Below are positions 1 through 64,000 of a stretch of 64,000 nucleotides of DNA, piece after piece; positions within the stretch are counted from its first letter, which is position 1, and every line of letters starts with the position of its first letter. Source of the stretch: Astropecten irregularis (lineage: Eukaryota > Echinodermata > Asteroidea > Paxillosida > Astropectinidae); contig OZ020254.1 in the NCBI GenBank assembly GCA_963971285.1, positions 310,001 to 374,000 on the forward strand, read 5' to 3'. The position numbers and the translations under genes are program-made. The notes under the pieces were generated by a model. That model did not search any database and was not told the DNA's origin. It saw only the letters and a program-made list of their open reading frames with translations.

Positions 1-3000
1 ATTCTGAACACACTGCGCTGTTCCAGGATCACACCTTGCTGATCCACCCTGTAGCATTGAGACAAATTATTTTACTTTTAAACTTTCAGGGATGTGAGTA
101 GGCACAATAACAAAAAATCTAAAAACACAAGGAAAAAGCTGAATTTTTTTTTGTACAGAGCAGGTGTACAAAAAAGCTGAAATTTTGAGTTCAAACCTAA
201 AAAAAAGAAAAACAGAATTCTATTTAAAATCTGATACAATCATTCTACTTACCAGCAGAATCTCATGTCTTTGATCACATCACGTATGCTGTCAATCAGC
301 ACAGAAACATTCTCAAACTTCAAACCTCGACTGCATAAAAAAAAAAACAATAAAAGTAATGACAACACTGCAGTATGGACAATGTGAATGCACTATGTTT
401 TTTGAAGAAAAACTATCAAAAGGAGTGATCCCAGATGTACTGTTTCTCAGGTTGCAGCATTGCTAATGCTGCGTGCATCTTAAAATGATCCTTGGAATAT
501 AGCGGTATGTGAGTGATTTAATGGCTTCTGACTGCCAAATGAACAAAAGTAATTGACTATTAGGGACACCACCAACATAGCTCAGTTGGTAGAGGGCCAA
601 TCCGGTATTCCGGTGGTCACTGGTTCAAATCCTGCTCCAGCCAATTTGTCTTTGTTCTTTTTTCAATGACTTAATGAACATCCAATGATTTCACAAATTT
701 TTCATCAAAATGTCACTCACCAATAGTCATGAAAGTCAAATGTCACATAGGTGAGCAAAGGACTGTTGAGCAGTAGAACCTGATAGAAAATGGAAAATTA
801 TCAGAAACTTGAAAAAATTAAGCTGATGAAGTCCGCATAATTACAATGGAAGTTGTGGAAAATGACTCAGTCACTTGGTTGTCAATACACTGTAAGTGCA
901 AAGTCAATATGGGAATGAATTCTAAAGTGTGCAACAGTCATGTGCATCACTTTCTGTGGGTGAGTGCTATGATGTGTTTCGGCCATGTTATGCTTGGCTT
1001 TGTATTTTGCACGTATTATCCTGCTGACTAACATCAGAGAAAAAAACCTTAAGATTTCCAATAAATATCCATAGTTTCAATTGAAGTTAAATTCCAGCAA
1101 GTTCAGTAAACATATGATGGCTTCTGACTTGTTTCATTGCAAAAATGTGAACCATCGATTCTCAGAAAATGACTCAATGCCAAACTAAACCTAAGTATTT
1201 CATTTGGAACTGTTTTTTTTAAAGAAGAATTCAAATTTGATTGGCTGCCTGTACCTGTTTCATGAAAGCCTGTCCAATGATATCCTCTCGTCCCATCTGC
1301 TCCACTAAATTGATGACTACGACCCGTCTATAGAGGGTGGCCTGCTCCTCAAAGTGTGCCTCACATGCTGGACGAGTCTCATCTTCATCTGTGAATCAAG
1401 AAAGTTTTGATTTGAATGGAAAATGAAAGATTATGAAAGAAAGTTAACTTTAAGCATTGGGCCTATCTAACTTGAAAAGTAAGTAACTAAAAAATTGTAC
1501 TGTGCATTACATAGACTCATGAGGGCGCTCTCCATAGTAACAAATGGCACATTTTTGGGATGCGGTTGGCTGGTTTGCAAACAAACTTGGCAATATCTTG
1601 AAGTTTTATGATGGAAAAAATGCAAGGCTGTGTTTTCACAGATTTTGGTTTGATTTGAATGGGAAATGAAAGATTATGAAAGAAAGTTGGCTTTAAGCAT
1701 CATTTAAAAACTGTCAAACACAAGAGGACTTAGTTCAAGGATTGTACATTCATCTTAGAGCTATCAAGTTCACTGAACTCAGGCCAGAGCTCTCTGTGGG
1801 AGTAATTCCAGAGTCATACGTACCCTTCTCAATTCTAGGTGGTGGTTTGTACTTGATGCCCGGCTGTGTGAAGAACACTGGCATGGAGCCTCTGACCTGG
1901 ACAAAGGACACTGTGTGTTCCTGGGTCTGGATGATCTGCTCAGTCTCTACGTAGTTGGCACAAGCCCCGGTATCATCGATGCCTCGTCTTCTGTAGCGAG
2001 TCCCTAGAGAGAGTACAATTCAATGTCACGTCAACAATACGGTGAGGTCAATTGTGCAACATGTGAATATTACACTCTTTCAGGAAACTTGAGGTGGTTC
2101 TGAAAGAGCAGCAGGAATGAACTTGACATTGGTTTAATTGGCCGAGCTTTCATTAGGAGAAAGAAACTGTCTGGAGAATACAGCCAATAATGTTGAGTTA
2201 GAACCTTCAACCTTCTTCCAAAGCCCCAGAGGTTGATTTCACGAAGCACTGCGATCGATCGTGACTCGAGTTACAAAGGATAACCCATCGTATCCTACAT
2301 GTACGTAGGTGTGCAATGCATCATAAGTCCTATGATTGATAGTAAGCTACGATGAGTTTGGTGAAATCGACCCCTTGTTAATTTCCCAAAAGGCTATAAT
2401 GACAGTTACTGAGTACTAAAACATTCAATCACTAAATTGCAGTTTCTTGCTTCTTAGGTAAGGAACCAGCCAAATAAAAGCACTTTATCTTTTCTGCTTT
2501 CACGATAAACAATGTAATGGTATTTCATTTTTTCTTAAGCCTAGTTGCATGATTGTAGCCCCCCCCCCCTTTGATAAGTCTATGCTCCACCCCTCCGGAT
2601 ATACGGTACCTGCTCTGTGTCTGCTGCGTCTTGAGATGAGAGTGAGCTTGAATTCAGTGAGTTCCTCTGGAGTCCAGCTGGAGCTCAGTCCATTCTCTCC
2701 TTCCTCCTGGAAGACCATCTTACAATCCCGGATGCTGACATAACCCTGAATGATGGGCACTGTCCAGTGGTCAGCCAACTCTTTGTCCTGTTGATGAACG
2801 GTCAAGGAGGTGATTGTACACGTCCAGTTTTTAATAAGCCTTTCTGCAAGTTACATTTGAGCCATGTCTAGCATCCCATCTTCTCATTTGGTTACAAGCC
2901 TATACAATCACTTGCACAGACCGATCATAAATGAGCGGACACCAACTGAGACAAACAAACTTTCTCTGAGTCAAATTATGGGCATTTATGAAACAGAGGC

Positions 3001-6000
3001 TCAGGCTCTGTCTCAGGCTCCATTCTGAAATAACGGGTATCAAAATAGAGGCTTTTGGCTGCAGTTCTGAGGTAGATTCTCTGGTTTGAAATGGGAGACA
3101 GAGCTTCAGCTTCAATAAAAAACTAAAACCTATATTTTCAGCATATATGGATGTCAGAGCTGGAGCCTGAGCCTGAGCCTCCGTTTTGTAAACGCCCTAT
3201 GAAATCGATGAGATTTCAGGCTATTCACTAGAGCGGGATTCGAACCTGCGACCCCCGGCATACCGTACCGGTCCTCTACCAACTGAGCTATCCAGCCCTA
3301 TGTTGGTGGTGTCCCTAATAGTCAATTATCTTTGTTCCTTTGGCAGTCAGAAGTCATGAAACTACAATAAATAAATTATATAATATCTCCTTGCATGCAT
3401 GGCACTGGGTCTGGGAAACTCGAATGAGTTCTTATTATCAGTTAAAAAAAAGAAACTTATCAGTAAAGCAAATTATCCTCCCTACATAATGTACATAAAC
3501 TGGACAATGCTATCAAACCTGGTCATGCTGGTTGATACTGATAATGCTATCACTACACATGATAGACCAGTCATATTAGTTCAAGCATACGACCTCTTAT
3601 TCAATATTACAGCCACTGGGAGGAATGATTATCAAGTTAGCTGGTAGTTGGCTGTATGCTGGTGTTGACTTTGTGGCATGAATGTGCTCAGTTAATAGCA
3701 AGATGCTGAACTCATCAATAAATCAGGTTAAAAAAATAATAAATATACTCCTATCCATACAATTAAACGGTACAGTGGAAACTGGCAGAGGAGAATAGGG
3801 GCCTGTTTGTTTAATGCACAGGATCACGAAAATTGCAGATCCGGATCCCATTTTAGCGTACCCTGCATAGGAGGTGGATCCCTAAATATCGGATCCTTTG
3901 CGTTTAAACAAACAGGCCAGATGTGTCATTGCAGGATCATATTAACACAACTTAGGCGCTATGGTTACATTACCTGGCAGGCCAAGACATCTTCCAGCAT
4001 GTGGTGATTCCAGAAGAATCTCTCATCCCAGTCACGTTCCTTGCCTCCTGCATTCTGTCGTTGTAGAGTATTAGTCAGGTCCCCAGTCCGGGTGTAAAAG
4101 AACCAGTCTAAAAAACAAATATGAAACAAAATCACATAGAGGCATTTCACAATCATCAGGACAATAATCAAACTAGACACAAATTAGACTAATTTCAAAT
4201 TAAAATTGTAGAGGTCTTCTTTTGGTTTCCATAGCTCAACAATTTCTTAAACAGACTCTTTTGGAGAATCATTTCTTCTTTGCCTCATTTTCCCTCCAAA
4301 AGAAAAGAATCAGAAACAACAGAACGGTCATTTGCTTCATATTCACAAGGCATGACATGCCCAACGAGATGGCAGTTAACCGGGGTTGAATGACATCTGA
4401 TTGTCAAAGCCCCCCGCCCCCTTCCCATTACCAAGATAATCGACCGTATTGGAAATATTTCCATCACAGGGGAGGGTACAGTTCGTCATCAACTGAATAT
4501 GCCAGCCCCCTTGCTAAGAAGGCCTCGGGCTCAAAAACTGAATAGATGAATTATTTGTGCTCAAATTCTATCGATTGCGCCAAAAAAACTAAAATGTAAT
4601 AAAAAACCAAAAATGCACTTCCCCATGGAAATCTAAAAAAAAAGTTTAAGTTTCCAATACACGGACATCTCAGAGCAAATGGAATCTGTAATGAAGTGAA
4701 AATAAAGGATGCCATTTTGAAAGCACGAAAGGCTTCTAAATGTCAACGTTCAACATGTTTCAAATGTCACAGTACGACAGCAATCTTGCAGTTGCAATTG
4801 TCCAAGCAGTCCAATTATTCCTGCTTTCCGCAGCATGCCAAATATCTGCGCCTATTTTAAGGGTAAACAGTCAAATATCAAGCAACAAAACGACTTGTGG
4901 ATGAGGAGCCTGCAGTTATGGTCGTTGAGCCGATCGGATTTCAACAGATGTTGCCAAAATGTCACTGAATCAAAGCCTCTAGTGGCGGAACAGTTTGTGC
5001 CTCAGAAAAGAGAAGTGACAGGATGCAGTTTCTGTTCAAAACCCTCGATATTTGTGGCTATTAATTGTCAATAAGCATTCTCCCTTTCTTCCTTGGGGTT
5101 TCAATTTCCAAAAAGGGGAACCGAGGACTATTAAGTATCGTGCCATTTCTTGAACTGGAACTGAAAATCAATTTTGCCAATACATGTATTGCCATACTAG
5201 AACAGTGAAACTATCATGGCTAGCTACAGCCTTATAATTATTAACAGTAAACAAAATGAACTATATGTTAATCAAACTCCTTACTTGATCCATAAATCAT
5301 GTTCTAACGAGAACCTTAATCACACTAGCAATTTACAAATGAGACTGATAAATTATTATGCAAGGGAATCATGAGTACAATACGTATGAATAATCCCATC
5401 CCCTTAATGCAAAATCAATTTTTAATATCGTTGAGTAGGGCTGAGAATGGATGCTTATTTATCATGAAACATAACAAAATGTAATTGTATCTGCCATGCA
5501 TAATTTGAACATGCACAATATTTCAAAACTAGCTCCGCAGGCTATCCCATCCAAGTGTGCTACATGAATAGCAAACAACCCACGGGTTCGTACCAGAAGA
5601 AATTTGTGATAAATATGCAAACAAAAAAGGATTACGGTTTGGATTCTAACTGGATCACTATTGAAGCCGCTTGAAGGCAGACCACCTGAGGTCACCTTGG
5701 CAACAGTTGTGCATAAATTTGAGTTTGATGAGGACGTATCAAACTTCAATAGCAAGTACAACTGCTAGCAATAAAATCACCACCCAGTCCAACAAATGTG
5801 TTTCTGATGGATGATATCCACAAATCATTCGTTTGACATGTGGAGTGCTATGGTCTAGTGGTCTGGCGTGTTGTACCCAAGATCTTGTTATCTGACTGAC
5901 ACGGCTATCCACCATTATATCCAAGATCTTGTGGTCAATCTACAGATTGTGGGTTCGAATCCAGCCATGGGCTAGTGGTGCTTGCGTCCTTGGGCAAGAT

Positions 6001-9000
6001 GCTTTGTCACATATTGCTTCTCTTCACCCAGGAGTAAATGTGTACCTGTGATCTGCTACCATAAGCAAATAATTTTGGTTAACGGTAACGGATTCCATGA
6101 AATTGGGCCCTGTGCATTTAAGCATGTTAAGAGAGTAAGAGAATAGCATTCCATATTGCAAGCAGTGAACTTCCATCTCATGCACACTGGCAGTGCTGAA
6201 TGTTATAAGCCTGTTAGATGTGAATGCTTCACTGTCTCAATTGGCGGACTGGCGGACTGGCGGCTCGGTAACACAATCACTGCAAACTGCCAACCGGCAT
6301 ACAGCGACAGAATACAACCCAAGACCCACCTGAATCGCTGAACATCTTAAGGAGCTCCTCCGTGATTCGTCTCTCGTGTTTCTCCTTCTCCTTGACCTCT
6401 TTCTACAAGGAGGGCAGCGACGTCAAAAGAACGATGGTACAAAATGAAAAAACAAGAAGAGGGTGGGGTAAAGACAGTGTGAAGTGATGTTTGGCACCAT
6501 GGCAACATTGCCACTCGGTTACACAGATGAGGATGGCAAGCTATAATTCAAGCACTGGTCCACCATGGTTGAATAATTGACTGCAAAATGAACTAGATTC
6601 AAGATGAACTGCTCGTAATTTGTTTCAAATTTTGAGGGTGAAAAAAGGAAAGCAAAGTGGGAAAGAGAGAAAACTAATGAGTATCTGTGCCTCATTTTGA
6701 TGTTACCCAGATTTCCTCCCGTTCCTCTTACTCTGATAATCCTTCCCCAAGATCAAATGCTGATTCCGTTTCATTGACCCTTCTCTATTAAGATGAATTA
6801 CCTACATGTACCCCCATCCTCCCTACCCCCCCCTTTTTGTCCTGATCCTCTCATCCATTTATGTGTATCTTTACTTGCATGTTCTTGTCCCCTTGTCATT
6901 CAGCCTTCAATAAAATCCTGCTAGAATTGAAACTCCAATGTCTGTCCGTCCGTCAATCTGTGTCGAGCTGGGCAATTCCACGGTAACTCGCGTTACAAAT
7001 AATGGGAACATTTTAGGATAATGTACCTATATCTCAGTCATCATTAGGATCTACAGGTTACTTTTTTCACCATGGATAAAGTAGACATAGACTAACAAAA
7101 TTAATCATAAAAGAAAAACATCGGACATACATAATGAGAATCGTGGCTCGTTTAATTTCGGTAACTCGCGTTACGGAAAAAGGACATGGTCAATTTCATG
7201 AAAGCCTATTTTGGCAAAGTCTCCTCATACTAGACAATCTTGATAAAACCTTTCCTACCTTGAATTGATAGTGGGGTATGACTTATAAATTACTAATATA
7301 AAAGTTGAGAAATAATGAACTAGTAAAATGCAGGGAGCATATATGTCGGTAACTCGCGTTACGGTAACTCGCGTTACATCATGTCCATTCAAACAGCTCA
7401 GCACAAATTATGGACATACAAACATTCTGATGACACCTTATCTTGATTTAAGTATTTTGACAGATGCCCTCTTTTGTAGGTTGAATAAAATTAATGTCTA
7501 GAACACTTAATTTACTAATTAACTTCAATTTTCAAAAAGGAATGTGCTAATTAAGAGCTTTGCTCACTCAAATCAGAGTGTCATATTGAACTTAGATATG
7601 TCCTGATTATTTGCACTATCAGTGTGAAAACTGAAAAGAAAAAGGTTTAACTTTGTCAAAAGAAATATATATTCAAATTACACTGAACTTGAAAGCTTTG
7701 AATTGACAAGTAGTTTTGTTATCATTAAAACCAGATGAAATAAATTACAATACTTTAGCCAACAACACTAGTACAGCAGACATACATGTATATACTGTCG
7801 GTAAATGTAATACTTTCCATTCAGTTTTTATTAACATAGAAGTAACACTGTTAACAAATTTGCAAATACATATTTAACTTGCATACAAGAAAATTAAATC
7901 ATGGTAAGTTTTCTTCTTTGGAAATTAACATTATTTCTATTTCAGGAACTTCATGACACACATGAATTATTCAAATACAAATTATGTAAAAAAAAAAGAC
8001 GAAGAAAAAGAAAACAACTACCTTTTTTGAACATGTTCTTGAAATTGACAGAGAAAAGAAATGGGAATCGAGTTTTTAGAATTACATGTAGGCCTACTAC
8101 AAATGTACACACTATGAATAAATGCTATAAAGCTAATAATAATGGAACATGCTTAAAGTTAGAAGGAAACATATTGTGTTCTTCAATAGATGTCCATTTG
8201 CTTGTAATGTTAGTTTGGATTTTACTTTCTAAAACTTTTGTTTGTGATGAACTTGTAGTGACACCTGTTAAATGAGCAATTGCTGGGTGTTGTATCTTGA
8301 GCAGCATGTTCTTCCTAATAGATTGCATCTCTGGGTGTTAGCCATTTCCAGTTTGGCCCAGCTGGCTCCATTTTAAGATACTTTGTAGTCAGTGGGCAAC
8401 TTCACCAGGGTATAGAATTAGAATGTCATTATAATCAACTGCACACCAATCTCCTACGTGTAGGCCTATGGCTGCATTTCCATGTAGGCATCTCTTCATT
8501 GGAAGACTAGATGTCAGTAGAGAGGAGATAGCAGACAATTTCACTATTCACATGCTCTATCAAGTGCATGCAGATGATTCCTGTTGACGGAAACAGAAAA
8601 TAGAACATTTCAGCGCAATAACAGGGGAAGCGTATAATTCACTTTTATTTGATATTTCATAAATATTACAGTTTTTTAATTCTATTTTCATAATAGATAC
8701 AGTACAAATTTATTGAATACACTTACCCTCCAATAATCTTGATGTTGGCAATTCAAGATGATTTTGGGTATTCAGGAGGACCTGTCAAACACTGGTATAC
8801 ACATTCAGAGGTGAAAGTGAGGCCTGGCTTGGTTCAGGATTGCGGCATATATACTCAATGACCTTGTAATGACCTTATTATGCAGATTTCAATTAAAAGG
8901 CAACCCTCTTTTGTTTCAATGCAGCATATAGTGCATAACACTGCATCTGATTGTGTTCACTTCATTCTAGGCCAATTGAGGGTCAAGATTTGCTCATACT

Positions 9001-12000
9001 TGCAGAAACATGTGTTTATAGACGGTAACTCGCGTTACATGGTGGTAACTCGCGTTACATAGTAACTCGCGTTACACTTTTTGATGCTATTTTTTACTTT
9101 GATGGCACTGTTCATTTAGGCAAACATTTTGCTTATATAATCAGGGTGGGATGAATTTAGAAAATTCTGATCCCCAACAAATTACCTCTAATACTTTCTT
9201 CAGAATGAAAAAATATTCACTTTTTTGGTAACTCGCGTTACATGACGCAAGTGCTCAACTTTTTTGTAATGATGAACATTTTTGGAAGATGGTGTAGAAA
9301 TTTCCTCTTAGGAAACTGAAGTAGATCCGATTTGCTTCCCTAAATTGAATTAATGAAAGTCCTAAAAGCATTTTCCCATTAAATGTGTAAAAAATTAATT
9401 TATGCATACATTTCAGCAGTTTCGATGATTGAAAAATCTCTTCTACGTTTGTATCTGTATCTCGGAAAATATTTGACCGATTGATTTAATTCTTTTTGTT
9501 TTTTGAACTTCAACATATGGGTAAAACATAATAACGAATTTACTTGTGGGGGGATGGACTTGAAATTTTAGTCCTATGTCCACCTTCCCGTGGAATTGCC
9601 CAGCTGTCTATTCTGCACCATCTTACCTTCCGGACCTGTGTCGCTGCCTTGATGCTATTCCATGTCTTAGTGAGAGCCTTCTGTTGAGCTGAAGCTGGCT
9701 TCATAATCATCTTGGTCTTCTTCATACCAAAGTGATGCTTGGAACATCTCTGCCGGTCAACACAAACAAGAAAATGATCTTGAAACATGATTATATTCCT
9801 GATCCCGAGAAGAATACTACATGGGCAACCACCACCTGCTTGCATCATACTTGACGTGTATGGGAGACCATCATTACCACAACTTGTACTACCGAAGTCA
9901 TAATACTTGATTACATTTTTGATGAGATTTCTGGCAATTCATGGTGGAGGTAATGTATGACAGGGATGGTGGGCGATGAGAACATGTTCTTTAACTCTTT
10001 TACTCTATTTATTACTCTTTTTATAGTGAACATACATGTACAGTACATGTATGTGGTTCCGAGGAGGACCTTTTGGACTCAAGGTTTTGGAGACTTATAC
10101 TCTGTCCATCATCAGGAGAGTCCAATTATTCAAATGGATTCCACAAGCTATGAAATTCAAATCATAATTCTAATGGCATCTACACTGGTTAACCACACAT
10201 TGCCATTGATACAAAGCTTCTCCAAGTATCACATATGGTGTAATATAATCAGCCCACACCCTTCAAGTAAATTCAGACAGTTGATGCGGGATTACGGTGT
10301 GTACGTGCACACGGTGAGATTGGAGTAATCCAGTGGGACTATAGAGCTGAAAGTAATGTATGGTACGTTATGTATGAACATGTACATGTAAATCATTAGC
10401 TGGTCTTTATGTCAAAGGCTCTCCCCAATATACCGGTACATGGAAGAACAACAGCTACAATGTACAAACGTAGCTTTTCGTGATCATGAATCACATGCAC
10501 AGAATCGTGTGTCCATGACTATGCATACATAGTCATACATGTACATCACAAGTTACATGTACATGTTAATACACATTTGAACTGCATGTACCGTCAAGTT
10601 TAAATAAGGTACCATATGTACCATTAGGCCGAAAAAAAAATTGTTGTGTTGCCCTCAAGTGGAAAAATTAAAATTTTGGGTCGGTCGGTCGATTTTTTAT
10701 TTTTATATTTTTTTTTTTGGCCGACTTTCAAACATTTTAGAATAAATACAGGATGTATGGTCACCAGGGCTTATAAATCAACGGTCTTGGGTCATTTTGA
10801 GGAGACACGCTTTTTAACTGCTTAATCTTACTTTTTGTCATTTTCTGTAAAAAATTGTGAGTTTTTATACTTTAGGACTCCGAAAAAAAGAAAAAAAATC
10901 CCGACTCAAAGGTTTGGCATTTTACGGTCGCTCGCTGAGGGCAACACAACAATTTTTTTTTTTCGGCCTTAGAAAAAGATGTTTTAAGATACTTAACGGT
11001 ATCGAATGGGAGTGTCTGTTATTACTATACTGCCCCTCCCTAGTGCATTACAATAATGTACAATGGAGATAGTAGACTGACTACTGTATGTTTGCTTAAA
11101 TTGTGCATTCTCCTACCATTATCAAAACAACAATTCATAGTGAAAACTATGTGTCCTAGCTACATGTACATGTACATTGTATGCAAATACATGTGTTATA
11201 TGGATTTTGTAATACTGAATCTTGGACAATAACCAAATAAAGGGCTGTTTTTATCCAAAGCTATGTACATGTACATGTACTGTTGTCTTTCAAATAGCCA
11301 GGCCTTCATTTTAATGATGTACTGTATGCATGTGTTCTGTATTATGAATGAGAACAAAAAGATAAAGGGATAACAATGAAACCATTCTACTTGTCCTTGA
11401 ATGAACTTCTTTCCCTCAAACTTGTCCTCAGATGTGTGCTTAGTCTATGGAGTGTATACATGTACAATATGTAAACTTGTACAGGGACAATGGAAAAGAC
11501 AAAGTCTTGTCCTCGGACAGTATGTGAAACACATACATGTATGTGTGGGTATTCATACAGAACATGCCTTTGCTGCCATGTCCTGAATTGTATGTAAACA
11601 AAACAGAACACTACATCAACAGAATTTATCAAACCCGGGACTGACTTCGAGAAACACTTTGAGATACAGTGAATTGAATTGTGACATCTCGCATTGCTTA
11701 GCGATTGAGATTGATTTGCCATATAAGATTAATCTACAATAAGAACTTTGTGAATTCAATAATTAAAATGAGATAGGAGGGTATGACGCGTTTCGATCCA
11801 GGATCTAATTGCTAGGATTGAAACGCGTCATGCCCTTCTAACTCCAAGCATTTTATAAATTTCAGGTCATTATTTTGGCTGATGAGCAGTTTGCAGTAGT
11901 TTATTACTTGTATTTTCTTAATTACCGGTAAGATAAAAAAGATATTTCAACAAAATCACATTTTGAGCTCTCGTACGTTGCTAACAAATCACTGACTATG

Positions 12001-15000
12001 CATCGTGTAGGATCCAGGCCCTTGTCATTACTTAATACATAGGTTACATGTATGACACAGTGTTCAAAGAAGTGAAAGCAAATGTGATCCATGTTAAACA
12101 GAGCCTCAAGCAAGGACCTCCTTCCTAGGTTAGCCACGTATCAAACATCTACAAGCCATGCTGAGAGAGAGAGAGAGAGAGAGAAGCTGAAATATCCAAA
12201 TCAAATCAAATGACCCTTCTCCACCGTCAAGGCCTCAAATCCAGCCTGTTTTTTCACCCCTCAAGTACCAAGGCGGTTAAAATTGCCAGGCTAACTATAT
12301 GAAACCAATCCACAGTTCTAAAAATAAATAAATAATAATAATTGAAAAAAAGACAGCTTAAACATCTACGTTAAGATGAGGCAGTATGTTTGACGTCAGC
12401 AAACTTCATCATTACTGCAGGCCATGGTCCCAGATTAGAACAACCGAGCAAAATCAGTGATGGGGAAATGGGAGGGAAAAAAAGCCTTCCAACTTTGAAT
12501 AATTTTGTCGAGGTTTGACGACAGTGCTGCCTTGCCTTGTTATTTAATGACGCTACAAATCACTTCCATCGTTCTTTTTCAAGGAGAGCCTGATCAATCA
12601 AGGAGGGAAAAGGTCTTTGTGCAGGGGGAAATCGGACGAAGTGGCTGAATGTTTTGGGAATACATCTCCATCGGGTGGTCACTCGTGAATAATTTAGGTT
12701 TACCATACACGTACACATCTCATGTTCATCAGGACGTACAAGTATACTACATGTGTACGAGCACTGTGTATTATGTGCAAATTGGCTGATCAGAAATGCA
12801 GTATACCGTACGTTTGACCCAACCGGTGAAAAAATCCTTTTAAAAATCGTCAATGGAAAATTACTTGCACAATATCCAATGCAAGTGCATACATCTGTAC
12901 ATGTACAGTACATGTACGTATCCATACAATGCAGTGAATACACCCTGTATGTGCAGTCAACTACAAATTGAATTACGACTACCAACTAAAGAAGGGTTTT
13001 TATCCAATTAAACGGGCCGAATCAATAAGCTTGGACAGATGTGAAAACTGTGGCAGAGTTGTAAGTGGCTGGCAAGGGGGTAGAAAAAGGTCATGCAAAT
13101 ACATGTACTGGTAGTCAGATATTGGATACTGTGTGTGTGTGTGTACTTTCCTGAATTACATGTGTACTGACGATCGTAGTACATTACAGTTTTTGGTTTG
13201 AGATGCTTGAATATACTTTTTGTCTAGATTATCTAATGTAGGATTTAATGTAAAAAAATAACCTGTCCGGACCAGGGCTCGATTTCACGAAAGGCTAAGA
13301 CAGATCGTAACATGCGTATTAATCTTAATTGCTAAGCAAAGTGTGATGTCACAATGCTAGTTACTATGGAAACAGGTACAATCAAATCTTTGTGAAATCG
13401 ACCACAGTCTTGACATACATGTACACTACATGTAGCCTCATAAACTGCCAAGTGCTGCATCATCAAACATGCCCAAATTCGGGAAACGGAGAAAGATTAC
13501 AAAACTGCTTCTCCACTCCAAGAAAATGATTTCAAAACTGCCCATCTCCTCCAAAATCCAAACTTCTGTACCCTGTGTTTGTCCCAAACTTTGCAATATT
13601 TGGAACAGCAAGCATTTAAAAAGAGTCGTTCTAAGCCAGTGTGTTCAGTGGTTTATCAATGGAGTCACTCTTTCCGAGGGCCAAGACATCAAACTAACAA
13701 GCACATCTCAGGCATCCTGCAACATCTTGGCCATTTGTGATTTTATTTTCCCCAGGTACTCAAAAATACCGATATACACAATGCAAGGTAATCCATTTTG
13801 AAATGGACTGACGGTAGCAGCTACATGTATAGCCCTTCCCCCAATCACCCTCTCAAATATTTTCTTTTAATATACCGCATGGAAATCCATGATATACAGC
13901 ACATGCTTTCCCATTCTGATGCCAAGTGTGAAATATCAATACCGTGTCAGCTTCCATCAGGATCAGTGTATATATATATGCAATATATATAAGTTCCCTC
14001 CATTCCAATATATGATGCCGAACCATCGTCATCTGCCTCGTATACATTACACACACACAACAAGAGATGAAGATGAAATGAGATGACATGCATTGCACTG
14101 CGGTCCTCAATGTATTAAGAAAGCACACAGCCAAGGGCCATTAATGCCATATCTTGAAATTGAATGGCACCGCCCGAGCGGGAAGATTATCACCCCCAAC
14201 GGACCGCCTGGATCTCAAAACTTTATTTACATTTTTGGGTCAAACAGTCAAATCACAAAGAAGAGGAGATATGATAGCATCTTGTAGATGCTGAACTTCT
14301 AAATGTGAGTGAAGTTAAAGGATTAGTGCATGTACATTTGTATATATGTACATCATTGGACATTGTTATTTTGTGGAAGAGAGCAAGCAATCTTTAGAAC
14401 CATATTTTCAAAATTATCTTAAGACTAACTTGTGAAATTTTCACAAACAAACAGACAGAGAACCTGCTCACCCAAGAAACAGACAAACAAGCAAATAAAT
14501 AAACAAACAAACAAATAAACAAATATACAATAAGTAACAAACTACCATGGATAACCGTTCATAATCATACTTTTTCCCCTTTCATACATGTACAGCATGA
14601 TTGAACATCATGTACAAAGCCACGAACAATGTCTAAAAAAGGGACGGCACGGGGCGGGACTAACTAACAATTCTGTGGCAGACGGTTAATTACCTCAATA
14701 TCAATATCCGGATGACTGGTCTCAGACAGGGGAAGTATAGCAATGCGTGTGATGCAGTAGACACTGTGCCCCCCTGGTAACGTCCCAACCAATCGCTGCC
14801 CGCTAATCAGTAAAAGCCTCCAGCTGGAATCTGAAAAGAACCAACGAGAATAAGACCGACGCAAACATGAATTATTGAAATCCGAGTCTCTGGTCACTGA
14901 ACAAATTTCCCCCATGTCACACTGATTGCCCTTTGATTTGATATTACACTGCACATGTATTATGCACGATCATGTTTCACCTGGGTGAGAATATATAAGA

Positions 15001-18000
15001 TAGGATACTATATCGTTTATGCGTGAAGAAACTGTATGAGATGATTAATGTTAGAAAGATCAAACCATAAATATTTAAAGCTTGGAGTTAGAAAGTCCTG
15101 ATTATTTGATGCGAAGGTTATACCTGTCTAATATCAGAGAGAAGACTTTATAGGCTGGAACCGAACCTACTTTGGGGGATGTCATCAATTTCGAGAATCT
15201 TCGTACAGCACGATGCTTCTAAATTTATTCTCACCGTGAATTAAAGAAACGTCACGTACACAGCGTACTTTGTGACCTTAATTATATTTAACGAGGTCAG
15301 AATGGCTCAAGCACATAACGTGAAAAGTGAAAGTACGGCGTACTTCAGCAACTAATTGAGAACAGAACGGTATCAGTCTCAACTGTCATCTCAGGTTCTT
15401 CAAACTAAATTGACTTTGAATGGTTTTGACCTCATAAACCGTGAGCTCTTATAATGGCATTTAATTTTCCCAAGCAAATCTTACTTACTGTACACTAGTG
15501 GTTTTAAAAAATTAATCTACAGTAAACGACATCCGTGCGTCACAAACTTAAAGTACAATAGATACTGCCTTAAAATTATGTATGCAGTTTACACTGTTAG
15601 GGTGAAATCAATATAAGCTTTCATTTAAATTCAGAGAAAATGGCGTACTACAGAATATACTGTACATGTATGCATACATGCAGTACGCTATACATTATAC
15701 TTACATGTATGTACATGTAACTACCAAAGTGCAACAAAATCACCTCTAAAATAAGAATGAAAAACATCAAAATGCACAAATTCTCTTCATGTACAAATAG
15801 AAACCATTGTATTTTCAAATACGTGAACACGTTTAAAATGGAAAGGTTGTTCCAATTACAGTAATTCAACAAATTCAAATTTGTTTCAGATCTTTAGATG
15901 CAGAACCACTTTCATAATTGAACTAGGAACTTCTACGCTTTACACTAAAGCTAGGAACTTCCCAACTCTCTGTTTTTTAGAAAGTAATACTAACACAGAG
16001 GCCAGCGAAATACTATGAAGCTTGTCTGCTAGCGACATCAATAAATGATGAAATCCTCTATTTATAAGCACGACTACAAAATTCTCCTGGTGACAACTCT
16101 TTTGAGATTCTCTATTTATTTATTAATAATTCTTTTCTGAGAAGGTGTCACTGATGACCGCCACACAAGTCACTTCCAAGCAGCTACGAACAAGGAAAGA
16201 TTCCTTCCTCCGTGTTACAAGCAATGAAGTTCACACAAGATCTGACCCGTTAACAATTGCAAGGCGACGCATTAATTGTTGATGCTAGTCCTCTCATACG
16301 TACATGATTAATTGAGCGTTACCATGGAAATGACACAAATTAACAGGACTGAGGACAGCCAAGATAGATGAGAGGATTATATGAAGGAGATGGAACCCGG
16401 AAACGAAGAGAAAATATAATCAAGAACAAAAATCTGGGGGAGGGGACACGACCAAACTAAAAGGTCAATAATTGAACCTTCAAGCATGACAAGTACATAC
16501 GGGTATATATGTACTGTATCTCTATACATGTTATCAAGTTGAAATACATGTACATGTACATGTACAGGGCATGTAACATTTAAAACTATTTGTCTTAATT
16601 TGTGACAGGCCAGTGCACACAGTCACACTTTGGTATTTTCAGAAATACCAAAGCCTCGTAAGGCCGATGTTATTTTACAGATCACAAGTTTTCTGGGTTA
16701 TGTTTCTAGTTCACTAGTTCATACTTTGCATATATTCTACATGTAAATCTGCTCTAATTATACAATATTACATGTTCTAGGTGAATGGTACAAGTATGCA
16801 CTTGTAAATATGCACTTGTACATATGTAGACACAGTGGCCAACTGGTACATGTACATGTATGCACATGTACAATGCCAGACTCAGATCAATATATGTTCT
16901 TAAACAACAACAAACGTCAGATATTGATTGTGAGTAAGTCGCAGGGATGCCTTCTGTGCATCCATCATAAGTGTGGGAATTTAAGGAGCTGGCAAAATGA
17001 CATTTAATACACAGCAAGACACAATCTATAGGCATACATGGACAAATAGCTTGGATACGTATAGTGAAATAACTACCGGTATAAAGGCGAACAAATTCAA
17101 AAAGTTAAATTCATCATGGTACAGACTATATAAATACATGTAAATACAAAATAACTTTTTGCACTGAATTTTAGTTTTAAATACCAGCATTTTATACTTT
17201 ATTCCAGTTTTTATTACAATATACATTGTATACAAATTTGATTAGTCCTATGCAGGCATCTGAAATTAACTATTGCCCAGAATGCACTTACATACACGTA
17301 TGTACATGTATACGTACATGTACATGTACATCGTCACATTTACAATAAAGGTTAAGTAGTTTAAGACTAGAGTTAATTTGTTTGGCTTGCTGTTTATGGC
17401 TTTGCCATATGTTTACAGTAATTGCATTTACATTTTCAAAATACTGTACCTAAGTACATGTACAGGTACATGTATTTACATGTATAAACAAGGGGAAAAA
17501 GGGGTTATGGTACAATAACCATAACTGAAGCCACATACATGTACATGTACACTACAAATTAAAGTGCAATATGCATGTCCAGTACATTTATTATCATACC
17601 GGTATTCAGTACATACTGTATATATGTAATTACCCCTTTTAGAAAAAACTTACAATCATTACTTCACATTACACATTACACAAACTTCTCATCTTGACCA
17701 GCCACTTTCTAGGTGAGCCAACAAACTCATGCAGTTTAACCATAGAGCTATGATTTAACCAGGCTGGCATAGTAAAGAAGCACTGCCCTGGATCAATCTT
17801 GAACTTGAGTTAACTGTACATGTATGCCAGACCTAGTGTATTTAAATCAAGGCGTGACGTAAATGTCCCATTTTATGTTTATAATAATAATAATAATAAT
17901 AATCAGTTCTTCGAACGCATAATACCATTACATAGTCTATATGCGTATATACATAATTATTGTGGAATTTGACAAAAATATTTCAATTAACTTACTAATC

Positions 18001-21000
18001 ACCCATTAAAAAGGTGAGTTTTCAGCATGGATTTAAATTGACCAAAGTCTGTGGTGTGTCTTATATTATCAGGGAGCTTATTCCATAAAGTTGGTGCCAC
18101 TTTTTCAAAAGCCCTATCACCAAAAGTCTTGGATTTCACACGTATTTCAGAGAGAAGGTTTTTTGATTGTGAGCGTAAGTTTCGACCAGGTTGATAAGGC
18201 TTAATGAGTTCACTTAGATAAGAGGGGGCAATTCCATTAAGACATTTAAACACAAGTGTAATTACTTTAAACTTAATTCGGGATCTTATCGGCAGCCAGT
18301 GGAGAATGCGCAGGAGTGGAGTTATGTCTTCAAATTTCTTTTTACGCATTACAAGCCTTGCGGCTGCATTTTGTATGCGTTGCAGTCGAGTGAGCTGAGA
18401 ATCAGGAACTGCTAAGAGTAGACCATTATTGCCATCCAAATGACTAAATATGAATGCATGTACTAATTTTTCTGTGGTAGACCTGTCCAAAAGGTGTCGA
18501 ATTTTCCCAATCTTGTGTAGACCCAGAGCTGCTGATTTACAAATGTTATTAATATGAGTTTTCATACTAAGGTCATCATGTACAATTACACCAAGGTCAC
18601 GTGCTTTTGAAACTGACTGAACTGAAATATCTGAAACATTAACAGACAATGTTGAAGTAGAATTCTTACGAGATTTAAAGTGTAACACTTCAGTTTTCCC
18701 AATATTTAATTTCAGGCCGTTTCTCAGAGACCAATCATGGATTTTATGTAGACATAATTCAATTTGAGGAATAACTGCAGAAATATTGGTGCACTTTGGT
18801 ACTGAGACATAGATTTGGGTATGTTTATACAGCGCAACGTGAAATAAACAATCATCAACAGGGAACATCAATTTGGATTGAGCCAGCAAAGTTTCCTCTA
18901 AGGTAGAGATCACATGTAACCTAAGAAATTCCTAAGTGCTTTCTTTTTTAAACCAGGTCTCCTCAAGCACTACCACACAAGCCAGTGATACGCAACTTGC
19001 AAGCCAGTGGGTGCAATTTGGGGTTCACTTAACCTGTTAATTTTTTTTCATCATATTTGCAATATCTTGCTGGAATTTTAATAAGTAACATTTCCATCTT
19101 TTTTGTGATTTTCATTATTATGAATTTTGTATTGATCTTTTTTTCTTCAGTTGTTTGTCTGTTGTTGTGCCTGTCCTCAGTCTCTCCATGTTGTGGGCCT
19201 GTGTGCCTGTTCAGGGTTTCCCTCTTGCAATGCATGTCTTTTGAATGTTCTCTGTGCAATAAAGGTAATAAAATACAGGCAGAGGTGTGCAAGTACGCAC
19301 TGTGCAGGGAGGCAGAATACAGCCTCTTTGCATCCTCCATGGGGAATAGTAAACAAGAGAAAGAGAAGGGCGGGGCTTCTCTTTGCATGAATGCTCCCCA
19401 GACTGCCATCCAGAATCCACCCACAGGTGAAATGTTGCTCAAGCACTACCTTGTCCTCCCCCCTATCTCCTGAGTAAATGAGTGCTAGATTCATTAATGT
19501 TTCAGGGACCCTGGATGACTGTGAGGATGCTCCTTTCAGCCTGTCTCCTGTCGGTGCCAGAATCTTCCACCTGGGCCGACTTCCACTCTCAGAGAGGAAT
19601 TTCATTAAATTAAGATGCCAAGGTGACTGCAAGGTCCCCTCCAGGGATGGACCGTTTGTCAGAAGAAAGAGAGGGGGTTGGGGGAGGTTGTTGGATGGAG
19701 TCTAGCAATTGGCAGAGGAAGAGCAGATGGTCCTTTTGATTCTGTTTTATTTCATTTTATTTTAAAGTTTTATCGGCAATAAAATGTAAGATCTACTGGT
19801 GCATTATGGGCCTTTTTGTTTCATGAACGCGATCAGTGATCCGGCGCTCAAAAGCTGCTCTGGATCGCATGTTAGCGAATCCTGCTTGCGACATGGATTT
19901 GTAAGATCAAATATGGAAACCAATATCTGCGGCGAAACTAACAGGCTCTAGATGCAAGTGAATATTTGGATAGATTGTCAAGTGCAAATTTTGTCACACA
20001 ACGTGAAACTTGCATGAGACAGATCGGTAAAGATGAAGAATTTTTAAACTAATAACAGATAAGTACTTAATAAAAAAAAAATTCAAATCTTCAGAATCTT
20101 TTTTTAAATGAGGGAACTGGACTACCAGACAAGTGGCCTCCCACTCAAGCCCTTGAATTTCATTAAAGTTGGTCTGTGCTGTATGACTGAACTAGGCCCT
20201 CGAGGGACTCTTTGTCAAAGGAGACTGGTGGACGGAGTCTACAGTGTAACTGTAAGCACAGGATAAGGTCTCTGATTCCATTCTTTTTTCCATTTTTTTA
20301 GGGGGGGGGGGGCGAATTGAGTACGTGACCCAAGTGATTTGTACAATGCGATCATTGCATTTTCTATGTGGATCGGTTTGCGGAAACACCATATAATAAT
20401 CGTTCGTACTTTTGCACTTCTATATCGTTCGCACTTCTCGCAATTAGGTCTCTTGCATTTTCCTCTTTAAAATTGACAGAAATGCACATCACGTACACGT
20501 AATCCGCCGGCTTTGCTAAAAGCCAAGAACTCACATTGGCCGGCACTTCCTGTTTTGCCATTCAGACACTGTTCCCGTCTCTTAAAAAATTGAGCAGGCC
20601 CTTGACGGGTTCGTTCATGAACAGCACAAGTAATTGTTCATTAATTTTAATTTAAACCAAATGACAAAGTAGAATGTCTGTGAACATTTCATGTTAAAGG
20701 GAAATGGGGCATTTTACAATGTTCATTTTTTAGATAGATGACGAATTAAAACTGTTTGGGGTTTTTCATGAGACAGAACTGTACTTGAAACTGCACATAG
20801 TGCACAAAATCCCTCTTAACGAAACTCTTAAAGGTACAGTACAGGATCTGTAACATACCCAAACAGAAATGCTTTGTCAGCTGTTAGCGAGAAATCCTTA
20901 CATAGTTTGCAAAGTGCAAAACTGAAATTCTGACATGGTTTGACATCGATGCTGCATGTTTAAAATTTGGGCAAAAATCCATGTTCCCTGTTCATTTCAA

Positions 21001-24000
21001 TAGCGCTGTGCACTTGCGCTAAAAATAGCACCGAACCTCAGACAAACATTGCAACCGTCCATGGATGCAAACATGTGGTGAGTGGGGGTATGTGTGTGCA
21101 TGCATGCATGTTGTGACGTCATTAGTGCGGAACGCTATTGAAAATAACTGTGTTAGGAAAAACATTCAACTTTCATTTTAATCTTCTAAAAAGTTGCGTG
21201 GAATACAAATCATGTGTCTAACTAAACTGTACATTTTCATGACTGTTCATACAGAACCTGTATTTTATTTTGTACTTTGTACATGTATGTATACAGTATA
21301 CACGGGTACATATGTACTGAAGATAGATCTACTATAAAACAACATGAATCATGACATTCTATGAGTATGTGTCATCTATCTACATGTATGTACAATGTGT
21401 GTGCTGCTCCGATTCAAAGCCAATAAAAACAGCAATTTACCAAGTCCAAGGTCTTTCATGGATGGAAGATCAGCATTTTATTATCTGCTAAAAGGCCAGA
21501 CTCGATACGATGGTAATGTGGTGATACATACACGATAGAGTGATCTGGTTCAAATGGGAGCAATTTCAATTTTGCTCTAGAGATCGTTCATTAGTACACA
21601 AGAATAATGTGATTGTCTCCACAAAGATTCAAATTTGGGTATGGCGCATGTATACTGTGTATTATAAATACTGTACTGTAGGACTTAAACTAAAAATTTA
21701 ATTTCAAATTCTGGCTATTTGGGCTACATTTTCATTTCTTTCTTTCCTTTTTTTTGTACAGTTTAATGTCCCTGACTACATGCATCTTTTGAAAAAGCTT
21801 TTGAATATCTGTGTAAAAGTTTACTACAATGAGGCAAAACAATGCACTGTAACAATCTAGTTGCTGTACCTGGCTGAGGTCTCCAGGAGATTCCCGCCAA
21901 AATGTGTTTACAGTTCCAAGGATTTATGACAATAATCAGAGAAGGAATCGTTTCATATGACAGTGATTCAAGAGTACATTTTGCAATGCCAGTGTGAGAA
22001 AAGACAGACCTGTATATATTAAACATCAAACATGCTAAACAGGGTTCTAGCCAGACCAATTTTAGTGGTGGGCTCTAGAAATGAAGTTGAGCCGTGTGGT
22101 GAGAAAAATGCAGTGCAACATGATCAAGGTCCAGGGCCAACATTTCCACCGTTCCGACGGCAGCACCATTTAATGGTACAATGTATAAAGCTACATTTTA
22201 AGGACTGATATTCAATGAATTTCAGGTGTATAACAGAAAAGAGTGAACTTTTATTCAGGAATGTGATCAAAATTCACAATATATTATTGGCAATAATATT
22301 GGCAATACTTTTATTCACTCTGCGGAAATTCGTGCTGGGCGGCAGAGTTTATTTTAGACCTAAGTTCTGGGCGCAAATTTCCAGTGCCGGGCTGGCCCGC
22401 CCTGCGCCGCCCACCGTGGCTAGAACCCTGATGCTAAAAGTAGGCCTACATTTTGTCTGCATTTCGTTAACGTTCAAGTTGAGATCAAGTCGACGTACAT
22501 CATGTACATGTACGTTGTGCAATTTTGCAAATTTGCGACGACTCCTCGGGTTGGCGGCATGCGTGGCTGGATCTATCAATAACCGACTCTGGTGCCCAGT
22601 AATTGAGAGTAAGCATCAAAGTTCAGAGCAGACTGCAAGGCCCCGATGACGTGAATGCATCTTCAGGGCCTCATTTCAGGACTCTGCTAACTGTAAGCCT
22701 TCGAATCGGCACTTAGGCTAGGAGGAAAATCCAGTGCTTATGAGCTCTATACAGCCTGTACTTGTTTGTCCTGGATTACTGAGGATTTTCGGTTGTAGGC
22801 CTGTGTACTTTATGGAACTTGCACTTTCTCATTTGCTTGGCTCATGTACAAATTAGGCCATAACCATAGACACGTACATGTAGGTAAGGAAAGACGATAA
22901 TAAGTGCAGTGAAATCTTGGGTGAGCAGTCAGAAAGCAGTGCTCTCCATGTAATTGGACGAGGTTCCTTCTTACAGAACATCATTGAAACCACAAACCAG
23001 GTGGAAAAATCAATTGTGACTGCATCTTCAGCATTTTAAAGTACGTGTACAGGTGGATGGCCATAACAGGAGATGTATAAAGGTACATGTATACATGTAC
23101 ATAGTACATGCAAGCAAGGCAAGACGATCATAAGTGCAGTCAGCAGTGAATTCTTGGGCCATTGGAGAGCACCGAGAAGTCAGACAGTGCTCTCCATGTA
23201 CATGTACATGTAATCAGGAAGGTCTAACATCATTGCGACCAGGTGAAAGAATCAATGGTGACTACATCTTCAGCATTAAGTATGTGTACAGGTGTCAGGT
23301 GTACCCTGTACATGTGTCCATAACATGAGATGTATTTAAAGGTATGCACATACAGGCAAATCTGTGATCCTTAATTTTCATTTCTAAAGTCTTCGGCCCC
23401 CACAAAATGCAGACATTATTCTGTTGCAAAGTGAACAGGACCTGAAATAACAAGCATACACACACGTGTACATTTACCTTGAAGAGATAGACACTTGTCA
23501 TAGACCTCAACTGGCACAAGTGAGCTACAAGACTTGATTGTCCTAATTTTCAAATGCCACAGGTGTACTGTACTAGCTTTCTATGGTACTGGCTGAGGCT
23601 CTGCTTCCCATAGAGTTCTGAATTATTTCAAGTTCGACTGGTCGAGGCATTGGGGCCTAGTTGCGGGGTGCGAGCGGTATGGAGGTGCGAGCGGTGTAGA
23701 GGTGCGAATGTGCCAGCGATTATTGGATGGCGTTTCGGCAAACCGATCCACATAACAATTGTCACCTTATTTCTTATTTATATTTATTTTTATTTAATTA
23801 ATTTCTGTCTGGAGAACCCCTTTGCTTTATCCTTATGAATTATGGTTATTGTTTGTATTTTCTATTATTTATTTATATTATTTGTTTATATTATTTATGA
23901 TTATTTATTTCAATTATATTTATTTAATTCAATTAGTCTGGAGAGCCCCTTTGACAGGAATATTTCCTTTTGGGCAATCCTTCGGGAGCTGATTGGATTA

Positions 24001-27000
24001 TTATGTAGTTATTATGTATTTGTTTTGTCCTGTTCTATATTGAAAGTGTTAATTGTTCTCGTGCTTTGTAACTTGTTCTTCCCGAGAAATGAAATAAATA
24101 CTAAATACTAAATACTAAAAGTTATAGCAAGAATTTTGAACAGGGCTTCTACATTTACCTCTTTAAATGCAAAGACCATGCTGGTTGCCCTTAAGTAGGT
24201 AAATTATGTCTAGGGTGCCAACATTACCAAAACCAAGAAAAACTAGATCCAAACGATGAATTGTACATTTGCCTGGATTTCCCTGAATGAGTTTTCAAGT
24301 TTTTAGAGACCAGCACCAACCAAACCAACCAAGCTTCCAGCAATGGACCGGTGCAACAGAGAGCAAATGATTGATAATGTCTGATGAGTGCCGATTATTC
24401 AGCAATTATTCTTCAATTATAAATCATTAACCAGCTGCAAATGTTCCAAACAAATTTGATGGATTTAAGTACATGTACGTGTTGCACCTTGTTACTCATA
24501 GACATTCTGACTGGTTTCATATTTACCGACTTTGGCACATGGCAAAGAATCTTTTTGACACCATGCACAATAGCGATCCAAACTAATGATGTCACACGAG
24601 TGATTTGGCCAGCGCGCTCATACATACAAAATTCCCGGATGTCAGACAAACTTCTCATGCATGCACACACATATGCACACCCACCACACGTTTGCCATGG
24701 TTGCAATGTTTGTCTGAGATCCGATGTGCTATTTTTGGCGCAAGTGCGGAGTGCTGTTGCATATACCGGTATGTACATCAGCAAACGACACCAGAGTATA
24801 GTGTACACACTACACACAGACAGTGCAGGAAGCTTTTTTCATGATTGACTCAATTTGGCATCTTGTATGCCAAACAGAGTCTGGTGTCTCCTGTACTACA
24901 TGTACAAGCAAAGCAGACATTGTTTTGTGACAGACTTATTTTTGGGGGGACCGACTCCAGACCGAGTCATCAGTGCAGTTTCTTGATATGTGCACGTATG
25001 AGGCAGACACATCATACATATCATGTACATGTATAATTTGTACATTGTACACAATGCCTGTGAGACAGGTTGTCATGGTGACATATGTTCAGACAAATTT
25101 TACCCTCTTCCATTGATATGCATAATGTAGAGTACATGATAAAAGTGCAGAAAGATGAATTCTGTTGCCAACATGTGTGTGTGAATTCATGCATGCATGC
25201 ATACAAATGTGACAATGTAACAACTGAACAAGGATGCTTCCAAATAAAATACCAAGGTACAGGTCTACATTTTGTACATTTACATATTGTGCATTTCATA
25301 TCAGGCCGGCATGTTTCAGGCATGAGATCAGTGATCCTGCACGCAAAAGCTGCAAGTATCCAAGATTTAAGACTCAGAATCCGAAAATAATTTACAGTCC
25401 TGAACTAGGCTGAAGTAATAAGCATCCACTTCATCATTTTACAATTTAAGAATTTAGTCCTTTCGGAACTTACAAGTTTCTCACTTTTTCCTCATAACCT
25501 GATCATGTGAAATGCTTTCAGATGAGGTTTGTGTATTTGACTGAAATAAAGATGAACTGGAAAGAGTTAAATGACAGGATTTCTATGTAACGTTAGAGTA
25601 TTCCAGATTATTGATTTCACCTACATGTACGTTTTTTTTTTTTATGTGCGGCCTGTTACAATTCCATAAAAACGGGGATCTTCTGTGAATTTTAACCACC
25701 CTTAGGCAGAATACTCACAACAGGAAAGTGAGGGGAAAATAAAGTAACCTTTCTGCTTGTTATGTTCATGTGCTTACATTTTAGCTCTCTATGTTTCGTA
25801 TATATATATGCAGACTCTGCAAATGCTGGACCGGTAGGCCCTACTGCTGTACAAGTGTTAAGGCAATGTGTGAATTACACGCTTGGACTGATCAAATAAA
25901 GGTGACACAACATAATCACTTCCCTTCCTATACTCTGCTGCCTGTACGTGTACATCCAAGGCCGGCTAAAAGGGTACTGTAAGCCTGACGCATGAAGGAG
26001 GCACATGTCCAGAAATGAGGGAGAACAATCTATTAATATAACACACTATATGGCTCTTATCATGTGTTAATAGAAATGTATACTTCCCGAGTCTTACTCC
26101 AATAATAGCGCTCCGCACTTAAATGCTAAAAATAGCACCGGATCTCAGACAAACATTGCAACCATGCAAACGTGTGTGGGGTGTGCGCGTGCATGTACAC
26201 TACGTGAAAACTATGTTTGTCTGACATCCTGGGATTTTGTGACATCATTAATGCGGAGCGCTTTTGAAACAAAACACATTCAGGAAACACATTGATGTTT
26301 CTACGCATCCTATGTGTTTCCTGAATGTGGTATTACATGTACATGTATACTCAGCTAATTAATGTACAATACACGTTCATGAATGCACTTGTACATAATG
26401 TATTGTATGCAAATGGTACTTGCACTTCATTATTTTTGTCATGACCATTGTTCATCAGACAAAATTGTTGCTTCATCATTTCCATTGTTACCTACATTGT
26501 ACATAATGCAAGATCTATACAGTACAACCTGACAGACAACCAATATTTGAAATGGTTGCAATTTAGGCACATTTTGTATTGTACATGTGTACTGTAGCCT
26601 GTAGGTTTTGTACACGTTTTATGTACGTGGACCATTAGTATGCTTACATGCATCAAACAACGTAATTAAAGTAATCAATAGTTATTGGGTATAATTATCA
26701 GCATGCAACCATTTTACCACCAGATGGAGCAATTTCATACATGTACATGTGCCACTCGGTCAGTTCACCAGTATGAGGCATACTGTACGGCTGAGTGACA
26801 GTGGCCACGTAATCAGTAAACCTGAACTACAATATCCAAATGATATTAGTTTTTGAAATTCACATTTTACTTCACAGAACATGTTGAGTTTATCCTCCTT
26901 AATTAAACTTAAACATGTTAAAGGTAATATCATACTTTGGTTTTTGTCAAAGAAGTACAGATTCATGGGCAAAAAATCAAGGAAGATACAGTCACACTCA

Positions 27001-30000
27001 TCTGTGAAAATTTCAGTCCCATGCGGTGCCCACTTTTTGAGAAAACAGTGAAAAACGGCCACAGTATTTCTTAAGTCTTTTCTCTTTTATTTTTGATCTT
27101 TTAAAACATGTACATGTACAGTGTAGGCCTGTAATGTGGACAGTTGGACACCACATCCCGATCCGGCCATTCCAGTGCACTAGGCCGGACTGGAATAACC
27201 AAAAATATTTCAGATTGTCACTGATTGTATAAGCGTACACTGTACAGGTACGTGTAGTCTTTGAACAAATCTTGAATCTTCAGTCCTGGCACCTGCTCTT
27301 ACAATCTAAATAATCTGAAGATGATCAGAATCATTCCGTTCTTTTGTATGTATGGGTTATTATATACCGGTAGTTAAAAATATATTTTCAATTGTACAAG
27401 TTTATTTTCACTGCCAACAGATCAGATTGTATCCGCAAGATCTGATAACGTATCCCGCAGGTGTATAAACTTCAACCAACCACTACAAAATAAAGGAAGC
27501 AAAATTCACGTTTCTGGGAAGTACATGTATACTGCAATTGACAAGTTAAAAAATATTTTAATTTACCATATATGCAAAAATTTGCAGGATATTATATTTT
27601 GACATTTCTTACAGTAGCTTTTAAAATGAATTTATCTGAACTGAGGGATATGGCATGACAGCATTTTCATACACTGTTCCATACGTAGGTCTAGTCCAAA
27701 ACCATCAAACTTTCATTGTCAACGTACTTCACAAATCCCCTTCTCATGCAAACAAGTAGTTTAGGAATTAAATAAATGTATGCCTTCCTAACTCCCAGCA
27801 TTTAATATACATAGCAGTATGCAGTTTAAATTACTTGCAAATTTAGAATCAAATAAATTTACAGCTCAATCCAATATAGATATCTGCAAATATTTGCATA
27901 GACCTACACGTACATGAGCATGTATATTTACAAAATAAATCAATTTTTAAAAGCCATATTGCAAGTCATGTAAATCTGTTCAGTATCTGGCATGCTGACA
28001 GACTTCTTTAAATTTATAAACACCCCAGTTTGAATTTCCCTGATTAAAGACGCTGTTGCTACATCATGGGCCCCCTATAATTTATAATTCAGGGCAAGTT
28101 ATACATGTATACACATGTACCTATTTTTGGGACAGCAGAATGTACAATGTACTGGTCCCTTTGTGTCATTCCTATCCATCATGTGATAGCAACAGTGTCT
28201 TTAGTCTGGAGAATTCAGGCTTTGATGTTTACGTACAGAGAAAGAATTCAGTATAATACCAGATTGTTCAATTTTAACTTGTGGAAAGGTGGAAGGCTTA
28301 GGGGCCTATAATCGCCTATTATCAATAGCACTGTAGAGTGTACATGTAGATCATAAATCATTGCAAGATGCACAGACTCAGTGCAGCACACCTTTAACTG
28401 AACATACAGATATTTTGACGGCTGGCAGAAGGATGAAGTGGCCGCATACATGTAACTGTCAGAATGTCAGTGACTTTGAAGGGCACAGTGACATTCAGGA
28501 GGGAAGGGAAACAAAGTAATATTACCAATAATAAGACCCCTCTATCGAGGAAATATATTCTTGTTGCTGAGAGTTGCTGAGAGTAAGAAAAGAAAAGACA
28601 AAACCCAGGCATGCCAGGAGGAAGAGATCACAAAAAGGGCCAAATTATAGTGAATTTGCAAATTACGTAAATTATGGAAAAGTCTTAAGTTTTGAATTTG
28701 ACTGTCCAAGGAAGTAAATGTAATTATACCTGAAGTCCGAGTCCTGATGGATGTCTATCATACGATTGTGAATGCATCTCATTTACAAGGCTAAAATAAA
28801 TGTGAATCCCTACAATCAAGTTATCAAATATCCGCTCTTTGATTTGACAAAAGCAAGCAAGACAAACGACCATCCTTGAGTATTCCATTACTGAGTGACC
28901 TGTACTGACATACGGTACATGTACAAATTGTATGTGTGTACATCTACAGGAATATTGTCATGACTGTACATGTACTTACTAATTACGGCAGCCGTACGTA
29001 ATATCCTTAATTCCATTACTCCAAGGTCGTCAGAAATTCATGTATTCACATATCTATTAGACAATGCAGTGCTTAAAAATCTGTTTTTGCAATGTACCTA
29101 TTAGCTAATTAATTATTTTTACAAAAAGGGTTTTAAGGAGACATGTAGGCCTAACGATTTACGAGAGTTTAATTAAAGTGAGCATTTGGGAGATATTTCC
29201 CTCAGATACACACAGGCCAACAAAATGGGGACCCTTTACAACATCAAAACCAAGAGACAGACTGACAGAGGACAGGCATGATTAACAGGCAAATAACTGA
29301 AGAATAGGATAAAATAATATTCCCAATAAAATTTGTTTTAAAAGATGGGAGGTGCTATTTATTAAAATTTCGGCAAGATATACTGTAGGAATATGATAAA
29401 AAAAATAAACATGTAAAGAGAACCCCGAATTTCACCTGTCAGAAGCTGGACGACAATAGCAAGATGACAGGAGGTGTGCAAGTGAACCAATCACTAAATG
29501 CCAACAGGCAGACAGCCCCAAACAGCAACAAATCAATTTAAAAAACTGACAAAAACGGAATATTTGAAGAAGAAAAAAGATAACAAAAATTGCATTTTTT
29601 TGTCTCTTCACACAAAGAGAAATGTGTTCATTGTCTGAACCTACCTGCACATGTGTAAACTGTATACACTTGTAAACCTGTAGAGCCTACATTGTACACC
29701 AAGTACACACAAGTTTCACAATCACAAAACGATACCAAGAGTACGTATTTAGTGTCAGTACCTGCATGAAGTTAAACATGCTTGTAACAGGTTTTATGTC
29801 CATTAAGTTAAATTGAGCATTTTATTACAAAGTTGAGCTACTTGCTCTACAAAAATATCAAGGAAGATACAGTACACAGTCACCTGTGAAAATTTCAGTC
29901 TCATATGGTGCCCACAGTGAAAACGGTGAAAACGGCCTCAGTATTTCTTAAGTTATTTCTCTTTTATTTTTGATTTTTTAAAAGATCAAAAAGATTTTGG

Positions 30001-31969
30001 GTCGTTGTTTTTACTAATTTCTGGATAAATACACTATTTCAGGCGGATATATTTTAACGGTTAGGGTATATTTCTACCACCACCATCTTCATATCCTGTA
30101 AGTAAATACGTAAATATGTGAAAATTTCTGTTTTGGTCTCTTACCAAAGTATGATACTACATGTACCTTTAATAATACAACAAACTGTGTGGCACACTGT
30201 ATTTGAATACATTTTGAATTGAGTAAACAATTTTCAAGTGCACCGAAGTGATCTGAAATTATCTTCCTATATCCAAAAGTGTGTAAAGAGCCCCCCCAAA
30301 AAAAACACATGGAGAACAATAGTCAGTAGTACCCAAACTAAATAGAGCACAGCAGCTGAGTACTGAGGTTAATTTCATGGCCTCAACTTCTCAAAGACTT
30401 TCCAATTATCCACTTTCTATACATATTTGTTTTGCTGGTGTTCTAGTCAACCAATTCCCAGTTGAGTTCTAACAAGTTTGCACAAGTAATTTTCATTTTT
30501 TGTTTTCATTATTGGTCCCCTGATGGCCCTGAACGGGATATAAAAAATAAAGAAAACCATATTTTGAAGGCCGGCATGACGTACCCAGAATTGGCTAATC
30601 AGAAGAACGATGGTGCCGGCAAAATACTGGTATACACTTCCTATAAACTAATGAAGGTTGTACAGAATGACATGATTTGACATCTTACAATGAGTGGAAG
30701 TTGGCAAGTTTAGCAAATTACGCATGGCCAGCTATCAACTGACGACATCCTGGAAAAGTTTCCTGAAGTTTCTCAAGTATGTCATTGACAACTTCCCTTC
30801 TTCTTAAGCTCATTTCATATCATAATCAATGGTGGATACATAACTTGTGTGGCTATTAAGGAAGGTCATTTTCAAAGATTATTTTTTGTCTTGGTCACTT
30901 ACCAGGATGTACTTTAATCTTGCCAATGACGCCCTCCACAGTCCCAAGGCAAACAGGATTCCAGGCTGTGGCAAGTGCAGAACCTGAGATCAAGAACAAA
31001 AATAAACTTTTATGGCTGTCATGTACACATATAGTTACAGAGCATCTCTAATTCTCATCAAACTTCAAAGTGTTTTAAGTCAGAAGTGCAGGGCATCTTC
31101 ACATTTGGCTAAATGCTGAAATGCAGAGTCCCCACAGATTATTTCCATCCAAAAGCTGCACATCATACACCCCTCTGATTAAACCTAGCCCAAGTAACTG
31201 GGGCTCTACCTTTTCTTAAATTATGGGACTCGATGGTGGCTTAGGTACGACTTCCAAAATTAAAAAGGGGAATTAAGCACAGAGCACTGAGTCTAACTAA
31301 AACCTTGGACTTTCAGTTAATCAATAGATCCTATTTGCATCCGGTAAGTTAGCTCTTAAAGGATAGGCCCCCATAGCACTTTTCCTATAATTGTCTGTCA
31401 GTGGAAATCTTTCCATTTCTTCAAATGCACTTAGTGAGCCTAAATTATGATAAAAAATAATGTTAACTTTTTCAACACTTTCGGAAACAACAACATTACG
31501 AATGTTGGAGATTTGATCAATGTTCCGGAATCCAAAATTAAAGTTTACCAAGTCTGAATCGATATAAACCCATCATTGCCAATATTTGTCATCCGTAAAC
31601 ATGGCAGAGTAAGAGTTATCCTTATTATATTTGTTATACCGGTAAATGTTTCCCATGCCACAACGAACCACACACATCACAAAGACAGACATTCAAGTCA
31701 CCAACACAACATTTCATCACATCAGTTCACAGGACTGCAGTTGCACAAAATAGGCCTCGCTCATGTGCAACTGCATGCAGTGCATACCCCGGCCCCCTAC
31801 ACCCACACTCCGGAAATCTCGAAATGAAAAAGTGCAAATATGAGACACGATGACAGCTGACAGGAAACTTACCGTGCTGTGGGATGAGCTGACCATCCGA
31901 TCTACTGCACCACAGACTATGCTGACCATCCTGTACGATATAATGCTCATCGGTCTGAAAAAGCTCCAT
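1..31969 (-). CDS. INPP5F: INPP5F/Sac2 SAC-domain phosphoinositide phosphatase, N-terminal part (12 exons, 3' end outside window)
   Basis: Coding exons in transcript order: 31873-31969, 30903-30983, 14694-14830, 9627-9749, 6330-6402, 3974-4107, 2610-2787, 1824-2003, 1255-1388, 721-779, 253-330 and 1-48 (cut by the window edge). All visible junctions are GT-AG and the reading phase is kept across every one, giving about 440 residues. The start (MELFQTDEHYIVQDGQ) and internal blocks such as CLGTVEGVIGKIKVH, HHFGMKK, LISRRSRHRAG, NYVETEQ and HDYCRGLKFENV match what I recall of vertebrate INPP5F. In that family the SAC domain removes the 4-phosphate from PI4P on early endosomes. The last exon seen reads WVDQQGVILEQRSVFR, which directly precedes the catalytic CX5R loop in the family, so the active site and the hSac2 domain lie beyond position 1. 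Intron 3 (14,831-30,902 in plus coordinates is intron 2) is unusually long at 16 kb. SACM1L and SAC3/FIG4 are less likely because the N-terminus fits INPP5F best. Confidence 0.93.
491..690 (+). mobile_element. tRNA-derived SINE, copy 1
   Basis: A tRNA-like unit (ATAGCTCAGTTGGTAGAG A box, GGTTCAAATCC B box) follows a leader GGCTTCTGACTGCCAAATGA and TTGACTATTAGGGACACCACC that is shared with copies at 3,225 and 56,205. It has lost GGGCTGG before the A box. It lies in the INPP5F intron 331-720. Confidence 0.8.
2231..2374. mobile_element. Short fold-back element with GGTTGATTTCACGAAG / GTGAAATCGACC ends
   Basis: Short inverted ends around a CGATCG-rich centre in the INPP5F intron 2004-2609. Related in ends to the elements at 13,276 and 55,101. 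Confidence 0.6.
3225..3365 (-). mobile_element. tRNA-derived SINE, copy 2
   Basis: Read on the minus strand, the leader (CTTCTGACTGCCAAAGGAAC, TTGACTATTAGGGACACC) is followed by GGCTGGATAGCTCAGTTGG and GCAGGTTCGAATCCC. This is the best preserved A and B box pair of the three copies. Confidence 0.82.
3798..3918. mobile_element. Fold-back element with GGCCTGTTTGTTTAA ends
   Basis: GGGCCTGTTTGTTTAA at the left and TTAAACAAACAGGCC at the right are near-perfect 15-bp inverted ends. The interior holds several GGATCC/GGATCCG blocks. Confidence 0.75.
4108..6329 (-). other. INPP5F intron 5: one SINE, otherwise nothing recognised
   Basis: Apart from the SINE at 5,840-6,062 and a GGCGGACTGGCGGACTGGCG short tandem near 6,243-6,262, I see nothing in this 2.2 kb. 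Confidence 0.5.
5840..6062 (+). mobile_element. Second tRNA-derived SINE family
   Basis: A TATGGTCTAGTGGTCTGGCG A box and GTGGGTTCGAATCC B box are separated by an internal duplication of CCAAGATCTTG. The body GCGTCCTTGGGCAAGATGCT then TTGCTTCTCTTCACCCAGG is a SINE middle region I recall as common in marine invertebrates. The tail fades near 6,060. Confidence 0.75.
6966..9605. mobile_element. 2.64 kb DNA transposon with 18-bp TIRs and eight subterminal GTAACTCGCGTTAC repeats
   Basis: The ends AGCTGGGCAATTCCACGG (6966-6983) and its reverse complement (9588-9605) are perfect 18-bp inverted repeats. Inside, the 14-mer GTAACTCGCGTTAC occurs at 6983, 7161, 7349, 7364, 9025, 9045, 9062 and 9228, always in the same orientation, clustered within about 410 bp of the left end and 580 bp of the right. 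The 14-mer is itself a GTAAC/GTTAC inverted repeat around TCGC. The interior is AT-rich. Its longest frame (7901-8275) encodes 124 residues with no recognised transposase motif, so the element looks non-autonomous. Target duplications are unclear. It sits in the INPP5F intron between exons 9627-9749 and 6330-6402. Confidence 0.85.
10627..10968. mobile_element. PIF/Harbinger-like MITE with TTA target duplication
   Basis: Long inverted arms begin GGCCGAAAAAAAAATTG and run into TGTTGTGTTGCCCTCA, differing mainly in the length of the A run. TTA flanks both sides (10624-10626 and 10969-10971). A TWA 3-bp duplication is typical of PIF/Harbinger. The interior is a T-rich GGTCGGTCGGTCG-containing spacer with no transposase. 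Confidence 0.78.
11781..11910 (+). repeat. Dispersed repeat, GAAACGCGTCA / GACCTGAAATTTATAA family, copy 1
   Basis: ATGACGCGTTTCGATCC ... GGATTGAAACGCGTCAT is followed by AACTCCAAGCATTTTATAAA, TTTCAGGTCATTATTTT and AGCAGTTTGCAG. Related copies: 33,496-33,603 (minus), 38,541-38,654 (plus), 55,281-55,350 (plus, partial) and 61,285-61,400 (minus, diverged). It may be the tail of a longer transposon. Confidence 0.7.
12163..12184. repeat. GA microsatellite
   Basis: About 11 GA units in the INPP5F intron 9750-14693. Confidence 0.9.
13276..13403. mobile_element. Fold-back element, GATTTCACGAAAGG family, copy 1
   Basis: Ends GGCTCGATTTCACGAAA and TTTGTGAAATCGACC. The core AATTGCTAAGCAAAGTGTG then ATGTCACAATGC is shared almost exactly with the copy at 55,101. 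Confidence 0.72.
14485..14533. repeat. AAAC/AAAT microsatellite
   Basis: Imperfect AAACA and AAATA units in tandem, 160 bp from the INPP5F exon at 14,694. Confidence 0.8.
17880..18913 (-). mobile_element. CR1/L2-like LINE, 3' end with reverse-transcriptase C-terminal region
   Basis: An open frame of 304 codons (17999-18913, minus) contains WSLRNGLKLNIGKTEVLHF, DLGVIVHDDLSMKTHI, RLQRIQNAAARLV and LHWLPIRSRIKFK, the post-palm part of a CR1/L2-type reverse transcriptase. The YADD active site is not kept: the frame starts near HTQIYVSV. An ATT-repeat tail at 17,880-17,902 marks the 3' end. 5'-truncated, inactive, same strand as INPP5F, in its 16 kb intron. Confidence 0.88.
19808..19950. mobile_element. 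Probable relative of the GGCCTGTTTGTTTAA element
   Basis: GGGCCTTTTTGTTTCATG at the left and GAAACTAACAGGCTC at the right form imperfect inverted ends. The GATCAGTGATCC motif recurs near 25,328, where only half of the element is seen. Confidence 0.5.
20366..20460. mobile_element. Half copy of the GTGGATTCGG fold-back family
   Basis: It starts ATGTGGATCGGTTTGCGGAA and continues ACACCAT, TTCGTACTTTTGCAC and TCGCACTTCTCG, then breaks off near TAGGTCTC. One arm only. Confidence 0.6.
20998..21140. mobile_element. MITE, CAATAGCG family, copy 1
   Basis: The termini CAATAGCG/CGCTATTG extend to TTTCAATAGCG on both sides. It shares the internal blocks GCTAAAAATAGCACCG, CTCAGACAAACATTGCAACC and TGTGACGTCATTAGTGCGGA with three other copies in this window. 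It contains the palindrome TGACGTCA at 21114-21121. Confidence 0.85.
22040..22430. mobile_element. hAT-type non-autonomous transposon with perfect 8-bp target duplication
   Basis: The ends CAGGGTTCTAGCCA and TGGCTAGAACCCTG are perfect 14-bp inverted repeats, flanked on both sides by ATGCTAAA (22032-22039 and 22431-22438). An 8-bp duplication with CAGGG ends is the hAT signature. The 391-bp body has no transposase. It lies in the long INPP5F intron. Confidence 0.88.
23650..23712. repeat. 17-bp tandem repeat, about 3 units
   Basis: Units of the form AGGTGCGAGCGGTGTAG; the last unit is diverged. It directly precedes a GCAAACCGATCCACATAA block shared with the GTGGATTCGG fold-back family. Confidence 0.7.
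23760..24118 (+). mobile_element. Probable LINE 3' UTR with AATACTA tandem tail
   Basis: An AT-rich stretch with two CTGGAGA(A/G)CCCCTTTG motifs ends at GAAATAAATACTAAATACTA, a short tandem tail of the LINE type. No reverse-transcriptase motif is present. Confidence 0.5.
24568..24759. mobile_element. MITE, CAATAGCG family, copy 2 (diverged, longer)
   Basis: In the opposite orientation to the copy at 20,998, it begins CAATAGCGATCC and ends GGAGTGCTGTTG. It holds TTGCAATGTTTGTCTGAG and a second TGTCAGACAAAC block, so it is internally longer. The CRE-like site has become TGATGTCA. Confidence 0.75.
26100..26266. mobile_element. MITE, CAATAGCG family, copy 3
   Basis: It runs from AATAGCGCTCCGCACTT to TGCGGAGCGCTTTTG and shares AAAAATAGCACCGGATCTC and CAGACAAACATTGCAACC with the other copies. 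The CRE-like site reads TGACATCA. Confidence 0.78.
26918..27105. mobile_element. TTAA-flanked MITE, copy 3 (left part)
   Basis: The left end TTAA-AGGTAATATCATACTTTGG is present, followed by the shared GATTCATGGGCAAAAAATCA and TTTCAGTCCCATGCGGTGCC blocks. The right terminus is missing. Truncated. Confidence 0.7.
29850..30172. mobile_element. TTAA-flanked MITE, copy 4 (right part)
   Basis: It shares ATATCAAGGAAGATACAGT and TTTCAGTCTCATATGGTGCC with the copy at 26,918 and keeps the right end CCAAAGTATGATACTAC...CCTTTAA, with a 4-bp ATGT insertion. The left terminus is missing. Confidence 0.7.
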
Positions 31970-32688
31970 AGTGATGGTGGTGGTCGTTCTTCTCTTCTTG
32001 CAAGTTGCAGACCGCTAAAACCTGAAAACCTCTCACATTTGCACTTGCACTGTGGTCCGTGTGTCAGCAATGTCACTGCGGCAGGCATTCATGGCACATT
32101 CCCGCCGACCATGATGGCTTGGCTTCGATCGAGGAGGCGTTTCACTGCGAGCAGACGGCAGATAAAGTCATAACTGCAAAATCAGAGAGTAGACCTATGA
32201 GTATGATTAATAGAATTCCACTGTGATGATGAGTCCCTCTTGATGGCAATTAATCGTTCGAGTTGGCTGATAAAATCAATCCTGGCTGTAAATAAAATGC
32301 GTGCAGTGCATGATCAAAATTTGCGCACAAATAAAAAATCGCGGAGTATTGTGATCACGCCCTCTATCGACAATAAGTTGTTACTTTTTTCCCACGAGGA
32401 ATTAGCCCGGTGCGTGCGTAGGAAATAAATACAAATGATTTAGGCATTATTTACTTCCGGGAAATACGTCAGCAGTATCACGTTTCATTATCAAACAAAT
32501 TACAATGCATGATTCATTGATTGCGGCTGCATTGTTCACTTCACACTTCCGAGAAATGCATTCTGCATTCCAGTGGGCCATCGCTGAACATTGAACGATT
32601 GCCAGCTCTCGATTGTGACTTTGCCTGCAAAGAAGAACACCGAGTGTTTATAGTTGTTTAATTTTGAGTGTGAAAACTGTGATTGATC
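31970..32688. promoter_or_regulatory. Divergent promoter between INPP5F and the secreted-peptide gene
   Basis: The two initiator ATGs face away from each other and are about 720 bp apart, so both 5' UTRs and both promoters must lie here unless there are further upstream exons. I see no clear TATA box. The stretch 32,090-32,420 has more CG dinucleotides than the introns around it. Shared regulation is an inference from position only. Confidence 0.5.
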
Positions 32689-33790
32689 ATGGGGATCTTG
32701 TGTGATTCTCAGTGTGGCAAGCTACGATTGAATGTTATGGTGTTGACGCTGTGTTTATTCACGATATGTTGTTGTATTTTACAAACAAGTGCCGATTCGT
32801 CTTCCTATGTATCGCCTCCCGTCCACCAAGAATCTGGTAAGTTTGGTTTGGAATTTTAGATTGAATTCATTTTAGAAGTTTATACTTTTTTCAAAGAACA
32901 TCATAAATTTTGTAATTTATTCATTCTGTCATTTTCTCTGATTTTATGTTTCCACAACTCGTCATTCACTCTAGTACGGACCATCGGAAAAAAATCTCAA
33001 AATCTGTTTCATTGGAAAGAATGTGGGAAGATTTCCATCCACGAACAATAGAATAAATCATGTTAACATTCTTATTAAGGTGACTAACAATGTACACAGT
33101 TTACTTTTATGTTTAACCTGTGAAAACCGAGAAGCATTCACTCAAAAATAGTTGTAAAAATAGGCCTACTAAAAAACGTTGTATTTCACACAATATTTCA
33201 ATTCAGTCCCATAGGATTTGTATTGAGGTCAATTGATCAGATTTGTTTGTGTATGTTTTAGTTTTATTTCATTTCAACTCATTTATGTATTGTCTGAAAC
33301 TTGTGTTAATGAATCCATAATTTGAAATGTTTTATTTGCAGTCTCAACTTGTGTAACGTGTAACCAGCACGAAGAAATGATGTCCAAACTGAATGACTTG
33401 AAACAATCCGCCAGAGTCTTGAGTCACAGAGTGAGTTACCGTTCATATTACGACATGTTGATGACAGAAACACAAGTTTTAATACAAATACCGGGGTAAT
33501 AAACTGCTGCAAGCTGCTCATCAGCCAAAATAATGACCTGAAATTTATAAAATGCTTGGAGTGCTTCGATAAAGATCCTGCTAGGTTCGAAACGCATCAT
33601 AGCATTAATTTGCTATTGGCAAGTTTGAATTGATTTTTCGTTTTTTGGCTGAGCTGTTGTCATGCTACCCTTGGAGGCTGGCGTATGTTTGACCAAACTT
33701 CTTTCCTTTTATTTCCCTCCTCAAATTCAGGTGGATAAAGTTGGCAGCAAGTTGGACAGCCTGGAAGAATGTTCATGTGTGCAGAAATGA
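32689..33790 (+). CDS. Small secreted protein with a coiled coil framed by cysteine pairs (98 aa, 3 exons), unrecognised
   Basis: Exons are 32689-32836, 33342-33430 and 33731-33790, with GT-AG junctions and phases 1 and 0 kept. The protein is 98 residues. Residues about 12-35 are hydrophobic (LRLNVMVLTLCLFTICCCIL) and look like a signal peptide with cleavage near SADSS. The mature part has a CVTC motif, then about 30 residues with a heptad-like spacing of Met/Leu/Val (MMSKLNDLKQSARVL, VDKVGSKLDSL), then ECSC and a short end. Cysteine pairs on both sides of a short helix suggest a disulfide-linked oligomer, as in oligomerisation stalks of matrilins or VWC-type matrix proteins, but no further domain follows. 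I cannot name a family. The coherent splicing, signal peptide and stop support a real gene. The start is the first in-frame ATG before the hydrophobic run. Confidence 0.72.
33496..33603 (-). repeat. Dispersed repeat, GACCTGAAATTTATAA family, copy 2
   Basis: Inverted relative to the copy at 11,781: AAACTGCTGCAAGCTGCTCA, AATAATGACCTGAAATTTAT and TTCGAAACGCATCAT. It lies in intron 2 of the secreted-peptide gene. Confidence 0.7.
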
Positions 33791-36434
33791 AAAACCATCT
33801 GGACTTAATAATACAACTTCAAGGACATCTGAAATAACAGAACAGGAATATTAAAGGTGAACTGACCAGACCCTCAAGAAGAAAATCCAGGAAAAAATGG
33901 CCCTGGTATTGTATTTATATTATGTGCTGCTCTCCATAAGTTATACATGTATGCATCCTCCGTGAATACACAAATAAGCTGGATCAGAGAAGAGCAGATT
34001 GAAGAATGATGACTCTCCCTTTAAAGTGCCCTTGGACCTGACAGTGATTATTATCGTTTTCCTTAACCGCATGACCTTAACGGTAATGCATTTTGCAAGC
34101 CCAGCAGGAAGGAAAACTGAAACCATCACCCACCATGGAATAGACGTAAGGACTATGTGCTTGTCAAACCAGGGTAAAACAAAAACAAAAGTTGACCCAA
34201 GTTGTCATAATGTCTAGACAGCTTGATTTGTTTGGTTGAGACATGAGCGCGGCCCATGAAGTTGATGGGTGAAGTCTACACAGTATTGAAAATATATATA
34301 GCACTTAAAAAGACTAATTACTAAGTAAGGTAATTACTACATAAGCTTTTATATTAACAGTTTGACTTCATCAGATGTAATGATGTGAAGCATCATCAAC
34401 TTGAATATAAAATAAACTGGTATCCAATGAAGCATGTCCAAACAAAAGGCCATGGTGAGTCATAACTGGGATTAGTAGTGGGACATGAAACCAATCAATG
34501 TTGACCAGTCTGTGGATTATTTTTGAAAGGTTAAATCTTTTGTATGGATGCTTCTCTGTCCATTCTGGTTTTGAAGTTTCTTTTAGTGAGCACAGATCAA
34601 ACTCTCAGCCAGTAATTGAATGGCTTGATCCGTAAGGGATCTGCTGTCAGTATGGCTTATGAGTGGATGTGGCTTTGGCTTTTGTACTTCGCAACGCATA
34701 GCCTTAAATCTAAGTTGGCTGTATTATAAAGTTTTTCATTTTTTGTATTAAATAGTTTTTGGGAAAATGTCAGAGAATTTTTAGTGTCGAGTCCAGCTTA
34801 GTGTACTTGACCTTTTTGAAGAGGAAGAGTATTATATCAATTTGTTTTCCAGATCCAGCTCATTTTCTACTGAAAAAGCTATGTGGTATAATGTAAACAA
34901 AACTTAAATATCATTTCTCTGTTTTCTCCATGTACTAAACATTTTAACAGATGATTTTCCAATATATTTACATGCATTTCATTCCATATAAAATGTTTAC
35001 CAGTTACTTTATAGGAAAAAACACTGATATTGATAAACTGTAGATGGTAACGTTTCGAGTTCTTTTATAAACTGACATGTAGTTTTATAAAATCTATTTT
35101 TACACTGACATATACATGTAGTCTGTTTTGAATCTATTTTTCACATCTCGAAATGAAGCAAAAGTATTCTGCTAATTAGTGCTGCATAAATTTGGTTGTT
35201 GGACCAAAACTGATACTTTACACTCTGTACAGGTTTCTTACTAATTAAAATCTGTGTATTTTTACATTTTCTTAACACGCATGCAGTAATCTCTCTAAAC
35301 TTTTGTGAAGTTAAAAAAGTTTTATTTATTCAATTTTTGTTTGCCAAATATGACGCCTGCCATATTATTGTTTTTAATAACATATATTATTATTACTTAC
35401 TGCTGACATTAGTATTTTTTAACTTAAGAAATAAAGTTAAATTGCGTTTGAAATCACTTGAATATTGGTGTGGAAGTGTGAATGTTTTAATGTGTCAATT
35501 TTTGTGTGAAAATGGGCGGGGCCGGCTGGGAGGGGGGAATCTAGCTGTCACATGAAGAAATGAACAGAAATAATGTTCCATTCCTCCTCCATGGTCATTC
35601 TGAAGTTGCTTGTGATTTGTGTAAAACTAAAACTGCACCCCATAATTAATGCCCAGGGGCCAATTTCATGGAGCTGCTAAACACAAAAAATTACTTAGCA
35701 CAAAAATGTCCAATTGATATTCATGGTCAGTGAACAAGAGCCAAAGAACAATCACAAGTGATACAAAACACACGGGAAAAAAAGTTTTTGCTGAGACAGA
35801 AATTTCATGGTTAGCAAATGTTTGTGCTAAGCAGGGCCATGAAATTGGCCCCAGTATCCAAACCATGGAAAAACGGTCTCAAATTACCTCAGTTATACGT
35901 GTATGGGTGAGTGAATCCTGGAATGCAAGCAACAAGTGTCCCGTTTAATCTACAGATGCACACCCCCGGGCTTAATTTATGACGCATTTGTTTATTGGGC
36001 CCATGTGATACTGCACAGCAGTACATGATACAGTACACATGACATGCACATTGTATTGTACATACACACGTGGTTATTCTGGTACTCAGTAGCAAAACTT
36101 CTTCAAAACAATCATTTTGTGATTTTCTTAGGAACGGAAGCCGGGGAAAATGCTCTTAAGGGTCCGCGATCACTCTGGAGATTATAAAGCTTCTCTAGTC
36201 TAGAATCCAGTGACATTATTCATTCACTCAGTCATTCAATCAAGTCTTTTCCTACCTCCATGGTGTGATCAAGCTTGGGAAAGAAAAATCAAAACTTAGG
36301 CATACAACCGTAAATCATCCAAACTTCACTTCAGTGTTTCAGCTCCGATTCGATTTCTATCAAACTGATTAAGCAGCTGCTCCTTGTGCTAGTCGAGGCA
36401 GTTCTCTTCAAGGTCACAGCTTTATTAGATCAAG
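33791..36434 (+). other. 3' UTR and intergenic stretch after the secreted-peptide gene
   Basis: I see no coding exon here. An AATAAA-type signal occurs near 34,405-34,410 and would end the upstream transcript. A fold-back MITE lies at 35,657-35,852 (listed separately). The last few hundred bases before 36,435 should hold the promoter and 5' UTR of the next gene; no TATA box is obvious. Confidence 0.4.
35657..35852. mobile_element. Fold-back MITE, GGGGCCAATTTCATGG family, copy 1
   Basis: The ends GGGGCCAATTTCATGG and CCATGAAATTGGCCCC are perfect inverted repeats, followed by AGCTGCTAA/TTAGCA arms. No coding capacity. Confidence 0.82.
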
Positions 36435-37737
36435 ATGTCTTACACCCAATGGAGACCTGTACCTCTTCAACAAGGAGACTCTTCAGCTGACCACCAGTGG
36501 CCAAAGGCTGTGGGGTCACGTCGTCCAGCTCCAGCACAGAACCAGCCACAATTACAGCCTTCTCAGTCTCAGACACACAGTGCCGAGCCTCGAAATCCAG
36601 GGGCGGCCAAAACCTACCAGAAGCAACAACTGCTGCAACGACAACAGCAACTGCAGCAGCAACTGCAGCAACAACAACAGCAGCTAATGAACCTGAGGGT
36701 CTCGTCACCCATGGCAGGAAGACAAGCAGACACACAGACATGGAAATCGCCCCAGACATATGCCCAAGCTCAGGGTGACCGGGCTAGGGCAACATCACCG
36801 ACCCTGTACCGACCGGTAACTCCACCGTCTTCTCCCCCGCACGTGGCCGGTCAGTCACCCGCTGTTCCTGCTGCTGTGGCCGGTGGGAGTAGCAAACAAG
36901 CCGTACCGTTGGTTCTACGAATGGGCGCACAGAAGGAGATTAAGCCCCAAACCGCGGGCAATACAACTCGATCTCTTGTAAGCATGCTTCAAATTATTTT
37001 GTGTAATTTGTATGCAACCATGAACTGAAATGCCAAAACGATGTAATTATTGAAGACTGAGAGACATTTTCGACAAGAATGGTCCTTTTTTTTAGGTGAA
37101 CAACCTCCATGCACACTTGGTTGTGATATACCCCTTGAGGACATTATGGACATAGCCCTGAAAAATACAGAATCCTGCTTTCCTTCAAGCATTAAATGCT
37201 TATAGGAAAGCAGGATTCTGTATTTTTGATTATGTTGTTTGGCAATGTACAAAATACTATCAACTTTTCTCAAGAGGATTGTATATTTGTAGACCTCTAC
37301 ATACAGAGGACGTGTCTCTAGTCTATCTAACGTTAGAGTCGAAGATTTGTTTGTTTTGCCATGAAATATTTTAAGGAGTAGGTTCTTTTAATACAATGGA
37401 AAAAGCCTTGACAGATTTTGTTGCTCATTTGCATTTACAACAAAAAGTATGAAATTCTTTCTCATCCCCTCCCCTGAAATTATATAACTCATTTTGTGCT
37501 CCTTTTCCTGACCAGGTTTCTCCAACATCCTTCTCCCGATCCTCATCCCCTCGTTGCATCTGTCACCGAGACCATACCAAGGTCATGTGCTATGTCTGCG
37601 GCAAGACTCGGACCGGTCGAGTCCGTTTACAGTGTCCAGATCACCCCAACACGATACACCTGATGGACTTTGACCGCTGCCCAAACTGTAAGGCGGTCAA
37701 TCTGGCCGAAATGCGATCCAGATCCAGACCACATTAA
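36435..37737 (+). CDS. Gln-rich protein with C-terminal Cys/His zinc-ribbon-like domain (254 aa, 2 exons)
   Basis: Exons are 36435-36977 and 37516-37737, joined in phase 0 through a GTAAGC donor and a CCAG acceptor. Residues 1-180 are low complexity: Pro/Gln/Ser-rich, with a Gln-run helix at about 62-84. The second exon carries conserved-looking zinc ligands: C195, C197, H198, H201, C206, C209, C221, H224, C236 and C239. The core reads CYVCGKTRTGRVRLQCPDHP followed by DFDRCPNCKAVNL, then a short RS-like basic end. From memory this resembles invertebrate proteins annotated after Drosophila CG13380, whose function is unknown; that link is unverified. The pattern predicts two zinc sites and protein or RNA contacts rather than DNA binding. 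It converges with MSL3. Confidence 0.8.
37161..37227. repeat. Near-perfect 67-nt hairpin in the intron of the zinc-ribbon gene
   Basis: Positions 37161-37184 and 37204-37227 are exact reverse complements (24 bp). The 19-nt loop itself contains a 7-bp palindrome (AAGCATT/AATGCTT). The arms begin AAAAATACAGAATCCTGC. It could be a hairpin RNA precursor, a tiny fold-back element or a recent inverted duplication. It lies in the intron and does not affect either exon. Confidence 0.8.
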
Positions 37738-37897
37738 GGTCAATGCCACACCCCTTCCCTCCCCTCCCACCTCCTTCCACTATCCAGCGGGCATTATGCT
37801 TTGACAGTACATAGTGGGAACAAGCTAGGGACCACTGTTAAACTGGTTAAGTTTAAACAGAAATTAATTGATCCAGATTATTACCGGGATCTTTGGT

Positions 37898-38221
37898 TTA
37901 AAGGTAATTTCATACTTTGGTTTTTTCAAAGAAATGCAAATTCATGGGCAAAAATATCAAGAAATCTAAGTCATGAAAAGAAATGAATCTAAGTCCCATA
38001 AAGTGCCATTTTTTTTAGAAAACGGTGAAAAACACCAACAGTATTTTATAATCTTTTCACATGATTTTTTTATCTTTCAAAAGTCAAAATTATTTTTGGT
38101 CAATCAGAAAATCTTTAACAGGAATGGTTTTGTCATCACCATCTTCATACCCTGTAAACTATAGATAAATCTGTGAAGATTTCTGTTTCGGTATGCTACC
38201 AAAGTATGATAGTACCTTTAA
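37898..38221. mobile_element. TTAA-flanked MITE, full copy 1
   Basis: TTAA plus AGGTAATTTCATACTTTGG at the left end mirrors CCAAAGTATGATAGTACCT plus TTAA at the right. TTAA flanks suggest piggyBac-type or Kolobok-type mobilisation. The interior shares ATTCATGGGCAAAAA and GAAAACGGTGAAAAA with other copies. Confidence 0.8.
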
Positions 38222-38540
38222 TGTAACATTGTATTTGTACAGTTGTCTCAGTGAAACTAGAGCCCTGATATGTCTAATTATCTACAGTTCCCCTCATCTG
38301 CATCTTTATTCATCATGATTAATTTGTATCATTATTTGAAGAAAGTCAAGTGCATTTAGATTCTTTTGATGACAGGTAAGTTAATATTTAGGTTTGATGT
38401 TTCTGTTATCATTTCATAATGAAGGTGGTAGAAGTTTCACACAACACAGAAACGGCAATTTGGCTACGTTTGATAAAAAGCTACAAGGTTGTGCTTAAAA
38501 TAAATATAAATTGCTGTTGATTTCACACTTACAATAATCC

Positions 38541-38654
38541 TTTGATAAAGATCTTCCTAGAATCAAAACGCGTCACGCCTTCTCAACTCCAAGCATTTTA
38601 TAAATTTCAGGTCATTATTTTTGCTGTTAGCAGTTTGCAGCAGTTTATGACTTG
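38541..38654 (+). repeat. Dispersed repeat, GACCTGAAATTTATAA family, copy 3
   Basis: ATAAAGATCTTCCTAG, AAAACGCGTCACGCC, CAACTCCAAGCATTTTATAA and GCAGTTTGCAGCAGTTTATG match copy 1. Confidence 0.7.
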
Positions 38655-40628
38655 ATCATTGATGTATTGATCATGTTCATTGTGTTTGAAAGTTTGAGCA
38701 CTCTACATTCTTGTACAGGCCAAATTGAAAATCACTTGTGAAGGAACATTCAGTTACCAAAAATAGAGCAGATGTGTCATCAGCTGTACCATAAAGCAAA
38801 AATATTATTTATTTGTGTGTGCTATGACCTTGTCAGTGGGTACATAACCAAGGGGGGGTTTTACAATTTCAAAAGTTGGACTTGTTCCTTTTTTTCCCCC
38901 TCAGAAATCCCTCCAAAAGAGGAAGCATGTCTTATTTACTTTTCAACGTGCACTTTCATGTTTTACACAATAAAAAGGATGTAAATTTTACCAAAGATTG
39001 TCTACGTTAATTAAGATAAGAAGTTTTTTGCTGAATCTTAAGAGATACCGGTAATTTATTGCACACGTGCAAAGCCAAGGTACTTAATGGGGTTTCCCAA
39101 TTTGAAAAGCAGGGCATCTGAATATTGTTGTGGTTTTGTTCAGTACTTTAATACAAAATTATATGTATTCAAATTGTTGTTGAAACAGGATATGCAAATT
39201 GCAAAAGATGTTAAGTAATTAATGCAGCTTGATTCATTATTTCATTACAGCATATATCATTGTTTACTTGTAGTCATTTGAGTTAAAAGTTAACGAACAA
39301 TGTAAATGGTTATCGTGCAGCTTTTGTTTAAATCAGAGATTAACGCGTACATGCTTTCATCATTTTATTTTGCCATTGTTTTGCCTTTTGTTATTTATAA
39401 ATGTAGTTCATGTGAAGGATGTTTATGAGGCTTATTTCATGCGTTGTTAAATTCATCATTAAACAAAACAAATTCAGTAGTGTAACAATTTGATATTTAA
39501 GACCATGTTTGGTGGAAGTACAGATGAAAAGATGAGCATGTATGATAGTATTCCTCACGTTGGCATGGTTCGTAGACTAACATTTCAGTTCCTGTTTTGG
39601 CCAGTATGATCTGATTCTGAGTTCAGCTAAAAAAAAAAGAGAAAAGTTTAGTATTTTGAAGAAAAAAATTGCTTTGTGAAGAACAACCATGTTTTCTTGT
39701 TTTTTGGTATTCATGTTTTTGAATTAGTGTTTTGGATAATTAAGGTATTTAGGAAGTAGACAATATATGTACGTCCTGGTTTATTATGTGCCTAAATAAC
39801 ACATTTTGTAACCGGAATTACTGGGTCAGTATAAACTCAGTTATATTCTGTTATGAGAATTAAGTTCTAATATGCAACTCCTACACATTTCGTAAGGTCT
39901 GTATTAATCAAAATTCCATCTATATGCAATTTCTTCTAATCCCAAGAAGCTTTCAAGAATCTTCCACTCCGACCGCATTGTAGCAAAGCAGAGCTGCTGT
40001 TGTGCCATTCGTCATTTGTATTTCTTTAGATTATCTTTTAGTAGTAGGACGACCATATTGTTGTTATGTGTACATATTAATGCACTCCGTTTAATTTGAG
40101 GTAAACAGAAAAAAGACATCTCTTTATTTTGTTATAATTTCAAGTAAATACATGTATAAAAAAAAGACATTATTTTCTTTATTTTGTTATATTACCAGTA
40201 TTACCTTATCTTTTTTCTAGTTTCAGATATTTTGCTGCTTTGTGTAACCATTTTGTTTTTCATTAGGCATCGTTTATAACTGATCAGTTTGTGATATGCT
40301 GGACTCATAAATGTTATAAACCCAAGCATTGATTAGAATTCATTCTTTTGGTTTGACTACTGCAAGTCTTTCTTACATATTACCTTCATCAGGGTAAATA
40401 AGACTGCAATAATATTTCGATACTTATTGTTATACTACTTATTAAAGTTCATGTCATTATTTTGTTTAATGTGCAGTTTTGTTAAATAAAAAGTACTTAT
40501 TATATGTGTACATTTCTTATATAGCCTACCTCTCGGAATAGTACTTGTTGACTGCATGTGTAAGGTGCCTACTTATATTTTATCCAAACCTTTCTTTACC
40601 GTGTTCAGGAAATATATACGTGTTTTGA

Positions 40629-40634
40629 AATAAA
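40629..40634 (+). terminator. Candidate poly(A) signal of the zinc-ribbon gene
   Basis: AATAAA in the sense strand is followed by a T/TG-rich stretch, and it is the last such signal before the minus-strand signal of MSL3. Use of this signal rather than 40485-40490 is an inference. Confidence 0.35.
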
Positions 40635-40775
40635 ATATTGTTTATTATGTCAAAGAAACAATGTTTTATTCTCTCCATTGTGTTTTGCATATAAAGTATC
40701 TTGTACACACTTAACTGAATGATCAAGTACTCAGACTAATCCCATTTATAGTACAAAACAAAATCAGGTGCTTTT

Positions 40776-40781
40776 TTTATT
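40776..40781 (-). terminator. Candidate poly(A) signal of MSL3
   Basis: TTTATT on the plus strand is AATAAA on the minus strand. It would give MSL3 a 3' UTR of about 2.9 kb covering 40,776-43,706. Nearer minus-strand signals may be used instead. It lies about 145 bp from the signal of the convergent gene. Confidence 0.3.
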
Positions 40782-42437
40782 TGAAATATTCAACGTTTGG
40801 AACAACATGTATGCAAAAATTAAAAACCCAACTGGAACTACAGAATGGGTGATGGAATACGGATTCATCTAATGTTACTTCAAACTTGACGGGAAACCAT
40901 CTACTACTTCACAACACTTTATAGTGAAATTCCCAAAGAAAAAATACCACACCGGGGATTAAATGTTAGTCAAACTTTAAAGGTCATTGTGGGATTGTGT
41001 AATTAAGGCCACATAAAGCAAATAAATGAAATAAAAACCAGTTTTGTAAAGTATAAACTCACCAAAATACATTGGTCATGTTGGTGGTGATGCCCTTCTT
41101 AATATTAGCAAGGTTGAATTTAAGGAAAGGGGGAAGGGCTTTGCTTTTTGAGGGAAATTACTGGTATGGGGTAAAACGTTAACAAAGATGCACTATTTCT
41201 ACCTAGATACATGTAGAAACACTTTATCTGCTGAATATAGTTTATAGACTTTGATGACTCTTGTGATCTGTTAGGTCTGGTAACAGACAAGCCTGACAAG
41301 TGACAAGAACATCGAGTGACTCGATTGAAAGGTTGTTTTCATGTCTGCAACAAGCAAGGTAGAAAAATTGTCAAAATTTCTCCAATCTAGGGTTTGAATG
41401 CCTGATGAACATTTCCTTCACAAATCTCAATCTCAAGTCAAAAATCTCATTTTGGAACAGAAGAGGCCATTTAGTGACCTAAACTACACAATCGGTAAAC
41501 AATGAAGGATCTAATTTTGAACAAAGTCACAAGAATAAGCCTTCTAAATTATTCTTAATATAAAAAGTAAAGATTCAACACAACATGGCTTTTGAAATAT
41601 GTTAATCCTAGATGTTAAACGCACTGAATACCCATCTATCTACTTTTAACACCAAAAGTTTGAATACATCTGCTGGTGCCACACCCCTTGCACCCCCTTC
41701 CTGCCCCTCCCTCCCTCTTTTCTAACACCCCACCCATCTGCCCCTCCCCCTCCAAAAAACACTTACAGCATAGACATTACACTGTATATAAAACAAAAAC
41801 AATCGGTCATATGACCAACTGACGGCCAAACAGACAAACAAAGAAACAAACCTCACAAAGAGTAAACTGGCAGAAACATCAGGCTTAGACATTTGACTGT
41901 TCTGCTTTGTTTCTGTATTATCAAGAACCAGTTTCACATGGATAAGTTGTAAACAATCTTACATGTAATTTGAAAGTCTCAACTTTCTACTTCAATCTTA
42001 AAATCTCAATCTTAAAATGGCGGCAATTCAGTTGCCCTAGTAACCTCTAACAGAACCTTTTGCTAAGACGTTTTGTACACTTCTTTGTCTTTGTTCAGGT
42101 CACCCCCAAAAAGTACAACAGCTACATACCGGTAAAGTCCACTCTGCTCCCCTTTTCATTTCTGTAAAATGACACTAAAAGTAAGTGAACACGGAACATG
42201 ATGGAGACAATTGAGTAGACTTGTTTTTGTCCAAAGTTTTTGAAGTCCCCTTTTCCCCTTGAATGCGGATAGGCCTATACCGTATCCAAATAATTTCTTT
42301 GACACTAGTAACCAACTGAAACTATAAGTGACAGTACAATTTTTCCTAGCAAGCACTAAATATGAAATATGTCCCTTCTATTTACTGATTCAAATCTTGT
42401 CTCATTAAGGGTATACATTGTATTTTGCAAAATAATA

Positions 42438-42622
42438 CAGTGGAATGCCACTATAACGAACACGCCTAGATGCACAGAGATTGTTTGTTATAGTGGTCGT
42501 TGTTATAGTAAAACAATGTTCAGCAGGCCTATACATTGTACACAAAAATTGGGAGCTAAGGATGATGTTCGGTAAAGCCAAATGTTCGGTATAGCGGTAT
42601 TTGTTATAAAGGTGTTCCATTG
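42438..42622. mobile_element. pogo/Tigger-like MITE
   Basis: It begins CAGTGGAATGCCACTATAAC and ends TTATAAAGGTGTTCCATTG, inverted with changes. Ends of this type and a TATAACGAAC block are typical of pogo/Tigger derivatives. A TA precedes the left end. A fragment with GTTCATTATAATGGCGTTCC lies near 47,210-47,240. Confidence 0.65.
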
Positions 42623-43041
42623 AAATACAACAAACAAAAAAACATTTTAAAACAAATTTACCATAAGCCGAGAAATCCCCAAGAAAAGTGACTTTAACAT
42701 TACCAACCAAGTTTGCTTTAGTTACTTGTGTGCACAAGTCATTCATGACAAATCAATGAATATGTACAAAAAAAAACACATGAAGATTGTCACCAATGAC
42801 CCTGTGACCTCTGACCTTTGACATTACACCACCAGCTGACTCTTTACAAACTCACTTCTTTCAACTACTGTACTTCAAGAAATGCCAGCTTTAAATACAG
42901 TTGCCATATTTACCATGTACAAGTGTTACTTTTCTGACTCAAGCTGCAATGGCTATCTTAACATGAAAATCCAGGGATAGACAAGAATATTATCCTTCAT
43001 TACGATTCAAAAGAACCTTGGGCACTGCAAAATAATGATAC

Positions 43042-43181
43042 CAAATAGCGTTCCGCACTAATGACGTCACACCATGCATGTAGGCGCACACATACCTCCA
43101 CTCACCACACATTTGCATGGCCAGTTGCAATGTTTGTCTGAGGTTCGGTGCTATTTTTAGTGCAAGTGCGCAGTGCTATTG
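43042..43181. mobile_element. MITE, CAATAGCG family, copy 4
   Basis: It begins CAAATAGCGTTCCGCAC and ends GCGCAGTGCTATTG, inverted relative to the copy at 20,998. It contains TGACGTCA at 43062-43069 and the shared TTGCAATGTTTGTCTGAGG block. It lies in the probable MSL3 3' UTR. Confidence 0.83.
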
Positions 43182-43706
43182 ATTCAAACTTATGGCGCTC
43201 CACGAGTGCCATTCCACTTATCCAGCTATAACCACATAATTTATCTAGCTAAGTTGACATTTTTAGTGACAAAAGTTGCCAATAATTCAATCATTACCTG
43301 CACAAGGTGACTTTAAGTAAAAACGACAAGTCAACATATCCTGACAGTTTATCATGCCGAGCTCCAGGTAGGCTGTACACAATGAAAGCAGCTGTGTTTG
43401 GAACTCACGGATTGCGGTTTGCTCGAAAATGCTGATCTATTCAAATGCAAATTAAGGGGGTAAACCTTGTACTGCAATGAGCGGATTTTCTTGGGACAAC
43501 AAAGGTTCACAGAACCTCTTGTTCCAGACAGTATCCACATTCAATGTATTTCAATGGAAATGACAAAGCAATCATTATTCTCACACCATGACATGGACTG
43601 CTATAGATGCTCCCCGGGCTGAAGAGATAACAAGGACATAAGAACCATAAGCCATCCCTATGTCCTCCACTGGTTTACCTCAGTCCAAACTCCTCCTCTA
43701 AGAGAG

Positions 43707-46700
43707 TCACGTCCCTCTAGGCTGTTGCAATGCCTCCTGCGCGTTGACGTAAGAGCTCTCGGGAAAAAACTCTTCCAGACGATCCGCATGTGCAAGGTAC
43801 CTGTTCCCAAATAAAAAAGAAAAGAATTTTACAAACCTGAAACTGGGATCAAAGCTTCAGAACCCATTAACTCTAATTTATTGTCTGCAAATTCCATACA
43901 GGCTAGGGTTAGACTAGCTAGGGTTACAGTAGCTAGACCCTAGGGTTAAACGGTTAGGGTAACCAAAGTTAGGGCAGCTAGGGTTGGACTTCATGAACTC
44001 TTCTTATCTCATATCTCATCTCAAAACAAATTTTGCTGGGGAATTTTTGACTGACCAAGGAAAGGTGCTTACCTAAATATTTATGTCTACCAAGGCTAAA
44101 TACCGTACATTTTTACCCAAGTAGTCAATTTCAGAAATGAGATTTAATTTACAGGACTGAGGGCTAAATGCACAGACAGAGCTCCTTTGCTAGAAATGAA
44201 AAGCCCATCCAGGAATTAGGCATCTACTACACACAGTAACCTCTGCTAGCATTACCATATTCTACTACTAAATGCTACTGCAATATCCACTCACTTGAGG
44301 AATAGTTCAATGTGTTTGAGCAGCGGTCGAAGTTTCTTTGGTGGTAAATCCATCTTGCCTAGTAGTTCAGGAAGCTTGACTGGAGGAATCAAACAAACCA
44401 ACAGTTATTACAAATTATCGGTTAACCAATGAAATCAGGTGAAATGTCGCCAGCAAAACAGAAATACATCGAGTGACTTTGATCACCTTTTTTCCTTAAG
44501 CACTTTTTAGCTATTAAGTAGTCAGTACTTTATGTTAATTGTATTCATTGAAAATTTGTATTGACAGTGGTTGTATAAAGGATGGAGGCATAATAGGTGT
44601 GGAGAGCCCTTCCAGACCCACAAGATTTGTATAAGAGTTTCTTCCACTTACCAAAGAGACGCATCAGATGTTGTGCTCCATATATCTTACATAGTGGCAA
44701 TCGCCCATCATAATTAGCATCATCCGATAAAAGTTTACAAGAGGGGAGTTTAAAGTCACATCCATTGTCCCCAGACCCAACTCCTTTAGAGTTCTTGCCG
44801 TTGTGGGTGGACGACTTGCCACTGTTTGTTGAAGACTGGGTTGATTCACTGGATTCTGACCTGCTTAGAGTAATAGGTAGCTGATGGGGTGCTTCTGGCG
44901 TGGGTGATGAGGGAACGGACACAGAGGAAATGGATGACACACTCGCTAGCCGGGTGGAATGTCGCAATGCAGGTCTAGCGGTCACTACATTGGTGCTGGC
45001 TGTATTTGCTGCAGTCTCCTTGTTCTGGTTCATTGCATGCTCTGCCATGTGCCTCTTAGGGTAAGGTGACCTTGGTTGGTGTTCAGCATCAGAGCATCGG
45101 CGCTTGACCGGTGGCAGCGGAGCAGCTAGTGTGATCTGCTCGCTGGTGGACTGTCTACGGGTGACCCGGCGGGGAGGGTCTACTTTGGGCTTTGAGTCTT
45201 TGGTGTCTGATACTGGCTCTGGTTTGATCGGCTCTTTGACCGGAGTAGACGGCAAGCTGTGCTTCCTGGGCCTACCTCTTTTGCTTGGAGACCTGTCATG
45301 AAACAGGTAAAAAAAAATAAAAAACATGCTTGCCTAAAAGAATGCTGGATACTAGAAGGATGTCCTACCTGCAGAATCAAGAATGGCAAAACATACACAG
45401 CTGAAAGTCACAGCTAACAAAGTTCTTATATTTTCATAAACTTGAAGACTTACGGTGCTTCAGGTGCCATGTTTGGTACGTAGGATGAGGCAATCATCTT
45501 GCGATACTGTTCTTTCTCTGGTCCATAGAGCAGATTAGTGGGTAGGATGAAGTCAAAGATGATACGTAGGCCATCCATGACTTCTTTGCATAGATCCACA
45601 CTGATGCAGAAAATAAAAAGATACATTTTTAATTATTCCCTTCCATGATGCATAGAGAAAAGGTTGTCAAGACTTTTACATTGCTGTACCAAACCCATTG
45701 AAAAATCAGCCTGTGAAAATAAACTGCATAGCAATGTTACTGTACGTACTTGTACTTTGGTAGCGGTGGTAGTACCAGTCCCTCTTTGGCTGCCGTGCCT
45801 ACGACATTCTGCGATTGGTTTCTCTTCTTCTGGTGAATCTGAACGTTGATGGCAAAGTGACGGATGTAATCCTCCATGATGGCCAGTATGGTGTGTTGGC
45901 ATGGCAACTTCACCAGCTATGAGGTAAAGCAGTAGGTCCAAATGTCAAAGGTCAGACTTCTAGTAAAAGCTACTGATTACAATGTTCATATTTTTGTCCA
46001 ACATGAAGAACAATGCAAGCATTGTGAATTAGGAAATGACAACATAAATATTGTGGATTCGGTCTGCAGTAACACCATGTAATATTCGCTACTTTCGCAC
46101 TTCTTATTTCGTTGCACTTCTTGTTATGTCTCAACGTTTCGACTAGCCTACTCTAGTCTCCTGATGATGAGTAGAGCAGGCAAAACGTCGAGACCTAATG
46201 AGTGTGACGAAATAAGAAGAGCGAAAGTACGAACGAATATGACTTGGTGTTATCACAAACCGAATCCACATGCCAATGGTCACCATGCAAAGCCTCAAAC
46301 CTTTCTTAACATAAATATTGAATATCCATTGGATAATTGTGGACACCAGTCACAAATATTACACCAGTGAAACAGAAAAAAAAATAGCCAGGAAAATCAC
46401 AGCAATGAAGGTACAGAAATCAAGGCAATTGCTTATGAGGAATAGGCGTGATCATGAATATTCTGCACGTACCTTGCTTTTACGCATGATATAGTAACAA
46501 TCATCTTCAAGTTTGGTCTTCAAGACATCAGGGAGAGGGATAGGGATCTCCACTGCTTCAGGTTCTTCACTAGAGGACTAAAGGACAATACATGTACAAG
46601 TACTAGTAGTAAGAACCTTTACACACATTGCTAAGAGTCAGTTTATAATGCAGTCACATGTATGATCTCTTAGTGGTATGGATTTGATAGGTTGAGGTAG

Positions 46701-49700
46701 TAGTGTAACATGGAGTACAGCACGTTAACTGATGTCGGATTCAAATCTTTTTATGTATCCGCCAGGAGTATAAGCCACAGGAACATTTTTCTGGGTAAGA
46801 ATCAACGTATAAGCCACAGCCTGTCTTCCAAAAATGACGGTACATATTTAGGGTACAATGCAACAATCAAGATCTACATTGTATTGGAATTACTGTATTT
46901 CACCTACTATCAATATTATCAATTAACTCAGTCACTGAATAATCCTGCTTTATAATGTTGACGTTTCACCAGCATGAGCTTGAGCTCATCTGGGTCATGT
47001 GGTCAATGTCAAGGGACTGTACCCGTCAGGAAAGATTGACTGTCTGATGACATTAAGCTCAGACTTACCGAGTCGTCACTTTCGTCACTGTCGGCTGCAC
47101 CACTGCTAGCATCAGAATCGGAGCCTAAAACAAGGAAAAGGAAAAGCATAGCGAACATTGGTATTTAAAAATCACTGTAATGAACGACTGCTACAACGGA
47201 CAATTACACCATGTTCATTATAATGGCGTTCCTCTGTTACTCGTGTCTTGGAATACCGGTAGGTGGTTTTGATAGAACAAGAGGTATTACATGCATCAAC
47301 TTGAAGCTGGAATATGAGCTTAGTTATCTAGAAGGTAAAACCAGGAGCTGATTAGTGATTACACAAAGCACTTAAAAGATAAATCTTAGATAAGGGCTTT
47401 GGTCATTAACAATTCGGTAAAGACATCCAGTACTGGTAAAGCTTTTCCCATTGCTGGTCCCAGGGAGTGCAACAAAACTTCCTTTACATATCCGGAGTCG
47501 CTTCATCAGTCTCAGTTAAAAAACAAAATTCTCAAAACCTTTTTCTTTTCATCACTTCCTTCTTAGGCCTGTGTGGCAGCTCCCTGATTCTTTCCTTTAC
47601 TGACTTTCTTTGTACAGTGCTTTGATCTTGTTCAAGGGGCTATACTGGTATAGTACATCCTTATTATTATTATTATTAAATGTGAATCTTAAATAATAAA
47701 CAGAATGTGAAGTCACAATTTCTTGAGCTCAATTTCTTGAGACGTACCTTTACCAGCTTGTCTCCTCCTGGCCTGCTCCACTAACTCAGCCAACGTCTTC
47801 TTCTTTTTCTTCTTCCCCCTTTAAACAAGACACAAATCAAAATAAGCACTCTGCCCTGCCCGTCTCAAACACATGATAATAAACCCTTGCCGATTCAATT
47901 TGAAATCAAGTCTAGTAACCTGACTTGATTTCAATACAAGTGTACAGTCTAGATGTTATGCTCCTGACTGATGTTCGAGTATCTTTTAATTTGGTAACTA
48001 GAAAACTTTTTGCAAAAAAGTGACATGACGTACATGTAGCTCATTTGTCTTGTTCACAGCACAATGCAATAAAATACACCCCTGCATACATGCATCTTGC
48101 GTTTGGTATTCGTCAGAGAATACTGCCAATGGTATTGTTGTTAAAAACTCACATTTTGGCCAGGGCCTGGCGATGAAGTTTGCCTTTAAGCTCCAGGTTT
48201 TCGTCCGTGTATCTCAAGATGTAGTTAGCCGGAGCCCAACGATCCCAACTATCAAAAGAGAAAATGCACATTTCATATTAACATTTTGCTGTTATATTTT
48301 TTCATATCCAGCAAAATAATAATTAATGGACACTTATAAAGCGCCAACCTAAGCCAAGTTGAGCCATCAAGTCCGGGTACAAAGCTTACACCGTCTGTGC
48401 TATGAAGTCCTTGGACCAACAAGAATCACTGAGAGATTTCAGGGTGTGGATCGTTACTACTCATTGGTCAAAGACTCTTCAAATGAAGGAACTTGTGACT
48501 CACCTACTGTTCCAACCGTTGAAATGAACCAGATATTCCGGCACACGTCGATTGGTTGTCTCATCTTTTGTCCACTCCAACTCTAAAATCTGCAAAGAAA
48601 CAAAAAAGTAAAGGTACAGTCTCCTGATGAGGACTAGAGCAGGTTAGTCGAAACGTTGAGAAATTACGAGAAGTGCGAACGAAATACAAGTGCGAAAGTA
48701 CGAACTATTCTTACATAGTGACTATGGTGTTTCCGCAAACCGATCCACATAATAAAAAAATTAGTACACAAAATATTTCAATTATAAAAAAAAAGGCAAA
48801 GTCAACGTCATCATTTTGTATGATTGCAAGAATATAGACACTATTTTTTAATTTTCAGTAAAATTCCAAAGACATATTGTTTCTTTACACACGGTGGACT
48901 GAACATGGCTTTGTCATTGAGCAGTGTTGAGTGTGTTAACCGTATACATTACAACCTATGTGAGCATATATTCTAATTCCATTTACGTAGCATCAAGTGT
49001 GCAACAAGTGAGCCTTCAAATTCAAGACATGCAGTAAATAATCCATGTTCAACATGTTGACTTCTGACATTCAAATCGGCAAAAAGAAAGAGAAAAAAAA
49101 TTAATTCAACAGAACTACCACTGTCAATATTCTTAAAATTAACAAACAGATACATGTACTGTGGGCATACACATATTACTGGTAACAAGGTTAAGCCCAC
49201 AAAACATCACAAATCGAAACAGAATTTCTGGAAAGACTTAAAATAGGAGTTGGTGTGGAAAAAAAACCTTTCTTTCACATTTTGGGAATACTCTGCAATA
49301 TTTTATTATAATTTCTTGTTACTAAATCTATTTATCAAACTAAATGTTCGAACAGTAATCTTGTCCAGTTATACAATCTACATTACAATATCTACAACAA
49401 CTTTAATAACAACTTCAAATATTCAAAAAACTTGATTTTGGGCCAATAATAAAAATATTCAACAAAAGATTAATTTGTTATCATAATAATTCTTTTAAAC
49501 CCAAATAATTGAGACTCACAAGCATGAGAAACTTGCCACATACCTTCAGTGATTCTGCTGTCACTGGATCACACTTGGCCATGAATTACTTTTCAACGGT
49601 CTTTCTACAATACAAAGCACTGACCACACTGCATAACGTACACAGTTCAGCTGAGTGCTTTGTTCAGGCCTGAGGCCAGGTGCAAGCACTACAGCCAATT

Positions 49701-50205
49701 GTTTACATTGGCCAGCCATTGCCAACAGAGGGCGCTAGACCATTTTTCACGGCTAGTGATTTTTTTTTTTTGGGGGGGGGGATTGGTGGTGGGCAACACA
49801 AGATAAAAACCCTTTTATTTGCACGCCATTGTACTGAGTTTTAACCAATGTACGATGCTAGATTTTCAATTCTGTGTAGCATATGGTCCCGAATGAAAAT
49901 ATGCACATGCAATATCCATACCAATGTCGGGAAAATGAATTAGGCCTAGGTTTCGTGATCGAAAAAAAAAATCAATTTTTAGGAAGCCTCCAAAAGTCCA
50001 ATTCTGACTCGCAAGTGAACTGAACACGGCGACTCGATTCACGATAACAACAGAATTTAAAGCTCAAACTTGTGTTTTGGGTACTTACTTTGGAGTCGTA
50101 GAGAACTTTCGCTTTTGTGGGATCAGGTTCGAAACACAGAACATGTTCTCCGACGCTAAATTCGGCGGGTTTTAGGCCCCTTGTTGCTATCACGGACGTC
50201 GTCAT
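43707..50205 (-). CDS. MSL3: MSL3, chromo-barrel and MRG-domain subunit of the MSL histone acetyltransferase complex (552 aa)
   Basis: Exons in transcript order: 50089-50205, 48504-48589, 48153-48248, 47754-47818, 47069-47124, 46473-46577, 45750-45916, 45454-45600, 44652-45292, 44295-44379 and 43707-43800. All are GT-AG with phase kept, giving 552 residues (human about 520). The start [16 protein letters not shown] leads into [21 protein letters not shown] and [18 protein letters not shown], the chromo-barrel, at about residues 13-85. A KKKKKK patch and an Asp/Ser-rich acidic linker follow. The MRG domain begins near residue 145 ([16 protein letters not shown]), is split by a Ser/Pro-rich insert encoded mostly in the 641-bp exon, and resumes at [20 protein letters not shown] to the end. 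MSL3 binds methylated nucleosomes and MSL1 and directs MOF to acetylate H4K16. [12 protein letters not shown] and the split MRG domain separate it from its paralogue MRG15/MORF4L1. Confidence 0.95.
43901..43990. repeat. Degenerate telomere-like GGGTTA tract
   Basis: About 90 bp of imperfect repeats such as CTAGGGTTAGA, TAGGGTTAAAC and GGTTAGGGTAAC lie in the last MSL3 intron. They resemble TTAGGG repeats spaced by GCTA/ACAGTAGCTA units, so this could equally be a local tandem repeat. Confidence 0.6.
46052..46271. mobile_element. Fold-back element with GTGGATTCGG ends
   Basis: The left (GTGGATTCGGTCTG...AACACCATG) and right (reverse complement GTGGATTCGGTTTGTGATAACACC) halves pair imperfectly over about 100 bp, including CTTTCGCACTTCTTATTTCG and a central GTCTCAACGTTTCG / CAAAACGTCGAGAC pair. 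It lies in MSL3 intron 6. Confidence 0.78.
47560..47680 (+). mobile_element. Short LINE/SINE 3' end with ATT repeat
   Basis: GTACAGTGCTTTGATC and GGGGCTATACTGGTATAG precede an ATT repeat (47,662-47,679), resembling CR1/L2 tails. MSL3 intron 4. Confidence 0.5.
48615..48750. mobile_element. Half copy of the GTGGATTCGG fold-back family
   Basis: It contains TCTCCTGATGAGGACTAGAGC, GTCGAAACGTTGAGA, AAGTGCGAAAGTACGAAC and the end GCAAACCGATCCACAT, matching one arm of the element at 46,052. Confidence 0.65.
49544..49582 (-). CDS. MSL3: Possible alternative first coding exon of MSL3
   Basis: Inside MSL3 intron 1 an ATG opens 13 codons ([13 protein letters not shown]) and ends at a good donor (AAG|GTATG) in phase 0, the phase needed to join exon 2 ([10 protein letters not shown]). 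It would replace the first 39 residues and so remove the first half of the chromo-barrel. This may be chance: it is short and no transcript evidence is available. Confidence 0.3.
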
Positions 50206-50592
50206 TTTTCACTTTCGGGGCTTTAAACGTAAACTGTACATAACACGCGCAGTGTGCGGCAGAAAAATAATTCTTTGCAGGTTGCATGTATGAAGCCCTT
50301 ATCTATTCAATGATCAACTCACGTTAAACGCAGTGGGCGCCCGACTATAATGAGACCCACGTTGGACGCTGGCAACAACTAAAGAGGGCGCTTTTACAAA
50401 ATCGCTACAGAGGGCGCTATACATTTTTCTTGTACAAAAGTAGAAAATAGAGCAGACGACTCAATATGACTGATCACACTCTGACTGATGTGACAGTAAA
50501 ACAGAAACTAACTGATTAAAAGTTAAAAACTAGTAAAACTAAAAAGAGTAAAAGGCACATTATAAGTGAAAGTGCATTGAATCTTCTCGCTG
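50206..50592. promoter_or_regulatory. Divergent MSL3/RBM41 promoter and candidate RBM41 5' UTR exon
   Basis: The MSL3 ATG is at 50,205 on the minus strand. On the plus strand a consensus donor (GCTG|GTAAGT) ends a possible noncoding first exon at 50,592, which would splice to the RBM41 exon whose acceptor is at 53,464. Two AGAGGGCGC motifs lie at about 50,383-50,391 and 50,410-50,418. Assigning the first exon is an inference from the donor and the orientation. Confidence 0.4.
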
Positions 50593-53464
50593 GTAAGTGT
50601 TTCATTTCTAGGGCTAGGTCTACACAAAATTGAATAAGTTAGTGCAGTGTTGGCCCCACTAGGCACTAGTCAGCTAGTGTGGCACGAATTTTCGCTCAAG
50701 CCGCTCCATCCTTAGGCTTTGCCACACGTCCAACCGCCTGATTTACGAGGGATATGTTCGGCTCTGGTGCGCACCCTCTTGTCATCACATTTCACGCTCT
50801 TTCTACATACACAAATGTTCCTTAGTGTCTCATCTTCCCTATGGTATATTATTCGAATGAATTCAATCTTGTATTCATCTATTTTTCGGTCATTCACTGG
50901 TGCGCGAAAAATGATTTTGTGCACAAACGTATATATGGGAGTACGACCCAGCAACACGATCACCCCCCCCCCCCCCCCAGGTCTGAGGACGTGTCTACAC
51001 TACTGGTTTATCGCAAGTAGCATTTCACCAAGAGAGTGCACTTGCGTAAAGCATTGTGAGATACACCTGGGTCAAACTGCAAAATCACGAACACAGCTCA
51101 TGCACAAACATAATTTCACTCGGACTGTCCGAACATAAGCGGTTGGTGGCATCTACCGACCCTTGTACATCACATAATTACTAGCATTCGCTATTTGGTA
51201 TTTTGCTGAGGTCTGCTTACTGTACTGTACATGCAGTATATTTACTGCGATGCATCCAAGTACGTTAACTTCCAGTGATTGCCTCAAATTAACAGTTAAC
51301 AGTTAACATCCAGGTGGGCAGACATAAGTGAATTTGTGTATTATTATACAGGCTGAGTAAGCACAGTCGTCATAGTATTATCCATCTGCTTGCTGTTTGT
51401 TGTATATGCAGCCGTCATTCATTAGGTTAGGTACCGTACGTGCCTCTAGTCCTAGAGGAAGCCCACAGACTTACTTAGTCTTAAGAGTCTCATATTGTTT
51501 GCTTTGAGGCTTTTTGCTTTGGAGAGGGAGATGGATCCAGTACCAAGTATTGTAAATTTAAGCTCAAGGGACTAAATTAAAAAAAGTTAGGCAGGGACGG
51601 ATGAAATGATGGTTCACGTTCTAGACCTCAAGACAGATTTACTGTTCCTTCAGCAAGAAAACATGGCCAGTCTCTTTCATCATCTAGACAAGTTTTAAAA
51701 TTAGATCTTACGTATGTCACCAATTGGGGGAACGACTGGCTCGTCACCTTCAATGAAAAGAAAACTCACCTGTTATCTGTTTCAAGATCTACATCTAAAT
51801 CATCTATTCCTACCTTGTCTATGAACTCTACATCTCTTCAGGAAGTTAGTGACATCAGGTTACTTGGTCTCGACATCACCAATAAACTCTCCTGGGACAA
51901 GTACATCAGCGGTATTGCCAAAAGGGCCTCTCAACGTGTAGGTTGTCTATACCGTGCACGGAAATGCCTTTCCCCCCCTGTCATTCTGTACTTATACAAG
52001 ACGACAATCCGCCCTGTTATGGAGTACTGTTGTCACATCTGGTCCGGTGCTCCAGCTTGTCACCTTTCTCTGTTGGACAGAATACAGCGTCGAGTTGTTA
52101 ACCTGGTGGGCCAAGAATTGTCATCTTCCTTGGAACCCCTCTCACATCGTCGCAATGTATCTTCACTGAGCCTGTTTTACAGATACTATCACGGCATGTG
52201 TTCCAATGGTCTTTCGTTGGTCGTCCCTGTTGACCGTCCCTCACAACGAACCACTCGCCTCTCAGTCAAATCCCATCCTCATACAGTCGTGACTCCCAAA
52301 TGCAGGTCCAAGGGGTATGCTATGAGTTTCTTTCCACGTACTGCTTCACTCTGGAACTCCTTACCTGCATCCTGTTTCCCTGCTGTATATAATTTGTCTA
52401 AGTTCAAGTGCAATGTCAATAGGCTTCTGTTATCCTAATTCTGTGCACTTTCTTTTCCTTTCTCTTTCTTTTTTAGCCCTCACCTTGAGTGGCCTTTGTG
52501 CCTTGTGTTGGGCGACTTCCATAAAAAAAATAAAAAAAAAAGATAAATAGGTTTTTCCCTTCGTGAAATGTTGAAGCACCTGGATGCTCTGTACCTTCTG
52601 GTTTCCACAACTGACAAGTGACTGCAAACCTACTCACTGGGGAATACTGTAGATGTCTCACCAGCTTTAATCAAGTCAAATGATGGGACATGGAAAGATT
52701 CTACAGTAATCTTGGATTTTGCAGGATGCGTGTTGGGATGATTGCCCTTTTTGCAGGCCCCATTGAAATTCCCAGGGGTGGCACTGTATCTGACAAATGT
52801 ACCTTAAAACATGTAAAACACTATTAAAGGTCTTTTGAATTTCTTCGACTATGATTGAATTAATTGTCATGTATAATTTTATATTTTAAATGAAAAGAAC
52901 AATTAATATATTCGGAGCTGAACTTACAAATAAGTTATAATAAATTCATCTTTTAGAATCTAAAAATGTAGTGATCGTCTGAGATCAAGGGGTGAAAGAC
53001 TAAAGAATGCTACTCTTGAGAAAGAATTCCAGCCATGAAAATCCAAAATGCAAAGTGCATAATCAGTGATTCACATTGTTCACATTTATTGAGCCCGAAA
53101 GGGCATGATTTATAACATGAACTGTGATAAGTGGTTTGATGTTATTTCTAAGACTGTACACTATGCAGCGTCTAATGCCTGAGTTGTGATAGTCAAGAGC
53201 TTGAAGAGGATTGATGTGAGAGATTTCACGCTCAGTCTGCTTCTGACAGATGTTGAAGTCCCATGTTAATATTTTCTACATGAGTAGATCACTGAGACAT
53301 GAATGGCAGGGATGTACTCATCAAACAGAAAGAAGTCACAGATTCATGATGTTAAAACAGTTCTCTTCTTTTTCTAACAATATTTCAAGAACATCTTGAT
53401 CTTCACAACTCTCTTCTATCCCTTGAACGTGACTATAAGCGTCTTTGTTTTCTTCTCATTTCAG
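50593..53464 (+). other. Presumed 5' intron of RBM41
   Basis: Between the candidate noncoding exon donor and the acceptor before the first coding exon. It contains a poly-C run (50,963-50,979) and the Jockey-like LINE end. No coding exon seen. Confidence 0.4.
51630..52550 (+). mobile_element. Jockey-like LINE, 3' end
   Basis: The frame through 51,815-52,438, open back to about 51,660, reads WGNDWLVTFNEKKTHLLSVS, LLGLDITNKLSWDKYI, RPVMEYCCHIWSGAP, LLDRIQRRVVNLVG and FFPRTASLWNSLP, the C-terminal region of a non-LTR reverse transcriptase. It ends in an A-rich tail near 52,525-52,550. 5'-truncated. It lies in the intron upstream of the first RBM41 coding exon. Confidence 0.87.
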
Positions 53465-53478
53465 TACAGAGGAGTTTC

Positions 53479-56400
53479 ATGGAGGAGGATCCTTACCATG
53501 ACGACGGCTACAACGGTGCCTCTCATGATCCAGCTTCCCAGTCAAACGTCCCCTCAGAGGCCGAGCTCCGTGTCCAGAAGATGCTGGGTCATCAGCTGGA
53601 CACCGAGGTATCTTTGGAGAAGTAAGTGAATGCAAGAGTCTAGCATTTTCTGATTGGAATCACAATCTGCTTAGCAGGAGAATATGAGTTAGCTAGCATC
53701 TATGCTAACATCTTAAGGCTTGCCTCAAGCCTGGTTTGGTAAAGGCCCTTTGTCTCTCTATGAGCATCGGTGCATGGCCTGTCCGCTGTTTCACATTTGA
53801 CATTTGCAGAAACTTATTTCATTTCCAATTACAAAAAGGAAGTTGTGTGATTTGCAGTCGCCCACTCATTAATAGATGACGTGCATTGCCAGGTAACTAA
53901 ACGATTCATCCACAAATCCGTGCCACAACCCGGTGGAATGACCCATAAACATGATAAACTAAAGTGCGTTATACGCAGTGTACTTTACATATTCAAATTC
54001 AATTCAAATTCAAATTCAAAAATTCTTTATTAATTCCACATGGGACAATTAGTAAGGCAATTGTTTGGCTACAGTATAAAAGTACACACTATATAAGTAA
54101 AAACAGCAAATACGATACTTAAAATTTACAAAATTTAAATTTACATTTAAAATGTATATTCAACTATTCCACAAAACACCTTATTAAAACAGCAGACTAC
54201 AATGGAAAACACAGAAAGCACAGTATAAAGTTAAAAAAAAAAAAAATTGATACTTGTGGAACAATGTCAGATTTAGTCAAAAGAAAAAAGACCAAACAAA
54301 CGGAAATGAAACTTTCCGAGTGGTGGGTGTCAATAGATCGTGAATCCTGGTTGAGGGGTTACATACGGACACTGAATCTTTGATGGGCTAAAAACACGGG
54401 CAAATATTTGTTTTGCCTCTCTTTCATAATTGATTGGGATGAGGTTCTTGACATATAACCACTAGGGATCACAGGTTACCAATCCAAATTCTATTCAGTG
54501 AAGATAGCTTGTGGCTCCTCAGCTTGACCATGTAAATAGCTCAGTAAATTTACAGTCGGACTTGGCTTTGTATTAATGAAAGGCTTTGTCCAGTGATTGA
54601 AAGAGGATGAAGAGCTAGGGGGAGAAATAATCCCATCCCAAGTGATGACCGCCGTGATGACCGCTTTTGGATTTGGAGCCAGTCTTGTTTTCTTTGATCT
54701 TCCCTTCATCCTTGTCCTTCCTCTTCGTCTCCATCCTCCCTCTAGACAGGCTGCCCAGAACCGGTCATTCACCCCTGCCTCCACGACCTATCGACCTTTT
54801 GTGGAGCAGGCCAGCGGTCAGTTATCTCTGGCTGATTTCCAGGTACTGGAGAGGGAGCACCAGGTTCTTGAGGAGTTGAGGGCGTGTGGACTGACCGATC
54901 AGGAAATTGCACTGAAACTTGAGCAGGAGGGAAGGCAGATGTCCAGCCTCGTACCGGTAAGTGGCTGCACTCTGAATCCTGCAAAATGAGTCACAACTCA
55001 CAATTTAGAAAATTGTATTCAAGGTATAAATTTGAATTGGAAATTGTAATGAATTATTAATAAATCTTCTTTGTGTAAAATGCTCAGAGTTAATAGGAGG
55101 CCTGTGCTCAATTTCATCTAGCACTAAGATCAATCTTAAATCATGAAACCAATCTTAATTGCTAAGCAAAGTGTGATGTCACAATGCAAATCCCGGTGGT
55201 GATACTGACAACTCATCTTAAGATTAATCTTAAAGTTTCATGAAATCGAGGCCTGGTGTTCCTGTCCTAATGCAAATCATGTAATATATTTCACGTCATT
55301 ATTTTAGTTCATGGGGCTGTTTGCAGCAGTTCACTACTTGTATCTTCTGTATATCTCTTGAGATATTGTGCTCTTCTTAAATGAAAGAAAAACGTTATAT
55401 TATCCCTGATCATTTAGCCAAACATCAATCCTGAAATAGTTTTCAACCCCCAGGAGAGTACAGAAAGTGTCTGTGCTATTTCAGCTAGCAGTGAGGCCAA
55501 TCAAGCATCTCTCCCCCACAGCATTTACTCCTAGGGGGATGCATGGTGAAGCTATTAGTGACAGTAGATTGCTCAAGGATGCAAAGTCCCTTATCCTCAC
55601 TGCTCAGGTGAAAGGCACATTCTGGAATTATCCATGTAGGTCTTTGACACCTCAGACAACTCGGTCATACGTGTAGCTCACTTTAAGCTTCCTTTAGTGA
55701 TAGTGCTGGGATTTTTATCCGGTTAAAGGTTAACTTCCAGGTTTTAATTATTCGGTTACGAATTTCCACTAACCGTTATTAACCGAAACTGAAGGAAAAA
55801 AAAAGGGTTGAACCTTTGGCTCATGCTCAACAACCCAAAAAGTGTAGACCATAGAATGTCAGTCAGTTATATTGTCCGTTTTGCCAAGAAGAAACACACT
55901 TTTCACATAATTATTGTATCCAAAAGAAACATTGTGTACTTGATCTAAATGCTTGACCTAAAGAATAACATCGTAGAAAGTATTCTGAAAGCGAGGATCA
56001 CATTTAAGAAGAGAATAAAGGCCTGTCACTGTGTCAGATTGTCTTTGTAATGATATCAACATCATCTCAGTCCTGATTATTCATACCTTGACGGAGTCCA
56101 AGTCATGTGTCAATTTATGAAACATGTCAGTATGTTGGTAGCTGATGGAAGTTCAGTCAACAAAATCATCAGAGCATGTATTAATGCATGATGGTCCTTT
56201 GGATATATAGCAGTATGTGTGAGCGGTTTCATGGCTTCTGACTGCCAAACGAGCAAAGATAATTGACTATTAGGAGCACCACCAACATAGAGCTAGATAA
56301 AGTGATGGTAGAGCACCGGTACATTATTCCGGAGGTTGCGGGTTCGAATCCTGGTCCAGTTGAATTTCTTTGTTCATAGATCTATCAGTGACTTCATCGG

Positions 56401-59400
56401 TTCATCCAGTATTTGATAAAAACACATTTTCAGGATCAGTGGATGAGTTTTTACCAAATTACTGGTTTGAAATGCTGGGAATAGGTGTCAGGGGCAATCA
56501 TGGCTAGCCATATTGTAGATACATCCAATGTGTAGTAATTGTAATTTCTGCTTTTGAAATGCCAATACTTATTTGTTGTGAAATTAATTAGTTTTCTGTA
56601 CCTTTTACTCGATATTTAATAAGCCAGCCAAATAATACAAATTACCAACTGAGATAAGATTCTGATGGTACACTGTATAATTAGTAAATTATTATTACAT
56701 TTTTCCCAGGGTTTGCCCAACAGTTACAAACTGGTTTTCATTAGTAATAATATAGTAATAAACAGGTTTAAATTGCATAAATAAATAATTTGGTTTACAT
56801 ACATGTACAATGTCAGACACCAAAACAGAAGATACAGAGTAATGCTGATTACGGGAAGGATGAAAAAAAAATGTAAAAAGTGCATTCACTCAGGAAATTT
56901 CTGGTTGTATAGCATAAATAGCGCCCTCATACCTGCATACGAGTAAATTTCAATCTTATAAACACTTAGACTTCATGATGAATGGATTGTACAATATATT
57001 TCACGACCTGGTGAAGAGCCTTACAGAAGCATCACAGTGACTTGTATGTGCGCCACATACTGCTCACAGACTAAACGTTTCGATGTGACGTTTGTAACTT
57101 GCTTCTTCAGTGTCTTGTTTGCCATAGGGACACGGCGAAGCACAAGTGTAGTGAGCCCCGCGTGTAACTGTGCCTTCGGGCCATATTCATTAAATGGAAT
57201 ACAGAAGTAGGGTGATTAGTGCATCTCAATGGAGAGGCTGGGGAGGACAAAGCCGTCGTTATGCAGCTTCAAATGAGATCACGTCCTATACTATAGAGTA
57301 CCTGCAAGCCAGGGGCTATGATGGCCAGCCCGTTACTCTGTCCCACTGGGGCATCCTTTGCTCTCCTAAAACAGCTAAAACCAACAGAAATCTATTTTGA
57401 AATCATTAATTGCTGTAATTGTGCATTTGAAGCACTGGCTGTATCTTGAGAAAAGAAGATTCAGGATGATCAGAATTAGAAATGCCATTTTCAGGGTTTA
57501 AAGATACTATCATACTTTGGTGGCATACAGAAACAGAAATTATTTTCACAGGTGACAGTTACTGTATCTTTCTTGATATTTTTGCCCATGAATCTGCATT
57601 TCTTTGACAAAACGCAAAGTATGATAATACCCTTAAAGCATTAATATCGGGATGTTGCACAGTTCTCAACTAGAGTTTGTACCATTCCTCCCTGCATTAA
57701 ACATAATCAAATCTCACTGTGACCATCCTCCTATTTTGTGTGGACCTCTGAGGGTTTGCAAGTCTGATTCAAAAGAAGAAAAAGAAAGAAAGAAGAGAAA
57801 AAATTCACGGTTTCGTCATCTTCAGCATTATTTCCTACATGTTTTCAGCGTTTCCCCATGAGATGGCTGTGGCGCTATAAGGAGTTCCTGCGGCACAAAA
57901 TAACTAACTCTTTATTGGCTTGGCTGTAGGCATGGTATGCACTCTGTGACTTCTGACATTTGGAATGCCAGCATGGTTGGCTATCTCAGTCCTCCTACTC
58001 ATGTCCACCTCCCCGGCCCTCCCCCCTCCCCTAGAAACACTCGATAAATTCTCAATAAATTACAGCTTATAATACTTGACCAAGTTTCCATTCTTTGTGT
58101 GCCTGTTCCGTTGAGATGGAAGTCTGTGAATAGACCCTCGATATCACTCTTAGTATCATGTATACTGCAGATCTCCTGATTTTTTTTTTGCTGGTTGGGG
58201 CAGGGGGGGGGTACTTATTTAATTGGACATGAATAATGACGTCTTGTATTCTGATCCAATCAAGTGTGAATAGCTTGTAGTCTTTCTTGGTCTAGCCTCA
58301 CCATGATCCGTCTATGTCAACCATGCAGACATCAACCCAGGCAGCTGTTCTATTTGTCCTTGTTGCTGTCTCTCCCCTCCACCACCTCCTGTCTCCCACC
58401 CTATTCCCCTCGCTGCCACGGATCTTTCCCTCTCACTTCATTCACTTGGCTTATTTCCTGCTTTTCCCTCCTATTCATCCCAGCCACGCAAGCGTGCTGG
58501 ATTTGCTGCCGATCCCGTTGCCCGGCGCAAACGTCTGAAGGTGGTGGAGGAGAAAATCGCTCGGAAGAGGGCGTCCCTTGGCGAGCCATCCCACGAAGCC
58601 TCTCCAGACCTCCCCCGTCATGATGAAGCGGAAACACCTGTCTCCGATGACATGAACAGAGGAGATGTCCCTGGCCCTTTCAAAGATCATACAACACTTG
58701 GTGAGAGGCTCTGTGTGGCCACTTATACACTCACACCCATAGGCACCTGTTTTATCATATCTGGGCAAAGTGTAAGAATCTAATAATGTTAGAGATAAAC
58801 AATTTAATAACATTATTGGCCGAAGAGCAAACCACCCAACACTTCCCATGGCACTAAATAAAGACAAAATCTCCATATTTACTGGGTTATTCCCACAGGT
58901 TGGGGCATTTAGCTTGCCAGAACGTATTGTTACACATACAAGCATACTTAAATCTTGTACTCGAAAGTCATACCTACCCATTTGCTATCTAGAGATAGAT
59001 CTTTTTGTATTGTAAGAGGTACACACATGCGTTTAATTTGAAATGTTAGCTGAAGATACTAATGTAAGTGAAATTGAACTTAAGAGGAAAAGAAATTTGA
59101 ACAAAAGGACATTCATTTCCAGTATTCCAAGTCCGATTGTCTTCTGTCACTGCACGTACATGTACATTAGAGGAATACAATTTGGAATCATGAAGTGAGA
59201 TTTGTTTTATCATTAGTGTAACCATTCATTATCAAAATATAATGTGACTTTTGAAAGTAGATAAGTGGAAATTTGTTATAGGGTAAATATTGGTTAAAAT
59301 CAAACAGACGTGACATTCAAGGATTGGTAAATCTCACTATTTTATTATTAAAACTCCTAATGAACATTTTGTTTGTAATTTCCAAAGCGGATGAGGATGA

Positions 59401-62400
59401 TTTCATGGTAACCATGGTAACAGGTGTCTGTTTATTGGACCTCATCTTTTATCTTTCATCTGCTTTGAATGTTTTTGCATCTGCATTTTAGTTTTGTGTA
59501 AATTATGTATTTTATCTTGCAGCATACAGGTACAGGTATTATTTTGTACACCTTAATGAATTCACATCCCAAGATTTCTCTTTCTCCTTTTTTCAATGAT
59601 GGATGAAACATCTAAATTTGTTTTCATTTTTTTGTGCATATATTAAACATTCATTTAAGACTGACCTTTGAATTTTACTCATTTGAGAATAACAATAATA
59701 ATTAGGAAGAATTGAAAGAAAAATCAGATAAAAAAAAAATATATGAATGATTATTTGCAAATTATGAAGGCACCTAAAGGCAGATTATGAAGTTACTGAA
59801 AAATGTTAATTAAATAGTGTTCTGATGTACCTGTATGTACCCTAGCTTTGCCCAGAGGAGGAACAGTAAGCTATTCCAACAGCTTATTCCACGAACTACT
59901 TCTCTTCAGAACTCCTTCAATTCCCGCCTGGAGCATGTTTCCCTTTTACCTACATTCTAGACAGTTTTATGAGGAATATCAGTTCCTATTGTTGCCTCCC
60001 TGAATCTTATTCTTCTGTAGCCCCTTACCTAGATTGGCTTTCAGCCTTGTTAGGGGCAAACTTGCATAAAAGTAAAATGGCACTCTGACATCTGCTTCGT
60101 GGCTTTTCAACAAATTTGCTGGTTTCTCTTTCAGGCCACAAGTATGTCCATCCAGACGATCCAATCAACCATCTCGATGCCATCGCTGAAAGGTTATTTG
60201 GTAAGAGTGTCGAGGACAAACAAAGTGGAAATGTGTCTCAGAGAAGAGGAAATACCCCGTCCTCCACTGAGACTGCCTCATGGGAACACAGTCTCCGTTG
60301 CCATGATGACAGTTGTCATGGCGCAGAAAAGAGAAGAAGGCATCCTCCTAATGAGGACTCCGCCAAGGTGGAAGATGAAGCTGCCTCAGAGGAGGGATTT
60401 AGAGCAGGATGCACATTAGCAGTCACAGAGGACAGACAGGAGTTTGTCACAAAGGCTGCAAGGGAAGCAGACCCTCACACCAGCCAGCTCAGAAATCTCT
60501 CTAATACCCCTCACGGGGGACCCTACCTGGCTGTCGCTGGCACTGCTGTTGAAGATAATTTGGCTGACACGGATGGGGTCTTGGGAATTGGACAGGAAAC
60601 CCAGCAGGTCCCGGGGGCCGAGGAAGAATGCAGCGGTGTTCCGAGTGGCAACGAGAGCCTGCCTCATCGTAGATTGCCTGGCCTTGTCAGACCCCTCTCA
60701 AGAGAAGATCTGCTCCAGCAGCGACTGAGTCAGGATGACATACATAAGATGGAGCGATTCAGAAACAACTCTCCGGGGCAGCCCAGCAAGGTTGTAGATA
60801 GACAGATCCCCCCTTCCCCTACCAATGTTTGGAAAACAGAAATAAATTCCAGCTGGAGGATTTATGAATTAGGCAGAGACTACCCTCCTAGACATTACAT
60901 GGACAAGAGCAAAAGTGCAGATTTCAGTCACCTCCAATGTTGCATAGCCATGCATATCAATGTATGAATCAGAAATAAAATTTCGGTTAGAAAGAAACAA
61001 CTTTTTAAGTAAGAGTTGTGAATAGATAAAGAAAATGTCCACTTGACGAGACGTTATAAATCTGTTCGATTTTAATGATTTGTGTCTTGAAGTTCAGACC
61101 AACAAATCATTTGACCCATTTACCCCAAAAGCAATTGTTTTAATCAATTTGGTTGCAGGATTGTCGCAATGGAATATAAAGCCCTAAAAATCCTGTGAAT
61201 TATATTCAGAAATATCAGCTTATGTAATCAGCTTTATTGAAGATGTTTTGATGTATGTATCTGTTACCACAGCTACAGATTACAAACTGTAATAAATTGC
61301 TGCAAACTTCTTATTTTATCAACCAAAATAATGACTTTTAATATATGATGTTCAAAGGCTTAAGCCTTCGAGAAAGATCTTGCAAGGATCGAAACTTCAG
61401 GTCATAATAACGCTATGCAACTCAGTACAGATGACACTATTCATGTACGAAAGAAATTTTTTTTGTTTCCAAAACAGAATTAATTTGCTAACTGGCATTG
61501 CTTTTAAGTTTTAACACAGACAAAGGTTTGATGTCCATCCTTTTGATATTTTGCTAGGTGTAGAGACCTTTTTGGAAAACGCAGTAATCTCACGGTCTGC
61601 AATCTCAGACAAATTCAGGTCGGTTTTCCTTGCCATTTGTTCACCTTTTCTCTTTCCTCTGATCTCCCTGCAGGTCTTGTACCTGAAGAATCTGAGCAAT
61701 CAAGTCACTGAGGCAGATCTGGCATCAGCCTTTGTGAGCTTCCAATCTCCCAACAGACCAAAAATCATCTTCAAGCTTCTGACAGGGAGGATGAGGGGCC
61801 AGGCATTTGTCACCTTCGCAGGTATAGGCAAGGGATTAAGGGGTCTTATATTACTCAACTCATATTGCCTTGTCTCTCAGTTTGCTTCTTTGCAGGCATT
61901 GAGTTTATTAGCTTCTCCCCTTCCATACGGCTTCCCTTGATTATTAACACTTGTGTGACCTCATGTCTTGCTCTGCAAATGATCGGGTATTGAATGACTT
62001 TTCAAGGTTTTGTTCTTTTATAAAGCTGAGAAAGTTACATCAGCTGTGTCATGTTCATTGTGGAATTGTTGGTATTTTTCATCAGAACTTGCTGTCTATA
62101 TATATCAATTGTAAACTTTGATCTTGTACGAGACAACGCCTGATTTTTGTCTTGGTTAGTTTTCTTGAGGCAGCCAATTGTGCCAGTTGAGGAGAAATAT
62201 TCAGCTTTCTTGTACTCGAATTGTTCATTGCTGTGAAACATCACAGGTTTGCTGTCAGTTGTTATCATGTCTGTATGCCTTGATTGAGCACTGGAATATG
62301 AACCCAAATTCACAAGTCATGGCGAACCAAACCTTATAGACAAAGGTTTTTGGACTTTACTAAAGTTTTGGAGAAAAAATATTCTAGGGTGATACAAATT

Positions 62401-63082
62401 TGTCACCCTAATGTTGCCCTAAGATAGCTTTTCCATAAAAACTGTCACCCTATTCCAGAATTTAGTGGAATGTCAGACATTTTTATGCAGGTAATATGTC
62501 AATAAACTCTATTGGGTGTTGTGGATCTACATGTATATTGTGCATATCACATTCAATGTGTGATGTCTCAATGCACATATTACATGTGTGACCAATGAAG
62601 TTAGGGTTCCAACTTCCAAGTTGGTATTTAGTCTGGTACCCACATAGGTATTAGGTACCCATTGGGAAAGTTATTGATGTACTTATGTAGTATTTGTTTC
62701 AGTGAGTGCCGTAGCTCTTGTCAGTGTGACAAGGCACTTCAGATGATTTCACACGTGAACTTTTCCGCTGTATTGCTGCATGATGCGGAGGGTTCAACTG
62801 GCCCGGGCCCACTCTCTGATAGCCCTGGTTTGATGCCGAGACGATAAACACTTGTCTTGCTGTCAGACTTAGCCTTGCTCTTTGCAGAGCATCAAAGTGA
62901 CGAACCATTTCCCCTTCACCAATTTACTCAGCTCTCATCCCATCCACCTAATGGGCTCTCACAACCCATTCCGGTTCGTTTTCACAGATGAAGAGACAGC
63001 AGCTGAGGCAATGCATCACGTCCATGGCTATCCCCTGAGAGGGAAACCAGTGATAATACAATATGGACGGCACACTAGGTGA
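53479..63082 (+). CDS. RBM41: RBM41, C-terminal RRM protein of the minor spliceosome (489 aa, 6 coding exons)
   Basis: Exons are 53479-53621, 54746-54956, 58484-58700, 60135-60790, 61674-61821 and 62988-63082, phase kept throughout. The first listed exon begins at an acceptor (53,464), so a 5' UTR exon lies upstream. ATG 53,479 is chosen because the protein then aligns with the family start: ELRVQKMLGHQLDTEVSLEK resembles the human stretch ending QHQLDTSVSIEE. Exon 2 gives SFTPASTTYRPF and LSLADFQVL, and exon 3 a basic helix. Exon 4 is a long acidic, disordered region ending LSQDDIHKMERFRNNSPGQP. The RRM (about 410-485) has RNP2 VLYLKNL and RNP1 RMRGQAFVTF and stops soon after. RBM41 is a paralogue of U11/U12-65K (RNPC3) and binds U12-type snRNA. 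RNPC3 is unlikely because it has two RRMs. The donor of exon 4 (AAG|GTTGTA) is weak. Confidence 0.93.
53994..54260 (-). mobile_element. LINE 3' end (CR1-like) with ATTCAA-repeat tail, reverse orientation
   Basis: Read on the minus strand, TTAATAAAGAATTTTTGAAT runs into TTGAAT tandem units (53,994-54,021), a typical CR1-type 3' end with a short tandem tail. The upstream limit is uncertain. RBM41 intron 1. Confidence 0.6.
55101..55257. mobile_element. Fold-back element, GATTTCACGAAAGG family, copy 2
   Basis: Ends CCTGTGCTCAATTTCATC and CATGAAATCGAGGCCTGG. The shared core AATTGCTAAGCAAAGTGTG is present. It lies in RBM41 intron 2. Confidence 0.72.
56205..56410 (+). mobile_element. tRNA-derived SINE, copy 3
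   Basis: Same leader (GGCTTCTGACTGCCAAACGA, TTGACTATTAGGAGCACCACC). The A box is degraded (AGATAAAGTGATGGTAGAGC); the B box GGGTTCGAATCC is intact. It lies in RBM41 intron 2. Confidence 0.8.
57498..57636. mobile_element. TTAA-flanked MITE, short copy 2
   Basis: TTAA-AGATACTATCATACTTTGG at the left and CAAAGTATGATAATACCC-TTAA at the right. The interior (TGACAGTTACTGTATC, TTTGCCCATGAATCTGCATT) matches the other copies with a large internal deletion. It lies in RBM41 intron 2. Confidence 0.78.
58701..60134 (+). other. RBM41 intron 3
   Basis: AT-rich. I see no repeat or exon that I can name. It ends in a good polypyrimidine tract and TTTCAG. Confidence 0.5.
60974..60979 (+). terminator. Intronic AATAAA just after an in-frame read-through of RBM41 exon 4
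   Basis: If the weak donor at 60,790 is not used, translation continues about 58 codons to a TGA at 60,965-60,967. AATAAA follows 7 bp later, and another AATAAA lies at 60,839. This would give an RBM41 form without the RRM. No transcript support is available. Confidence 0.3.
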
Positions 63083-63367
63083 CGGAGCACCAGCTACAAG
63101 CCTAGACAATCCACCATACACCCCCGGTAACTACATACCTTGCTCAATCTCAATTTACCTTTTTTTAGTAAAACTGTTTTTATTGGGTTCAGATTTCAAG
63201 GTTTTAGGGTATTTTCATAGACCAGGAAATGGATGAAATGAGTGATGCTTTTGGACTGAGGTGGCATGTGGGTCCACAATGGAAAGGGAAAAATAACGAT
63301 TCAGGAGCGTTTCAAGTCAGCCTGTGATCTGAAGGGGTCAGTGAAAAAACTTCCTACTGGTAGTCCT

Positions 63368-63521
63368 TGGGCCGATTTCACTATAAGCACTTTGCGATCT
63401 CGCTTAAGTCCAAATCCATAGCTAAACAGAAAATTGCTACGCAAAGTAGCGATCGATTTTCCGTGTAGTGGTGCATTTGGGCTCTAGCGATGATCGCAAA
63501 GTGTTAGTGAAATCGGCCCTT
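63368..63521. mobile_element. Fold-back element with GGGCCGATTTCACTA ends
   Basis: The left arm GGGCCGATTTCACTA...CACTTTGCGATC pairs with the right arm GATCGCAAAGTGTTAGTGAAATCGGCCC. It lies in the RBM41 3' UTR or just after it. Confidence 0.78.
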
Positions 63522-63727
63522 GGAGTGTTTCAAGTCAGCAGGTGATTTTAATGAGTCAGTGGAAATACTTCCTCCCGTTAGTCCTGATCAATGAAACTCA
63601 ATCACCACCTTTATTGAAGTTACTATCAGTGTTTGATGCATTTGCCTCTATATTGATACCCTTCTACTGTGTTAAGTCAGTATTGTTTTATGAATATGCA
63701 CAAGTGAAAAATCCAAATGTTGGTCAT

Positions 63728-63960
63728 GGGCCAATTTCATGGAGCTGCTAAGCACAAAAAAATTACTTAGCACAATAATGTCTTGCCCAGTAAAACAAAC
63801 CACCCTTGAAAATTCCTTTTGATATTCATGGTCAGTGAACAACAGCCAAAAAAGTCATACACAACACATGGACATTTGGTTGTTAATTCTGTTTTTTGTT
63901 AAGACAGAAATTTCATTGTTAGCAAATTTGTGTGCTAAGCAGGGCCGTGAAGTTGGCCCC
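63728..63960. mobile_element. Fold-back MITE, GGGGCCAATTTCATGG family, copy 2
   Basis: GGGCCAATTTCATGGAGCTG at the left; the right end AAGCAGGGCCGTGAAGTTGGCCCC has two changes. The interior shares TATTCATGGTCAGTGAACAA with copy 1. It lies downstream of RBM41. Confidence 0.8.
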
Positions 63961-64000
63961 TGATAACCTGTACAGGCATTGAGACTCGAGATTCTACTTT

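Follow-up and report, generated by a model that had tools for sequence, protein, structure and literature searches.

The window, the whole stretch of 64,000 nucleotides of the Astropecten irregularis genome that we analysed, contains an element at 6970-9601 that is bounded by terminal inverted repeats (TIRs). The 14-mer GTAACTCGCGTTAC occurs in it eight times without a change, four times in each end region and always on the + strand (Table 1). A sequence-only reading of this DNA had reported the same eight repeats, and their exact positions could now be located. With up to two mismatches allowed, only 0.11 matches would be expected by chance in the window. That reading had also described perfect 18-bp inverted ends. 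In the window copy these ends indeed have no mismatch, but each comprises a 4-bp target-site duplication, AGCT, and a TIR of only 14 bp. The outer 4-mer differs in other copies (ATTT, AGCA, GTGA and GCCA, among others), so we rejected the 18-bp TIR and set the element at the coordinates given above. The 14-mer is a near-palindrome, GTAAC-TCGC-GTTAC, which matches its reverse complement at all but two of its 14 positions. Thus, the orientation of each site is carried by two bases.

Table 1. Features of the element, in positions of the window.
Feature	Position	Strand	Remarks
Target-site duplication AGCT, left	6966..6969		Differing 4-mers in other copies; both 4-mers identical in 19/28 copies
14-bp TIR GGGCAATTCCACGG	6970..6983	+	3' end, as oriented by the transposase gene in coding relatives
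Site 8	6983..6996	+	Adjoins the TIR; one G common to both
Site 7	7161..7174	+	
Site 6	7349..7362	+	
Site 5	7364..7377	+	15 bp from site 6, forming a doublet
Decayed transposase C-terminal remnant	8243..8569	-	tblastn E 1e-16; element positions 1274-1600
Site 4	9025..9038	+	
Site 3	9045..9058	+	
Site 2	9062..9075	+	
Site 1	9228..9241	+	360 bp from the 5' tip; 5' TIR has no adjoining site
14-bp TIR	9588..9601	-	5' end relative to the transposase gene
Target-site duplication AGCT, right	9602..9605		

The two ends differ in layout. At the 3' end, the site that abuts the TIR is followed at 178 bp by a second one and, after another 188 bp, by a doublet. At the 5' end, the outermost site is 360 bp from the tip, the next is 166 bp inward and two more follow 17 and 20 bp beyond. 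The sites are spread over about 580 bp and 410 bp at the two ends, at intervals of 15-188 bp. The intervals of 166-188 bp are close to the nucleosome repeat.

All of the copies and families compared in this study come from the same genome, in which 270 exact 14-mers were found. The checks named with the earlier reading, for a second copy of the pair and for 14-mers outside such elements, did not refute it. Many more copies with both the TIR and the 14-mer exist. Among the first 100 of the 270 places, counted by eye, 96 were in element-like clusters and four were single; the single 14-mer at L001 sat inside an unrelated short repeat. We aligned 28 near-full copies out of 45 matches, comprising 26 full-length copies plus L065 and L066, which are interrupted by gaps. 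The alignment excluded the copy on C19 (L067/L068), a 471-bp piece on C18 and the small fragments, and the copy on C10 was treated apart as L069. The 14-bp TIR was present in all 28 copies, with 0-2 mismatches at each end, and the tips read GGGCA. Aligning the copies also defined the target duplications, which were exact 4-bp repeats in 19 of the 28 copies, had 1-2 mismatches in seven and were absent from two. Those of the coding relatives were TTAT (L069) and ATAT (L070 and L071). The element is therefore a DNA transposon, as it had been called in the earlier reading: it is multi-copy and has TIRs and 4-bp target duplications. The suggestion that this copy is fairly young was true only in part: it shares 97.2% identity with its closest relative and 94% on average with the other copies, so that the perfection of its repeats reflects selection as well as age.

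The sites were strongly conserved among the copies. Exact 14-mers were present at 214 of the 224 site places in the 28 copies, and none was exact in the reverse sense. Changes shared by at least two copies were seen in none of the 112 site columns, compared with 391 of 2,486 other columns; counted by cells, there were 0 in 3,085 within sites and 2,570 in 68,902 elsewhere. The lack of shared changes supports the view that the 14-mers act in cis as sites for transposition. To that extent the proposal of a transposase-binding array stood; the transposase itself would be the probable ligand. Weighing against this reading, the depletion of private changes in the sites was only 2.8-fold (8 observed where 22.7 were expected), and 6.5% of 2,411 other 14-bp windows matched the least conserved site in conservation. 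Indels were also rarer between the sites than in the interior of the 28 copies. This deficit may partly be general constraint, because the left arm was also poorer in substitutions than the interior (2.6% vs 4.9%). An initial count, 8 of 3,085 in sites vs 4.5%, had hinted at almost no decay of the sites. Protection of the sites after insertion was rejected as a separate effect, since private changes were depleted just 2.8-fold, which ordinary selection through repeated transposition could explain.

The window copy has no transposase gene. Its remnant (39% identity to the C-terminal frame of L069) contains internal stops, and longer, protein-coding relatives do exist (L069, L070 and L071), a point that the earlier reading had suggested checking. 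The window element is a non-autonomous copy that has lost most of the gene of these relatives. L069 may also be defective, because its frame stops before a second frame that matches the C-terminus of L070. The protein of the relatives has a predicted RNase-H-like DDD core with three acidic residues, in a model with a mean pLDDT of 56.5 and low confidence outside the core. Together with the TIRs and the 4-bp duplications, the predicted fold and residues point to the cut-and-paste DDE/D class. Sequence comparison of the transposase with Pfam, PHROGs and PDB revealed no transposase family, and Foldseek gave no PDB or BFVD match to the model at E≤1e-3. The named eukaryotic transposase families are missing from the fold list, which is evidence neither for nor against them. 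Searches of viral and prokaryote genome contigs and of phage records were unproductive, as was a search of plasmids with the element DNA.

As in the earlier reading, the element could not be assigned to a superfamily. Target duplications are 7-9 bp in hAT, P and MuDR elements (8 bp in hAT) and TA in Tc1/mariner; EnSpm/CACTA elements have 2-3-bp duplications and CACTA-like tips. The 4-bp duplications fit none of these groups, nor do the GGGCA tips fit the last. Comparison with the Academ, Ginger and Sola2 transposases extended to Pfam, which gave no transposase match at its cut-off. Kolobok and piggyBac have duplications of TTAA only (PMC9587614), and TTAA was found in 1 of the 19 exact duplications. 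Sola2 resembles our element in that its target duplications are 4 bp long and its TIRs measure 12-21 bp (PMC3627910). However, its duplications are described there as AT-rich, of the form AWWT (ATAT, AAAT, ATTT), which fits 5 of our 19; this comparison is one of described features. The TnsB sites of Tn7 and the I-F3 CAST differ in being bacterial and numbering 3+4 in Tn7 and 3+3, of 20 bp, in the CAST (PMC13370975); no accessory gene was noticed in L070 or L071. A further parallel is Hermes, a hAT element with several subterminal sites (PMC10368747). Its BED-bound subterminal repeats also differ in arrangement between the ends (STR2-STR7 antisense at the left end, STR1-STR5 sense at the right), and a pair of repeats forms a quasi-palindrome. 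Moving two repeats by 1 bp relative to the TIR is reported to impair cleavage, so that both rigid spacing and asymmetric binding have a precedent in Hermes. Its repeats are, however, short (an AAGT motif), and five of them lie within the outermost 55 bp at either end, whereas our element has eight 14-bp sites, identical within a copy and spread over about 580 and 410 bp, and a 4-bp duplication. A literature search, mostly at summary level, found no description of such an eight-site grid, and a text search for the 14-mer and the TIR on either strand (four strings) found neither in the papers covered.

The eight-site grid is common to three families, with intervals that agree to within 2 bp and with all sites in one orientation. 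Their ends are 44-51% identical outside the sites, compared with 44-46% for shuffled ends. The 14-mer is particular to each family and recurs at all eight of its places, without a change in family B and with a few deviations in L069 (one of eight sites with two mismatches) and L071 (four of eight with one mismatch). It seems from these mismatches that perfect sites are not strictly needed, or that L069 and L071 are decaying. In a fourth family, D, the grid was visible by position, as judged from positions and the listed matches, with no whole D element in the comparison. Between families A and B, the sites were changed alike at the same positions of the 14-mer (7, 8, 10 and 12), and site similarity forms a chain, C-A-D-B, with steps of one, two and two bases. 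The maize Ac/Ds and En/Spm elements also have many short subterminal repeats that are proposed or known transposase sites. Their number, spacing and orientation are variable, whereas here all three are fixed across the families examined.

We consider it probable that the element is a DDE transposon of the cut-and-paste type, and that its transposase binds an array of sites which is directional and rigidly spaced and evolves together with it. The transposase would recognise a directional 14-bp site, eight per element. With all of its sites facing one way and a different layout at either end, the array may be able to distinguish the 5' from the 3' end and permit only the correct 5'-3' synapse. 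Before cleavage of the 14-bp TIRs, a single multi-subunit complex would bridge the sites. We infer that this complex fixes the spacing and that the 14-mer is set by the transposase specificity of each family; all eight sites would then follow when the specificity changes. A broader version is tentative, and we incline somewhat against it. It holds that at least four families share the rigid grid, that the 14-mer changed in unison to give orthogonal transposase-site pairs without loss of the eight-fold array, and that the sites lie in the linkers of nucleosome-wrapped ends, which would make chromatin a part of the synaptic complex.

It is conceivable, but unlikely, that the 14-mers are bound by a transcription factor or chromatin protein of the host, which would promote transposase expression or shield the element. 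Many sites of host factors are near-palindromes, as these are, and a similar GTAAC-N4-GTTAC palindrome was found in an unrelated short repeat at 2231-2372 of the window and in L001 and L015. However, a host factor predicts one site for all families, and the sites differ between families of one genome. Gene-less copies, moreover, still keep the sites, including those past the 3' end of the gene.

Slightly less probable is that the sites are alike within a family through gene conversion or repeat-driven mutation, without tracking the specificity of the transposase. Conversion tracts usually need longer homology, whereas the sites have only about 14-15 bp in common, in unlike flanks and at distances of up to several kilobases; nor was the grid itself copied along with the site. 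Conversion would nevertheless account for sites alike at eight places within a family and different between families, and the identical halves of 29 of the 31 doublets among the matches listed could result from local duplication or conversion. We give very little weight to an ordinary non-autonomous transposon with subterminal repeats, in which the grid reflects common descent and the site differences reflect drift. The families do have TIRs, 4-bp duplications and homologous transposases in common, and five of the six end alignments between them, sites included, scored somewhat above the shuffled mean, which implied that their ends are not wholly unrelated. Yet under drift the eight sites should diverge from each other as their flanks have done, and the parallel changes between A and B are the opposite of this.

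The group is a natural test case for an enzyme and many DNA sites evolving in step. If the transposase and its array did co-evolve, an enzyme and its eight scattered, nearly identical sites have repeatedly changed in concert within one genome, on an unchanged scaffold. It could then be tested how multi-site recognition shifts specificity without passing through inactivity, whether such a change keeps related transposons from mobilising one another, and how a fixed array with all sites in one direction serves the pairing of two different ends. The families would also supply collections of transposase-site pairs, possibly without cross-reaction between them.

In short MITEs with a related TIR, no more than two sites could be read, and most of these faced one another. 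Among the seven MITEs readable at both ends, five had facing sites, L018 had sites pointing the same way and L023 was undecided. Thus, eight sites are not required by every element of the clan.

The sequence-only reading of eight unchanged 14-mers in one orientation was borne out: exact GTAACTCGCGTTAC occurs eight times between 6983 and 9241 of the window, always on the + strand, whereas 0.11 occurrences are expected at up to two mismatches. The same reading had given the element 18-bp inverted ends. A perfect 18-bp inverted pair is present at 6966 and 9605, but its outer 4 bp differ between copies and yet recur on both sides of each. They are therefore a 4-bp target-site duplication, which rules out an 18-bp terminal inverted repeat (TIR) and leaves one of 14 bp. 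In the window the duplication, AGCT, resembles four extra TIR bases because it is palindromic.

The further copies and the longer, transposase-encoding elements that the reading proposed to look for were both found. All genome-wide comparisons were made within this one genome. Its 476 Mb contain 270 exact 14-mers (reversed control, 0) and 195 exact TIR 14-mers, and a DNA search gave 45 matches. Among 28 near-full copies, the 4-bp duplication was exact in 19, had one or two mismatches in seven and was lacking in two. Exact sites numbered 214 of 224, with none in the reverse sense, and 20 copies had all eight. By the rules relating duplication length to superfamily, the 4-bp duplications ruled out several superfamilies. 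Sola2 shares the 4-bp length but differs in its AWWT composition, which 5 of the 19 exact duplications fit.

Three coding relatives were compared with the window copy. L069 (contig C10; 4,814 bp, TTAT duplications, seven of eight sites exact) has a 590-residue frame, a stop and then a 112-residue frame matching the C-terminus of the L070 protein. The window copy matches both ends of L069 (76% and 87%) and retains only a decayed piece of its C-terminal part. L070 (C11, ATAT duplications) encodes 690 residues without a stop; the frame of L071 (C1, ATAT duplications) diverges from that of L070 near the C-terminus. Protein identity to L070 was 60% for L069 and 49% for L071, and a protein search gave at least 75 genome matches to the transposase. 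Seven transposase fragments at C3:403423-427175, spaced about 3,841 bp apart, 47% to P0001 and with equal stop numbers, make up a tandemly repeated, decayed relative. Further relatives of the transposase included several with long open frames and 25-37% identity (e.g. C19:4464815, C15:16422988, C18:17672461). Separately, frames at window 17999-18913 (-) and 51815-52438 (+) resembled by eye C-terminal pieces of non-LTR reverse transcriptases, through motifs that we take to be typical of these; neither had a Pfam match at E<=0.001.

In the 28-copy alignment, 8 of 3,085 cells within the 14-mers differed from the consensus, compared with 12/756 in the TIRs outside sites, 324/7,795 in the 30-bp site flanks and 3,077/68,902 elsewhere. 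CpG cells differed in 6/936 cases within sites vs 112/1,056 elsewhere. Taken singly, 14-bp windows that reach the conservation of the poorest site are no rarity (6.5% of 2,411); the telling feature is that all eight sites are this conserved. Each of the eight site differences was private to a single copy. Shared differences occupied 0/3,085 site cells vs 2,570/68,902 other cells, and columns with a shared variant numbered 0/112 in sites vs 391/2,486 elsewhere (Fisher P = 1.5e-8), although the copies are related, so that the cells behind these counts are not independent. Private differences alone were only 2.8-fold depleted (8 observed, 22.7 expected). Thus no site change has been passed on among these copies, as would be expected if the sites are required for a copy to transpose.

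Spacing was also nearly constant. The intervals were identical (178, 188, 15 // 20, 17, 166) in 16 of the 20 copies with eight exact sites, and one interval was off by 1 bp in the other four; the interior separating the two site groups varied from 1,562 to 1,700 bp in these 20. Outside low-complexity sequence, we counted 14 distinct indels in 852 bp of arms vs 138 in 1,522 bp of interior; variable columns numbered 238 vs 567. The indel contrast does not reflect spacing alone, because the left arm was also lower in substitutions (2.6% vs 4.9% in the interior). The right block and right end, with 4.3% each, are the cleaner case for constraint on spacing.

Window element, site offsets and 14-mers by family (offsets counted from the 5′ tip in transposase orientation)
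Feature	Position or site offsets	14-mer	Remark
Window element	6970-9601		2,632 bp, 14-bp TIR, from comparison with other copies
Family A consensus	361, 527, 544, 564 / 2218, 2233, 2421, 2599	GTAACGCGAGTTAC	
L069 (family A)	361, 527, 544, 564 / 4406, 4421, 4609, 4788		One of eight sites with 2 mismatches
L070 (family B)	365, 530, 547, 567 / 3482, 3497, 3684, 3861	GTAACGTAACTAAC	8/8 sites
L071 (family C)	363, 528, 544, 562 / 3501, 3516, 3702, 3881	GTAACGCGTGTTAC	Four exact, four with one mismatch

Site number, order, direction and spacing, here called the grid, were common to families A, B and C despite their dissimilar ends, and the 3′ tip lay 13 bp from site 8 in all four elements. Outside the sites, aligned ends were 44-51% identical; shuffled ends gave means of 44-46%. 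With sites included, five of six real end alignments exceeded the shuffled mean by 0.04-0.09 and one did not. Between families, ungapped and in grid register, identity was 36-43% in the 40-bp site flanks and 61-89% in the sites. The 14-mer itself was nearly uniform within each family. A differs from B at positions 7, 8, 10 and 12 and from C at position 9. A fourth 14-mer, GTAACGTAAGTTAC of family D, departs from that of A at positions 7 and 8 and from that of B at 10 and 12, so that by similarity the four make a chain, C-A-D-B, with steps of 1, 2 and 2.

Exact genome counts (reversed control in brackets) were 45 (21) for B, 27 (3) for C and 424 (18) for D; lone B matches mean little because of the high control. 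By position, B copies at C27:14078012-14080221 (eight exact sites) and C11:1809637-1811861 (seven), and D copies on C1, C8, C9 and C10, had the intervals of the grid, each copy on one strand. Sites 3 and 8 were inexact in all the D copies on C1, C9 and C10, perhaps as a shared subfamily variant. A pattern for the doublet (sites 5 and 6, 15 bp apart), presupposing a GTAAC-N5-T-N-AC frame, had 124 genome matches, both strands together (reversed control, 4). The halves were identical, by eye, in 29 of 31 doublets with printed letters (16 A, 8 D, 3 C, 2 B). For 43 of 47 listed doublets on C1-C19, the TIR-adjoining site lay on the expected side, 374-387 bp away, and in 41 of these at 379-383 bp.

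The simplest cause of site replacement at every grid position would be that the sites track transposase specificity. Gene conversion over 14 bp seems a weaker explanation. A directional array, unlike at the two ends, would allow the transposase to distinguish them and to assemble one synapse. We infer a resemblance of the 166-188-bp intervals to the nucleosome repeat. Asymmetric arrays have precedents in Hermes (PMC10368747) and Tn7/CAST (PMC13370975), and spacing intolerant of any shift has one in Hermes. The same orientation at both ends had been considered unusual. It was one-way in the copies bearing the grid, but Hermes may offer a parallel, because its left-end repeats are described as mostly antisense and its right-end repeats as sense. 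In the portions of the literature searched (subterminal repeats, co-evolution, new superfamilies), we found no description of a fixed grid in which all sites take on a new sequence from one related family to another.

We also surveyed, by eye, 30 TIR loci, seven of them family A. In 16, a partner TIR closed an element of 185-238 bp, nine with an exact 4-bp duplication. Seven of the 16 had a readable site at both ends: five with the sites facing each other, one (L018) with both the same way and one (L023) with direction unreadable. Among the first 100 of 424 matches listed for the D 14-mer, seven +/- pairs with spacings of 99-160 bp were seen by eye. Therefore mirrored sites exist in this transposon clan, and eight sites would be dispensable for some of its elements, provided that these MITEs are mobilised by a similar transposase. 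Two near-identical MITE loci with identical printed flanks, L034 and L035 (C8, 19.99 and 20.04 Mb, about 45 kb apart), suggest that the region was duplicated locally or is repeated in the assembly. A short interspersed repeat at window 2231-2372, 78-82% alike to stretches of loci L001, L015 and L017, has inverted ends of type GGTYRATTTCAC and an internal GTAAC-N4-GTTAC-like palindrome (GTGACTCGAGTTAC in the window). This repeat appears to be an unrelated MITE whose palindrome is similar, and its type explains one or more of the single 14-mers that lie outside family A (the one in L001).
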